DNA of 48,274 nt from Clostridiales bacterium GWD2_32_19 (GTDB lineage Bacteria; Bacillota; Clostridia; Lachnospirales; UBA12420), in assembly GCA_001795385.1 (NCBI GenBank), contig MGOU01000017.1, positions 1 through 48,274 of the forward strand, written 5' to 3'. A model generated the notes under the pieces. The model was not told where the DNA came from, did not search any database, and saw nothing but the letters and a program-made list of their open reading frames with translations. This document shows, piece after piece, positions 1 through 48,274 of the stretch; the stretch's first letter is position 1; every line of letters begins with the position of its first letter. The position numbers and the translations under genes are program-made.

Positions 1-2
1 CA

Positions 3-1235
3 ACAATAGCAATACCGATATTCACGAACAAAAGTGAAACATCAAAACAGATAGCACATAATGAGAATGTGAGAACACTACAAACCCAAGCGCAGGCATA
101 TCTATGGGAAGAAGGAATAGCAATGCCACAAGCAAATATAATAGATGATATGGCAACAAAAGGCTACATAAAAGAAGTACCAAACAATCCATTAGAAACA
201 GGAGCATACGTAGTAGCAGTAAGTGCAAGTGGAATAGCAACAGTAACACCGATAATAGTAGAAGTAACAGGAGAACCAGAGCCACCACCAGTAGTAGCAG
301 ATGTACCAGTAGGAAACTACATAAAATTCGGGACATATCTAAGCCAACCAATAGTATGGAGAGTAATAAACAAAGTAGACGCAGCATACCTAACAGCAAA
401 TCCAGGAAGTGGACTACATGAGGGAGACCTCATGCTATTAAGTGATAAAATAATAAGCCTAAAAGCATTTGACGCAAATGGAGAAAACCTAATAACAGAA
501 GCAGGAGGAGATACAAGTAGAGGAACATACGGAAGTAACTACTGGGATAAAAGCAGCCTAAAAGCATGGCTAAACAGTAGTGCAGGGGATGGAGTAGTAG
601 ATTGGCTCGGGTACTTTTCACCAACCGCAGCAAGAGTGTTTGGTAGCTACAATCCATATGACGCAGAAAAAGGCTTCTTGGCAGAGGGAAACTTTAACGC
701 AACAGAAAGAAGTAAAATAATGCCGGTAACCCATAAAACAATACTAGCAGATACAGATGCAGCAACAGCCGCCAAAACAGGAGGAACAGCAAGTCATACA
801 TATACAACAACAAATGCAAGTGCAGCAGTAGAAAACTATGCAAGTGCAAACTATAAAGACACAACAGAAAGTGTATTTTTACTAGGAATAAAAGAACTAA
901 ATGACTATGTATATAGTAATGGAGCGCTAGGAGATGGAGTAGCATGGACAAAAGCATATCCAACGAGTGAAGCAGTAACACAAAGTACAGCAGGAGGCTA
1001 TACAGATGCAGGATTAAATACAGGAGCGTATTGGTATTATTGGTTAAGGGAGTCTTATGCGCCTTATTCGTACAGCGTCCGCGTCGTGTTCGCGGATGGC
1101 TTGGTGTTCAACAACGGCGCCTATGGCGGTACCAGGGGTGTTAGACCCGCTTTGTTTTTAAGTCCGTCGGGTATGACACTAGATGGAGCGAGCGGAGCTA
1201 GTGTGGGGGAAGCAAATACGATAACTTGGGAATAA
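3..1235 (+). CDS. Pilin-like protein with C-terminal DUF6273/C-type-lectin-like domain, copy 1 (5' end outside window)
   Basis: The reading frame is open from the left edge, so the start lies outside. The first residues in frame (TIAIPIFTNKSETSKQIAHN) match the end of the type IV pilin helix of the intact paralogue at 42045, with near-identical DNA over about 75 nt. The rest is a DUF6273-type domain: conserved G-S-N-Y-W-D, K-A-W-L-N-S, E-R-S-K-I, V-F-L-L-G and a terminal G-V-R-P-A-L. I infer a prepilin-derived surface protein displaying a C-type-lectin-like fold. Most of the gene uses A-ending codons (GCA, GTA, ATA, ACA), but about positions 1059-1160 are near 60% GC by hand count, with C- and G-ending codons. 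That block looks like the variable region of a diversity-generating retroelement target. A hairpin follows the stop. The domain family is recognised by pattern only, without a database search. Confidence 0.8.
   Translation, partial: TIAIPIFTNKSETSKQIAHNENVRTLQTQAQAYLWEEGIAMPQANIIDDMATKGYIKEVPNNPLETGAYVVAVSASGIATVTPIIVEVTGEPEPPPVVADVPVGNYIKFGTYLSQPIVWRVINKVDAAYLTANPGSGLHEGDLMLLSDKIISLKAFDANGENLITEAGGDTSRGTYGSNYWDKSSLKAWLNSSAGDGVVDWLGYFSPTAARVFGSYNPYDAEKGFLAEGNFNATERSKIMPVTHKTILADTDAATAAKTGGTASHTYTTTNASAAVENYASANYKDTTESVFLLGIKELNDYVYSNGALGDGVAWTKAYPTSEAVTQSTAGGYTDAGLNTGAYWYYWLRESYAPYSYSVRVVFADGLVFNNGAYGGTRGVRPALFLSPSGMTLDGASGASVGEANTITWE
1059..1154 (+). other. Putative retroelement-type variable region, copy 1
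   Basis: This block of 32 codons is GC-rich in an AT-rich gene. Aligned with positions 43197-43286 of the paralogue, the residues S-Y-x-V-R-x-V-x-x-D-G-x-V-x-x-x-x-A-Y-x-G-x-x-G-V-R-P-A-L are shared. The x positions are codons such as gtc/aat, ttc/aac, ggc/tac and acc/tac, which differ mainly at codon positions 1 and 2 and mostly keep a C or G third base. Adenine-directed mutagenesis of AAC-type template codons would give this pattern. Some synonymous differences in the conserved codons mean that the copies do not share one recent template. Confidence 0.55.
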
Positions 1236-1299
1236 AGAGGATGCAATAATATCGGAAGAGAAGAGCCACGGAATTAGTGTCGTACGCGATAGCGGGCTT

Positions 1300-1340
1300 A
1301 AAATAATCAGACCCTAGATGGGTCTGATTATTTTGGAGGA
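1300..1340 (+). terminator. Hairpin downstream of pilin copy 1
   Basis: A perfect 15-bp stem (1300-1314 with 1320-1334) has the 5-nt loop TAGAT. A short T-rich stretch lies a few bases further on (1343-1349). It may be a transcription terminator. The same geometry after pilin copy 2 also fits the hairpin that follows the variable region in some diversity-generating retroelements. Confidence 0.6.
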
Positions 1341-1368
1341 GCTTTTTTATTTATTTTGTAGAAAACTA

Positions 1369-1397
1369 TTGATATATAAGAATATTTTTTATATAAT
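1369..1397 (+). promoter_or_regulatory. Sigma-A-type promoter for the surface-protein cluster
   Basis: TTGATA (1369-1374) and TATAAT (1392-1397) are separated by 17 nt. Transcription would begin near 1404, leaving a 5' leader of about 190 nt before the start codon at 1595. I see only a small TTAGG/CCTAA hairpin in that leader and recognise no riboswitch. Confidence 0.6.
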
Positions 1398-1594
1398 TAT
1401 AAAATATTGGAAAAAGATTTGCATTTTCTTTCTTTTGGAGTGTATAAAAGTGGTTGATTTATATTTCGAGTAGATTTCAATGCAAGCCTAAAAATAAATT
1501 TTCTAATAATGTGGATTTAGTGAGAATTGCCAATTTAGGCACTAAACCTAATTTGTGTTTAATGAATATATTATATTTCAAGGAGGCTTTTAAG

Positions 1595-2731
1595 ATGATA
1601 AGAAATCAAGTAAACAAAATCGTTAAAATGTTAGTGTGTATAGGAATAGCCTATATGGCTATAAATTTTGAAACTGTTGGTATAGCAAAAGCAGAGCCAG
1701 TCAACATAGTAGTACCATCAGAAAACATGGAGGCACCACTAGCTCAGGTAACAAATATATCAGGAGAGTGTGGTAGTCTTGATACGAATGGGGAAACAGG
1801 GCGAGGATATGTAGTGTTACACTGGACACCAGTTAGCGATGCCACGGGATACAAAGTATATGTGTATGATGGTCACGACTATAGAGGGTTTGATGTAGGA
1901 AACGTAACAAAATGGGATAGTAGAATCGCAAAAATATATCCACCAGAGAGTACACTAAACTCAAAAGTTGATGATAGTGCTACGGATGACTTATTTGTAC
2001 ACGGAAGAGTAGGACTAGACCTGATGAACTCACCACAAAATCTCTATAGAGCAACACAGGGTTTAGAAAACAACACAAATACGCACTATATGTTTAGAGT
2101 GACAAGCTATAGAAAAAATCAAGAATCAGTTATAGATTATAATGCAGGGTATAGAGCACAGCTGATAGATACAACAATCAAAACTGATAATAGTGTGAAG
2201 CTTACAGGGAACATAGTAGCCACTCTAGCAGAAGATTTAGCGAGCGTATCAATAAAATGCACAGGGTATGGAGGGAAAGGCGAGGTTATAGGGATAAGGA
2301 AACCAGATGGAGTAATATGGCAAGGAAACACTTTAAGTTACACAGTATATGATAATGGTGAATACAACTTCACAATAATAGATAGTACGGGGCAGGAAGC
2401 AGTGGTAACTGCAAATGCATCTGGGATACAGCTAAAGCCAATAATAGTAATACTAAATATCAATAATAAAATGACGTCAAACTTGAATTTTTCAAGAAAC
2501 GATGCAGCAGCAAGATACACATTCTGTGGATATAGCTGGGACGCGGAGCCTACAAAGATAAATAATGCACTCACAGATGGTAAAATAGCCATCATGGTGG
2601 ATTTTGTTGGCACAAGGAACCTATATATTAAATTTAAAAATGCGGCAGGACAAGTAATGAATAGCAAATTTGAAATAACAATAACAGAAGGAACAAGTGG
2701 AGGAGTAAGTGTACAAACAAAACGCTTATAA
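1595..2731 (+). CDS. Secreted protein with fibronectin type III-like domain
   Basis: The 378-residue protein opens with a signal peptide ending near A-K-A-E-P. A longer frame begins at 1454, but AAGGAGG at 1580-1586 places the start at ATG 1595. After the signal peptide comes a segment with fibronectin III traits (G-Y-V-V-L-H-W-T-P-V-S-D-A-T-G-Y-K-V-Y-V, then H-Y-M-F-R-V-T-S-Y). A second beta-rich stretch follows that looks Ig-like. I see no enzyme motif and no anchor of its own. It is followed closely by the S-layer-homology gene and the giant repeat protein, all with signal peptides, so a shared role at the cell surface is likely. The exact function is unknown. Confidence 0.7.
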   Translation: MIRNQVNKIVKMLVCIGIAYMAINFETVGIAKAEPVNIVVPSENMEAPLAQVTNISGECGSLDTNGETGRGYVVLHWTPVSDATGYKVYVYDGHDYRGFDVGNVTKWDSRIAKIYPPESTLNSKVDDSATDDLFVHGRVGLDLMNSPQNLYRATQGLENNTNTHYMFRVTSYRKNQESVIDYNAGYRAQLIDTTIKTDNSVKLTGNIVATLAEDLASVSIKCTGYGGKGEVIGIRKPDGVIWQGNTLSYTVYDNGEYNFTIIDSTGQEAVVTANASGIQLKPIIVILNINNKMTSNLNFSRNDAAARYTFCGYSWDAEPTKINNALTDGKIAIMVDFVGTRNLYIKFKNAAGQVMNSKFEITITEGTSGGVSVQTKRL

Positions 2732-2758
2732 AATATAAAAAGGGAGGATGAATATAAA

Positions 2759-3439
2759 GTGACTAAAAAAAATATAATGGCTATAATGATGATAGTACTA
2801 ACTATACTATCAAACAGTACATACCTAAATATTGTAACAGCAGAAGAGTATAAGGATATAGACACACTGAAAGTAGAAGCAGTTCAAAAGTTTTCAGACA
2901 TAAAAGCGGACTCATGGTTTTTAAAAAATGTAGCAGTACTAATAGGTAAAAAGATAGTAAATGGATATGATGACGGAACATTTAAACCTGGTGAACAGGT
3001 AACAAAAGCACAATTTATAAAAATGGTAGTAACATCACTTGGAAACATAGATCTAATGCCAGCAGAAGACTATTGGGCTAGAACATATATACAAAAAGCG
3101 CAAGATTTAGAGTTACTAAATAAAACTGATGAAAAGACAAGAGAAAACTATGAATCATTAATGTCAAGAGAAGATATGGCAGTAATAATCTCAAAAGTAA
3201 TAGTAAATGAAGGATTTGATGAAAACTTAGAAAAATCATATGCAAGTGATATAAAAGACTATGAAAGTATGGATAGTGATCACAAAGGTTACGTGCTGAA
3301 AGCATATTCAAAAGGGATAATAACAGGGTATGAAGATGGAGAGTTTAAACCCAAAAATGGTCTGACGAGAGCAGAGGCAGCCACAGTAATCGTGAGAATG
3401 CTAGACCAAGATGCGAGAGCGGTAATATTGAAAAAATAG
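2759..3439 (+). CDS. S-layer homology (SLH) domain protein
   Basis: A 226-residue secreted protein starting at GTG 2759, with AGGGAGG about 11 nt upstream. A signal peptide ends near T-A-E-E. Three SLH motifs follow: the first has F-S-D-I-K-A-D-S-W and G-Y-D-D-G-T-F-K-P-G, the second is weaker (D-Y-W-A-R-T-Y-I ... S-R-E-D-M-A), and the third has G-Y-E-D-G-E-F-K-P and L-T-R-A-E-A. Three such motifs normally form a unit binding secondary cell-wall polymer. There is little beyond the SLH unit, so this is probably an anchor or adaptor for its neighbours rather than an enzyme. Confidence 0.85.
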   Translation: MTKKNIMAIMMIVLTILSNSTYLNIVTAEEYKDIDTLKVEAVQKFSDIKADSWFLKNVAVLIGKKIVNGYDDGTFKPGEQVTKAQFIKMVVTSLGNIDLMPAEDYWARTYIQKAQDLELLNKTDEKTRENYESLMSREDMAVIISKVIVNEGFDENLEKSYASDIKDYESMDSDHKGYVLKAYSKGIITGYEDGEFKPKNGLTRAEAATVIVRMLDQDARAVILKK

Positions 3440-3507
3440 AAAGAATAATAAATATTCGCATAAATAGAACAAATGATTATATTTAAAATAAAGTAGGAGG
3501 AATAAGT

Positions 3508-6500
3508 ATGAGAAATAAAAGAATTATAGTGGCCTTTTTAACAGTAGTGATGATAATAAACTTAGTATCTACTATGATAAGTACGGTGAATGCTACGGCA
3601 TGGGATTTCATTGTAACAGGTGACTCTACATATGGAATTACAGCTAAGGTAATTGTAAATGATGGCGTTAGTACGAATTTATCGAGTACGATAGGATTTG
3701 TAGATGATTCAGGAACTCGTATAACTGATACTAGTGAAACAACGATAAAACTGGAACTTGACTATGATACTCAGGGTAATTATTATTATAGGACGGAATC
3801 TTTACCTACACTTGTAAAGGTTGCTGATAAGAGAATTAACAATGTACAAGTATATGAAGTAGATGCTGTAAGTGGTGCAGAATTAAAGAGAGTGTCATAT
3901 AGTTTGGATCCTAATCCTGCTAACCAAGGACAAAGTATAGTGGGGAACCCTCGAACTCCATTTGGGCAGCTAATAGTAGACTGGACATTTGCAAGTCCAA
4001 AAGATGGTCTTAAAAAAGTATTTGCGAGTTATACTAGGCAGGATGGTAGTCACCTGGATGCACAGGGAGTACCAAACGCAGATTATAGTGCAGAAATAAC
4101 ATTAACAAGAGCTAAAACAATGACAGCATTTCTGGAAATAAATGCTGAGGGTACGAGTGTTGAACCTAATATACCAACAACAGTAAATATACCAGTAGAT
4201 CTGGTAGCATCAGCTACTGCGATGATAGGAGGTACAGAAGCTAAACTTAACGATTATAAATTTACTGCAAGTACATCCCCAGTTACGGACTATAATATAT
4301 CAAACGAAATTGTAAATGCACCTACAGATGGCTCACCTGTAGTATTGGGGCGTACAATGCATGTTGCAGTTCCGGCGATGGCCCCTGGTGGTACAAGATA
4401 CATTACAATTACAGCAACAGTAATAGCAAGGTCAGAACAGGTAAGGCTTGCAGACCCTACTGCCACTGGAACGGCAACAGCTACAGCAACAAGAACAATA
4501 GCAATAACAGCAGGACCACTACCACCAGAACCACCACCAGCAAATCATGCTGGGTTAATAGTATTCGACCCAGCTAGCTCACATGAGGTAGCACTTCCAG
4601 GTCATGACGATTGGACTAATCAAAACGGTACAGTGGTAAAATACTTAGTAGATCCAGATCCAAAGAGAAGAAGACCTCCAACTGCTCCTGATATTTTTAC
4701 AGATGCGGTAACACCAATATGGAGGTGGCATTGGAATAGGTATGAAGATGCGTATTATGTACAGGGTTATGATGAAGACGGGGAAGAGGATGACGATCTG
4801 TCATATTGGGATCGAGATGGAACCCCAGAGGGTGTCTTACGTTATCTGCCTGCAACTGTTAAAGGATATTGGGAGCTTACGAAAATAAGAGTGACTGGTG
4901 ATCTTGATGGAACTAATGGGATTACTATAGATCATGGTGATACTGTATATATAGAGGATGGGTATCGTGGTGAATTAGATGCAGAAGATCGTCCTTTTGA
5001 TATTCATGCGTGGTGGGATCCTGCACCAGCCTCTCCTGCAGTACCAACGGCAGCTGATAATTATAAACCATATCGTGAAACAAAATATAATCCGGATCAG
5101 GATTTTGGTGACACTGCCTATTCTGGAGGCTGGCCTGGTCCTAAAGCTGATAATGCAGAAGAGTGGTTTCAAGGTGAACATTCTCGACCACATGCTAACT
5201 TTAATGGTGATGGAGGATATTATAATATAGATACCGTAGATCCAACACCTACTATAGCTTCGACGAATTCAGAAATACCAGAAAGATGGTATGGTAGCTC
5301 AGTACATCCTAAGTTATATATAAAAGTAACACAAAAAGATGATAGGTCAGGTATATATGAGGGTACGGTGACTGATACAGTAGGGGGAGATACGGCTTTA
5401 CCAATGCCCATAACTGACTTTAATACAGCATCTAGGGTTACATCTACCCAAACAAGAAACACAGTATTAAACTCTACAGGAATACATAAAATAATAAATT
5501 CAGTGGAAGATTATGCAACGAATGCGAAGAGTATATTTAAAAGATATGGACTTGACAATGTCAAACCAAAGACATCAATATCTATTGAATCACAAGAATG
5601 GACAAAGGTTCCGTTTAATATAGTACTAACATTTTATGATAAAGACTCTGGACTGGATAAATGGGGATATAGTCTAGTGAATCAGGTGTTTGGAATGGGA
5701 ATCGTTGGAGTGACATATCAAGGCACTAGCCAACCAGTTAATCTCCATAAATATGGTCAAGGAACAGAAGTAATAGGTACTGAACATAAAGATGATGATT
5801 TTACAGTGCCAATAAATACAGACGGAATCTATACTTTAACTGAAAATAACACAGTAGATGTAGTAGGTAATACAAAAACAGGAAGAATACATGGACGTTA
5901 TAAATATGATCATACCCCACCAACAGCAGTTATAATACCAGGTCCATCAAATCCTGGTGGAACTGCATTTAATACAAATGTTTGGTATGGAGGAACAGTA
6001 AATCCTACTATGACCATAAAGGGAAATGCAAGCGATAACTTATCAGGAATACATATCGGATCATTATATGATAAAGTAAGCAGATATGATGCTATAACTG
6101 GAATTATAGGAGCATATGCTAATGAGTTATCACAAAGCTTTGATGCATTATATGAAGACCGCTGGACAGTGCAAGAAAAGCTTCTAACATTTACAACTAC
6201 GGGAATACGAAAAATATTTATTGACTTAGAAGATTATGCAACTAATGTAACAAATATAACTATGGAAAAGTTTGCATTAGATGTCGATAACCCAACTGTA
6301 GTAATAACACCAGAACCAAATCCAGTAGTTCCACCAACGCTAGGTTGGACAAACATACCTATAATTGTAAATATAGCCGCTACTGACAGTGATTCAGGAC
6401 TGTACAAAACACAGTGCGATTTAGATAACATATCGAATAGATACTTAGGACAGCATGAAAGAAGTGAAGGCGCAATTAAAGGGCCATCAGGACAAGGTGT

Positions 6501-7986
6501 AGTAGCATTAGGAAGTGAAATTAGATCAGGGTCACAGGACTTTACGATAGATAAGGATGGTATATTCAATGTAATTGGTAGTGCAGAGGATGCAGTAGGA
6601 AATGTAAGTAATGCATCAAAACAACCATATAAGTATGATCATACGCATCCAGGAATCAAACTACAATTTAATAATTCAGTATATTTTAATAATAGAATAG
6701 AATACCAATGCGATTTTGCAAATGGAGAGACTCCAAACACAATAACAGCCGAAGTAGGCGATAATATATCAGGAGTGATGACATTTGAATATGCAGTGAC
6801 TGATACAGATGTAGCACCATTAGCTGGCTCAACAGCATGGAAACAAGCAATATGGGTAAATCAAGGACCAGGAAGTGCACCAGCAGATGGAATAACAAAC
6901 GAGGATATATACGTGGGAGGACAGGTACAAAAATCTAGAGCAGTAATAGACTTACAGGAAGCGGCTACAATGTGGGAAGACCTAAGAGATGGAAAATTGT
7001 ATTTCCATTCAAGACTTACAGACAGAGCAGGGAATGTGTTAAATGTAGCAGGGAATACAGATCCTAATCCACTTCCGCCAGGAATGTATACAGAACCAAC
7101 ATCAAATCCATCAATAGATTTAACAGCAGATATAGTGCCAGGTACTTTAGATACACCAGATGAAATATCAATTATGTCATATAGCTGCATACCATTGTTT
7201 ATAAACAAAGCAGGTAATGATCCAGAATCACATGTATCTGATTTGAAAATAGTAAAAATACTAGACCCAACATGGAAAAATATAGTAGATTCAAGTAAAC
7301 CAATCTATACAATGGCAATGGCAGTATACAGTAGTAAGATACCAAGTAAAATAAAACTAGGATATGCGGTAAACTTTGAACTAGATACAACAGGATATGG
7401 AACGGACAAATTTGATAATGTGACTGTAACAGCACATCCGTTTATAAGAACTTCAGCGGGATATGAAGAAGTAGACATATATATACCGCAAGACAAATAT
7501 ATGAGTAAATATATAAAAATAGAAGACACAGACAAGCAAAAGTACATAAAGAAAGTAAGAATGGAGGTGGCAGCAGATTCAGATTTCTTTATAATAAGGG
7601 ATGCTGCAAAAGAAAAATACACATGGATGTATTCATATTATATAAGACCCGATGTGAAATTTGTATTAAAATCAAAATCAGCACCTGCAACACTAGACCC
7701 ATCAATAAAGGGTCAAGCAGCATACTTTGTAAACCCACAGATAAATCCAGAACTAATAGTAGTAATGGACATAATAGCAGAAAAAGCATATCTGAAGAAA
7801 TTGCTTTACACCAAAAAAGAAGATAAATGGGCAACAGGTCCGAGTGCAACAAGCTATGGGGTCAGAAAGTCAACAGGCTTAGATTTAATACTATATGGAA
7901 TAAATAAAGGTGAAGTATTCTGGTACGACACTCAAAATACAGCATTAGATGACATTCAAGGAGAAACAGAATGGAATGGAAACTGA
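3508..7986 (+). CDS. Giant secreted Ig-like repeat protein
   Basis: A 1492-residue protein with a signal peptide (residues 1 to about 30) and AGGAGG at 3495-3500. The N-terminal third is beta-rich and Thr-rich, then a P-P-E-P-P-P linker near residue 340. The middle carries related repeats of roughly 250 residues, each with a W-Y-G-[SG] block, D-x-x-S-G-[IL], E-D-Y-A-T-N and K-Y-D-H-T, as in bacterial Ig-like modules of large surface proteins. I see no sorting signal or C-terminal membrane helix, so retention may depend on the SLH protein encoded just upstream. An adhesin or S-layer-associated structural role is inference. The last third uses more A-ending codons than the first. Confidence 0.75.
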   Translation: MRNKRIIVAFLTVVMIINLVSTMISTVNATAWDFIVTGDSTYGITAKVIVNDGVSTNLSSTIGFVDDSGTRITDTSETTIKLELDYDTQGNYYYRTESLPTLVKVADKRINNVQVYEVDAVSGAELKRVSYSLDPNPANQGQSIVGNPRTPFGQLIVDWTFASPKDGLKKVFASYTRQDGSHLDAQGVPNADYSAEITLTRAKTMTAFLEINAEGTSVEPNIPTTVNIPVDLVASATAMIGGTEAKLNDYKFTASTSPVTDYNISNEIVNAPTDGSPVVLGRTMHVAVPAMAPGGTRYITITATVIARSEQVRLADPTATGTATATATRTIAITAGPLPPEPPPANHAGLIVFDPASSHEVALPGHDDWTNQNGTVVKYLVDPDPKRRRPPTAPDIFTDAVTPIWRWHWNRYEDAYYVQGYDEDGEEDDDLSYWDRDGTPEGVLRYLPATVKGYWELTKIRVTGDLDGTNGITIDHGDTVYIEDGYRGELDAEDRPFDIHAWWDPAPASPAVPTAADNYKPYRETKYNPDQDFGDTAYSGGWPGPKADNAEEWFQGEHSRPHANFNGDGGYYNIDTVDPTPTIASTNSEIPERWYGSSVHPKLYIKVTQKDDRSGIYEGTVTDTVGGDTALPMPITDFNTASRVTSTQTRNTVLNSTGIHKIINSVEDYATNAKSIFKRYGLDNVKPKTSISIESQEWTKVPFNIVLTFYDKDSGLDKWGYSLVNQVFGMGIVGVTYQGTSQPVNLHKYGQGTEVIGTEHKDDDFTVPINTDGIYTLTENNTVDVVGNTKTGRIHGRYKYDHTPPTAVIIPGPSNPGGTAFNTNVWYGGTVNPTMTIKGNASDNLSGIHIGSLYDKVSRYDAITGIIGAYANELSQSFDALYEDRWTVQEKLLTFTTTGIRKIFIDLEDYATNVTNITMEKFALDVDNPTVVITPEPNPVVPPTLGWTNIPIIVNIAATDSDSGLYKTQCDLDNISNRYLGQHERSEGAIKGPSGQGVVALGSEIRSGSQDFTIDKDGIFNVIGSAEDAVGNVSNASKQPYKYDHTHPGIKLQFNNSVYFNNRIEYQCDFANGETPNTITAEVGDNISGVMTFEYAVTDTDVAPLAGSTAWKQAIWVNQGPGSAPADGITNEDIYVGGQVQKSRAVIDLQEAATMWEDLRDGKLYFHSRLTDRAGNVLNVAGNTDPNPLPPGMYTEPTSNPSIDLTADIVPGTLDTPDEISIMSYSCIPLFINKAGNDPESHVSDLKIVKILDPTWKNIVDSSKPIYTMAMAVYSSKIPSKIKLGYAVNFELDTTGYGTDKFDNVTVTAHPFIRTSAGYEEVDIYIPQDKYMSKYIKIEDTDKQKYIKKVRMEVAADSDFFIIRDAAKEKYTWMYSYYIRPDVKFVLKSKSAPATLDPSIKGQAAYFVNPQINPELIVVMDIIAEKAYLKKLLYTKKEDKWATGPSATSYGVRKSTGLDLILYGINKGEVFWYDTQNTALDDIQGETEWNGN

Positions 7987-8035
7987 TGTAGTATATCTCA
8001 AATGGAAATGATAATACTATTAGCAGGGTGATGAA

Positions 8036-8212
8036 ATGTTGATTGATGAAGTAATGAAGATTGTCAGTTCTGATGATGATATAGCTGTATATTATGGACC
8101 ACAGAAGGTAAGAATTGAAGATGTGGATGAGGAAACTGAAATAGTAACAATTAGACTTCTAATGGATCAGACAATAGAACATGTAAATGCAATAGACCTG
8201 AAATGTGATTAA
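8036..8212 (+). CDS. sspH: Small acid-soluble spore protein, H type
   Basis: A 58-residue gene. It matches the H-type spore protein pattern: an N-terminal I-V-S-S segment, V-Y-Y-G-P-Q-K-V-R-I-E, D-V-D-E-E, then a hydrophobic tail. Length agrees with the family (about 55-60 residues). AGGGTGA at 8025-8031 gives normal spacing to ATG 8036. A strong terminator follows directly, so it can be a single-gene unit. Such proteins are found in the spore core. A relative is encoded at 27542-27724 on the minus strand. Assignment is by motif recognition. Confidence 0.7.
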   Translation: MLIDEVMKIVSSDDDIAVYYGPQKVRIEDVDEETEIVTIRLLMDQTIEHVNAIDLKCD

Positions 8213-8222
8213 ATTAAATATA

Positions 8223-8270
8223 AAACAAGTCTTCATTTTAAAGTAAGTGAAGACTTGTTTTTGTGTTTTT
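8223..8270 (+). terminator. Terminator after sspH-like gene
   Basis: A 12-bp stem (8223-8234 with 8249-8260) is followed by a T-rich run. Being near-symmetric in sequence, it may also serve the converging DUF1294 gene. Confidence 0.85.
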
Positions 8271-8311
8271 ATCAAGTGCTATTTTCCAAATTATACTGTA
8301 GAGCAAGAGCA

Positions 8312-8575
8312 TTATTTATAAAACAAATAATATAAAACCAAAGCATCTAACAACATAAGAACTGGTATAAATATAAGAAATGTTAAGTGCTTTGTTTTAT
8401 GTCTGAAAACAAACATTCCTGTATACACTCCAATACTACCGCCTATAAGCGCCGTAGTAAATAAAGCATTCTCACTAATGCGAGAATGTTTTTTTATTGA
8501 AAACCTTTTATCCATAAACATCATGACGAATCCTAAAATATTAATAGACAATAAGTATATTGTTACATATTCCAA
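8312..8575 (-). CDS. DUF1294 family membrane protein
   Basis: An 87-residue protein with about three membrane segments. It carries the DUF1294 signature: M-M-F-M-D-K-R near residue 18, R-I-S-E, G-G-S-I-G-V-Y-T-G-M and F-R-H-K-T-K-H. AAGGAGG lies just upstream on the minus strand (around 8580). The family is widespread in bacteria and has no settled function. It stands alone between converging and diverging neighbours. Confidence 0.85.
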   Translation of the reverse strand: MEYVTIYLLSINILGFVMMFMDKRFSIKKHSRISENALFTTALIGGSIGVYTGMFVFRHKTKHLTFLIFIPVLMLLDALVLYYLFYK

Positions 8576-8671
8576 TTTTAGTAGCCTCCTTAGTGTGGTA
8601 AATCATATTATATCAATAAACTAGATTAAAATACAATTGTATTTATCACAAAAAATATACAAAATATTTTG

Positions 8672-8700
8672 TTGATAAAAGTGGAAAACTCAGTTATAAT
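8672..8700 (+). promoter_or_regulatory. Sigma-A-type promoter for the MFS-like gene
   Basis: TTGATA (8672-8677) and TATAAT (8695-8700) with 17-nt spacing. The gene starts 60 nt further on. Confidence 0.65.
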
Positions 8701-8759
8701 GTATGTAATATATAATACACAAGACTTAAAAAATAAATGGGACTTATAAGGGGGAAAAC

Positions 8760-10037
8760 ATGAAAGAATTTTTATTGAGAGAACAATCAAGGATATTGAC
8801 ACTAATTCATAGGTTGATGTATATTATTAGTTTTTTTACATCGAGCTTTTTATTAATATACTTTTTAAAACTAACAAATTGGGATTTAAAAATAATATCG
8901 ATGCACTATATAGCAAGTTATGCATCATTGATAATAGGGTTTTTCTTGGTGGGAATGGTAATCAAAAATAATAATATTTTTAAGATATACAGGTTGGGGA
9001 TATTGACACAAATAATATATTTGTCTGTAATAATGTACATGGCTACAGAAATAAGAAGCTACATAGTAATTTTAGGAGTTATAAAAGGCTTATCTGAGGC
9101 GCTTTACTGGGTACCAAGACACTATATGATATATAAAATGAATAAGTCTAAAGCTGCTAATAAATTTTTCTGTATAGATCAAACAATATCAAAAATTCAA
9201 GATATAATATTACCAGTACTTATGGGTGGATTAATAGCATATACAACTCAAGGATATACAGTATTACTTGCGATAATGATTTTAATACTTACAATAGCAT
9301 TTATGGTATCGAGTTGGCTAGACTTAGGAGAAGAAGAGATAGAACCGCTCAAAATACACAAACTCAAAAGCTTTGTAAGAAGTGAAAATATAAGTAAAAT
9401 AAAAAAGATGTATTTATCAGATTTTTTCCATGGAGTAGCAACAGGCGGGGTACTCATGCAGGTAGTTACAATGCTCATATATATAGTATACAAGTCAGAA
9501 TTTGGACTCGGAGTATATAGCTCAGTATTGGCACTCATAATAGCAATTATTACATTCCTTATGGGTCAGTATGTGAAAGATGATAAGTTTGAAAAAATAC
9601 TAAAAATATTATGTATACTCACAGTAGTTGTAATGCTGGGACTGGTATACAAAGTAAACGATATTACACTAATTTTATATAGTGTAATAACAGGAATATC
9701 ATTCTCAATCATAAACATAATAGGCAATGCAAACTTGGTGAAGCTAATCAGGAAAGATAATGTAAAGGAGTATACATTAGAGCATATAATGTTGAGAGAA
9801 ACCGCAATAGGCGTAGGGAGAATCGTGGGATACACAGTGCTTTATAATATAGGAAGCTTAAGTAATAATATAAATTCATTAAAAATGATGCTACTATTTT
9901 TAACGATATGTATAACAATGAGAGTAGTAGAAATAATTTTTTCACTAAAAGAAAGGGACGAACACACGATCCACGCATTAAGCATATTGAAGCTTAATAT
10001 GAGGGCGTTCAAATTCTATCTAAAAAAACAAATATAA
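8760..10037 (+). CDS. MFS-like membrane transporter
   Basis: A 425-residue, very hydrophobic protein with roughly twelve predicted membrane segments and a charged loop in the middle (around residues 185-220, L-D-L-G-E-E-E-I-E-P). This is the two-bundle layout of the major facilitator superfamily. It resembles the small YqgE-type MFS group of Firmicutes, but no substrate can be read from the sequence. Start is ATG 8760 after GGGGG. The YgjP-type gene follows after 16 nt, so the two may be co-transcribed. Confidence 0.6.
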   Translation: MKEFLLREQSRILTLIHRLMYIISFFTSSFLLIYFLKLTNWDLKIISMHYIASYASLIIGFFLVGMVIKNNNIFKIYRLGILTQIIYLSVIMYMATEIRSYIVILGVIKGLSEALYWVPRHYMIYKMNKSKAANKFFCIDQTISKIQDIILPVLMGGLIAYTTQGYTVLLAIMILILTIAFMVSSWLDLGEEEIEPLKIHKLKSFVRSENISKIKKMYLSDFFHGVATGGVLMQVVTMLIYIVYKSEFGLGVYSSVLALIIAIITFLMGQYVKDDKFEKILKILCILTVVVMLGLVYKVNDITLILYSVITGISFSIINIIGNANLVKLIRKDNVKEYTLEHIMLRETAIGVGRIVGYTVLYNIGSLSNNINSLKMMLLFLTICITMRVVEIIFSLKERDEHTIHALSILKLNMRAFKFYLKKQI

Positions 10038-10053
10038 GGTAGGCGAGAAATAC

Positions 10054-10782
10054 ATGGAGGCACAGTCTATAAAGTACAATGGCAAAGTCATAAATTATGA
10101 AATAGTCAAGCGTAAGAAGAAAAATGTGTCGATAACAGTTCAAGCGGAGGGGAAGGTAATAGTGTCTTTACCTTTTTCTGTAAGTGCAAAAAAGATAGAG
10201 GAAATAGTGAGTTCTAAGGCAGAGTGGATTTTAAACAAGATAGAAGTTATGAAGAAGAAAAGTGATAGTATAAAGGAAAAAAAGTACATAAGTGGAGAAA
10301 AATTTTTATATTTTGGGGATGAATTTGATCTAGATATTATAAAAGACGATACAATCAAAAAAGATGCAGTGAGGATAAATGAAGATAAGATAGAGATTAG
10401 GATAAAAAGTGATTTTGCAGATAATCAGGAAAAGGTAAAAAAGGAACTTAATAAGTGGTATATGGTAGAAGCTAAAAAATATATAAATTTCAGGGTTGAG
10501 ATGTGTGTCGAAAGGCTTGGAATAAGACCTGAGTTGGTTAGGATAAAACTGTTAAAGCGAACATGGGGCATATGTACCAGTAAGGGAATTATAAGTCTAA
10601 ATTGGAGGCTTATCATGACTCCGGTGGAGGTTATGGATTATGTGATAATACATGAACTGTGTCATCTTAAACATCATAATCATTCTAAGGATTTTTGGAG
10701 TTTAGTTGGAGTATATATGCCGGACTACAAGAAAAAGAGAGATTGGCTAAAGCATAACGGTGGAAGAGTAAATTTAACCTAG
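10054..10782 (+). CDS. YgjP-like (M48/SprT-like) metallopeptidase domain protein
   Basis: A 242-residue soluble protein of the YgjP/DUF45 family. The zinc-binding motif is clear: H-E-L-C-H-L-K-H-H-N-H near residue 200, followed by K-D-F-W and a C-terminal W-L-K. Typical family features R-T-W-G-x-C and S-L-N-W-R-L precede it. The family normally has about 230-245 residues, so it is complete. The cellular substrate is not known. It lies 16 nt after the MFS-like gene. Confidence 0.85.
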   Translation: MEAQSIKYNGKVINYEIVKRKKKNVSITVQAEGKVIVSLPFSVSAKKIEEIVSSKAEWILNKIEVMKKKSDSIKEKKYISGEKFLYFGDEFDLDIIKDDTIKKDAVRINEDKIEIRIKSDFADNQEKVKKELNKWYMVEAKKYINFRVEMCVERLGIRPELVRIKLLKRTWGICTSKGIISLNWRLIMTPVEVMDYVIIHELCHLKHHNHSKDFWSLVGVYMPDYKKKRDWLKHNGGRVNLT

Positions 10783-10829
10783 GCGTAAAAGGTTTCTTTG
10801 TTAACTCATCTGTTTCAGGATAAAAGAAA

Positions 10830-10858
10830 TTGACAAAAACGAATGATTATGGTATAAT
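10830..10858 (+). promoter_or_regulatory. Consensus sigma-A promoter
   Basis: A perfect TTGACA (10830-10835) and TATAAT (10853-10858) with 17-nt spacing, 32 nt before the start codon of the small secreted protein. This should be a strong promoter. Confidence 0.85.
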
Positions 10859-10890
10859 ATGTAAAACTTGACAGGAGAGGTGAAAGCTAA

Positions 10891-11382
10891 ATGGGAAAAT
10901 TAAATGAAAAAGTTACGGCACTTACAGTAGCATTAACAGTTTTAGCAGGAGGAATTGGTATAACTGCTGCACAAATATTAAAAGGAAATGTTAAAGAATC
11001 AGATTTTGGTATTACTGAGAAAGCAGTAGAAAAGGAAAAGGAAAAGGGTACTGATATAATTAGTATATATGCATATCCCGAAGAAGGTATTACAATTAAT
11101 GGATTAAATGAAAAATATCAAGGGCAAATTACGGTGGTTGGTGAGGAACGTAATGGAAGATTTATAAATATTACAAATGCTGCTATAATAACAAGTGGAA
11201 ATGGTGAAATAGCTTATGCTTTAAAAAGTGATGAAATATATAGTAATGACATAGAAGGACACAGTGAACTAAAAGTAAATGTTGTGGTTGGAGAAGATGA
11301 AGTTCTGACAGATATAGTGGGAGTAGAAGTTAAAGAAAGTGAAGAAGTGGATACAGAAGTTGATATGGAAATTAATAATTAA
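10891..11382 (+). CDS. Small secreted or membrane-anchored protein, unknown function
   Basis: A 163-residue protein that I do not recognise. Residues 8-28 form a hydrophobic segment (signal peptide or anchor) with A-G-G-I-G-I-T-A-A. The mature part is acidic, starts with a Lys/Glu-rich linker and looks beta-rich. It ends in a run of Glu and Asp. The gene has its own near-perfect promoter and a strong terminator, so it is a well-expressed single-gene unit. Confidence 0.6.
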   Translation: MGKLNEKVTALTVALTVLAGGIGITAAQILKGNVKESDFGITEKAVEKEKEKGTDIISIYAYPEEGITINGLNEKYQGQITVVGEERNGRFINITNAAIITSGNGEIAYALKSDEIYSNDIEGHSELKVNVVVGEDEVLTDIVGVEVKESEEVDTEVDMEINN

Positions 11383-11401
11383 ATATAGAAAAATAATAGG
11401 G

Positions 11402-11425
11402 CGTGATTTATCACGTTTTTTTTTT
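11402..11425 (+). terminator. Rho-independent terminator
   Basis: CGTGAT-tt-ATCACG stem followed by at least nine T residues, 20 nt after the stop codon. Confidence 0.85.
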
Positions 11426-11613
11426 GAGAAAAAAAGGATAATGAAGAAATAAGATATTAACATTGAGGTAAGAAATAAATTTCCACATGGCAAATTAATA
11501 TAAGACAAAAAGTAATAAAAAAATACAAAAAAAATTCAAAATGGTTGACTATTTTTGATTCTTTTGATAATATAATACAAGTAAGGTAAATATTTCACTT
11601 GGAGGGGACAGAG

Positions 11614-13314
11614 TTGAGCATAAAGTCAAAATTAATTATAGGGTGTATTATGGTTATTGGGGTTTCTTTATTGGTTTCGATTATACCGATAAGAAATATG
11701 ACCGGAGGAATGATTAAGGATAGCATATCAACATCAAACTTGGAGAAAAGCAAACTTCTTATTGGCATGTTTTCGGAAATGCATTATGGTGAATGGAAAG
11801 TTAATAATGGAAAGCTTTTTAAAGGAAATATGATTATTAACGGTCAAGATATAATAGATACTTTTATAAGTACAACAGACAAAAATATGGAATATACATT
11901 TTTTGCTGGTGATACTAGGGTGTTAACATCTTTAAAAGATAAAGAAGGTAAGTATTTTATAGGTACTAAGGCATCACAGAAAACTCTAGATAAGGTTTTA
12001 AAGGATGGAAAAGAGTACGAGGATGTTGTGACTTTGGAAAATAATAAAAAGTACATTTCGTCTTATATACCTTTGAAAAATAAAAAAGAAGAAGTCGTTG
12101 GAATGTTTTTTTCTGGGGTAGATTATGAAATAATAGAAAGTACTTCAAAGCAGATTGATAGTTTTGCTCTTATGATGGGCGTGGCGGGGTTGCTTATTGC
12201 TATTTTAGTATCATACATTTTGGCAAAAGATTTTGCGTCAACAATAGGAATTGTAAATAAAAGTCTACACGAAATAGCTCAGGCGGATCTTACAAATAGT
12301 CTTGAAGGAAAGTATTATAACAGAAAAGATGAATTTGGAAATATTTTTAAAAATATAAAAAGCATGCAAACTGCTATAAGTCAGATTCTTAATAATATTA
12401 TAAAAGAAACTGATAGTATAAATAGTAGGATAGTTAAAACAAATGATAGTATAGTAATTCTTACAGAAAATGTCCAGGATGTTTCTGCAACGACACAGGA
12501 ACTTTCAGCTAGTATGGAAGAAACAGCGGCATCTACAGGAATGATGAAATCAACTTCTGAAGAAATAGAAACAGCTATTAACCATATAGCAGAAAAGGCT
12601 AAAATAGGTTATAAAAAGACAGAAGAAGTTATAGAAAGAGCTGATAGATTACGTGAAGGAGCAATTGTTTCTAGAAAGACGGCTAATGAATTATCAAGTA
12701 AGGTAAATGTTAGATTAAAAGAAGCAATAGAAAAATCATATTCTGTTAAGGAAATAAAAGTTTTATCGGAAGCAATACTTGAGATAGCTTCAAGAACAAA
12801 CCTTCTTGCACTTAATGCTTCGATAGAAGCAGCAAGAGCAGGTGAAGCTGGGAGAGGATTCTCGGTTGTAGCTGATGAAATAAGAAAACTTGCAGAAGGT
12901 TCTACGAATACGGTTGTACAAATTCAAGATGTAACTAAGGTGGTATTAGATTCTGTAGAAGACCTTGTAGGTAGTTCGAATGAAGTGATAGAATTTATAA
13001 ATAGTAAGGTTGTAAATGACTATGATACACTAGTAAGCACAGGTGAACAATACAGCAATGATGCTAGAGAAATTAATGATATGGTGAGTGATTTTAGTAA
13101 TACATCAGATGAAATTTTGCGAGAGATAAAAGATATGGTAAGAACAATAAAAGAGATAGCAAGTTCGAATGATGAAGCTGCTAATGCAACAGAAAATATT
13201 GCACTAAAATCTGAAACCGTAAATGAAAAAACTCAAGAGATATATGAACAATCAATGAAAATTCAAGAGAGTGTTGAAAAATTAGTGAGTGAAGTTAAGG
13301 TGTTTAAGATTTAA
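11614..13314 (+). CDS. Methyl-accepting chemotaxis protein
   Basis: A transmembrane chemoreceptor of 566 residues from TTG 11614, chosen because GGAGGGG at 11601-11607 sits 6 nt before it. An in-frame TTG at 11599 would overlap that site. Order: first membrane helix (residues ~8-25), an extracytoplasmic sensor of about 145 residues resembling a single Cache domain (F-S-G-V-D near its end), a second helix (~175-200), HAMP, then the coiled-coil signalling domain. The hairpin tip is highly conserved ([21 protein letters not shown]). It should signal through CheA/CheW to the flagellum. The ligand is unknown. The solute-binding lipoprotein encoded next may be functionally linked, but that is speculation. 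Confidence 0.9.
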
Positions 13315-13425
13315 TGACACATATTAGTTATATATAGTATAAAATAAGATATTTATGAAATGAAACATAAATATAGATATAGGATAACTATATCACTATC
13401 ACAAATTACCTAAGGAGGAAGAAAA

Positions 13426-14232
13426 ATGAAAAAAGTATTACTATCGTTATTAATGATTTTAACAGTAACAATGTTTCTTACAGCATGTGGTGGAGACAAA
13501 AGCAAGCTAGTAGAACCAGTTGTAGAACAAGAAAATGTAGTAGAAGAACCAAAAACAGGTACTGATGTAGACATGAGTAAATTAACAATTGTTACAGAGG
13601 ATTACCCACCTACTAATTATTTAGATGAAAATGGTAACCTTGTAGGAACAGCAACTGAGCTGGTAAAACAAGCACTAGTAAAATTAAACTTAAGCACTGA
13701 TATAATAAAGGTGTATGACTGGTCTAAATCTTATGAAATGGCTTTAAATGATGAAAATGTATTGATTTATGCAATTTATAGAACAGAAGCAAGAGAAAAG
13801 TTGTTTAAATGGATAAAACCAGTTTCTTATGGATATGTATATATGTATAAACTAAAAAGCAATACAGATGTAAAAGTATCAAGTTTAGAGGATGCTAAGA
13901 AATATAAAATTTCTACATTGTCTGAAGATTTCACAGAGCAAGAGCTTTTGAAAAAAGGTTTCGAAATGGATAAAAATATAATAAGCTCACCAAGTCAAAA
14001 AGCAAGTATAGAAAATGTATTTGATAAAAAAGCAGATATCTTTTTGGCAGCTACTGATGATGCTTCAATTGCAAAAGTACTTGAAAGTACAGGACATAAA
14101 GCAGAAGAAATGGAAAAAATATATACAGTTAATGAGCTTACTTCTGTTGGATACATAGCAGCAAGTTTAAAGACTTCTGATGAAATGATTGAAAAATTTA
14201 AAGCAGCAATGCCCGATATCGAAGTTAAATAG
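13426..14232 (+). CDS. Solute-binding lipoprotein, family 3 (amino-acid type)
   Basis: A 268-residue lipoprotein. The lipobox L-T-A-C ends the signal peptide at residue 21. The mature part matches extracellular solute-binding family 3: L-T-I-V-T-E-D-Y-P-P at the start of lobe 1, then D-E-N-G-N-L-V-G. Proteins of this family pass amino acids or similar small solutes to an ABC transporter or a sensor. No permease or ATPase gene is nearby, and the gene ends in its own terminator, so this is an orphan binding protein. It follows the chemoreceptor gene. AAGGAGG precedes the start. Confidence 0.85.
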   Translation: MKKVLLSLLMILTVTMFLTACGGDKSKLVEPVVEQENVVEEPKTGTDVDMSKLTIVTEDYPPTNYLDENGNLVGTATELVKQALVKLNLSTDIIKVYDWSKSYEMALNDENVLIYAIYRTEAREKLFKWIKPVSYGYVYMYKLKSNTDVKVSSLEDAKKYKISTLSEDFTEQELLKKGFEMDKNIISSPSQKASIENVFDKKADIFLAATDDASIAKVLESTGHKAEEMEKIYTVNELTSVGYIAASLKTSDEMIEKFKAAMPDIEVK

Positions 14233-14242
14233 AACAAGTAAA

Positions 14243-14266
14243 AATAACGCGAAAGCGTTATTTTTA
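14243..14266 (+). terminator. Terminator after the solute-binding lipoprotein
   Basis: AATAACGC-gaaa-GCGTTATT stem with a stable GAAA tetraloop, followed by T residues. Confidence 0.85.
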
Positions 14267-14358
14267 TGCTTAAATTTTAGGATCCTGTGCAATAAGTTAT
14301 AGTTATATACTGTTGTATAATGGACATATTATAATAATAACTGTGAAGGGATGATGGG

Positions 14359-15747
14359 ATGAATAATAGCTTTAAGAACTTTCAAGAAAAACGTATGGTG
14401 ATCTTTGGAGAGCTTGTAAAAAGGTATTGGAATGGAAATTTAAATAGTGCAGATGACTTAAATGTTTTAGCACGGGAAATTAAAGAAAGATACGATTTTA
14501 AAGATGAGGATATGACCTTCATTATGGATCATATAAGGGTTGCAATGGGACTCGACCCAAGTGGAAGGCATGAGTTTGATGATGAATTAAATATTATTAA
14601 AAACTCCAGAGAGATAGGTAAGCCAGTTATTGCAAAAATAGCAGGAGCATGTGAGTATTGTGAAGAGGAAGATTGTACATGTGTGGAATCGTGTAAATAC
14701 GAAGCACATATCTATAAGAGAACAACAGGGCCTGAAATTGTGGATAATAATTGTGTTAGCTGTGGGAAATGTGTCACCAACTGTAATTTTGGTGCACTAG
14801 CTGACAAAATAGAATTTATGCCGGTGATTGATCTCCTCAAGGATAAAGAAACTCCAGTCTATGCTACTGTTGCGCCTGCGATTGCAGGACAATTTGGAGA
14901 TAATGTATCTATGGGTCAACTGAGAAGCGCCTTAAAACTGATGGGCTTTAAAGATATGATTGAAGTAGCACTATTTGCAGATATCTTAACGATTAGAGAG
15001 GCTTTTGAGTTTACTCATTTGGTTAAGAAAGAAAAAGACTTTTTCTTGACTAGCTGTTGTTGTCCAATATGGTTTAATATGACCAAGAAGGCTCATCAAG
15101 ATTTGTTTAGTCATATGTCCCCTTCTGTATCTCCAATGATTGCTTCAGGAAGAATATTAAAGGAGCTTTATCCTAATGCAAAAGTAGTATTTATTGCCCC
15201 TTGTATCGCTAAAAAGAATGAGGCAAAGGAATCAGAACTCAAAGGAAGTATCGATTTTGTATTAAATTTTAGAGAGCTAAAAGAAATATTTACAGCGTTA
15301 GATATTCATTTATCTGACTTGCCAGGTGATGATAAAGATCAGGCTTCACTAGGAGGTAGGTTATATGCGAGAACTGGTGGAGTCAGCTTTTCCGTTAAGA
15401 CAGTCGTTAATAGGTTAGAACCAACTAGGCTCATTAAACTGCGGTCTAAGAAGGTAGATGGAGTAAAAGGTTGCAAAAAAGTATTGGATGATTTATCGGT
15501 TGGTGAAGATATTAATGCCAATTTTATAGAAGGAATGGGATGCGAGGGAGGTTGTGTAGGAGGCCCGAGGACAAATATAGAAACACAAAAGGCTACAAAA
15601 GCTGTCAATGACTTCGCAGAGGAATCTTTAATTATGACTCCATTTGATAATTTAAATGTAATGAAAATTTTAAAACAATTAGGGATTGAATCTATTGAAC
15701 AAATTATTGAAAACGAGAAATTGATTAAACTATTAACTAGAGAATAA
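14359..15747 (+). CDS. [FeFe]-hydrogenase-like protein with ferredoxin domain
   Basis: A 462-residue protein. After about 95 residues of helical N-terminus come Cys-rich motifs for iron-sulfur clusters: C-x2-C-x4-C-x-C-x3-C, then C-V-S-C-G-K-C-V-T-N-C. The C-terminal half is the iron-only hydrogenase domain, with H-cluster segments near residues 232 (S-C-C-C-P-I-W), 281 (A-P-C-I-A-K-K-N-E-A) and 391 (E-G-M-G-C-E-G-G-C-V-G-G). The four H-cluster cysteines appear to be present. Textbook catalytic enzymes have T-S-C-C-P-G-W, M-P-C and M-A-C-P-G-G-C, so this belongs to a divergent group and could be sensory or a poorly studied monomeric enzyme. No maturation genes (hydE, hydF, hydG) or electron-transfer subunits are nearby. 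Confidence 0.85.
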   Translation: MNNSFKNFQEKRMVIFGELVKRYWNGNLNSADDLNVLAREIKERYDFKDEDMTFIMDHIRVAMGLDPSGRHEFDDELNIIKNSREIGKPVIAKIAGACEYCEEEDCTCVESCKYEAHIYKRTTGPEIVDNNCVSCGKCVTNCNFGALADKIEFMPVIDLLKDKETPVYATVAPAIAGQFGDNVSMGQLRSALKLMGFKDMIEVALFADILTIREAFEFTHLVKKEKDFFLTSCCCPIWFNMTKKAHQDLFSHMSPSVSPMIASGRILKELYPNAKVVFIAPCIAKKNEAKESELKGSIDFVLNFRELKEIFTALDIHLSDLPGDDKDQASLGGRLYARTGGVSFSVKTVVNRLEPTRLIKLRSKKVDGVKGCKKVLDDLSVGEDINANFIEGMGCEGGCVGGPRTNIETQKATKAVNDFAEESLIMTPFDNLNVMKILKQLGIESIEQIIENEKLIKLLTRE

Positions 15748-15773
15748 TTTTATGTAATATTTCTTAAAACATA

Positions 15774-15801
15774 TTGAATTGCAGAAAAAAAAGAGTATAA
15801 T
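15774..15801 (+). promoter_or_regulatory. Sigma-A-type promoter
   Basis: TTGAAT (15774-15779) and TATAAT (15796-15801) with 16-nt spacing, 39 nt before the next start codon. The following gene therefore need not be read with the hydrogenase gene. Confidence 0.65.
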
Positions 15802-15840
15802 GAAAAAATAAATTATAAAACAGAGAGGAGAAAATTAATT

Positions 15841-16329
15841 ATGATATTAGAATTTAATGAAGAGGAAACAGAAATACTTGTAAAAATGGCGTTTATAAGT
15901 GATATGGTTATCGACGGTATACGTTCTGACGAAGATACACGAGGAGAAATTGATAAGGTTATTCACAAAATATATGAAGGAGCTTTCAAGTCAGGTATGA
16001 ATAAAGAAATTGGGCATTATGTTGATGAAAACACATATGATTTAGAGAATGGATACAGTGAAAAGATATATGACGAGTATATAGAGAAATATGATGAAAG
16101 GGTATTTTGGGAAGAGCTACCTTTCAGACTAGCAGAGAGAGACATTGAGGGAAGCGACAAGACATATAAAACAAGGGAAGAGTATATGAAAGCAGTATGG
16201 GATAAACAAGAAGTATATGAAGAAGAAATCGAAAACAATGGATTAGATAGATTTATAATAGACACATCAAAAGAAAGCAAGCCAAGCAGTAATGGATCAT
16301 GTGGATGCGGATGCGGTCACGATCACTAA
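15841..16329 (+). CDS. Acidic protein with Cys/His-rich C-terminal tail, unknown function
   Basis: A 162-residue cytoplasmic protein I do not recognise. It is strongly acidic and mostly helical. The last ten residues, S-C-G-C-G-C-G-H-D-H, form a short metal-binding-like tail (three Cys, two His) after a Ser/Lys linker. Tails of this type occur on metallochaperones and many unrelated proteins, so no function follows. It is encoded after the [FeFe]-hydrogenase-like gene but has its own promoter. Confidence 0.6.
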   Translation: MILEFNEEETEILVKMAFISDMVIDGIRSDEDTRGEIDKVIHKIYEGAFKSGMNKEIGHYVDENTYDLENGYSEKIYDEYIEKYDERVFWEELPFRLAERDIEGSDKTYKTREEYMKAVWDKQEVYEEEIENNGLDRFIIDTSKESKPSSNGSCGCGCGHDH

Positions 16330-16384
16330 GACTAATATGTAAGGAGTAGGTATAAAATCTTATATAAATAATAATATTGTATCT

Positions 16385-16437
16385 AAAAAACCCCTACAAG
16401 GTAGACAAATGATAAGTCTATCCTTTAGGGTGTTTTT
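16385..16437 (+). terminator. Two-part hairpin terminator
   Basis: An outer arm of A residues plus CCCTA pairs with TAGGG plus T residues, and an inner stem GTAGAC/GTCTAT sits inside it. It ends in GTTTTT. The remaining 16438-16647 holds no gene that I can see. Confidence 0.65.
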
Positions 16438-16647
16438 AATGAAAAGTAATCATACAACAGACCCAAGTATAACAGCTCTTATATATGATTTTAATACCAC
16501 ACTAGAATATTTGCCAAATTATGTTGAAATATGTGGAAAAGTTTTGTATAATAAAGTAATAAGGTTACAAAAAAATGCTTCATAACCATTTTGAGGCCTA
16601 ATGGGTCAGAAAAATTGATATAAAAGTATATATGCATAATTTTAACA

Positions 16648-16676
16648 TAGACAGCACTTATGTATATTGATATAAT
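16648..16676 (+). promoter_or_regulatory. Likely promoter for the glycosidase gene
   Basis: TAGACA (16648-16653) and TATAAT (16671-16676) with 17-nt spacing, 47 nt before the start. Confidence 0.55.
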
Positions 16677-16722
16677 GAATGATATAGCATTTTACTAGGC
16701 ATCGACACAGGGTGGGGTTTAT

Positions 16723-18273
16723 ATGAAGATGGGTGTAAAGATATTTTTTTGTTTTTTGTTTTTTGCTTTTAGCATGAGTATAGCAGAATATTCGCATGCT
16801 GCAAAGGTACATAAGTCAGATGTAATATTGCAATTGGGTGATAATAGGGCTTATGTAGATGAGAAGTTAGTTTATATTGATGAAACTAATAATAAGGTAA
16901 TACCTATTATAAAAAATGATAGGACATTAGTACCTGTAAGATTTGTTGCGGAAAAGTATGCAGATGAGATTTTGTGGGATTCTGTAAGCAAAAAGGTCAC
17001 AATTAATAGTGGGAAAAACCAAATAAATATATTTATTGGAAGCAATGTAATTTATGTGAATGGAAAAGAAAAAGTGATTGATACAGAGGCTATTATTATA
17101 AATGATCGTACATATTTGCCTTTGCGTGCTATATGTGAGGAACTTGGCAAATATGTGTTTTATAATGAGACAGGTTTAATAGTGATTAGTGATAATGATA
17201 AAACTTTGACTAGTGAAGATATAAACTATACTCGGGGGTTATTTTCAGAGCCTATAAAGTATGAGGTAGTAGATTATAATAAAGATAAAGTGAGTGTTAT
17301 TAAGATAAACCCCAAAGATCCTACAATAAATATAGAAGTGTCTTTGCCAAATGATAAGTTAAACAATACGGCAGATTTTTTAGATATAGTAAGCAAAAAA
17401 GGAGCTTTTGCTGCAATTAATGCAAATTTTTTTAATGCATATGGGACTGTGAAAGATCCTATAGGACATGTTATAAGCGATGGTAAAGTAGTTTATGGAC
17501 AGAGTGGTCTAGATAGTGTTTTCATAATGAAGGATAATAGTGTAGCATTTGTAAAACCAATAATACATGTAATAGGTACGACAGATGGTAAGGCTGACAA
17601 TGTATATCTAGGAAATGAAAAGTTTGATTATCATCTGTGGGCTGCATATGGAGTTAATATTTTAGAACAAGATTTGTATTCAGCGATTTTATATACGGAG
17701 GAACGAGGGGACACAGTTAATATTAGTTGTAAAGGGTATGTTATAACTGTAGAAGATGGGTTTGTTAAGAGTAATGAGTTTGTTGAAGAAGCTAAGGAAG
17801 TTATTATACCTAAAGGCGGGAATGTGATATTTATAGGTGCAGATGAAGCTAAATTATCTATGAGTGCGGAAGCTTTTAAGGTGGGCAGAAGTGTTGAAAT
17901 GAAGTATAGGATATTTGATGATGAGGGACATGAAATAAATATTAATGACATAAAGTGTGCGGTATCAGGCGGACCTACTTTGGTAAAAAACGGTGAAATA
18001 GTGGAAGGAATACCTGATAGTTTTTCTAAGGACACCAGATTTACAACTGCTGAGGCCAGAAGAACAGCCATTGGAGTTGATAAGAGTGGTAATATTATAC
18101 TAATATATACGAATAAGGCGAGCATTACTGAGCTAAAGAATATTTCCAAAATATTAGGGTGTATAGATGCTATTAATCTTGACGGAGGAGGATCATCAGC
18201 TATGTATTATGGAGGAAAGTCTATTGTCAGCCCTAGTAGGAAACTTGCCACTGTTTTATATATTTATAATTGA
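16723..18273 (+). CDS. Secreted phosphodiester glycosidase (NAGPA) with copper-amine-oxidase-N-like domain
   Basis: A 516-residue secreted protein. A signal peptide ends near S-H-A-A. Residues ~35-160 form a copper amine oxidase N-terminal-like domain, a non-enzymatic module common in clostridial wall proteins (R-T-L-V-P-V-R-F-V-A-E and R-T-Y-L-P-L-R-A-I two-part signature). Residues ~190-516 are a phosphodiester glycosidase/NAGPA domain: A-A-I-N-A-N-F-F-N near 235, R-R-T-A-I-G-V-D near 450 and N-L-D-G-G-G-S-S-A-M near 485. The family removes N-acetylglucosamine from phosphodiester links; a role on wall polymers or exopolysaccharide is inference. Confidence 0.85.
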   Translation: MKMGVKIFFCFLFFAFSMSIAEYSHAAKVHKSDVILQLGDNRAYVDEKLVYIDETNNKVIPIIKNDRTLVPVRFVAEKYADEILWDSVSKKVTINSGKNQINIFIGSNVIYVNGKEKVIDTEAIIINDRTYLPLRAICEELGKYVFYNETGLIVISDNDKTLTSEDINYTRGLFSEPIKYEVVDYNKDKVSVIKINPKDPTINIEVSLPNDKLNNTADFLDIVSKKGAFAAINANFFNAYGTVKDPIGHVISDGKVVYGQSGLDSVFIMKDNSVAFVKPIIHVIGTTDGKADNVYLGNEKFDYHLWAAYGVNILEQDLYSAILYTEERGDTVNISCKGYVITVEDGFVKSNEFVEEAKEVIIPKGGNVIFIGADEAKLSMSAEAFKVGRSVEMKYRIFDDEGHEININDIKCAVSGGPTLVKNGEIVEGIPDSFSKDTRFTTAEARRTAIGVDKSGNIILIYTNKASITELKNISKILGCIDAINLDGGGSSAMYYGGKSIVSPSRKLATVLYIYN

Positions 18274-18413
18274 AGGATATTTATCCAAAAGGCTTGGTTT
18301 TATGAGATTGATAATGGATACAACTCTATTTAAAGGAAGATTATGTGGCATGTAATGAAATAATGAAAGTAAGTAAGGTTAGAATTATTGAGAACTCGGA
18401 GGAGTGAAGGTAA

Positions 18414-18857
18414 ATGAAGATTCTAATAATAGTATTGTCAGTTCTAATGATTGTAGGTTTGGCAGATGATAAAAAGATACAACCTATAGCGGAAAATTCA
18501 AAAATTATAGAAAGAAATGAGGTGAAAGATTTGATAGTAAATATAAGAACTCTTGATCAAGCAATAGCTAAAAAAAATATGGATGATAACAAAGATATTA
18601 TTTTGTTAGATGTAAGAACGGTAGAAGAATATAAAGAAGTTCATATACCTAATAGTATCCTTGTTACATTAAATGAGATAGATGAAGAAATAATGAGTCA
18701 AAAAGTACCAGACAAGCAGTCAATCATTTATACATACTGTAGAAGTGGGATTAGAAGTAAGATGGCATATGAGATATTGTATAAAATGGGCTATGAGAAT
18801 GTTTATAATATCGGTGGAATAAATACATGGTCTTACGAAACACAAAGAGGAAATTAA
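18414..18857 (+). CDS. Rhodanese-like domain protein with N-terminal signal/anchor
   Basis: A 147-residue protein. A short hydrophobic segment (residues 2-16) suggests export or anchoring. The rhodanese fold is clear: L-L-D-V-R-T-V-E-E-Y and H-I-P-N-S-I, then the active-site loop Y-C-R-S-G-I-R-S with its catalytic cysteine near residue 108, and G-G-I-N-T-W at the end. Rhodaneses carry sulfur as a persulfide; the acceptor is unknown. The start is supported by GGAGGA about 10 nt upstream. Confidence 0.85.
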   Translation: MKILIIVLSVLMIVGLADDKKIQPIAENSKIIERNEVKDLIVNIRTLDQAIAKKNMDDNKDIILLDVRTVEEYKEVHIPNSILVTLNEIDEEIMSQKVPDKQSIIYTYCRSGIRSKMAYEILYKMGYENVYNIGGINTWSYETQRGN

Positions 18858-18983
18858 ACAGTATAATTATTAGACAAATATAAAACTTAAATAATTAAAA
18901 TGTAAATATAAATGAATAATAGTATAAATAACGTGAAATCCTCAAATTATAAGTAAGAATAGAATAATGGGAGGGTTAAGAGT

Positions 18984-19985
18984 ATGGAGAAATTTAGAAT
19001 AGCGGTAATTGGAACAGGTATGGCTTGGGACAGACTGCATTTGCCTGCGTTGCAGCAGATGAATGATAAGTTTGAAGTAGTAGCTATGGCTAATAGAACG
19101 GAAGAAAAGCTAAAGATGGCAGCTGATAAGATAGGACTTGAACATAGTAATATATATACCGATTATAAGGAAATGTTGAAGAGAGATGATATCGATGCGG
19201 TACTCACAGCTGTGCCGATACAATTAAATTTTGAAGTTGCCAAGAATGTTGTGAAGGCTGGGAAAAATATAATAGCAGAAAAGCCACTTGCAGCTGAGAT
19301 TGAAGATGCAAAGAAATTTTTGAAATTTGAAGAGAAATACCAAGTAAAAGTGCTAATAGCGGAGAATTATAGATACAATGAAGAAATGAATATGATAAAG
19401 AATATAATAAATGACGGGAAAATTGGGGAGGTAGTTTATTTTATATATAATAAAGTGAGCGATTTTAATGAGGACATGAAACAAGATACATTTGCAGGCA
19501 AGGACTGGAGGCAGCATCCTGAATTTGAAGGAGGCACATTTTTGGATGGAGGCATACATGATATAGCAGCAATGAGGCATCTGTTTGGTAAAGTAGATGA
19601 TGTATGTTCGTATGGTATCCCAAATAATCAAGATTTTTGCCCTTATAGCTATATAGACACGACTTTTAGGTTTGATTCAAGTGTAATAGGTCATTATATA
19701 TATTGGATCAAAGGAAAAGAGTCGCAGTCACCTGCAGTTGGACTAAGAATATTTGGAACGAATGGAATGATATACTTGGAAAATAGCAACTCAGGATATA
19801 TCAATGTATTTTATAATGATGGATCACATGAATGTATACAATATTGTACAGGTAAAGGATATTATAATGAATGGATGAATTTTTATAAAGTGTTATCAGG
19901 AGAAGAAAAAGTTTCTACGAAACCTGATGAAGCATTTGGAGATATGAAGCTAGTAATGGATATTTTAGATAAAATTAAAATTTAA
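18984..19985 (+). CDS. Gfo/Idh/MocA family oxidoreductase
   Basis: A 333-residue NAD(P)-dependent dehydrogenase. The Rossmann segment starts at residue 7 (A-V-I-G-T-G-M-A-W, lacking the usual third glycine). A-E-K-P-L-A near residue 97 is the conserved E-K-P of the family. The C-terminal half is the beta-sheet substrate domain, with G-G-T-F-L-D-G-G-I-H-D around 180-190. Substrates in this family are mostly sugars, inositols or their derivatives; no nearby gene indicates which. GGGAGGG precedes the start. A terminator follows. Confidence 0.9.
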   Translation: MEKFRIAVIGTGMAWDRLHLPALQQMNDKFEVVAMANRTEEKLKMAADKIGLEHSNIYTDYKEMLKRDDIDAVLTAVPIQLNFEVAKNVVKAGKNIIAEKPLAAEIEDAKKFLKFEEKYQVKVLIAENYRYNEEMNMIKNIINDGKIGEVVYFIYNKVSDFNEDMKQDTFAGKDWRQHPEFEGGTFLDGGIHDIAAMRHLFGKVDDVCSYGIPNNQDFCPYSYIDTTFRFDSSVIGHYIYWIKGKESQSPAVGLRIFGTNGMIYLENSNSGYINVFYNDGSHECIQYCTGKGYYNEWMNFYKVLSGEEKVSTKPDEAFGDMKLVMDILDKIKI

Positions 19986-20009
19986 TAAAATTAGTAAATC
20001 CTAATATTA

Positions 20010-20039
20010 AAACACTAGGTCTGACCTAGTGTTTTTGTG
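20010..20039 (+). terminator. Terminator after the oxidoreductase gene
   Basis: An 11-bp stem AAACACTAGGT/ACCTAGTGTTT with a 3-nt loop, followed by T residues. Confidence 0.85.
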
Positions 20040-20097
20040 TTTCAGAAAGTACTTAAAATTACCAAATATTTTAAAATTACTCTAAAATATAAATAAA

Positions 20098-20126
20098 TTG
20101 ACAAATGTCAGAAAATGGTATATAAT
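20098..20126 (+). promoter_or_regulatory. Consensus sigma-A promoter that decides the next start codon
   Basis: Perfect TTGACA (20098-20103) and TATAAT (20121-20126), 17-nt spacing. Transcription should begin near 20133. An ATG at 20115 lies between the two elements and cannot be used from this promoter. Confidence 0.85.
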
Positions 20127-20162
20127 GTAAATACTATGTTGACATTGGGCGGTGTATTGCTA

Positions 20163-21590
20163 TTGGAAGGTATTAATCAAATTAGAGAAATAGAACGTAA
20201 ATACAAGCCACATCAAGTTCTGGAAGAGTATTTAAAAATAAGGACAGGGCTTCTAAAAGATCCATTATTAAAGGCTTTGTTTGAGTCAAAAGCTTTTAAA
20301 AATCTCGCTAATAAAACTCAGGTAACTCAAGAGTTTATAACACTTATGGGTGTATCTACTAGATTGACACATACTCTTGAAGTAACTGCAATAGCGGAAC
20401 ACATAGCAAGTAAATTTAAAGTAGATGTTACCAATGTAAGAAGGATAGCACTCTTTCATGATGTGGGACACTTGCCTTTTGGTCATGTTGGAGAAAGAAC
20501 TATTAAAGATATAATAAAAGCAATAAATAATACATCGTTTATATTTGATGAGAAGATACCAGAGGAACAAAAACATATATTTAAAAAGTATGGAAATTTT
20601 CTTCATGAGAATATGGATTATGATGTGTTTGAAGATTTTTTGCAACAGAATAAGAACATAACTACAGAAGAGTGTGAAATTTTAGCGAGATCGTTAGGCC
20701 TTGATCCAGATAAGGCAAGAGGACATCACGATTTTACCAATGTAGACAAACTTAATTTTGAACATCCTGACGAAAAGGTTATACAGTACATAAGAAGCAA
20801 TTTAATGCATAGAAATTTTATTTATAAAGACTTAATACCAGAAGAAGAAAGACTTAAGTTAAAGAAGTACGATGACTTTTCTCACGCGCAGATGAGTTGC
20901 GAGATATTTGAAAGAATATTAAAAGAAAATAATATAAAGCTGAGTGAAGCAGATCACAAATTAATAGCTAATGGAATATTAAAACATGATAACGGAATCT
21001 TTAACGCGAACTCGGTAGAGGGTAAGATAGTTGGTATAAGTGATAAAATAGCATATTTAACTAGGGACATAGAAGATGCGATAAAGTTAGGTTTCGAGCT
21101 TGACTTTCCTAAAGAACTTGGTAATACACCCGAAGAAATTAGGAACAGGATAATTGCTGACCTGCTAGAAAATTCTACTAGTGAACATGTGGCATTATCA
21201 GATGAAGTAAGTAAACATGTTAAAAATTTGAAAGATTATATGTATGAAAATTTCTATTCATCAGAAGATTTGGAAAAAATAGATAAAAAGTTAGCATCGC
21301 ATTTAGAAGAATGCTTCTTGGCTTGGCATATGGAAGCTGATGATTTGAGAGATGAGACAGGATACATCACTGATATCGACGATAGTTTGGTGGAATTTGT
21401 ATCTCAATCGGATGAAGATGTACTTGAATATGTGAATATGAATGGAGAGATGATTAAAGATTGGGTTCATTGGAATATAAAATTAAATATGATGAAAAAT
21501 ATGAAGTTAGGTGTGGAAAATGTTGTGGGAGATACATTGATAGGAGATGGATTGACAGACGAACTTGATATTATAGAATTTGACGATTAA
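20163..21590 (+). CDS. HD-domain dGTPase-like nucleotidohydrolase
   Basis: A soluble protein of about 475 residues from the dGTP triphosphohydrolase branch of the HD superfamily. T-R-L-T-H-T-L-E-V (first His) and A-L-F-H-D-V-G-H-L-P-F-G-H (H-D pair, near residue 100) give the metal site. G-I-L-K-H-D is also typical. The frame extends up to 20115, but the promoter makes a start after about 20133 likely. I chose TTG 20163, with GGGCGGTG 8 nt upstream; ATG 20136 is the alternative. Oddly, a segment of about 60 residues occurs twice (F-I-F-D-E-K-I-P-E-E-Q near 126 and F-I-Y-K-D-L-I-P-E-E-E near 219). Likely role: dNTP pool control. Confidence 0.8.
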   Translation: MEGINQIREIERKYKPHQVLEEYLKIRTGLLKDPLLKALFESKAFKNLANKTQVTQEFITLMGVSTRLTHTLEVTAIAEHIASKFKVDVTNVRRIALFHDVGHLPFGHVGERTIKDIIKAINNTSFIFDEKIPEEQKHIFKKYGNFLHENMDYDVFEDFLQQNKNITTEECEILARSLGLDPDKARGHHDFTNVDKLNFEHPDEKVIQYIRSNLMHRNFIYKDLIPEEERLKLKKYDDFSHAQMSCEIFERILKENNIKLSEADHKLIANGILKHDNGIFNANSVEGKIVGISDKIAYLTRDIEDAIKLGFELDFPKELGNTPEEIRNRIIADLLENSTSEHVALSDEVSKHVKNLKDYMYENFYSSEDLEKIDKKLASHLEECFLAWHMEADDLRDETGYITDIDDSLVEFVSQSDEDVLEYVNMNGEMIKDWVHWNIKLNMMKNMKLGVENVVGDTLIGDGLTDELDIIEFDD

Positions 21591-21623
21591 ATAAAATATA
21601 AATATTGAATAAAAGTTTTCAAA

Positions 21624-21652
21624 ATGACAATACTATAAATGTAAGATATAAT
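21624..21652 (+). promoter_or_regulatory. Promoter in front of a non-coding transcript
   Basis: ATGACA (21624-21629) and TATAAT (21647-21652) with 17-nt spacing. No open reading frame of any length follows before the terminator. Confidence 0.6.
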
Positions 21653-21658
21653 GGGGAG

Positions 21659-21869
21659 CTAATATTTATGAAACTTGCGTAGCAGGTGACAGAATCACCG
21701 AAAGTTATATAATGGTCTAATAACTAGTATATAAATGGAGATGATGGGTAATATGGCGGATGTTTAGTGTGGTAAAATATCATAGTGAGAAGTAAGCTAT
21801 AGAATTTGTTTAGGCGAACCGTTATAAATTACAATAAAAAAGTATTATAATTTTTATAATACTTTTTTT
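21659..21869 (+). ncRNA. Candidate structured small RNA, about 210 nt
   Basis: The stretch runs from a promoter to a strong terminator and contains no credible gene. The ends can pair (TAAT-a-TTTAT-ga-AAC near 21661-21677 with GTT-ATAAATTA near 21821-21831), closing a long internal region. A GGTGA-cagaa-TCACC hairpin lies near 21686-21700. Size and end pairing recall 6S RNA, but I cannot identify the characteristic central bulge and do not assign a family. Confidence 0.45.
21838..21869. terminator. Bidirectional terminator
   Basis: A 13-bp stem AAAAGTATTATAA/TTATAATACTTTT with a 3-nt loop, with T residues on both strands. It ends the candidate RNA and the converging serine acetyltransferase gene. 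Confidence 0.85.
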
Positions 21870-21905
21870 GTTTTTAAATTTTGAATTATACAATAATACA
21901 TATAC

Positions 21906-22847
21906 TTAATTAGGGTCTACTTTAATAGTGGGTAAAGGTTGAGAATTATAAACTCTAGAGTAAGGCTCTACAGATTGAGTTAACCATACATTACCACCTA
22001 TAATTGAATCATGTCCAATTCTGGTATCACCACCAAGAACGGTAGCGCCTGCATATATGACAACATTATCCTCTATGTCAGGATGTCGTTTTACAGATTT
22101 GACAGGATTGCCATCATCATCTAATTGAAAACTTTTTGCACCTAAGGTAACACCTTGATATAGTTTTACATTATTTCCGATGGTACAGGTCTCACCTATA
22201 ACGACTCCTGTGCCATGATCTATAAAGAAATTTTTTCCTATTTTTGCACCAGGATGAATATCTATCCCTGTAAGTTGATGAGAATATTCAGACATTATTC
22301 TTGGTATAAGAGGAACATTTAACTCATACAAAACATGTGTAATTCTATAGATGCTTAGCGTCTCTATAGAAGGATAACTTAAAAGAATCTCTTCATATGA
22401 ATGAGCAGCAGGATCCCCGATATACGCAGCTTGAATATCAGAATGCAGTAATTCTCTTATTTCTGGCATTTTATTAATTAGCTTCATAGTAGTATCATAG
22501 GCTTTATCTTTGCATTTACTACAGTTTGCACCTAGACAGTCACTAATTTTACAGTTGTTTGTCAAAGCTTTTTCAATTAAATTGTTAATAAGAGTTGCAG
22601 CAACCCTTAAATTATTTCCTATAATTATATTAATATTTGTTTCGTCAATAGGATATTTTTCATAAACTCCAGGAAAAAGAGCACAGCGTAAGTTGAAAAG
22701 CACTTTATATACAAGCTCTTTTCCTGCAAATCCAATAGTCTTATTTTTAATAAGGTAATCCATATTAGTTTCTTCAAGTGATTTTGAAATATAAGGAACC
22801 CGAGCGTTAAGCCAATTATTAAGTTCGATAATACCACTCCCATTCAA
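21906..22847 (-). CDS. cysE: Serine O-acetyltransferase (EpsC type)
   Basis: A 313-residue protein catalysing acetyl transfer from acetyl-CoA to L-serine, the first step of cysteine synthesis. The C-terminal left-handed beta-helix has the typical hexapeptide run: G-I-D-I-H-P-G-A-K-I-G, F-I-D-H-G-T-G-V-V-I-G-E-T and Y-Q-G-V-T-L-G-A. The N-terminal part is longer than in E. coli CysE and carries a C-x5-C-x2-C cluster (residues ~105-115), as in the EpsC group. The frame opens with TTG at 22847 and no good ribosome site is visible, so the exact start is uncertain. No cysK gene is adjacent. Product inhibition by cysteine is usual in the family. Confidence 0.9.
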   Translation of the reverse strand: MNGSGIIELNNWLNARVPYISKSLEETNMDYLIKNKTIGFAGKELVYKVLFNLRCALFPGVYEKYPIDETNINIIIGNNLRVAATLINNLIEKALTNNCKISDCLGANCSKCKDKAYDTTMKLINKMPEIRELLHSDIQAAYIGDPAAHSYEEILLSYPSIETLSIYRITHVLYELNVPLIPRIMSEYSHQLTGIDIHPGAKIGKNFFIDHGTGVVIGETCTIGNNVKLYQGVTLGAKSFQLDDDGNPVKSVKRHPDIEDNVVIYAGATVLGGDTRIGHDSIIGGNVWLTQSVEPYSRVYNSQPLPTIKVDPN

Positions 22848-22938
22848 TAGATGTTTATAATATATGTATGCGAGAAAATTATTTTTATTTTAAAAATCAT
22901 AAACTTTTAGCATTATGTAGTTGAATAAATGAAAAATA

Positions 22939-22967
22939 TTGAATTTTCATTGTAAATGTGGTATAGT
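22939..22967 (+). promoter_or_regulatory. Promoter of the aromatic amino acid operon
   Basis: TTGAAT (22939-22944) and TATAGT (22962-22967), 17-nt spacing, about 60 nt before tyrA. I see no T-box or leader-peptide attenuator in this short leader. Confidence 0.55.
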
Positions 22968-23026
22968 TTTTAAATATAAATATCAAAGTTCAAATTACGG
23001 AGTAAAAATGAAAACGGGAGGGGCAT

Positions 23027-24109
23027 ATGAGAAACATAGGAATTGTTGGACTTGGATTAATGGGTGGTTCGATTGCAAAGACCCTTAGAAAAAGCAAAAA
23101 AGTGAACAAAATAATTGCTTTTGATTGTGAAGAAAAAACATTAAAAAAGGCATTTGATGATAAGGTTATTGATGATTACTCTACAAATATAAATGAAAAA
23201 TTTGAAGATTTAGATATTGTTTTTATATGTACGCCAGTTAGTTTTATAGGTGATTATATAAAAAAATTATCAAAATACATAAAAAAAGATTGCATTATAA
23301 CAGATATAGGGAGTACTAAATCAACTATTGTTAAAATGTTTGAAGATAATAAAAGTGATTTATTATTTGTAGGTGGACACCCGATGGTAGGTTCAGAAAA
23401 AATAGGTTACGAGAATTCAAAAGATTTTCTTTTTGAAAATGCATACTATATTATTACTAAATCTATAAACACGGATCAATGTACACTCGATAAATTAAAC
23501 GAGATAGTACTAGAGTTAAAGGCGATACCTATAATAATTGATATTGATAAGCATGATTTTATTACTGCTGCAATTAGTCATGTTCCTCATGTAATAGCAT
23601 CAGCACTTGTAAATATGGTAGAGGTACTTGACGATAAAGAAGAATATATGCGTACATTGGCGGCTGGAGGATTTAAAGATATTACAAGAATAGCATCAGC
23701 GAGCCCCATAATGTGGCAAAATATATGTATAGAAAACAAGCAAGAGATTTTAAAAGTGTTAAATAAGTTATCTGAAATAATATATGACTTTTCAGATAGT
23801 CTTACAAAGAATGAAAATGCTGAGATTATAAACTTTTTTTTAAAAGCAAAAGAATATAGAGATAGCTTTAAAAATATTAGTTCAATTTATAATGTTGCAT
23901 ATGATTTTATGGTGGAAATTGAAGATAAACCTGGTATTATAGCAGATGTTGCAACAATACTAAGTAATAATCATATAAATATTAAGAATATAGAGGTTAT
24001 AAATAACAGAGAACATGTTGAAGGAACTCTTAAAATTTTAGTAGAAAATCAAGAAGCTAAGAATATAAGTATTGAAGTTTTGATGCAAAACGGCTATAGA
24101 ACATTCTAA
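23027..24109 (+). CDS. tyrA: Prephenate dehydrogenase with ACT domain
   Basis: A 360-residue enzyme converting prephenate to 4-hydroxyphenylpyruvate with NAD+. The nucleotide-binding motif is G-L-G-L-M-G-G-S at residues 7-14. The catalytic region includes T-D-I-G-S-T-K and G-G-H-P-M-V-G-S-E. The helical dimer domain has H-D-F-I-T-A-A-I-S-H-V-P-H. The C-terminal 75 residues form an ACT domain (E-D-K-P-G-I-I-A-D-V), which usually binds tyrosine for feedback inhibition. First gene of a tightly packed operon; GGGAGG precedes the start. Confidence 0.93.
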   Translation: MRNIGIVGLGLMGGSIAKTLRKSKKVNKIIAFDCEEKTLKKAFDDKVIDDYSTNINEKFEDLDIVFICTPVSFIGDYIKKLSKYIKKDCIITDIGSTKSTIVKMFEDNKSDLLFVGGHPMVGSEKIGYENSKDFLFENAYYIITKSINTDQCTLDKLNEIVLELKAIPIIIDIDKHDFITAAISHVPHVIASALVNMVEVLDDKEEYMRTLAAGGFKDITRIASASPIMWQNICIENKQEILKVLNKLSEIIYDFSDSLTKNENAEIINFFLKAKEYRDSFKNISSIYNVAYDFMVEIEDKPGIIADVATILSNNHINIKNIEVINNREHVEGTLKILVENQEAKNISIEVLMQNGYRTF

Positions 24110-24140
24110 CAATAAAAATATTATAAAAGGTGGTAGAATT

Positions 24141-25229
24141 ATGTATTTTAGAAAAGCACTAGAGGAAATAAAACCATATGTACCAGGGAAATCTATCGAA
24201 GAAATACAAAGGGAATTTAAAATAAATAATATTGTGAAATTAGCTTCAAATGAAAATCCATATGATTGTTCAAAAGCAGTGATACAATGTTTGAGTGATG
24301 TTAAAAGTATTGCATCATATCCTGATAATAATTGCTCAAAGTTAAGAAAAGTATTATCGGAAAAATATAATATAAAAGAAGCACAATTAATAGTTGGTGG
24401 GGGTTCAGTTGAGATAATATCAATGATTGGGCAAATATTTGTAGACCCTGATGATGAGGTAATAACATGTACACCATCGTTTTCTAGTTACTACTCATCA
24501 ACAAAGCTCATGGACGGTAAACTGATAGAAGTGCCTCTAAAAGACGATGCTTTTGATCTGGAAGGAATTATTAGTAAAATAACTGATAGAACTAAATTAA
24601 TATATATCTCGAATCCGAACAATCCAACGGGTACCATAATAACAGCAGATGAGCAATCAGATTTTTTGAAAAAGGTTCCTAAAAATATAGCAGTTATATT
24701 AGACGAGGCATATTATGAATTTGTAACAGATAAACTATATCCAAATTCAATAAATTTCTTAAATGAATTTGATAATATTATCATATTAAGAACATTCTCC
24801 AAAGCATACGGATTAGCAGGACTTAGGGTAGGCTATGGGATAGCAAGCGAAGAAATAGTTGAACAATTAAATAAAGTAAGAAATCCATTTAATGTTTCAA
24901 TATTAGCCCAAGATGCAGCATGTACAGCTCTTTTGGATATGGAGTTTTTAAAAATGGTAATAAATAATAATGCACAAGTTTTAAATTATATGTATGGACA
25001 ACTTGACAAACTCGGTATTTCATACATAGTTTCACAGGCAAACTTTATAATGATAAATTGCAGGAGAAATGGTAGATTAGTATCTCATGAATTATTAGAG
25101 AAAGGGTTTATCGTAAGACCTGGTTTCCCATTAATGGACGATTATATAAGAGTTTCTATTGGAACTATGGAACAAATGAAGGAATTTATAGTAGTTTTAG
25201 ATAGAATGATAAATGGAGGGATAAAATAA
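24141..25229 (+). CDS. hisC: Histidinol-phosphate/aromatic aminotransferase
   Basis: A 362-residue PLP enzyme of fold type I. Visible landmarks are L-A-S-N-E-N-P near residue 34, S-N-P-N-N-P-T-G-T near 155, L-D-E-A-Y-Y-E-F near 188 and the PLP-lysine segment F-S-K-A-Y-G-L-A-G-L-R-V-G-Y-G near 219. The family uses histidinol phosphate, but this gene sits between tyrA and pheA and no other his genes are visible. Its likely job is transamination of 4-hydroxyphenylpyruvate and phenylpyruvate, perhaps with both roles. Its stop overlaps the next start by one base (TAATG). Confidence 0.9.
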   Translation: MYFRKALEEIKPYVPGKSIEEIQREFKINNIVKLASNENPYDCSKAVIQCLSDVKSIASYPDNNCSKLRKVLSEKYNIKEAQLIVGGGSVEIISMIGQIFVDPDDEVITCTPSFSSYYSSTKLMDGKLIEVPLKDDAFDLEGIISKITDRTKLIYISNPNNPTGTIITADEQSDFLKKVPKNIAVILDEAYYEFVTDKLYPNSINFLNEFDNIIILRTFSKAYGLAGLRVGYGIASEEIVEQLNKVRNPFNVSILAQDAACTALLDMEFLKMVINNNAQVLNYMYGQLDKLGISYIVSQANFIMINCRRNGRLVSHELLEKGFIVRPGFPLMDDYIRVSIGTMEQMKEFIVVLDRMINGGIK

Positions 25230-26041
25230 TGATTATTGGATATTTAGGTCCTGTTGGTACATATTGTTATGAAGCATGTAATACATATTCAAGTGGTAAG
25301 TACGAGATAAAGCCATATAAAACTATCAGGGAAACAATAATGGCCGTTGTATCGGGACAAGTTGATAAATGCATTGTTCCTATAGAAAATTCAATAGAGG
25401 GTAGTGTGAATCAAACAATCGACACTATTTTAGAAAATGATGAGTTGACTATAGAAGGAGAGCTGGTTTTACCAATAAATCATTATTTATTGTCAACTGA
25501 AATGGTAGAGTTAAAAGATATAAAAGAGGTATACTCACATCCCCAAGCACTAGCTCAATGTAGAAAATTTATTTTAAGCAATATGCCGGATGCAGAAATA
25601 ATAGAAACAGCTAGCACTGCCTTGGCAGCAAAGGAAATGCATGGTTTGACAAATTCGGTGGCGATAGCTAATAAGGCGTGTGCAGAAGTTTACAATTTAA
25701 AAATACTAAAAGAAAACATACAAGATGAACATACAAATCAAACAAGATTTATATTAGTATCTTTAAAAGGGGATAAAAAAACGCAATGTGCGAAAACTTC
25801 GATGATATTTTCCACATTAAATAATCCAGGTTCATTGTATAGAGTTTTGGGGTTATTTAATTTATTTGAGATAAACCTAACAAAAATAGAATCAAGACCA
25901 GCAAAAACAAAAATTGGAGAATATATTTTTTTAGTAGACTTTGAAGGCGATAAAGAGGAAGAGCATATAAAAATATTACTAAATCATATTAAAAAAGCAT
26001 GTTCATACCTAAGAATATTAGGTTCATACGATATGATTTAA
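25229..26041 (+). CDS. pheA: Prephenate dehydratase with ACT domain
   Basis: A 270-residue monofunctional prephenate dehydratase giving phenylpyruvate. Family landmarks: G-Y-L-G-P-V-G-T-Y at the N-terminus, P-I-E-N-S-I-E-G-S near residue 52, and N-Q-T-R-F near 171, which holds the catalytic Thr-Arg-Phe. The C-terminal ACT domain carries the phenylalanine-binding E-S-R-P motif near residue 221. It starts on the last base of the hisC stop, so translational coupling is likely. Chorismate mutase activity is supplied by the next gene rather than by fusion. Confidence 0.93.
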   Translation: MIIGYLGPVGTYCYEACNTYSSGKYEIKPYKTIRETIMAVVSGQVDKCIVPIENSIEGSVNQTIDTILENDELTIEGELVLPINHYLLSTEMVELKDIKEVYSHPQALAQCRKFILSNMPDAEIIETASTALAAKEMHGLTNSVAIANKACAEVYNLKILKENIQDEHTNQTRFILVSLKGDKKTQCAKTSMIFSTLNNPGSLYRVLGLFNLFEINLTKIESRPAKTKIGEYIFLVDFEGDKEEEHIKILLNHIKKACSYLRILGSYDMI

Positions 26042-26058
26042 AGAGGAGGATAGAGCTT

Positions 26059-26535
26059 ATGTCATTACAATTAGTAAGAGAAGACTTAAATATGTTAGAT
26101 GGTATTATAAAAAATATGTTAGTACTAAGAATGTCACTTATTCCAGTTGTTGCAGAGATAAAGATGAGAGACGATTTGCCAATGTTTCAACCAGACCGAG
26201 AAAATCAAATGTATAAAGGTATAGAAGAATTTTGCAAAAAAACTGGTATAAATAATGAATTGGTAAGCGAAATGTATAAATTAATAATGACAAACGCTAA
26301 AAATATTCAATATAATATAGAAAAAAATATAACACCATACAATTTAGAAATACAAGCAGACGAAGACATGAAGAAAGAATTAAACAATAATTTTGAGACA
26401 CTTGAGAAAATAATAAAAGAGGATATAGCGAGGGTGTTTGATAAATTTAATAATATAATCGAAGACGATAAAATAGATGCTAAAAATATTTCAGAGTTAA
26501 GTACATATTATTATCAAAACAAGGTGTTGAAATAA
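26059..26535 (+). CDS. Chorismate mutase-like protein (AroQ type)
   Basis: A 158-residue protein. Residues 1-85 look like an all-helical AroQ chorismate mutase: V-R-E-D-L-N-M-L-D at the start of helix 1, L-R-M-S-L-I-P-V-V-A-E-I-K next, and P-D-R-E-N further on, supplying the expected Arg and Lys ligands. The last 70 residues are an extra helical part of unknown role. The start is ATG 26059 after AGGAGGA; an in-frame ATG at 25999 would run back into pheA. It completes the branch from chorismate to prephenate in this operon. The motif match is moderate. Confidence 0.75.
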   Translation: MSLQLVREDLNMLDGIIKNMLVLRMSLIPVVAEIKMRDDLPMFQPDRENQMYKGIEEFCKKTGINNELVSEMYKLIMTNAKNIQYNIEKNITPYNLEIQADEDMKKELNNNFETLEKIIKEDIARVFDKFNNIIEDDKIDAKNISELSTYYYQNKVLK

Positions 26536-26564
26536 CACAAACCAAAGATTGAGAGGCAATGCAT

Positions 26565-27446
26565 ATGGTATTTAATAAAGTGACTATAAAATCAACAACC
26601 AATAACGCTGATATGATAATAGGGGAGTTATATGATCTTGAGATTTATGATTTTGTAGAGAAAAATGAATCAGATGTTTTTGAAACTAAGATATGGACAG
26701 ATGACAGTGAAGTTGATAACACGGTTGGTGATAAACTAGAGATAGAAATATATTTCGAGAAAGACGAAGAAAAAGCTCAAAGTATCATATCGATTTTCAG
26801 CGATATTAAAGACATATCTGTAGAAGTAGAAAAAGTGGATGACGCTGCATGGAAAGATGGATGGAGAGAACAGTATACAACCATGAAGTTTGGAGATATA
26901 GTTATATCCCCAGCTTGGGAAGAATATGAACAGAAAGAAAATGAAATACTCATAAAATTAAATGGTGGCATGATTCCTAAAGATGGAGCACACGAAACTA
27001 CTACAATGTGTATAGAACTCGTGGAAAAGTACATCGAAAAAGGCGATAAAGTAATAGATATAGGAACAGGTGATGGGATACTAACAATACTTTCATCAAA
27101 ACTTGGAGCAGATACCATTATTGCAAATGAGATAGACGAAGAGTTGTTAAAAACAGCCAAAGAAAATTTTAAATTAAATAATATAGAAAATGTAAACTTG
27201 GTATATGGGGATTGGTTAAGTATGAGAGTTAATGATAAAGTTGATATAGTATTAGCCAACATAATAGCAGAAGTAGTAATAGATATAAGTGGGAATATAG
27301 ACAAAAACATAAAAAGAGGTGGACTTTTTATATCAAGCGGGATAGAAGAAGACAAACTAAATAAAGTACTAGATGCATTAAAAGAATTTGAGATAATTGA
27401 AGTGAAAGAATTAGGTAAATGGAGAAGCATAGTAGCAAGAATATGA
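26565..27446 (+). CDS. prmA: Ribosomal protein L11 methyltransferase-like
   Basis: A 293-residue SAM-dependent methyltransferase. The N-terminal substrate-recognition domain is followed by V-I-D-I-G-T-G-D-G-I-L (SAM motif I), A-N-E-I-D-E and the typical catalytic segment V-L-A-N-I-I-A-E-V. D-A-A-W-K-D-G-W-R-E-Q-Y and the E-T-T block are also PrmA-like. The usual A-F-G-T-G-T-H before E-T-T is replaced by I-P-K-D-G-A-H, which is unusual. ATG 26565 was chosen over 26559 because GAGAGG is 8 nt upstream of it. It follows the aromatic operon by 29 nt. Confidence 0.8.
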   Translation: MVFNKVTIKSTTNNADMIIGELYDLEIYDFVEKNESDVFETKIWTDDSEVDNTVGDKLEIEIYFEKDEEKAQSIISIFSDIKDISVEVEKVDDAAWKDGWREQYTTMKFGDIVISPAWEEYEQKENEILIKLNGGMIPKDGAHETTTMCIELVEKYIEKGDKVIDIGTGDGILTILSSKLGADTIIANEIDEELLKTAKENFKLNNIENVNLVYGDWLSMRVNDKVDIVLANIIAEVVIDISGNIDKNIKRGGLFISSGIEEDKLNKVLDALKEFEIIEVKELGKWRSIVARI

Positions 27447-27508
27447 AAAGTCTTTAGAGTATAATATTATTTAAACATCATAGTAAACAATTGGAGTCGA
27501 ATTTTTAT

Positions 27509-27552
27509 GATGTACGAACAGATTAGTAATCCGTTCGTACATCACTGTTTTT
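27509..27552 (+). terminator. Terminator after prmA
   Basis: An 11-bp stem GATGTACGAAC/GTTCGTACATC (27509-27519 with 27533-27543) followed by CACTGTTTTT. It overlaps the last bases of the converging spore-protein gene. Confidence 0.8.
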
Positions 27553-27724
27553 CTTGCAAATTTTCAGCCTCAACCTTGTCATGAAGGTTTTTATCTTTTA
27601 CACCTTCTATAATGACTTTATTGTCAGTTCTATCTATATCTAAAATCCATACAGGTCTTTTGATATACTCAACATTAATAACTCCCTTAGAACTCATAAC
27701 TTCCTCAACCCTTTTGATATCCAT
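27542..27724 (-). CDS. sspH: Small acid-soluble spore protein, H type
   Basis: A 60-residue protein with the H-type pattern: M-D-I-K-R-V-E-E-V-M-S-S, then I-N-V-E-Y, V-W-I-L-D-I-D, and a basic/acidic tail. It is closer to the family model than the 58-residue relative at 8036. GGAGG sits just upstream on the minus strand. It is monocistronic. The protein is expected in the forespore, although I could not read a convincing sigma-G promoter. Confidence 0.8.
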   Translation of the reverse strand: MDIKRVEEVMSSKGVINVEYIKRPVWILDIDRTDNKVIIEGVKDKNLHDKVEAENLQEKQ

Positions 27725-27833
27725 AAAATTACCTCCATAAAAATTATATTATGATTATAGTATTTACAAATCAAATTTTTTTAAACAGTTACTATTTATT
27801 CATTCTTTATTTGAAAAATTTGGCTATAGGTAT

Positions 27834-27861
27834 TTGAAAAATGATACAAATGTGATATAAT
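27834..27861 (+). promoter_or_regulatory. Promoter of the helicase gene with long leader
   Basis: TTGAAA (27834-27839) and TATAAT (27856-27861), 16-nt spacing. Transcription near 27868 leaves about 180 nt of untranslated leader before the gene. The leader can fold weakly (ACCTCC with GGGGGTAGGT near 27992-28023), but matches nothing I know. Confidence 0.55.
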
Positions 27862-28047
27862 GACATTATTGATAAAAATAGAACGATGAGAATGCAAATA
27901 AATTATAGATGTATTACTGAAATCATAGGTAATGTAAAATGATATGAAAACTTTAAAAAAGAACTTCACCCGAAGATTGTCATATCAAAATAACCTCCTT
28001 GCAATGACAGACTGGGGGTAGGTCAAATAATATAAGGGGTATCATAT

Positions 28048-31000
28048 ATGAGAAGGATATTGAGAGAAAAGCAATTATTGAATTTGAGCATGGTAAGACA
28101 TGAGGCTACTAGGGACAAGACTTATAGTGATGGTGTAGACTATTATTTAGATGGAAATATTTTAAATATGGAGTATTTTGATGATGAAATTAAGGTAATT
28201 GGTACTGTGGAAGGGAGAGACGAATATTATCAGAAGGTAATATTTGAAGATAAGAGTTTTGAGGAGATTAAAAAGTTCCAGTGCACATGTCCAGCATATT
28301 TTTTGTATCCAGGACTGTGTAAGCATTTGGTGGCTATTTTGCTTGCCTTCTCTAATGAAGGAACTGTACAAAAAAGTCTATATGAGAATGATATACGATC
28401 TATGAAAAATATATTTAAGAGTGATAAACTTGAGGCTTTAAAAAAAATAATCGCACCTGAGGTTGTGTTACAGGATAAAAAACAAGTCTATATTAAGCCG
28501 ATGATAAGAAGAGAAAATAATAGATATAGTAGGCAAAACCTCATGGAAGTTACTTTTATGGTAAGGCAAGAGGGTGGAAGAGAATATAAGATGCAGCATA
28601 TATCAAGGTTTGCAGATAGTTATACGAGAAAGTCGAGTTATGAATTTGCAAAAAAACTTATATATAATCCAAAGGAACATTTCTTGAACGAGAATACACA
28701 AAAGCTCATAAAACACATATATGAGAACTCTAAAGATGGTTTAGATAATTATCAATCAGCCTATAGAGGAGAGATTTTTTTAAATGATAGGACAGCGGAA
28801 AGTTTTTTAAGGGTTTTATATACATGGGAGATTCCTTTTGATTATGAGGATGCACATGTGATAATAAAAAATGCCGTAATAGAAGATGAGAGTCTTGAAC
28901 TGAATGTTATGATTGAAAAGGATATGGATGATACTAGGATAAAATATAATGGTGAAAGAACAAAAAGCATGATACCAATGGTTGCAAATGGAAGCTTCTT
29001 AGTTTATGGAAACAGTTTGAATTCAGAACAAAAAATATGGTATGTGGCGGATGAAAAAAAGGCTAAGTACGAGTTTGTTCGCTATATGGGAGAAAATGAT
29101 GGTAATGTGAATCTAGGTAAGTGTGGACATGAGGACATTGCGGTTATTGTTTCTAATATGAATAAAGTAGTTAAAAACTTTGCTATTGCAAAGAATTTAT
29201 CTGACAATATAGTAAAGGAAGATTTATTTTCAACTGCCTATTTAGATAAGTACGAAGACGGTATAAGTATAAAACTTGAATACATTTATGGTGGAGAGAG
29301 GATTAATCCACTTTTGACAGAAAAATCAGAGAAGATAATTATGAGAGATGATAAAAAAGAGAGTGAAATAAAGATTTGTCTAGAAAATATAGGATTTAGT
29401 CAGGAAAAAGATATATATGCCCTTCAAAATATGGATCACATATATGATTTTGTAAGCAATGATTTAGAAGATTTAAAACTAAAGGTTGATGAAATATACT
29501 ACAGTGATAATTTTAAAATGATAAAAATAAATCCAAAGACAAGCTTTAAAGCTAGTACGCGTATGGTAAATAATAATTTACTCGATATCACTTTTGATTA
29601 CGGGGATATAAAGAAAGAAGAAATCCGTGATATTTTGCATGCATTTAAGCAAAAAAAGAAATACCATAGATTAAAAGATGGCAGCTTTGTAAATTTAGAT
29701 GATGAAAATATATTGCAAATGCAGGAAATTATTGATGATTTAGATATAAACGATAAAAAGCTTCTAGAAGAAAACATAAAAATACCAATATTCAGGCTAA
29801 TGTATCTTGATAGTAAATTAAAAAGCCTTGATAACTTTATTTTGGATAAGGATAAACTGTTAAATAAGTTGATTAAAGACATAAGGACAGGCACCGATAT
29901 AAAGCATGAGGTACCAACTGAAGTCAAAGGAGTACTTCGTGAATATCAAGAAGAAGGATATAAATGGCTTAAGACTCTTGATCATTATAATTTTGGGGGA
30001 ATACTTGCTGACGATATGGGACTTGGGAAAACATTGCAGTTTATTTCATTCTTGCTATCAGTAAATAGTGAGAAGAAGTATCCCAATTTACTGATAACTC
30101 CAACTTCAATTGTGTATAACTGGCAATCTGAGATTGAAAAATTTGCGAGTGGCAAGTTTAAAGTAGGCATAATATCAGGAAATAAGGGTGAGAGAACTGC
30201 AGTTTTAGAAAACTATATGGATTATGACATACTTATCACTTCATATCCATTAATCAGGCGAGATGGTCATCTATATGAAGAAAAGAATTTTGAGTATGTG
30301 GTATTAGATGAGGCACAGCATATAAAAAATCATACTTCTATCACTGCAAGAACAACGAAGATATTGAATGCAAAAAGAAGATTTGCACTAACAGGAACTC
30401 CAATAGAAAATAATTTACTGGAGTTGTGGTCAATATTCGATTTTATACTTCCAGGATATTTGCATTCGTATAATAAATTTTTAACTAGATATGACAGAAA
30501 AATAGTTCAAGAAAATGATAAAAGAGTTTTAGAAAATTTGAACAGACATATTGCTCCCTTTATACTAAGACGATTAAAGAAAGATGTACTTAAAGAACTT
30601 CCTGACAAAATAGAAACAGAAATGATAACAGAGCTTACAGCCGAGCAAAAGAAGATGTATGTAGCAGAGCTAAGCAAAGCTAAAAAAGAAATAAGTGATG
30701 AGATAGAAAACGAGGGATTTCAAAGAAGTAAGATAAAGATACTTGCAATACTTACGAGATTAAGACAAATTTGTTGTCATCCGGCAGTTTTTGCTGAAGG
30801 ATATAAAGGTGGAAGTGGTAAGCTTGAGCTATTAAATGAGCTTGTTGACGAGATTATAGAAAGAAATGGAAAGGCATTAGTTTTTTCACAATTTACATCA
30901 ATGCTTTCAATAATACAAGATGAACTAAAGAAAAAAGGCATAGAATATCTGTACCTAGACGGAAAAGTCAAAGCAAGTAAAAGACTAGAAATTGTAAATG

Positions 31001-31323
31001 AGTTTAACAATGGCCCCATAAAGATTTTCCTGATATCTTTAAAAGCAGGAGGAACGGGTCTAAATCTGACTAGTGCTGACACTGTAATACATTATGACCC
31101 ATGGTGGAACCCAGCAGTTGAGACACAAGCCACTGATAGAGCACATCGTATTGGACAAAAAAAGGTAGTGCAAGTAATAAAAATAATTACAAAAGGAACT
31201 ATAGAAGAAAAGATATATGAGATGCAACAAAAGAAAAGAGAATTGATAGATTCAGTAATAAAAGAAGATGCAAGCCCGATACTTTCGTTATCAGAGAAGG
31301 ATATATATAGTTTGTTTGAGTAG
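28048..31323 (+). CDS. SWIM zinc-finger SNF2-family helicase
   Basis: A 1091-residue Swi2/Snf2 ATPase. A SWIM zinc finger lies at residues ~78-93 (C-T-C-P ... C-K-H). Residues ~100-620 resemble the bacterial SNF2-associated region. The motor domain follows: D-D-M-G-L-G-K-T (Walker A, ~654), D-E-A-Q-H (~754), L-T-G-T-P-I-E-N-N, then the second RecA lobe with V-F-S-Q-F, G-G-T-G-L-N-L and A-T-D-R-A-H-R-I-G-Q (~1028). Such enzymes translocate on double-stranded DNA and remodel protein-DNA complexes; bacterial members are linked to RNA polymerase recycling or genome maintenance. The length is normal and the gene is complete. No restriction or defence genes adjoin it. Confidence 0.92.
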   Translation: MRRILREKQLLNLSMVRHEATRDKTYSDGVDYYLDGNILNMEYFDDEIKVIGTVEGRDEYYQKVIFEDKSFEEIKKFQCTCPAYFLYPGLCKHLVAILLAFSNEGTVQKSLYENDIRSMKNIFKSDKLEALKKIIAPEVVLQDKKQVYIKPMIRRENNRYSRQNLMEVTFMVRQEGGREYKMQHISRFADSYTRKSSYEFAKKLIYNPKEHFLNENTQKLIKHIYENSKDGLDNYQSAYRGEIFLNDRTAESFLRVLYTWEIPFDYEDAHVIIKNAVIEDESLELNVMIEKDMDDTRIKYNGERTKSMIPMVANGSFLVYGNSLNSEQKIWYVADEKKAKYEFVRYMGENDGNVNLGKCGHEDIAVIVSNMNKVVKNFAIAKNLSDNIVKEDLFSTAYLDKYEDGISIKLEYIYGGERINPLLTEKSEKIIMRDDKKESEIKICLENIGFSQEKDIYALQNMDHIYDFVSNDLEDLKLKVDEIYYSDNFKMIKINPKTSFKASTRMVNNNLLDITFDYGDIKKEEIRDILHAFKQKKKYHRLKDGSFVNLDDENILQMQEIIDDLDINDKKLLEENIKIPIFRLMYLDSKLKSLDNFILDKDKLLNKLIKDIRTGTDIKHEVPTEVKGVLREYQEEGYKWLKTLDHYNFGGILADDMGLGKTLQFISFLLSVNSEKKYPNLLITPTSIVYNWQSEIEKFASGKFKVGIISGNKGERTAVLENYMDYDILITSYPLIRRDGHLYEEKNFEYVVLDEAQHIKNHTSITARTTKILNAKRRFALTGTPIENNLLELWSIFDFILPGYLHSYNKFLTRYDRKIVQENDKRVLENLNRHIAPFILRRLKKDVLKELPDKIETEMITELTAEQKKMYVAELSKAKKEISDEIENEGFQRSKIKILAILTRLRQICCHPAVFAEGYKGGSGKLELLNELVDEIIERNGKALVFSQFTSMLSIIQDELKKKGIEYLYLDGKVKASKRLEIVNEFNNGPIKIFLISLKAGGTGLNLTSADTVIHYDPWWNPAVETQATDRAHRIGQKKVVQVIKIITKGTIEEKIYEMQQKKRELIDSVIKEDASPILSLSEKDIYSLFE

Positions 31324-31373
31324 GACAAAAAAAGACCGTCCGAAACTAATCATAAATAGTATATAATATTACG

Positions 31374-31423
31374 GTTTTATAAAAGATGTTGGAGGTGTAA
31401 ACTTCCAACATCTTTTATAAAAC
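31374..31423. repeat. Long perfect hairpin
   Basis: A 20-bp perfect inverted repeat (31374-31393 with 31404-31423), extendable by 2 bp with one G-T pair, lies 51 nt after the helicase stop. It lacks a T tract on the plus strand. It may still terminate helicase transcription, or act as a barrier between converging transcripts. Confidence 0.75.
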
Positions 31424-31667
31424 AAAAAAAAGACTTGAAAGTCAAAAGCAAACCCGCGCGAAGTTTGAATTTAAAATCCAAGTAAGACCGCCCAAAATGT
31501 GTCCTTTCAAGTCTTGTTATTTTGTCTAAAAAAGACAAAAACAGAAATTAACCCAGATCAACCCTGGCCGGGGTTGAAAGCCTACAAATTACAAAAAAGA
31601 TGTAAGAGTAGGTGGCAAAAGCCTCCAAATATAATTTCGAAACGATGCTACGCATATCTCTATGCCT
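31424..31667 (-). ncRNA. Candidate minus-strand small RNA, about 240 nt
   Basis: The region between the helicase and tadA has a perfect promoter on the minus strand and ends in a stem followed by eight T residues. Read on the minus strand it contains several hairpins: GCATA-gaga-TATGC, CAACCC/GGGTTG, CTAC/GTAG with an inner TTAC/GTAA, and a 12-bp AAGACTTGAAAG/CTTTCAAGTCTT stem (31504-31515 with 31430-31441) closing about 60 nt. No coding frame is convincing. It does not match SRP, 6S, tmRNA or RNase P RNA as I know them. Confidence 0.5.
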
Positions 31668-31673
31668 TAATAC

Positions 31674-31702
31674 ATTATACTACTAGAAAGTAATTATGTC
31701 AA
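31674..31702 (-). promoter_or_regulatory. Consensus promoter on the minus strand
   Basis: Read on the minus strand: TTGACA (31702-31697), 17 nt, TATAAT (31679-31674). No gene lies downstream on that strand, which points to a non-coding transcript running towards the helicase gene. Confidence 0.75.
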
Positions 31703-31813
31703 TAGTTTGATATAAAAACATAGGAATAAAATGGAAAAAGTATCTATGATTTATTGACTTTATGGAAATAATACTATAAAATATATGATATAAACAAGAA
31801 ATTTGGAAAAAAG

Positions 31814-32326
31814 ATGGTGAAATGCGTGATAGGTGACGATATATACTATATGAAAAAAGCTTTAGTAGAGGCTAATAAGGCATTCAAATTAGAAGAAATA
31901 CCTATAGGAGCCATTATTGTATACGATGGTAAAATTATAGGAAGAGGGTATAATGTTAGAAACTTTAAAAAAAATCCATTGGGACATGCGGAACTTATAG
32001 CAATAAGCAAAGCTTCAAAATATATAGATGATTGGCGACTTGAGAATTGTACTATGTATGTAACTGTTGAACCGTGCCCAATGTGCGCAGGTGCTATAGT
32101 ACAGTCAAGGATAAAAAAATTAGTTTATGGTTGTGACAACCCAAAAGCTGGCTGTTGTGGAAGTATATTAAATATAGTACATGAACCTAAATTTAACCAT
32201 CAGGTTGAAGTCTTAGACGGAGTTTTGGAAAAAGAATGTAGTGAATTAATGAAGGTTTTTTTTGGGGGATTAAGGGAAAAGATATCCCTTTTAAAAGAGA
32301 AAGATAACAATAGTAATATAAAGTAA
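31814..32326 (+). CDS. tadA: tRNA-specific adenosine deaminase
   Basis: A 170-residue enzyme that deaminates A34 to inosine in the tRNA-Arg anticodon. The zinc site is intact: H-A-E near residue 58 (His ligand and catalytic Glu) and P-C-P-M-C near residue 87. G-C-D-N-P-K-A-G-C follows as usual. ATG 31814 is given; GTG 31826 with GGTGA 5 nt upstream is an alternative start. In many Firmicutes the SRP RNA gene follows tadA; I do not see it here. Confidence 0.92.
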   Translation: MVKCVIGDDIYYMKKALVEANKAFKLEEIPIGAIIVYDGKIIGRGYNVRNFKKNPLGHAELIAISKASKYIDDWRLENCTMYVTVEPCPMCAGAIVQSRIKKLVYGCDNPKAGCCGSILNIVHEPKFNHQVEVLDGVLEKECSELMKVFFGGLREKISLLKEKDNNSNIK

Positions 32327-32360
32327 ACCTTAAAATAATTATAAAAATCTGTGAAACTTA

Positions 32361-32387
32361 TAAATATTTATGAATATCTGTCGATAT
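32361..32387 (+). promoter_or_regulatory. Sigma-D (sigma-28) promoter of the flagellar operon
   Basis: TAAA (32361-32364), 15 nt, then GTCGATAT (32380-32387). The consensus is TAAA-N15-GCCGATAT, so seven of eight bases of the -10 element match. Placement before flgM agrees with known sigma-D control of flgM and the hook-associated genes. Confidence 0.8.
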
Positions 32388-32429
32388 ATATTATGAGATA
32401 TTCAATACGATTTAAAGAGGGTGATGACA

Positions 32430-32702
32430 ATGAATATCAAAAGTATTAATCAAATCTACCAAGTGTATAAAAACGCAGGTATAGCTAAAACAGAAAAGAC
32501 AGAGAAAACGGCTAATGTCAAAGATGCGGTAAATATATCACCAGAAGCTAAAGAGTTTCAAACTGCATTCACATCTGCTATGAAAGCAGAAGATGTAAGA
32601 GAAGATCTTGTAAGTGATATAAAGCAAAAAATTGATAAAGGCGAGTATGTAGTAGATACTGACGACTTGGTAGATAAAATAATGAATAAGAATAAGAAAT
32701 AA
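32430..32702 (+). CDS. flgM: Anti-sigma-28 factor
   Basis: A 90-residue protein of the FlgM family: N-terminal M-N-I-K-S-I-N-Q-I, a charged disordered middle, V-N-I-S-P-E-A-K-E-F, and the C-terminal sigma-binding part with I-K-Q-K-I-D-K-G-E-Y-V-V. FlgM holds the flagellar sigma factor inactive until hook completion lets it be exported. ATG 32430 is chosen, with AGAGGGTGA just upstream. It is the first gene of a flgM-flgN-flgK-flgK-flgL run behind a sigma-D promoter, giving negative feedback on its own operon. Confidence 0.9.
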   Translation: MNIKSINQIYQVYKNAGIAKTEKTEKTANVKDAVNISPEAKEFQTAFTSAMKAEDVREDLVSDIKQKIDKGEYVVDTDDLVDKIMNKNKK

Positions 32703-32743
32703 TATATAGGGAGCTATGTCTCCCTTATATTATTAAGTAGATA

Positions 32744-32830
32744 ACAGAGTACAAATAACAAAGTATAAATAATATATAAGTATAGCACAAAGCTACTGAA
32801 AATATATTTTCTTTGTACTTTGTTATTTGA
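32744..32830. repeat. Palindromic intergenic repeat, copy A
   Basis: ACAGAGTACAAATAACAAAG (32744-32763) is followed about 50 nt later by its approximate inverse ACTTTGTTATTTGA (32817-32830). The same pair of arms occurs at 36754-36827, with a different middle. This looks like a small palindromic repeat family or miniature element lying between flagellar genes. Confidence 0.6.
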
Positions 32831-32865
32831 ACTTTGTACTTTGAATTGTGAACGGAGTGAAACAT

Positions 32866-33375
32866 ATGCCTGGTTTAATATATGATTTAATAGATATATT
32901 AGAAAAAGAATCTGAGTATTACTCTGAGCTTTTGAATAAATCTAAGGAAAAAACTCAGATTGTAATAGAGAATGATGTGGATAAGATTAGACAAATTGCA
33001 AGTGAAGAGCAAATAATAGCTTCTAAAGTTATAAAATTAGAAAAACAGAGAGACAACATAATTAGTGACATATGCTTAGTACTTAATGCTACTAAAAAGA
33101 ACTTTACAATTACTAAACTTATAGAAAAACTTGATAATTCTGAGAATGAACAAAAAAGATTAATTGAAATAAGAGAAGAAATTATTTGTAAAATAAATGA
33201 GTTAAAGAGAGTAAATGAAAAGAATAAATTACTTATTGAACAGGCGTTGGGATTAGTAGATTTCACTTTAAATGCAATTAATAGTAAAAGAGAATATAAA
33301 AATAACGATTACAAATATGGTGGAAAACTAATGGATACTGAAAGAGGAAACAGCTTCTTTGATGCAAAACAATAA
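32866..33375 (+). CDS. flgN: Flagellar chaperone FlgN
   Basis: A 169-residue, highly helical protein, in the position and of the type expected for FlgN, the export chaperone of hook-associated proteins FlgK and FlgL. L-I-D-I-L-E-K-E-S-E-Y-Y at the start and long coiled-coil heptads through residue ~140 fit the family. ATG 32866 is preferred over GTG 32848 because GGAG lies 8 nt before it. FlgN sequences vary strongly, so the assignment rests on both sequence type and context. Confidence 0.82.
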   Translation: MPGLIYDLIDILEKESEYYSELLNKSKEKTQIVIENDVDKIRQIASEEQIIASKVIKLEKQRDNIISDICLVLNATKKNFTITKLIEKLDNSENEQKRLIEIREEIICKINELKRVNEKNKLLIEQALGLVDFTLNAINSKREYKNNDYKYGGKLMDTERGNSFFDAKQ

Positions 33376-33396
33376 CTGTTGGAAAGGGTGATCAAT

Positions 33397-34944
33397 GTGG
33401 GAATAGCAAGTCTAATAAGTGCATCATCTGGATTATATGTAAGCCAAAAGGGATTGCAAGTTACAGGTCAAAACATATCGAATGTTAATACAACAGGATA
33501 CACTAGACAGCAAGTTACGATACAAGAAAAAAGATGTATAAATGTTGGAACTTCAAGCATGCAGATAGGAACTGGCGCAGATGTTGATGAGATAAGGCAA
33601 ATCCGAGATCAGTTTTTAGATACATCATATAGAACAGAATTCGGAAGATATAATTTTTATGAACAACAATATAATGCAATTACAGAAATAGAAAATATTT
33701 TTGCTTCAGATTCGGAAGAAGGTTTCGGATCAACATTATCTAACTACTGGAGTTCATTAAATGAATTATCAAAAAACCCAGAGGGATTAGAAACCAGAGC
33801 AACACTTGTTCAAAATGCGGTTTTGTTGGTTAGTGAAGCAAATAAAATATCAGAGCAGCTATATGATTATCAAACAAATCTAAATACAAAAATAAAGGAA
33901 ACAATTAATAACATAAATGGAATTGCAAAAGAAATATATAATTTAAATGGAAAAATTTCATTAAATGAAATGAGTGGAGACCATGCAAATGACTATAGAG
34001 ACCAGAGGAATAAATTGGTTGATGAATTATCAGGATTGATTCAGATATCATATAAAGAAAAGTCAGATGGAAAATTAGAAATTCTTGCAGAAGGGTATCC
34101 ATTAGTATCAAGTTCAAGTATAAGTAAAATGGAATATGCACAAGTGTCCTCTATGAGCCCACTTATTAAAGCAGTATGGCAAGAAAGTAAGAGAGATGTC
34201 ATAAATACGGATAAAGTTATAGATTCTATAAGCGGTAACGATAGTGGACAACTCAAAAGTCTAATGTATTTAAGAGGAGAAGAAGAAGCAAATTGGACTA
34301 CGCCGGAAGCGGACATGAAAAACTTCACTATACCTAAAATACAGAAGCAATTTGATACCTTGGTACATAACATAGTAACAATGATCAATGATATAATAGC
34401 TCCCCAAAGTGGAGTAGGAGGCCCAACAGGTCTCGATGGAAGTCAAAATATAGAAATATTCTCTAGAAAAAATGTTGAGAGATATGATGCTTCGGGAAAT
34501 TATATTCCAGAAGATCCACTAGATCCTAAAACATTGTATACATCAAGGAATATAAAAATAAATCCCAAAATAGTTACAGATTACAATAAAATTTGTCTAT
34601 CATCAAATGGAGATTACGGCGATAACAGCGTTGTAGAACAAATAATATCAAAGTGGGACGAAGAAGTAATAACATTAAATGACGGTGAATTAGAGCTTAA
34701 TTATAACGATTATTATTCACAATTCATAACGCAAATTGGTACTAAAGGAAATGAAGCAATACAATATGCTGAAAATCAAGAAGTACTAGTAAATCAAATA
34801 GAAAATAAGAGAAATGAAATTGCAGGAGTATCAATAGATGAAGAGATGACAAATATTATGAAATATCAACATGCGTACAATGCATCTGCAAAAGTTGTAA
34901 CCATGATAGACGGTATGTTAGATACAATAATTAATAGAATGTGA
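33397..34944 (+). CDS. flgK: Flagellar hook-associated protein 1 (first copy)
   Basis: A 515-residue FlgK. The N-terminal D0 region has S-G-L-Y-V-S-Q-K-G-L-Q-V-T-G-Q-N-I-S-N and N-T-T-G-Y-T-R-Q. The C-terminus has G-V-S-I-D-E-E-M-T-N-I-M-K-Y-Q-H-A-Y-N-A-S-A-K-V, the rod-type heptad motif. FlgK joins hook and filament. GTG 33397 is chosen because AAAGGGTGA sits before it; the frame extends to 33379. The second flgK-like gene starts 20 nt after this one. The two proteins share the terminal domains but differ in their central parts. Confidence 0.92.
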   Translation: MGIASLISASSGLYVSQKGLQVTGQNISNVNTTGYTRQQVTIQEKRCINVGTSSMQIGTGADVDEIRQIRDQFLDTSYRTEFGRYNFYEQQYNAITEIENIFASDSEEGFGSTLSNYWSSLNELSKNPEGLETRATLVQNAVLLVSEANKISEQLYDYQTNLNTKIKETINNINGIAKEIYNLNGKISLNEMSGDHANDYRDQRNKLVDELSGLIQISYKEKSDGKLEILAEGYPLVSSSSISKMEYAQVSSMSPLIKAVWQESKRDVINTDKVIDSISGNDSGQLKSLMYLRGEEEANWTTPEADMKNFTIPKIQKQFDTLVHNIVTMINDIIAPQSGVGGPTGLDGSQNIEIFSRKNVERYDASGNYIPEDPLDPKTLYTSRNIKINPKIVTDYNKICLSSNGDYGDNSVVEQIISKWDEEVITLNDGELELNYNDYYSQFITQIGTKGNEAIQYAENQEVLVNQIENKRNEIAGVSIDEEMTNIMKYQHAYNASAKVVTMIDGMLDTIINRM

Positions 34945-34964
34945 TTACAAAGAGGTGAGAGAAT

Positions 34965-36752
34965 ATGAGATCTTCGTTTTTGGAATTTAATATAGCAGCA
35001 TCTGGTTTGTTTGCATCACAGAAGGCCCTTAGCGTAGTTAGTAATAACATATCAAATGCAAATACTGTTGGTTATAGCAGACAGGTAGTTAAACAACAAG
35101 CCACCACTCCTATGGCGAGTAGTAATGGTAGAGGCATGACGGGAACGGGTACAGAAATCTTAGATATAAAGCAAATAAGAGATTTATATCTAGATGCTAA
35201 ATATTGGAGCCAGAATTCAAAGCTAGGAAATTCTGAAATTAAAAATAACATGCTTACAAAAATACAGATGCTTTTTAATGAGCCATCTGATAATGGTGTA
35301 AATACAGTTATAAACGATTTCTTTAGTTCTCTATCAGATGTTAGTAAGGATACATCTGATGAATCCTATTATAGTAGTGTAAGAGAATCCGCTACAACTT
35401 TGGTCGGTTTCTTTAACGAAACTGCTAATTCACTTATAACATATCAGCAAGAATTAAATGATGAGATAAAAATAAAGGTAAATCAAATAAATTCTATAGC
35501 ATCTCAAGTGAAATCTTTAAATGAACAAATATATAAATTTGAGATTGACGGAAGTACTGCTAATGATTTGCGCGATCAGAGAGCATTGTTAATAGACGAC
35601 TTATCAAAAATAGTAAATGTACAGGTTGATGAAATTGAAAAGAATTCAAGTTTGGCAGACGGGGCATATTCAGAGTCTGATGAGCTAAAAAGTGATAAGC
35701 ATTTTGTGGTTAAGATAAATGGACAGGTTATTGTAGACCACTATAATGTAAGCCAACTTACAGTGGTTCCGAGAGGTTATAAAAATAACCCTGAAGATAC
35801 AACAGGATTATATGATATAAAGTGGAGTACGGGGCTTGCACTTAACACACAAAATTTAGAAGGTGAATTAAAGGGTTGTTTAGATTTAAGGGATGGAAAT
35901 AATGGAAGTATTTTTACAGGAAATACAAGTGTAGTGGACTTAATGACTAATCAAATAACGGTTAACAATATATCTAGATCAGACATACAGGATACAGGTA
36001 TGCTTAAAGTAGGGAGTTTATATAAAGATTATACTTCATATACATACAATGAAACAACGAAAGAGATAACATTTCAATTATCAGATGCTACTGGAGTAGT
36101 AGTAGGAGATGGTGTAAGTATGGGCTCAGGAACAGATTACAAAGGAGTCCCACACTATTTAAGCAAGCTAAATAAATTTGCTAGAACTTTAGCAATTGCT
36201 TTCAATGAAGGTGAATATTCAGATGGAACAAAGATAGACGGAGTGACAGGAAATACAAATGGATATAGTGCAGATGGTAGCACTGGGAATTATATATTTA
36301 CATATAACCAAACAGGAAAAGGAACATTTGCAAATTATAATAACATTACGGCAATAAACTTTTCTTTATCAAAAGAATTTGGTCAGAATCCTAAAACATT
36401 GGCGATATCAAAGACATTAAATTCAGGAGAGAGTAATAATGAACTTATTAATGAGTTTTTAACAATAAAAGATAACACAAGTTTATTTAAAGAAGGTAAG
36501 GTTTTAGATTTTGTAGGTTCAATAATAGGTGAGATGGCAGTTGATGCAAAATACTCAGGGAATTACGAGAATATACAAACTAATATTATTAATTCAATAA
36601 TAAATCAGAGAACATCTGTGTCAGGTGTAGACTTAAATGAAGAAATGACTAACATGGTAAAATTTCAATCGGCATATAGTGCAGCAGCAAGAATGATATC
36701 TGTAATAGATGAAATTTATGATACTACAATAAATAATATGGGAGCGAGATAG
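34965..36752 (+). CDS. flgK: Flagellar hook-associated protein 1 (second, longer copy)
   Basis: A 595-residue second FlgK-type protein. N-terminus: A-A-S-G-L-F-A-S-Q-K-A-L-S-V-V-S-N-N-I-S-N and N-T-V-G-Y-S-R-Q. C-terminus: G-V-D-L-N-E-E-M-T-N-M-V-K-F-Q-S-A-Y-S-A-A-A-R-M-I. Both ends fit FlgK as well as the first copy does, and identity between the copies is moderate, so this is an old duplication. The extra 80 residues lie in the central exposed domains. A normal ribosome site (AGAGGTGAG) precedes it. Confidence 0.9.
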   Translation: MRSSFLEFNIAASGLFASQKALSVVSNNISNANTVGYSRQVVKQQATTPMASSNGRGMTGTGTEILDIKQIRDLYLDAKYWSQNSKLGNSEIKNNMLTKIQMLFNEPSDNGVNTVINDFFSSLSDVSKDTSDESYYSSVRESATTLVGFFNETANSLITYQQELNDEIKIKVNQINSIASQVKSLNEQIYKFEIDGSTANDLRDQRALLIDDLSKIVNVQVDEIEKNSSLADGAYSESDELKSDKHFVVKINGQVIVDHYNVSQLTVVPRGYKNNPEDTTGLYDIKWSTGLALNTQNLEGELKGCLDLRDGNNGSIFTGNTSVVDLMTNQITVNNISRSDIQDTGMLKVGSLYKDYTSYTYNETTKEITFQLSDATGVVVGDGVSMGSGTDYKGVPHYLSKLNKFARTLAIAFNEGEYSDGTKIDGVTGNTNGYSADGSTGNYIFTYNQTGKGTFANYNNITAINFSLSKEFGQNPKTLAISKTLNSGESNNELINEFLTIKDNTSLFKEGKVLDFVGSIIGEMAVDAKYSGNYENIQTNIINSIINQRTSVSGVDLNEEMTNMVKFQSAYSAAARMISVIDEIYDTTINNMGAR

Positions 36753-36753
36753 T

Positions 36754-36827
36754 ACAGAGTACAAATAACAAACTAAAGGATAAAGAAGTATGTAATGAAA
36801 TTATTTATTTTGTACTTTGTTATTTGA
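36754..36827. repeat. Palindromic intergenic repeat, copy B
   Basis: Arms ACAGAGTACAAATAACAAA (36754-36772) and TTTGTACTTTGTTATTTGA (36809-36827) match those at 32744-32830. The copy lies between the second flgK and flgL. Confidence 0.6.
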
Positions 36828-36846
36828 GAATGGGGGGTGTATATAT

Positions 36847-38361
36847 ATGCGTGTAACTAATTCAATGCTTTCTAATAATATGTTGCTTAATATGAATAAA
36901 AACCTTAAAAAATTAAATACTCTAGAAAATACGTTTGCTACTGGAAAAAAGATTCAACTTCCTTCAGATAATCCTATAATTGCAGGAAAATCGCTAAAGC
37001 TTAGGACGAATTTATATGAAAATGAGCAATATAAGACAAATGTAGATGATGCAGAGTCATGGATGAGTATAACAGAAAGTGCTATTAAAAACGTAAATGA
37101 TATTATGTCGAGAATGAGAGACCTCTGCGTTACAGGGTCTACCGAAACATTAGGAAAGAGTGAAAGAGAAAAAATAGGAGAGGAAATAAAGCAATTAAGG
37201 GAACAATTAGTGCAAGAATCAAATGCTACAAATGCAGGAAGATACATTTTTGCTGGATATAAAACAGATAAAAAAATAATGTTTGATACGGATGTAAGCC
37301 AAAAGGCTAAGATAGCATGTGAATTTGGAACAAAGGAAATGGAACAACTAAAGGTTAATGATAACTACCTATATAAATTGCCATATTCAAATATTGAGAA
37401 TACAATAAAACTGAAGATAGATGCAGAAAATTATTCTGTTGGTGATCCAGTTTATAATATAGTAGAAAAGAGTATAAGTGATTCTGATGCATATGAGCCA
37501 CCGGCACCAGGTGCAATCAAGACGATACATTTAATAAAAGAAACAGGAGAATTAATATTTAATGAAGCACATTATACAACTATCACTGATCCTATGGAAG
37601 TTCAATATGAAAAGGATGGATTCAAATCGGGAGACTTAAATCCTATACATTATTTTGACACAATAGATAAGGTAACTATAGGTGGAAGCGTGGGCCTATT
37701 GGATGCAAGTAATCAAGTAAGCCTAGGCAATACTGATATAAATGATAGCTCAATAAACACAATTACAGTAGGAGGAATAGCACCTTCAAGCATAATTTAT
37801 GGAAAATCTACTGATGGTATATTGCCAGTTTTAGACCAAGTAAAGGTAGATATGGATACAGGTATGATAACAGCAGGCCCAAGCTTTGCTGTAGGAGACT
37901 CTGTGGATATAGATTATTATGAAAAAATAAATAGAATAGAAGATGAAAATATAGATTATGAGGTAAGTAAAAATACTAAGATAACTATAAATACTCAAGC
38001 TAAAAACTTAATAACAGTAAAGATGATAGGTGATATAGATAGGTTAATAAATAATATAGATAATATGGAACAACAGGAATTGACAGAAGAGATGAGCGGT
38101 ATGTTAACTAAAATAGATAATCATAGCAAGAACACATTGAAATGTCAAGCAGGCCTCGGTAGTAAGATGAATAGATTAGAAATGATAACTTCAAGACTTG
38201 AAAATGATAAAATTAATTATACACAACTCAAGTCTGATAATGAAGATGCAGACTTGGCAGAAACTATAACAAAACTAAAAACCCAACAAACTATATACGA
38301 AGCTTCTCTTTCAGCAGGATCTAAAATAATACAATTAAGTTTAGTTGATTTTATGAGATAA
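36847..38361 (+). CDS. flgL: Flagellar hook-associated protein 3, enlarged
   Basis: A 504-residue FlgL. The N-terminal ~145 residues are flagellin-like (R-V-T-N-S-M-L-S-N-N-M, G-K-K-I-Q-L-P-S-D-N-P, N-A-G-R-Y-I-F-A-G). The last ~125 residues return to the typical coiled coil (D-L-A-E-T-I-T-K-L-K-T-Q-Q-T-I-Y-E-A-S-L). The middle, about residues 146-380, is a large insertion absent from a normal ~300-residue FlgL; it is beta-rich and probably forms an extra exposed domain. GGGGGGTG precedes ATG 36847. fliW and csrA, which often follow, are not here. Confidence 0.9.
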   Translation: MRVTNSMLSNNMLLNMNKNLKKLNTLENTFATGKKIQLPSDNPIIAGKSLKLRTNLYENEQYKTNVDDAESWMSITESAIKNVNDIMSRMRDLCVTGSTETLGKSEREKIGEEIKQLREQLVQESNATNAGRYIFAGYKTDKKIMFDTDVSQKAKIACEFGTKEMEQLKVNDNYLYKLPYSNIENTIKLKIDAENYSVGDPVYNIVEKSISDSDAYEPPAPGAIKTIHLIKETGELIFNEAHYTTITDPMEVQYEKDGFKSGDLNPIHYFDTIDKVTIGGSVGLLDASNQVSLGNTDINDSSINTITVGGIAPSSIIYGKSTDGILPVLDQVKVDMDTGMITAGPSFAVGDSVDIDYYEKINRIEDENIDYEVSKNTKITINTQAKNLITVKMIGDIDRLINNIDNMEQQELTEEMSGMLTKIDNHSKNTLKCQAGLGSKMNRLEMITSRLENDKINYTQLKSDNEDADLAETITKLKTQQTIYEASLSAGSKIIQLSLVDFMR

Positions 38362-38381
38362 AAACATGGTAAAAATTAAGA

Positions 38382-38416
38382 AAGTCCTCCGCATGTTGTC
38401 ACTGTGCGGAGGACTT
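38382..38416 (+). terminator. Strong hairpin after flgL
   Basis: A 12-bp stem AAGTCCTCCGCA/TGCGGAGGACTT with an 11-nt loop, 20 nt after flgL. No T tract follows, so it may be a weak terminator or a 3' stabiliser. Confidence 0.6.
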
Positions 38417-38459
38417 ACCTATTATATAAAAATAGTTTTACAAATAAAACATAAATACA

Positions 38460-38488
38460 TTGACAAATGTGTCATAGCTTTATATAAT
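38460..38488 (+). promoter_or_regulatory. Consensus sigma-A promoter
   Basis: Perfect TTGACA (38460-38465) and TATAAT (38483-38488), 17-nt spacing, about 48 nt before the next gene. That gene is thus separate from the flagellar operon. Confidence 0.85.
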
Positions 38489-38535
38489 AGGTAAGTAATT
38501 GAAAAATAAATAGAAACATAAAAGGAGAGAAACTG

Positions 38536-39858
38536 ATGAAAAAGGAAAAATGGTTAAAGGTATTAGTGTTAGTGGTAGTACTTGGTATAGCTATTTATGG
38601 AAGTTATGCTATGTTTCAGGGGGGAAAGACATATATAAAGATAGAGGATGATTTTGATAAATTAGGAAATGCAGTTATTTCTACTAGCTTACTCAAATCA
38701 TACGAAATAAATGAAGAACTAAAGCTTGAATTAGTAAGCTTAAAAGAACAAGAATTAGAAGGTATGCCGTCAAGTGAGAATATAAAAAGTTTGTTTGAAG
38801 GACTTAAAGTAAATTTTAAAGCAATAAAATCACAAGATAATAAATATAATTTCATTTATGATTTTATGCTTGATAATGCATCATTTGTAAAACTAAATGT
38901 ATATGCAGATGGAGATATGATAGTAATAGATATACCAGAATTGTATTCTAAAAAAATGTATGTAAAATACACGGATATAAATAAAATACTGAAGAGAATA
39001 GATCCAAATATAAAAGAAGAAATAAATATAAAAGACTATATAGAATTGTTTGATTATGAAAATATGGGTAAGTTAAAAGAAATAGATGGAATGAGCTACT
39101 ATAAACTTTTAAAGAGTAAATTAAAAGATGGTTTTGTAAATAAAGAAAAAGGAAATGTTGAAGTAATAGAAAATGGCAAGAGTAAATCATATTATTGTGA
39201 TAATTATGAGCTAACATTGAATCAAAAACAAATATTAGAAACTTATAAAGAAGTGTTTACTAAATTAATTTCTGATGAAAAAGTGAAAGTGTTTGCAAAA
39301 GATAAGATGAATGAAATTTTTGATGTATTAGTAAAAACGGGAGATTATAAATTATTAGATAAAACATCAGAAGAAATAACTAAGGATAAAGAAGAATTTA
39401 ATAAAAATTATGATAAAAATTATGAAGAGTTTATAAAAGGCATTGATGAAGATTATCAAAAAATGTTAACAGAATTAAATACACAAATATTAGATGAAAA
39501 CGAAATAAAATATAATTTTGCAGTTGATGGAGATAATAATATAAGAAAGATAAGCAATGAGCAAGTTATGAAAACAGATGAAATTACACTAAAGATATTG
39601 GTGGCAGCAACAACATCAAGTCCAAATAAAAACATAAAAATAGTTGTTCCTGACCTAAAAGATGCAGTGAATTTAGCTGAATTTACAGATGAACAATATA
39701 AAGAAATGGCTACTCAAATGGCTATGAATATTAGTGGAAGTGCATTGAAAAGCCCTTCAATACAAAAAGTATTTATACCGCTTATGAATGCGCAACAACA
39801 ACAATATACAGAAGAAGTATCTCCTATAGAACTACCAGACGAAGTAATAGCAGAATAA
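38536..39858 (+). CDS. Membrane-anchored extracytoplasmic protein, unknown function
   Basis: A 440-residue protein I do not recognise. Residues 7-27 are a single hydrophobic segment (K-W-L-K-V-L-V-L-V-V-V), with a Lys-rich N-terminus that puts the rest outside. The remainder is Lys/Glu-rich and mixed alpha/beta. A coiled-coil-like Lys/Asp/Glu segment lies around residues 275-310. A C-terminal Q-Q-Q-Q run (~425) is followed by an acidic end. It has a near-perfect promoter and its own terminator. Confidence 0.6.
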   Translation: MKKEKWLKVLVLVVVLGIAIYGSYAMFQGGKTYIKIEDDFDKLGNAVISTSLLKSYEINEELKLELVSLKEQELEGMPSSENIKSLFEGLKVNFKAIKSQDNKYNFIYDFMLDNASFVKLNVYADGDMIVIDIPELYSKKMYVKYTDINKILKRIDPNIKEEINIKDYIELFDYENMGKLKEIDGMSYYKLLKSKLKDGFVNKEKGNVEVIENGKSKSYYCDNYELTLNQKQILETYKEVFTKLISDEKVKVFAKDKMNEIFDVLVKTGDYKLLDKTSEEITKDKEEFNKNYDKNYEEFIKGIDEDYQKMLTELNTQILDENEIKYNFAVDGDNNIRKISNEQVMKTDEITLKILVAATTSSPNKNIKIVVPDLKDAVNLAEFTDEQYKEMATQMAMNISGSALKSPSIQKVFIPLMNAQQQQYTEEVSPIELPDEVIAE

Positions 39859-39870
39859 TACATATAAAAA

Positions 39871-39898
39871 ATACTGACCAGACGGTCAGTATTTTTTA
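39871..39898. terminator. Terminator between converging genes
   Basis: ATACTGACC/GGTCAGTAT stem with a 4-nt loop followed by T residues, with A residues on the other side. It can serve the genes on both strands. Confidence 0.85.
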
Positions 39899-39909
39899 TG
39901 TATTATTCT

Positions 39910-40638
39910 CTAATTTACACTGAATGTAGATTTAACAACGGCTGTAATTTGTTTATCTATTGAACTTGTATCGTTAATACCATAATCAGATATTTCAGTA
40001 GAGTTTTGTGGAGTTATTTGGAATACTCCAGTCTTAGAAGAAAGTATACAACCAAGCCTTCCACCTGCATTACTTACTATTTGATCTGCTCTTTTTTTGC
40101 AATCAGCAGTTGCTTTTCCAACCATTCTGATTTTTGCTTCTGATAAATCTTTACAGTAAAATTGTGCTGTATTAGAAGTAAAGTTTATTCCTTGAGCAAT
40201 TAAGTCAGTTGATTGTTTAGAAACATTATCTACTAGCTCAACTTTGGGAGATTTTATTGTAATCATTTGATACAAGTCATATCCTTCTAGTTCGTTAGTA
40301 TAGTTTCCATTATAATCTCTTTTGTAAACTGGTGTTGTATTTATTGCTGAAAATTCTATTTCATCTTCTTTTACATCTAAAGATTTGATGAAATCAAGTA
40401 CGATTTGCTTGTTCGCAATTATTGCTGTATAAGCATCTTTTTGCAGAATAGCTCGTGATTGAAAACTTCCAGTCCATACAGCATAGTCAGATTTGATATC
40501 TTCTTGTGCAGAACCAGTAACAGCTATAGTAGTGTCTTTGTTTACTGATTTTATAGCGTTTGAGAGTGTAAAAGTAGATATAACTAATGCGAGCGATATT
40601 ATTACAGATATTATTATTGCAATGTAACCTTTGTTCAT
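39910..40638 (-). CDS. SIMPL domain protein (DUF541)
   Basis: A 242-residue protein with an N-terminal membrane anchor (residues 5-27) and a SIMPL/DUF541 domain: I-A-V-T-G-S-A-Q-E-D-I-K-S-D near residue 40, D-E-I-E-F-S-A-I-N-T-T-P near 95, and A-T-A-D-C-K-K-R-A-D-Q-I near 175. The family is extracytoplasmic and includes oligomeric ring-forming proteins of uncertain role. The last gene on its strand before the decayed region. Confidence 0.85.
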   Translation of the reverse strand: MNKGYIAIIISVIISLALVISTFTLSNAIKSVNKDTTIAVTGSAQEDIKSDYAVWTGSFQSRAILQKDAYTAIIANKQIVLDFIKSLDVKEDEIEFSAINTTPVYKRDYNGNYTNELEGYDLYQMITIKSPKVELVDNVSKQSTDLIAQGINFTSNTAQFYCKDLSEAKIRMVGKATADCKKRADQIVSNAGGRLGCILSSKTGVFQITPQNSTEISDYGINDTSSIDKQITAVVKSTFSVN

Positions 40639-40790
40639 TATTCCACAACCTTTCTAATATAGTATAGTTAATATTATATTATTTTATAATATATGCAAAG
40701 GATTGTCAATTAGAAATAAAAACAAACTTGAAAATTTGCAAAAAATAATGCAAAACGTAATCTACCACTTAGAAGGGGAGACGAATTTAA

Positions 40791-41101
40791 ATGTCAAATA
40801 TATTAATTCCGTTTTTATTAACTACAATTGCAGGATTAGCAACAGGGATAGGGGGCCTTATAGTATTTTTGCTAAACATACAAATAAAAAATTATTTTCA
40901 ACAATGCTTGGATTTTCAGCAGGAGTAATAATATATATTTCATTTATGGAAATGATACAGCAATCAAAAGAAATGTTAATCAAAAGTTTTGGAAAGACAG
41001 ATGGATATACTATGTGTGTTGTGTTCTTTTTTGTTGGAATACTAATAATAGGTGTTATAAATATAAATGGGCTAGCACGTAGGCATAGCCCCTACGATTA
41101 A
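40791..41101 (+). pseudogene. ZupT-type ZIP metal transporter, frameshifted and truncated
   Basis: ATG 40791, with AGAAGGGGAG upstream, encodes L-L-T-T-I-A-G-L-A-T-G-I-G-G-L-I-V-F. The next frame then continues F-A-K-H-T-N-K-K and L-G-F-S-A-G-V-I-I-Y-I-S-F-M-E-M, which are ZupT hallmarks. The two halves would join if the run of five T residues at 40866-40870 had six. Only about 100 of some 265 residues remain. Homology ends near 41068, where a CGTAGG/CCTACG hairpin begins. The metal-binding second half is missing, so the product cannot transport. The homopolymer shift alone could be a sequencing error, but the missing 3' half cannot. Confidence 0.8.
41078..41096. repeat. Small hairpin at the ZupT breakpoint
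   Basis: CGTAGG/CCTACG inverted repeat with a 7-nt loop, where ZupT similarity stops. It resembles the short palindromes dispersed in clostridial genomes and marks the boundary of the accessory segment. Confidence 0.45.
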
Positions 41102-41220
41102 AGCAAACTGCAATGACATGCTAGGGTTTAAATCAAGGGTGCCTGAACTGTAACAAACCTTAAAATAAAAAACTCAAAACACTTGAAAAAAGAAAAATAA
41201 AATGATATTATGTATAAAAA

Positions 41221-41328
41221 GCGACCAATCAAACGATAGGCACAGTAACAGAAGAAGTAATAAAGAAGTATATAGCAGAACAAGAGGAAGAATCAAGGAA
41301 AGACGACAAGAGTGGAGCCTCTTTGTAG
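41221..41328 (+). pseudogene. Possible C-terminal remnant of an IS200/IS605-type transposase
   Basis: In the frame starting at 41221 the 35 codons read T-I-G-T-V-T-E-E-V-I-K-K-Y-I-A-E-Q and then an acidic/basic tail to TAG. This resembles the end of TnpA (Y1) transposases, where the last helix has the form [ST]-x-E-x-I-x-x-Y-I-x-x-Q. A stop precedes it, so the catalytic part is gone. The run of hairpins directly after it supports an IS200/IS605 origin, because these elements end in palindromes. The fragment is short. Confidence 0.5.
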
Positions 41329-41492
41329 AGGCTGCCGGTAGAAGTGCTTTCGACACAGCCTTTCAGGCTAGCAAGCACAAAGACCCTTGTTAGGGTCAAT
41401 GTCAAACCACCACTTGAAGTGGTGGTTGGTGATTGCGACATCCTATGTCTAGGTTTGCACAATACACAAACCAAGTCTTAGGATGTCGCAAT
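41316..41492. repeat. Row of five hairpins (mobile-element end)
   Basis: In order: AGCCTCT/AGAGGCT (41316-41333); GTGCTT/AAGCAC enclosing AGCCT/AGGCT (41344-41378); GACCCT/AGGGTC (41382-41397); AACCACCAC/GTGGTGGTT with loop TTGAA (41405-41427); and a 26-bp arm pair with three mismatches (41432-41457 with 41467-41492). Such packed hairpins fit the right end of an IS200/IS605 element, where a guide RNA can also be encoded; no TnpB is present. Confidence 0.6.
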
Positions 41493-41602
41493 GACAGGGA
41501 GGGGGAAGATAATACTGATAAAATATATTAAATAAAAAGGGATAGTGTAGTATTTAGTACTATGAATATTTTACACTACCAATCAAACAGAGGAGAAAAA
41601 AT

Positions 41603-42016
41603 ATGGAAAAAGTTACCATACCATATGGCTGAAGCTATATAAAATGATACGGGGAAGCCCGAGTAGTAAGTTACTTCATAGTAAAAGAGCTAAAAGTAAG
41701 ACTCATAATGAGTATGTCCTATAAAGATAAAATAGTGCAGAGATGCTTGTGCGATCAAGTACTAAGCAAACTGATAAAAAACAAAGTAATATATGACAAC
41801 GTAGCAGTACAAAAAGGAAAAGGCACAGGGCTAGGAATAAAAAGAATAAAAACATTTCTAAAAGATTATTACAACAAAAATAAAACAAACAAACAAAGGA
41901 TACATATTAAAATGCGATATAGAAAAGTTTTTTTACAACATAAATCACGATATACTAAAACAACAACTATATAGATACATATCAGATAAACAAATAAAAA
42001 GCCTGTTGGGCAGCTA
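41603..42016 (+). pseudogene. Decayed reverse transcriptase, N-terminal part only
   Basis: ATG 41603 with AGAGGAG upstream opens a frame broken by two TGA codons (41630, 41645). It then reads V-K-E-L-K-V-R-L-I-M-S-M-S-Y-K-D-K-I-V-Q-R-C-L-C-D, K-V-I-Y-D-N and Q-K-G-K-G-T-G. After a frameshift near 41898 the next frame gives K-G-Y-I-L-K-C-D-I-E-K-F-F-Y-N-I-N-H-D-I-L. This is the start of a bacterial reverse transcriptase, with the first catalytic Asp (K-C-D-I-E-K-F-F). The sequence ends at TAA 42014 before the Y-x-D-D box. The wording resembles reverse transcriptases of diversity-generating retroelements in Firmicutes, but the diagnostic S-Q motif is in the missing part. It lies 29 nt upstream of pilin copy 2. 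Confidence 0.7.
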
Positions 42017-42044
42017 AATTTAATAAAAGGAGAAGTGGTGAAAA

Positions 42045-43367
42045 TTGAAAATTGAAAGTGTAAAATTGAAAGTAAAGAAAACGAAAAAGAACGGATTTAC
42101 ATTACTGGAGTTACTAGCAGTACTGGTAATACTCGCGGCGCTAGCAACAATAGCAATACCAATATTTATAAACAAAAGTGCAACATCAAAGCAGATAGCA
42201 CATAATGAAAATGTGAGAACACTGCAACAACAAGGGAATGCATATCTCTTGTCAGTAGACTCAGTGCCAGCAGAGAACACAGATATAACACAGTTAATGG
42301 TAGATAACGGATATATAAAAGAAATACCAACCAATCCATTACCAGTAGGAGAAATAGAAGCAGGAGCATATATAGTAAAAGTAGGGCCAGTAGGCAATGC
42401 AAAAGTAAACAAAGCAGTAGTAGAAGTAACAGGAATAGAGAGTGTAGTTGTAGTAGAATCACCACCAGTAACGATAGCAGAAGGAGCATATATCAAATTT
42501 GGAAACTATCTAGGTCAACCAATAATATGGAGAGTAATCAAAAAACAAGAAATAGATGCAACAAAAGCAGGGGATGAGCTACTACTACTCGCAGATAGGA
42601 TAATAACAATGAAACCATATGATGCAAAAGAACCAGGGAATGCAGACGCTGATAGATTAAATTATGGAAGTAATTACTGGGGAAATAGTAACATAAGAGA
42701 ATGGTTAAACAGTAACGCAGCAACAGTGGCATGGACAACCCAAGCACCAAATGCAGCAAATGTATACGTGAGTGGAACAGCAGTAAACCCATATGATGCA
42801 GAAGCAGGATTTCTCACAAACTTAACAGCAGAAGAAAGAGAACAGATAGTAAACGTAACACATAAAAGTATAGTATACAATACACTCGATGGAAATGATG
42901 GAGGAACAGCAGCACATGGATATACAGGTACAGGAGTGGATGAATCAGTAACAGTAGCACCAGGAGACAACTATAACACAGCATGGTATAAAAACACATC
43001 AGACACAGTATTCTTACCTAGCTTAGGAGAGTTATCAGACTATGTAGATGGAGTACTAAAACATGAAGATGAAACAACAGATTATCAAATAGCATATACA
43101 ACACAACAAGCAAGAACTCAAAGTAATTTTGCAAGTGATCCTGCAAATGATGCAACAGCATGGTATTACTGTACAAGGGACGCATTTGCAGCTATCTCGT
43201 ACAATGTTCGCAATGTCCTCACGGATGGCACGGTCAACAGCATCTACGCCTATTACGGGTACTACGGAGTTCGCCCAGCTTTGTACTTAAGCTCGTCGAG
43301 TATGACATTAGGGGCTGAGAGTGGAACGACAGCGGGAGCGGCGTACACGATAACGAGCTTCAATTAG
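42045..43367 (+). CDS. Type IV pilin-like protein with DUF6273/C-type-lectin-like domain, copy 2
   Basis: A complete 440-residue paralogue of the gene at the left edge. The prepilin leader is K-K-T-K-K-N-G-F-T-L-L-E-L-L-A-V: cleavage after Gly, Phe +1, Glu +5, then a hydrophobic helix, as required by type IV prepilin peptidase. The C-terminal ~290 residues are DUF6273-like (Y-G-S-N-Y-W-G, I-R-E-W-L-N-S-N, A-E-E-R-E-Q-I-V, V-F-L-P-S-L-G-E-L). The final segment ends in G-V-R-P-A-L-Y-L-S and is the putative variable region. AAAAGGAG precedes the start. No pilus assembly genes are in the window. A surface-displayed binding protein that can change its binding face is the working idea; the ligand is unknown. 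Confidence 0.85.
   Translation: MKIESVKLKVKKTKKNGFTLLELLAVLVILAALATIAIPIFINKSATSKQIAHNENVRTLQQQGNAYLLSVDSVPAENTDITQLMVDNGYIKEIPTNPLPVGEIEAGAYIVKVGPVGNAKVNKAVVEVTGIESVVVVESPPVTIAEGAYIKFGNYLGQPIIWRVIKKQEIDATKAGDELLLLADRIITMKPYDAKEPGNADADRLNYGSNYWGNSNIREWLNSNAATVAWTTQAPNAANVYVSGTAVNPYDAEAGFLTNLTAEEREQIVNVTHKSIVYNTLDGNDGGTAAHGYTGTGVDESVTVAPGDNYNTAWYKNTSDTVFLPSLGELSDYVDGVLKHEDETTDYQIAYTTQQARTQSNFASDPANDATAWYYCTRDAFAAISYNVRNVLTDGTVNSIYAYYGYYGVRPALYLSSSSMTLGAESGTTAGAAYTITSFN
43197..43286 (+). other. Putative retroelement-type variable region, copy 2
   Basis: Thirty codons at about 53% GC by hand count, with C-ending codons (tac, aac, gtc, atc) unlike the rest of the gene. Of 31 positions aligned with copy 1, 13 residues differ, almost all through codon positions 1 and 2, while S-Y, V-R, D-G, A-Y and G-V-R-P-A-L are kept. 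Tyr and Asn are frequent, as expected where adenines of AAC codons are replaced. Confidence 0.55.
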
Positions 43368-43402
43368 AAAAGCCCTCGATGGGCTTTTCTAATTGGAAAG
43401 AG
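43361..43402 (+). terminator. Hairpin overlapping the end of pilin copy 2
   Basis: A perfect 15-bp stem (43361-43375 with 43381-43395) with loop TCGAT; the left arm contains the stop codon. Loop, stem length and the CCC/GGG top match the hairpin after copy 1. It can act as a terminator or as a retrohoming structure. Confidence 0.65.
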
Positions 43403-43660
43403 TTTTATTTTCGGTACTAATTAGTGTGAGGAAGCTACTTTTTTAATCTTCACGCCGTAAGGCGCTGACAATACATGACTTGAATTTATGAAAAAACATG
43501 TAGATGGGACGGTTTGTACGAATATCTTAAAAGCACAAAAAAAGCGATGTCGGAATTTAATATCATATAAACTAAAAAAAATCAAGCTTTTGCTTGATTT
43601 TTTTAGTTTATATGGTAAAATTAGTAGTGAGTAGATATATAATAAACTGGGAGTGGTAAA
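43403..43660. other. Intergenic stretch without a recognised gene
   Basis: I see no gene here. It contains a small GCGCC/GGCG-type hairpin near 43452-43470 and a near-perfect palindrome at 43564-43614. Broken reading frames are present but match nothing I know. Confidence 0.5.
43564..43614. terminator. Near-perfect 23-bp palindrome
   Basis: CATATAAACTAAAAAAA-ATCAAGC pairs with its inverse (43564-43587 with 43592-43614) around a TTTT loop, with one bulged A. It can act as a terminator in either direction; the length also suits a miniature element. Confidence 0.65.
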
Positions 43661-43661
43661 A

Positions 43662-43978
43662 ATGCCTAATAAAAAAATAGAATTGATAAAAGAAAAATTA
43701 ACAGCTGATTTTAAAATAGAGAAAATAATATTATTTGGGTAACTGCAAAAGGAGAAGAAAATAAAGATTCAGATATAGATTTACTAGTGGTATGGAATGA
43801 TGAAAAAATGAAAAATAGAAGAAAATGTAAGGTTTTTTTACGAAGAAAGATGGGGCTTATAGGTACGGTCGTTGACTTACTAACTTATAATGAGGCTGAA
43901 CTAAGAGAAGCAACATCTGATGAGTCTTCGTTTACATCTAAAATAATTAAAGAAGGAGTTGTCATATATGCCAGATAG
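43662..43978 (+). pseudogene. MNT-type nucleotidyltransferase antitoxin, frameshifted
   Basis: The first frame reads K-I-E-K-I-I-L-F-G and meets TAA at 43740. The next frame continues A-K-G-E-E-N-K-D-S-D-I-D-L-L-V-V, the MNT active site. Adding one base after GGGT would give G-S-T-A-K-G and restore the frame, so a single deletion broke the gene. The rest (V-V-D-L-L-T-Y, then I-I-K-E-G-V-V-I-Y-A-R) is intact to the stop. In MntA/HepT systems this enzyme AMPylates the HEPN toxin. It overlaps the HEPN remnant by 11 nt, as such pairs often do. Confidence 0.75.
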
Positions 43979-44326
43979 TATTAATTAAAGTGGATAGAAA
44001 AGGCAAATTCTGATTTTAAATTGCTGAAAATAATTACAAAAGAAGATATAATAGGGCTTGAAGATTCAATTACATTTCATAGTAATAATATGTAGAAAAT
44101 TAATGAAAGCATATTTAGTTTATAAAGATAAAAAACTCGAAAGAATTCATAAAATAGATATCTTGTTAGAAAAATGTGCAGCATATGATAAAGAGTTTTT
44201 AAATATGAAGAAATGGCAGAAGTTTTAAATGATTATTATATAATATCAAGATATCCAGATGATATCGGTGAGAAAATAGTAAAAGAGGAAGTTCAGATGG
44301 CATATAACTATGCAAAAGAATTGTAA
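43968..44326 (+). pseudogene. HEPN-domain toxin remnant (HepT-like), multiply broken
   Basis: ATG 43968 leads to a TAA after six codons. Fragments in different frames then give W-I-E-K-A-N-S-D-F-K-L-L-K, I-T-F-H-S-N-N, K-L-M-K-A-Y-L-V-Y-K-D, R-I-H-K-I-D-I-L-L-E-K-C and Y-Y-I-I-S-R-Y-P-D-D, all in the order of a HEPN protein that pairs with MNT. At least three lesions are needed to explain it. The toxin is dead, so loss of the antitoxin could be tolerated. Confidence 0.7.
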
Positions 44327-44359
44327 AATTTATAACAGCTAAAATGGGGGTAAATTAAA

Positions 44360-45355
44360 ATGACAGAGAATAAAAAGGTAATATTTAGTGGAATAAAACC
44401 ATCAGGAAATCTCACATTAGGTAACTATATAGGGGCACTTAAAAATTGGACAATCTTACAGCATGAATATAATTGCTTGTTTTGCGTTGTTGATATGCAT
44501 GCAATAACTGTTAGACAAGACCCTGCAGAGCTAAGAAAAAAATCGAAAGAACTTTTAAAGTTGTACATAGCATGTGGACTTGATCCTGAAAAAAATATAA
44601 TGTATATACAATCGCAAGTGCCTGCACATGCAGAACTTGGTTGGATACTAAACTGCTATACATATGTGGGTGAAATGAGTAGAATGACCCAATACAAAGA
44701 AAAGAAGGCTAAGCAAAACGAAAATACGACTGTAGGATTATTTGACTATCCCGTGTTGATGGCAGCTGATATACTCTTGTATCAAAGTGACTTAGTGCCG
44801 GTAGGTGATGACCAAAAGCAGCATGTGGAGATAACTAGGGATATCGCTGAGAGATTTAATAACTTATATAGCGAAACATTTAAGATTCCAGAGGTGTATA
44901 TACCACCAGTAGGCGCAAGGATAATGGGACTCCAGAACCCTACAGCAAAAATGTCAAAGAGTGATGATGATGAAAATGATTGCATACTTCTCTTAGACCC
45001 AATTGACGCAATTGCAAGGAAGATAAAAAGGGCTGTAACAGACTCGGACAATGAGATAAGATATACGAAAGATAAGCCAGGAGTAAAAAATTTATTAGAT
45101 ATATATATGGCCTGTACAAACATGAATGTGAAAGAAGCTGAGGCAAGATTTGCCAATTGTGGGTATGGTGAATTTAAAAAAGAGGTTGCGGATGCCCTAG
45201 TAGTTTTAATTAAGCCTATACAAGAAAAGTACAAAGAAATAGATGGTGATAAGGAATATTTAGATAAGATACTGAAGCAAAATGCAGAAAGAGCGAGTAA
45301 TATAGCTAATAGGACATTAGCAAAAGTGAAGAAGAAGATTGGATTCGTGGTGTGA
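44360..45355 (+). CDS. trpS: Tryptophanyl-tRNA synthetase
   Basis: A 331-residue class I synthetase charging tRNA-Trp. The HIGH-type motif is P-S-G-N-L-T-L-G-N-Y near residue 12 and the KMSKS motif is A-K-M-S-K-S-D near 194. G-D-D-Q-K-Q-H-V-E near 150 is typical of bacterial TrpRS. Length is normal. GGGGG precedes the start. I see no T-box leader, which would be expected in many Firmicutes; the upstream space is taken by the decayed HEPN gene. Confidence 0.93.
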   Translation: MTENKKVIFSGIKPSGNLTLGNYIGALKNWTILQHEYNCLFCVVDMHAITVRQDPAELRKKSKELLKLYIACGLDPEKNIMYIQSQVPAHAELGWILNCYTYVGEMSRMTQYKEKKAKQNENTTVGLFDYPVLMAADILLYQSDLVPVGDDQKQHVEITRDIAERFNNLYSETFKIPEVYIPPVGARIMGLQNPTAKMSKSDDDENDCILLLDPIDAIARKIKRAVTDSDNEIRYTKDKPGVKNLLDIYMACTNMNVKEAEARFANCGYGEFKKEVADALVVLIKPIQEKYKEIDGDKEYLDKILKQNAERASNIANRTLAKVKKKIGFVV

Positions 45356-45453
45356 ATAATGAATAGTTGTAGGTTTATACATGAGTTACAATAGTAATAG
45401 GGCAGACACATTGATACCGCAGCCCTTACAGATGATAAATGGAGATGATAACG

Positions 45454-45960
45454 GTGGATGAAATAAAGAATGTTTTGGAGAATGAGAAAGAATATAAGAT
45501 TTATCCAGAGAAGTTGATGACAGCTAACCCATGGCTTATAGTAGTGTCAGTAGTATATTTTGTAATTTCAGTAGCTATATTATTTATGGAAGGTATAAAA
45601 ATAGAATTAATGATTATCACTTTAGTGGCATGGGTTTTTGTAGGGTATTTTGTGGTGAAAGATATTAAAAGAAATCGGATTATAACAGTTAATGATACCA
45701 AAATAATAATTGGAGGGAGAACTGAAATAAATATAAGCAATATACAAAGAATGACAATTGAATATAACTATTTGAGGGTGAAAAGCTGCCCTTCTAGTTG
45801 GTTTGAAAAACTAATCACATTATATATGGAAGAAAATAAGAGGTTTGATATAAAGATAGAAAGCTATAAACAGGAAGAGTTGAAATTGCTATTAAATTAT
45901 ATAGTAACTAAAAATCAAAATATACAATTTCATACTGATATAAAAGAAATTTTAATGTAG
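45454..45960 (+). CDS. Two-helix membrane protein, unknown function
   Basis: A protein of about 168 residues with two membrane segments (roughly residues 25-45 and 50-72), followed by ~95 cytoplasmic residues. The soluble part (R-I-I-T-V-N-D-T-K-I-I-I-G-G-R-T-E-I-N-I-S-N-I-Q-R-M) looks like a bacterial PH-like beta domain, as in many small DUF membrane proteins. GTG 45454 is chosen, with GGAG 9 nt before it; the frame extends to ATG 45439. It precedes the glycosylase gene by 19 nt and may be co-transcribed. Confidence 0.6.
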   Translation: MDEIKNVLENEKEYKIYPEKLMTANPWLIVVSVVYFVISVAILFMEGIKIELMIITLVAWVFVGYFVVKDIKRNRIITVNDTKIIIGGRTEINISNIQRMTIEYNYLRVKSCPSSWFEKLITLYMEENKRFDIKIESYKQEELKLLLNYIVTKNQNIQFHTDIKEILM

Positions 45961-45979
45961 TAGTAATGGAGTTGATTAA

Positions 45980-46852
45980 ATGACCTACAAACAAGAAAAC
46001 AATAACATTATAATTACTAACCTAACTCACTTTGACATAGACGAAACTCTAGACAGTGGACAATGTTTTCGATATGAGCAAATAGGTGAAAGTGAGTATA
46101 TAGTAGTTGCATATAGAAGGATACTTAGGATTAAACAAGAAAATGAAACACTAACTCTTTATAATACAACATTAGAAGAGTATGAAAAGATTTGGCATAA
46201 GTATTTTTCCTTTGATGAGGATTATGAAAATATAAAAAATATATTGTCTGGTAAAGATGAAATTATAAGAGAAGCAATTAATTATGCTCCTGGAGTCAGG
46301 ATATTAAAGCAAGATCTATGGGAAATGATAATAACCTTTATACTCTCAGCAAATAACAATATAAAAAGAATTAAACAAGGAGTCTTACAAATATCTGAGA
46401 AATATGGGGAATTTATTGCGGAAGTAAATGGTGTGAAATACTATAGCTTTCCTACCTCAGAACTTTTAAGTAAAGCGACTGTCTTAGAACTACATGAATT
46501 GAAAATCGGATTTAGAGATAAATATATAGTGGATGCATGTTCTAAAGTGGCGAGTAGTGAAGTAGACTTTGAAAATTTAGCAAATATGTCGACTGATGAG
46601 GCGAAAAAAGAGTTGTTAAAAATAAAAGGTATAGGTAACAAAGTAGCTGATTGTATATTACTATTTGGACTACATCGTTATGAAGTTTTCCCTACCGATA
46701 CTTGGATTAAAAAAGTAATGATTAGCTTATATATAAAAAAAGATGTAAAGATAGAAGAAATCACAAAATATGCATTGGAGCACTTTGGAGAGAATTCATC
46801 ATACGCCCAGCAATATTTATTTCACTATGCAAGGAAAAACAAGATAAGTTGA
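45980..46852 (+). CDS. ogg: 8-oxoguanine DNA glycosylase (OGG1 type)
   Basis: A 290-residue HhH-GPD glycosylase removing oxidised guanine from DNA. Residues 1-110 form the OGG N-terminal beta domain (D-S-G-Q-C-F-R-Y near residue 25). The helix-hairpin-helix is [14 protein letters not shown] near 214-227, including the catalytic Lys. The catalytic Asp is in F-P-T-D-T-W near 240. Both residues needed for glycosylase/lyase chemistry are present. It ends 16 nt before tsaD. Confidence 0.9.
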
Positions 46853-46868
46853 GAATGGAGAATTGAAA

Positions 46869-47918
46869 ATGGACAAAGAAAATATTATAGAAAGTAATAG
46901 TCAATTGCCGAGGGATATCATCATCCTCGGCATTGAGACGTCATGTGACGAGACATCGGCGGCTGTTGTGAAAAATGGACGGGATGTTTTGTCTAATGTA
47001 ATCTATTCACAGATAGATATACATAAGGAATATGGTGGTGTAGTGCCAGAGATAGCGTCACGTAAGCATGTGGAAAAGATAAATCCAGTAATAGAGCAGG
47101 CTTTAGTCGAAGCAAATGTTTCATTTGCAGATATTGATGCAGTTGCAGTGACACATGGGCCTGGGCTAGTTGGTGCTTTACTTGTTGGACTATCAGCTGC
47201 GAAAACAATAGCATATATTATTGATAAGCCTCTGATTGGTGTAAATCACATAGATGGTCACATAAGTGCAAATTACATAGAGGATAAAGCTTGCGTACCG
47301 CCATTTATATGCTTAGTTATATCTGGAGGGCACTCTAATATTGTTCATGTAAAAGATTATGGTGTATATGATGTATTAGGGTCTACAAGAGATGACGCAA
47401 TAGGGGAAGCATATGATAAGGTAGCTAGAGTACTTGGACTCGGATATCCTGGAGGGCCACTTATCGATAAAGTAGCTAGGGAAGGTAATGAAGATGCAAT
47501 AAATTTCCCAAGAACATATTTAGAAGGTGACAGTCTTGATTTTAGTTTTAGTGGAATAAAATCAGCAGTTATAAATTACATAAATACTAATAAAATGAAA
47601 GGTTTAGACATTTGTATACCTGATGTAGCTGCAAGTTTTCAAAAAGCTGTTGTTGATGTTGTGACTTTTAAAGCAATAAGAGCTGCAGAAAAGAAAAACA
47701 TTGATAAAATTACACTAGCAGGTGGTGTGGCTGCCAATACAAAAATTAGAGAAATGCTATGCCAAGAATGCTTGAAAAAATCATACACCCTCTTTTATCC
47801 TAAAATGATACTTTGTACAGATAATGCCGCAATGATAGCTGCTGCAGGATACAATAAGTATATAAAAGGTGAATTTTCAGAATTAACGCTAAATGCAATT
47901 CCAAACCTAAAGTTTTAG
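46869..47918 (+). CDS. tsaD: tRNA threonylcarbamoyladenosine synthase subunit
   Basis: A 349-residue ASKHA-fold enzyme transferring the threonylcarbamoyl group to A37 of ANN-reading tRNAs, with TsaB, TsaC and TsaE. Landmarks: [11 protein letters not shown] at the N-terminus, V-N-H-I-D-G-H (metal-binding histidines) near 123, S-G-G-H-S near 150, and G-G-V-A-A-N near 280. ATG 46869 is chosen because GGAG lies 8 nt upstream; TTG 46863 is in frame. tsaB and tsaE are not in the window. Confidence 0.95.
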
Positions 47919-47966
47919 TGTATTTTGTAATATTATAAAAAAAAATATTTTTTTTGTAATAAGATA

Positions 47967-47995
47967 TTGCAAAATTTCAACAAATTGTATATAAT
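47967..47995 (+). promoter_or_regulatory. Promoter, probably of the ATP synthase operon
   Basis: TTGCAA (47967-47972) and TATAAT (47990-47995), 17-nt spacing, about 45 nt before the AtpZ/AtpI-type gene. Confidence 0.65.
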
Positions 47996-48039
47996 CGAAT
48001 AATGCGTGAGTTTTTGCGTCAAGAGATAGGGGTGTTACT

Positions 48040-48246
48040 ATGAAATTTGACAGAAAAACATTTAGAGTTTTAGCAATAACGACTCAAATAGGCGTTAGTT
48101 CGATTTGTTCGATACTGCTAGGGTTATGGATAGGACTTTGGCTAGATGGAATGTTTCAAAATAAAATTTGGATTATTGTAGGATTTGTTTTGGGGATTGT
48201 TGTTGCATTTAAAGCTGTATGGAACATGCTAAAAGAATTACTTTAA
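48040..48246 (+). CDS. AtpZ/AtpI family membrane protein
   Basis: A 68-residue protein with two membrane segments and the family pattern G-V-S-S-I-C-S-I-L-L-G-L-W-I-G then D-x-M-F, followed by a second helix with G-I-V-V-A-F-K. Proteins of this type are encoded at the head of F-type ATP synthase operons and are linked to magnesium handling or c-ring assembly. AGGGGTG precedes the start. The operon presumably continues beyond the right edge. Confidence 0.82.
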   Translation: MKFDRKTFRVLAITTQIGVSSICSILLGLWIGLWLDGMFQNKIWIIVGFVLGIVVAFKAVWNMLKELL

Positions 48247-48261
48247 TAAAGGAAGATGAAA

Positions 48262-48274
48262 ATGCTAAATGTAA
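48262..48274 (+). CDS. Start of the next gene (cut by window edge)
   Basis: GGAAG at 48251-48255 followed by ATG 48262 and three further codons suggests that the next gene of the ATP synthase operon begins here. Too little is visible to name it. Confidence 0.3.

Follow-up and report, generated by a model that had tools for sequence, protein, structure and literature searches.

Directly upstream of a pilin gene in Clostridiales bacterium GWD2_32_19 lies a broken reading frame with features of a reverse transcriptase (RT), which raises the question of whether the pilin is the abandoned target of a diversity-generating retroelement (DGR) or is still varied from elsewhere in the genome. The 48,274-nt window analysed here takes in contig C17 of this genome (G000) from end to end; the genome is a 47-contig draft, 97.6% complete. 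A first-pass annotation, made from the letters of the window, had taken the frame for the N-terminal part of a bacterial RT and proposed that the locus once was a self-contained diversity cassette, had lost its enzyme and left its target dependent on another copy. Searches across the draft and comparison with a same-genus genome point to a decayed DGR, with the pilins of G000 as orphaned targets marked by past hypermutation rather than recent overwriting (probability about 0.87).

An RT remnant and an operon leader beside a pilin gene

All peptides on which the RT assignment had been based were recovered: KVRLIMSMSYKDK and QKGKGTG share one frame, that of position 41603, and LKCDIEKFF lies in the next. 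The frame change falls within a short AAAC repeat whose unit number differs from that of the intact homologue described below, and, as annotated before, the frame ends ahead of a YxDD box, which is absent all the way to the pilin. Aligned with the intact same-genus RT, the region scored 132 bits, compared with a top score of 29.6 among 1000 dinucleotide shuffles. With its two frames joined at the frame change, it matched PHROG 1423 (reverse transcriptase; E=5e-33) and Pfam RVT_1 (33.5 bits; cut-off 29.6), and its top solved structure was 8ub7, a reverse transcriptase of 328 aa, the same length as the BPP-1 enzyme. The RT identity was thus borne out, whereas the extent first given, 41603–42016, has to be narrowed to the segment listed in Table 1, as 41603–41672 is operon leader and not RT coding.

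Table 1. Features of the window on and around the two pilin loci (A and B)
Feature	Coordinates	Strand	Remarks
Pilin gene A, second DGR target of the same family	3..1235	+	5′ end cut by contig start
VR of pilin A	1053..1153	+	changed at 16/28 TR adenines and 7/73 other positions
Dispersed repeat	41500..41580	+	about 40 copies in the genome (at least 40 across G000), 5′ of start codons
DGR operon leader remnant (ATGGAAAAA..TACCATACCAT..AAGTTAC)	41590..41679	+	68% over 103 columns, E=5e-9
RT remnant	41666..42014	+	codons about 61–179 of the 406-aa homologue; one frameshift near 41900; without YxDD
Pilin gene B, 440 aa, DGR target	42045..43367	+	PF07963 E=1e-6, PF19789 E=2e-21
VR of pilin B	43183..43282	+	C-terminal end of DUF6273
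Hairpin, 4-base loop	43361..43395	+	just past the pilin B stop

The remnant retains the motif A region (CDIEKFF), but RT codons 1–60 and about 180–352 of 406 are absent from the locus and the catalytic core after motif A is gone; from about 42014, the remnant gives way to the region leading into the pilin. With codons missing and the frame shifted, no intact DGR-type RT with YxDD exists here and, judged by its sequence, the locus is a DGR remnant and not a working member. No relatives of the remnant were found in IMG/VR.

The same leader stands before the gene for a MutS_I-Avd accessory protein in the same-genus genome (G001) and in contig C11 of G000, and its TACCATACCAT stretch is common to C11 of G000 and C26 of G001. 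Since the leader remnant of the window matches the leader of the intact operon, the accessory gene, the template (TR) and most of the RT must have been deleted from this locus. Leaders of this kind carry a tandem ACCAT repeat of about 2 to 10 copies, depending on the locus (C11:15683–15745 of G000; C26 and C38 of G001). Ahead of the leader, the dispersed repeat occupies the place of the intact operon's promoter-like TTGACT..ATAATATG. Copies of this repeat, of about 75–80 bp (AGATAATACTGATAAAATATATTGAATATAAAGGGATAGTGTAGTATTTAGTACTATAAATATTTTACACTACC), precede many unrelated genes in a single orientation, immediately 5′ of the ribosome site, and may represent a mobile promoter or regulatory element. 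An Rfam search over window positions 40700–43700 gave no match.

Pilin B combines an N-terminal methylation motif with a DUF6273 domain; the prepilin motif with its hydrophobic helix scored 28.6 bits against PF07963 (cut-off 21.2). The pilin has a putative role at the cell surface. An AlphaFold model of the pilin, built from three sequences, had a mean pLDDT of 32. A hairpin commonly follows the variable repeat (VR) in DGRs, and the one past the pilin stop could be a terminator and/or a structure of this type. The stretch that separates the pilin from a class I tRNA synthetase gene holds a small nucleotidyltransferase-like gene with a neighbour (43664–44327), both apparently broken by stops and frame changes.

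The intact homologous operon of a same-genus genome

The intact counterpart lies in Clostridiales bacterium UBA12072 (G001; record DMOI01000044.1), on contig C38. This RT, 82% identical to the remnant, has an open frame of 406 aa and a YVDD box, and is embedded in an operon ordered as leader, MutS_I-Avd-like protein, TR, RT and pilin-like target with VR, all frames being intact. The accessory protein (226 aa) matches MutS domain I (E=8e-14) and is Avd-like in its C-terminal part (bAvd, 34 bits, under the cut-off of 40); no relatives of it were found in IMG/VR. The TR measures 101 bp, includes 28 adenines and recurs at the 3′ end of the pilin gene—encoding 447 aa with an N-methylation motif and DUF6273—with 18 mismatches, 16 of which fall on TR adenines. 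By its gene content and the pattern of its repeats, this operon is a DGR.

In G001, the VR in cis and a remote VR on C15 both agree with the TR at 62/62 core non-adenine positions, for which recent overwriting from the TR would be the simplest cause. As the two pilin genes are separated by a dS of 0.47 in the rest of their length, the agreement of the remote VR argues for homing in trans. Mutagenic homing thus appears to proceed both in cis and in trans in this genome, where one intact master copy apparently still rewrites its own pilin and at least one remote pilin. Decayed cassettes are present as well (C26, C39, C40).

Alignment of the VRs of 15 pilin loci to the G001 TR separated two families. 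The one like the known TR comprises C38, C15, C40, C66 and C11 of G001 together with A, C47 and C44 of G000; the second, marked by shared and largely synonymous differences, comprises C10, C2, C46, C64 and C19 of G001 together with B and C15 of G000. Both vary mainly at TR-adenine columns (Mann–Whitney p=3e-12 and 1e-10, respectively, on 14 VRs, the gapped C44 being left out). Compared with the G001 TR alone, VR B has a weak adenine excess (10/28 adenines vs. 13/72 other positions, p=0.055), whereas comparison with VRs of its own family yields a clear excess at adenine columns (for example against G001 C10, 15/27 vs. 7/62, p=2e-5). As the difference from the sister TR is not clearly adenine-specific, the hypermutation history of VR B is to be read from its own VR clade. 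In its codons, TR AAC shows up as CTC, AGC, ATC and TAC, all of which retain the C. A TR for this second family, VR B included, was found in neither G000 nor G001. Elsewhere in G000, an array of diverged direct repeats, 63–70% alike, spans C44:6900–8000.

Orphaned targets or targets served in trans

The notion of a formerly self-contained cassette gains from the intact sister operon, the adenine-specific TR/VR differences and the placement of the remnant among DGR RTs (see below). Loss of the enzyme, likewise, stands and can be extended: of the RT only the remnant persists, and the TR and accessory gene were lost with it. Dependence of the target on another copy, however, did not withstand the search. 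A full-length RT homologue elsewhere in the same genome, which the first-pass annotation had suggested looking for, was not found in the G000 assembly, and the intact one belongs to the sister genome. No intact RT of the remnant's type was found in the 97.6% complete assembly, whose RVT_1 matches besides the remnant are limited to one group II intron RT and the RT of another DGR on C33. An intact MutS_I-Avd gene was not found in the assembly either, only a stub of about 39 codons on C11. No TR stands near the RT remnant in the window and none of the G001 type was found in G000, where five of six matches to the G001 TR were pilin VRs and the sixth was a 14-base chance match.

The VRs themselves point the same way. 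Pilins A and C47 of G000 share 91% protein identity outside the VR (7.8% nucleotide difference), and their VRs differ at 8/62 non-adenine positions (13%). Recent homing from one TR would have left these positions identical, so their divergence speaks against recent homing in G000. With no intact RT, MutS_I-Avd gene or TR found and the VRs carrying ordinary non-adenine mutations, the target gives the impression of being frozen, not of being rewritten in trans.

The strongest competing explanation holds that an intact G000 cassette, overlooked by the draft assembly, continues to diversify the window pilin in trans. After all, the sister genome displays action in trans on a remote pilin, the G000 assembly is incomplete with contigs that break within pilin genes, and a small contig outside the bin could possibly carry such a cassette. 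The breaks, however, can be partly bridged: window positions 1–60 repeat exactly the final 60 bases of C11, C11 also shares 44 bases with the start of C47, and the RT sequence at the end of C45 is identical to part of C11. By virtue of these overlaps, C11 and C45 likely hold the upstream parts of pilins A and C47, each with a decayed cassette, C11 with the leader, the accessory stub and RT codons 91–113 and 313–365, C45 with a leader-like stretch and RT codons 297–349. Together with the missing RT, accessory gene and TR and the 13% non-adenine divergence, this renders a hidden cassette unlikely, and we infer that the assembly missed no intact copy.

An even less probable source is the second DGR of G000, an Avd-type element (C33:43262–46366) whose target is a prepilin fused to an FGE-like domain. 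Its TR and VR differ at 22/32 adenines and 0/96 other positions (p=2e-17), a pattern that argues for recent activity. With one TAG in the RT frame and a short Avd frame, the element may be recently active and possibly just broken, unless these defects are an assembly error. That this DGR serves the window's pilins might be thought of given its presence in the same genome, its recent activity and its prepilin target; yet its TR matches the other VR, that of the FGE-like domain, and neither window pilin, and its RT and Avd frames are compromised, so that it was ruled out as a trans source. Further matches to the C33 TR (81–94%) occur in G001 at C58, C40 and C14; this second DGR family, too, seems to have dispersed targets, with perhaps a TR at C58.

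Finally, the RT could derive from another class of element altogether. A tree of 33 RTs computed with IQ-TREE, including BPP-1 Brt, phage nd12, Toutatis, BalMu-1, group II introns and retrons, recovered the remnant and the G001 RT as sisters (100/100). All DGR RTs, including the remnant, split from the group II introns, retrons and one unclassified RT (97/99), a division that persisted when only the columns covered by the remnant were used (96/97), while the position of BPP-1 inside the DGR side was weakly supported. Placement among group II introns or retrons had been named beforehand as the outcome that would refute the DGR reading; the remnant falls with the DGR RTs instead. That it is a group II intron, retron or defence-associated RT fragment next to the pilin by chance is hence scarcely credible: although profile searches gave hits to group II intron RT (E=1e-7) and to a number of defence RT families, and a true group II intron RT resides on C27 of the same genome, these matches are weak cross-hits, the tree sets the remnant apart from group II introns and retrons, and its closest intact homologue belongs to a DGR with TR and VR. 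All three identities were ruled out by the tree.

Proposed history and comparison with known systems

Homology, the order of the cassette, the adenine-specific difference between TR and VR in the sister genome, the deletions and the non-adenine drift were all observed, and from them the history of the decayed DGR may be sketched as follows. The ancestral cassette would have consisted of the leader, an accessory gene fusing MutS domain I to an Avd-like part, the TR, an error-prone RT and a pilin with C-terminal DUF6273. In the intact system, reverse transcription of the TR transcript would introduce random bases at adenines, and the resulting cDNA would take the place of the VR at the pilin gene's 3′ end, altering the terminal residues of the displayed protein; this route from TR via cDNA to VR is deduced from the homology with BPP-1. 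Either the cassette or the pilin together with portions of the cassette would then have been copied to several loci, most copies subsequently having lost accessory gene, TR and RT by deletion while keeping the pilin reading frame. For the genus at large, we regard it as an evenly balanced proposition that whole DGR cassettes, target included, were copied around the genome and lost their enzyme nearly everywhere, that one master serves the pilin clients, and that loss of the master freezes the repertoire.

The two related genomes illustrate a possible origin of remotely controlled hypervariable gene families, in which the target outlives the RT, template and accessory gene that copies of its cassette discard. 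UBA12072 and the window's genome form a live/dead contrast in which loss of the DGR can be read from non-adenine drift, and cellular pilin-like proteins with a DUF6273 tip are added as targets of a bacterial, not a phage, DGR.

As in the DGR of Bordetella phage BPP-1 (Avd-TR-Brt, target mtd), the RT is homologous, the TR lies between accessory gene and RT, and the VR sits at the 3′ end of the target; unlike there, a fusion of MutS_I and Avd serves as accessory protein, the gene after the RT encodes the target, a cellular prepilin carrying DUF6273, and the enzyme of the window is a wreck. MSL accessory proteins (PF01624) offer another parallel, a protein with MutS domain I encoded next to the RT of a DGR (PMC10053308), although here the C-terminal half also matches bAvd, under the curated cut-off. 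DUF6273, reported as a C-type lectin-like fold (PMC10743442), is a DGR target in Faecalibacterium phages and phages nd4/nd12 (PMC11792537, PMC10743442). In those targets, too, the VR lies at the DUF6273 C-terminus, but they are phage structural proteins, in contrast to the chromosomal pilin-like proteins described here; the closest phage RT is that of nd12 (41%). Putative pilin structures have previously been mentioned among DGR targets, and within the literature collection covered, a search for prepilins together with DGRs found no paper.

Dispersal and decay have precedents as well. In Treponema denticola, one core cassette serves several remote targets, and isolates keeping target genes without RT and TR were described as bearing remnants of lost systems (PMC4891356); here, by contrast, scraps of leader, accessory gene and RT persist beside the orphaned targets, which are pilins. 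In cyanobacteria, target paralogues are dispersed in the genome and a degraded DGR cassette has been reported (PMC7517822), which kept the RT without other features, whereas here targets persist without an RT. Remote and left-over DGR targets, MSL accessory proteins and DUF6273 targets are therefore already known; new features are the wrecks left in place next to orphaned pilins, the number of clients among the pilins and the pairing of a live with a dead genome.
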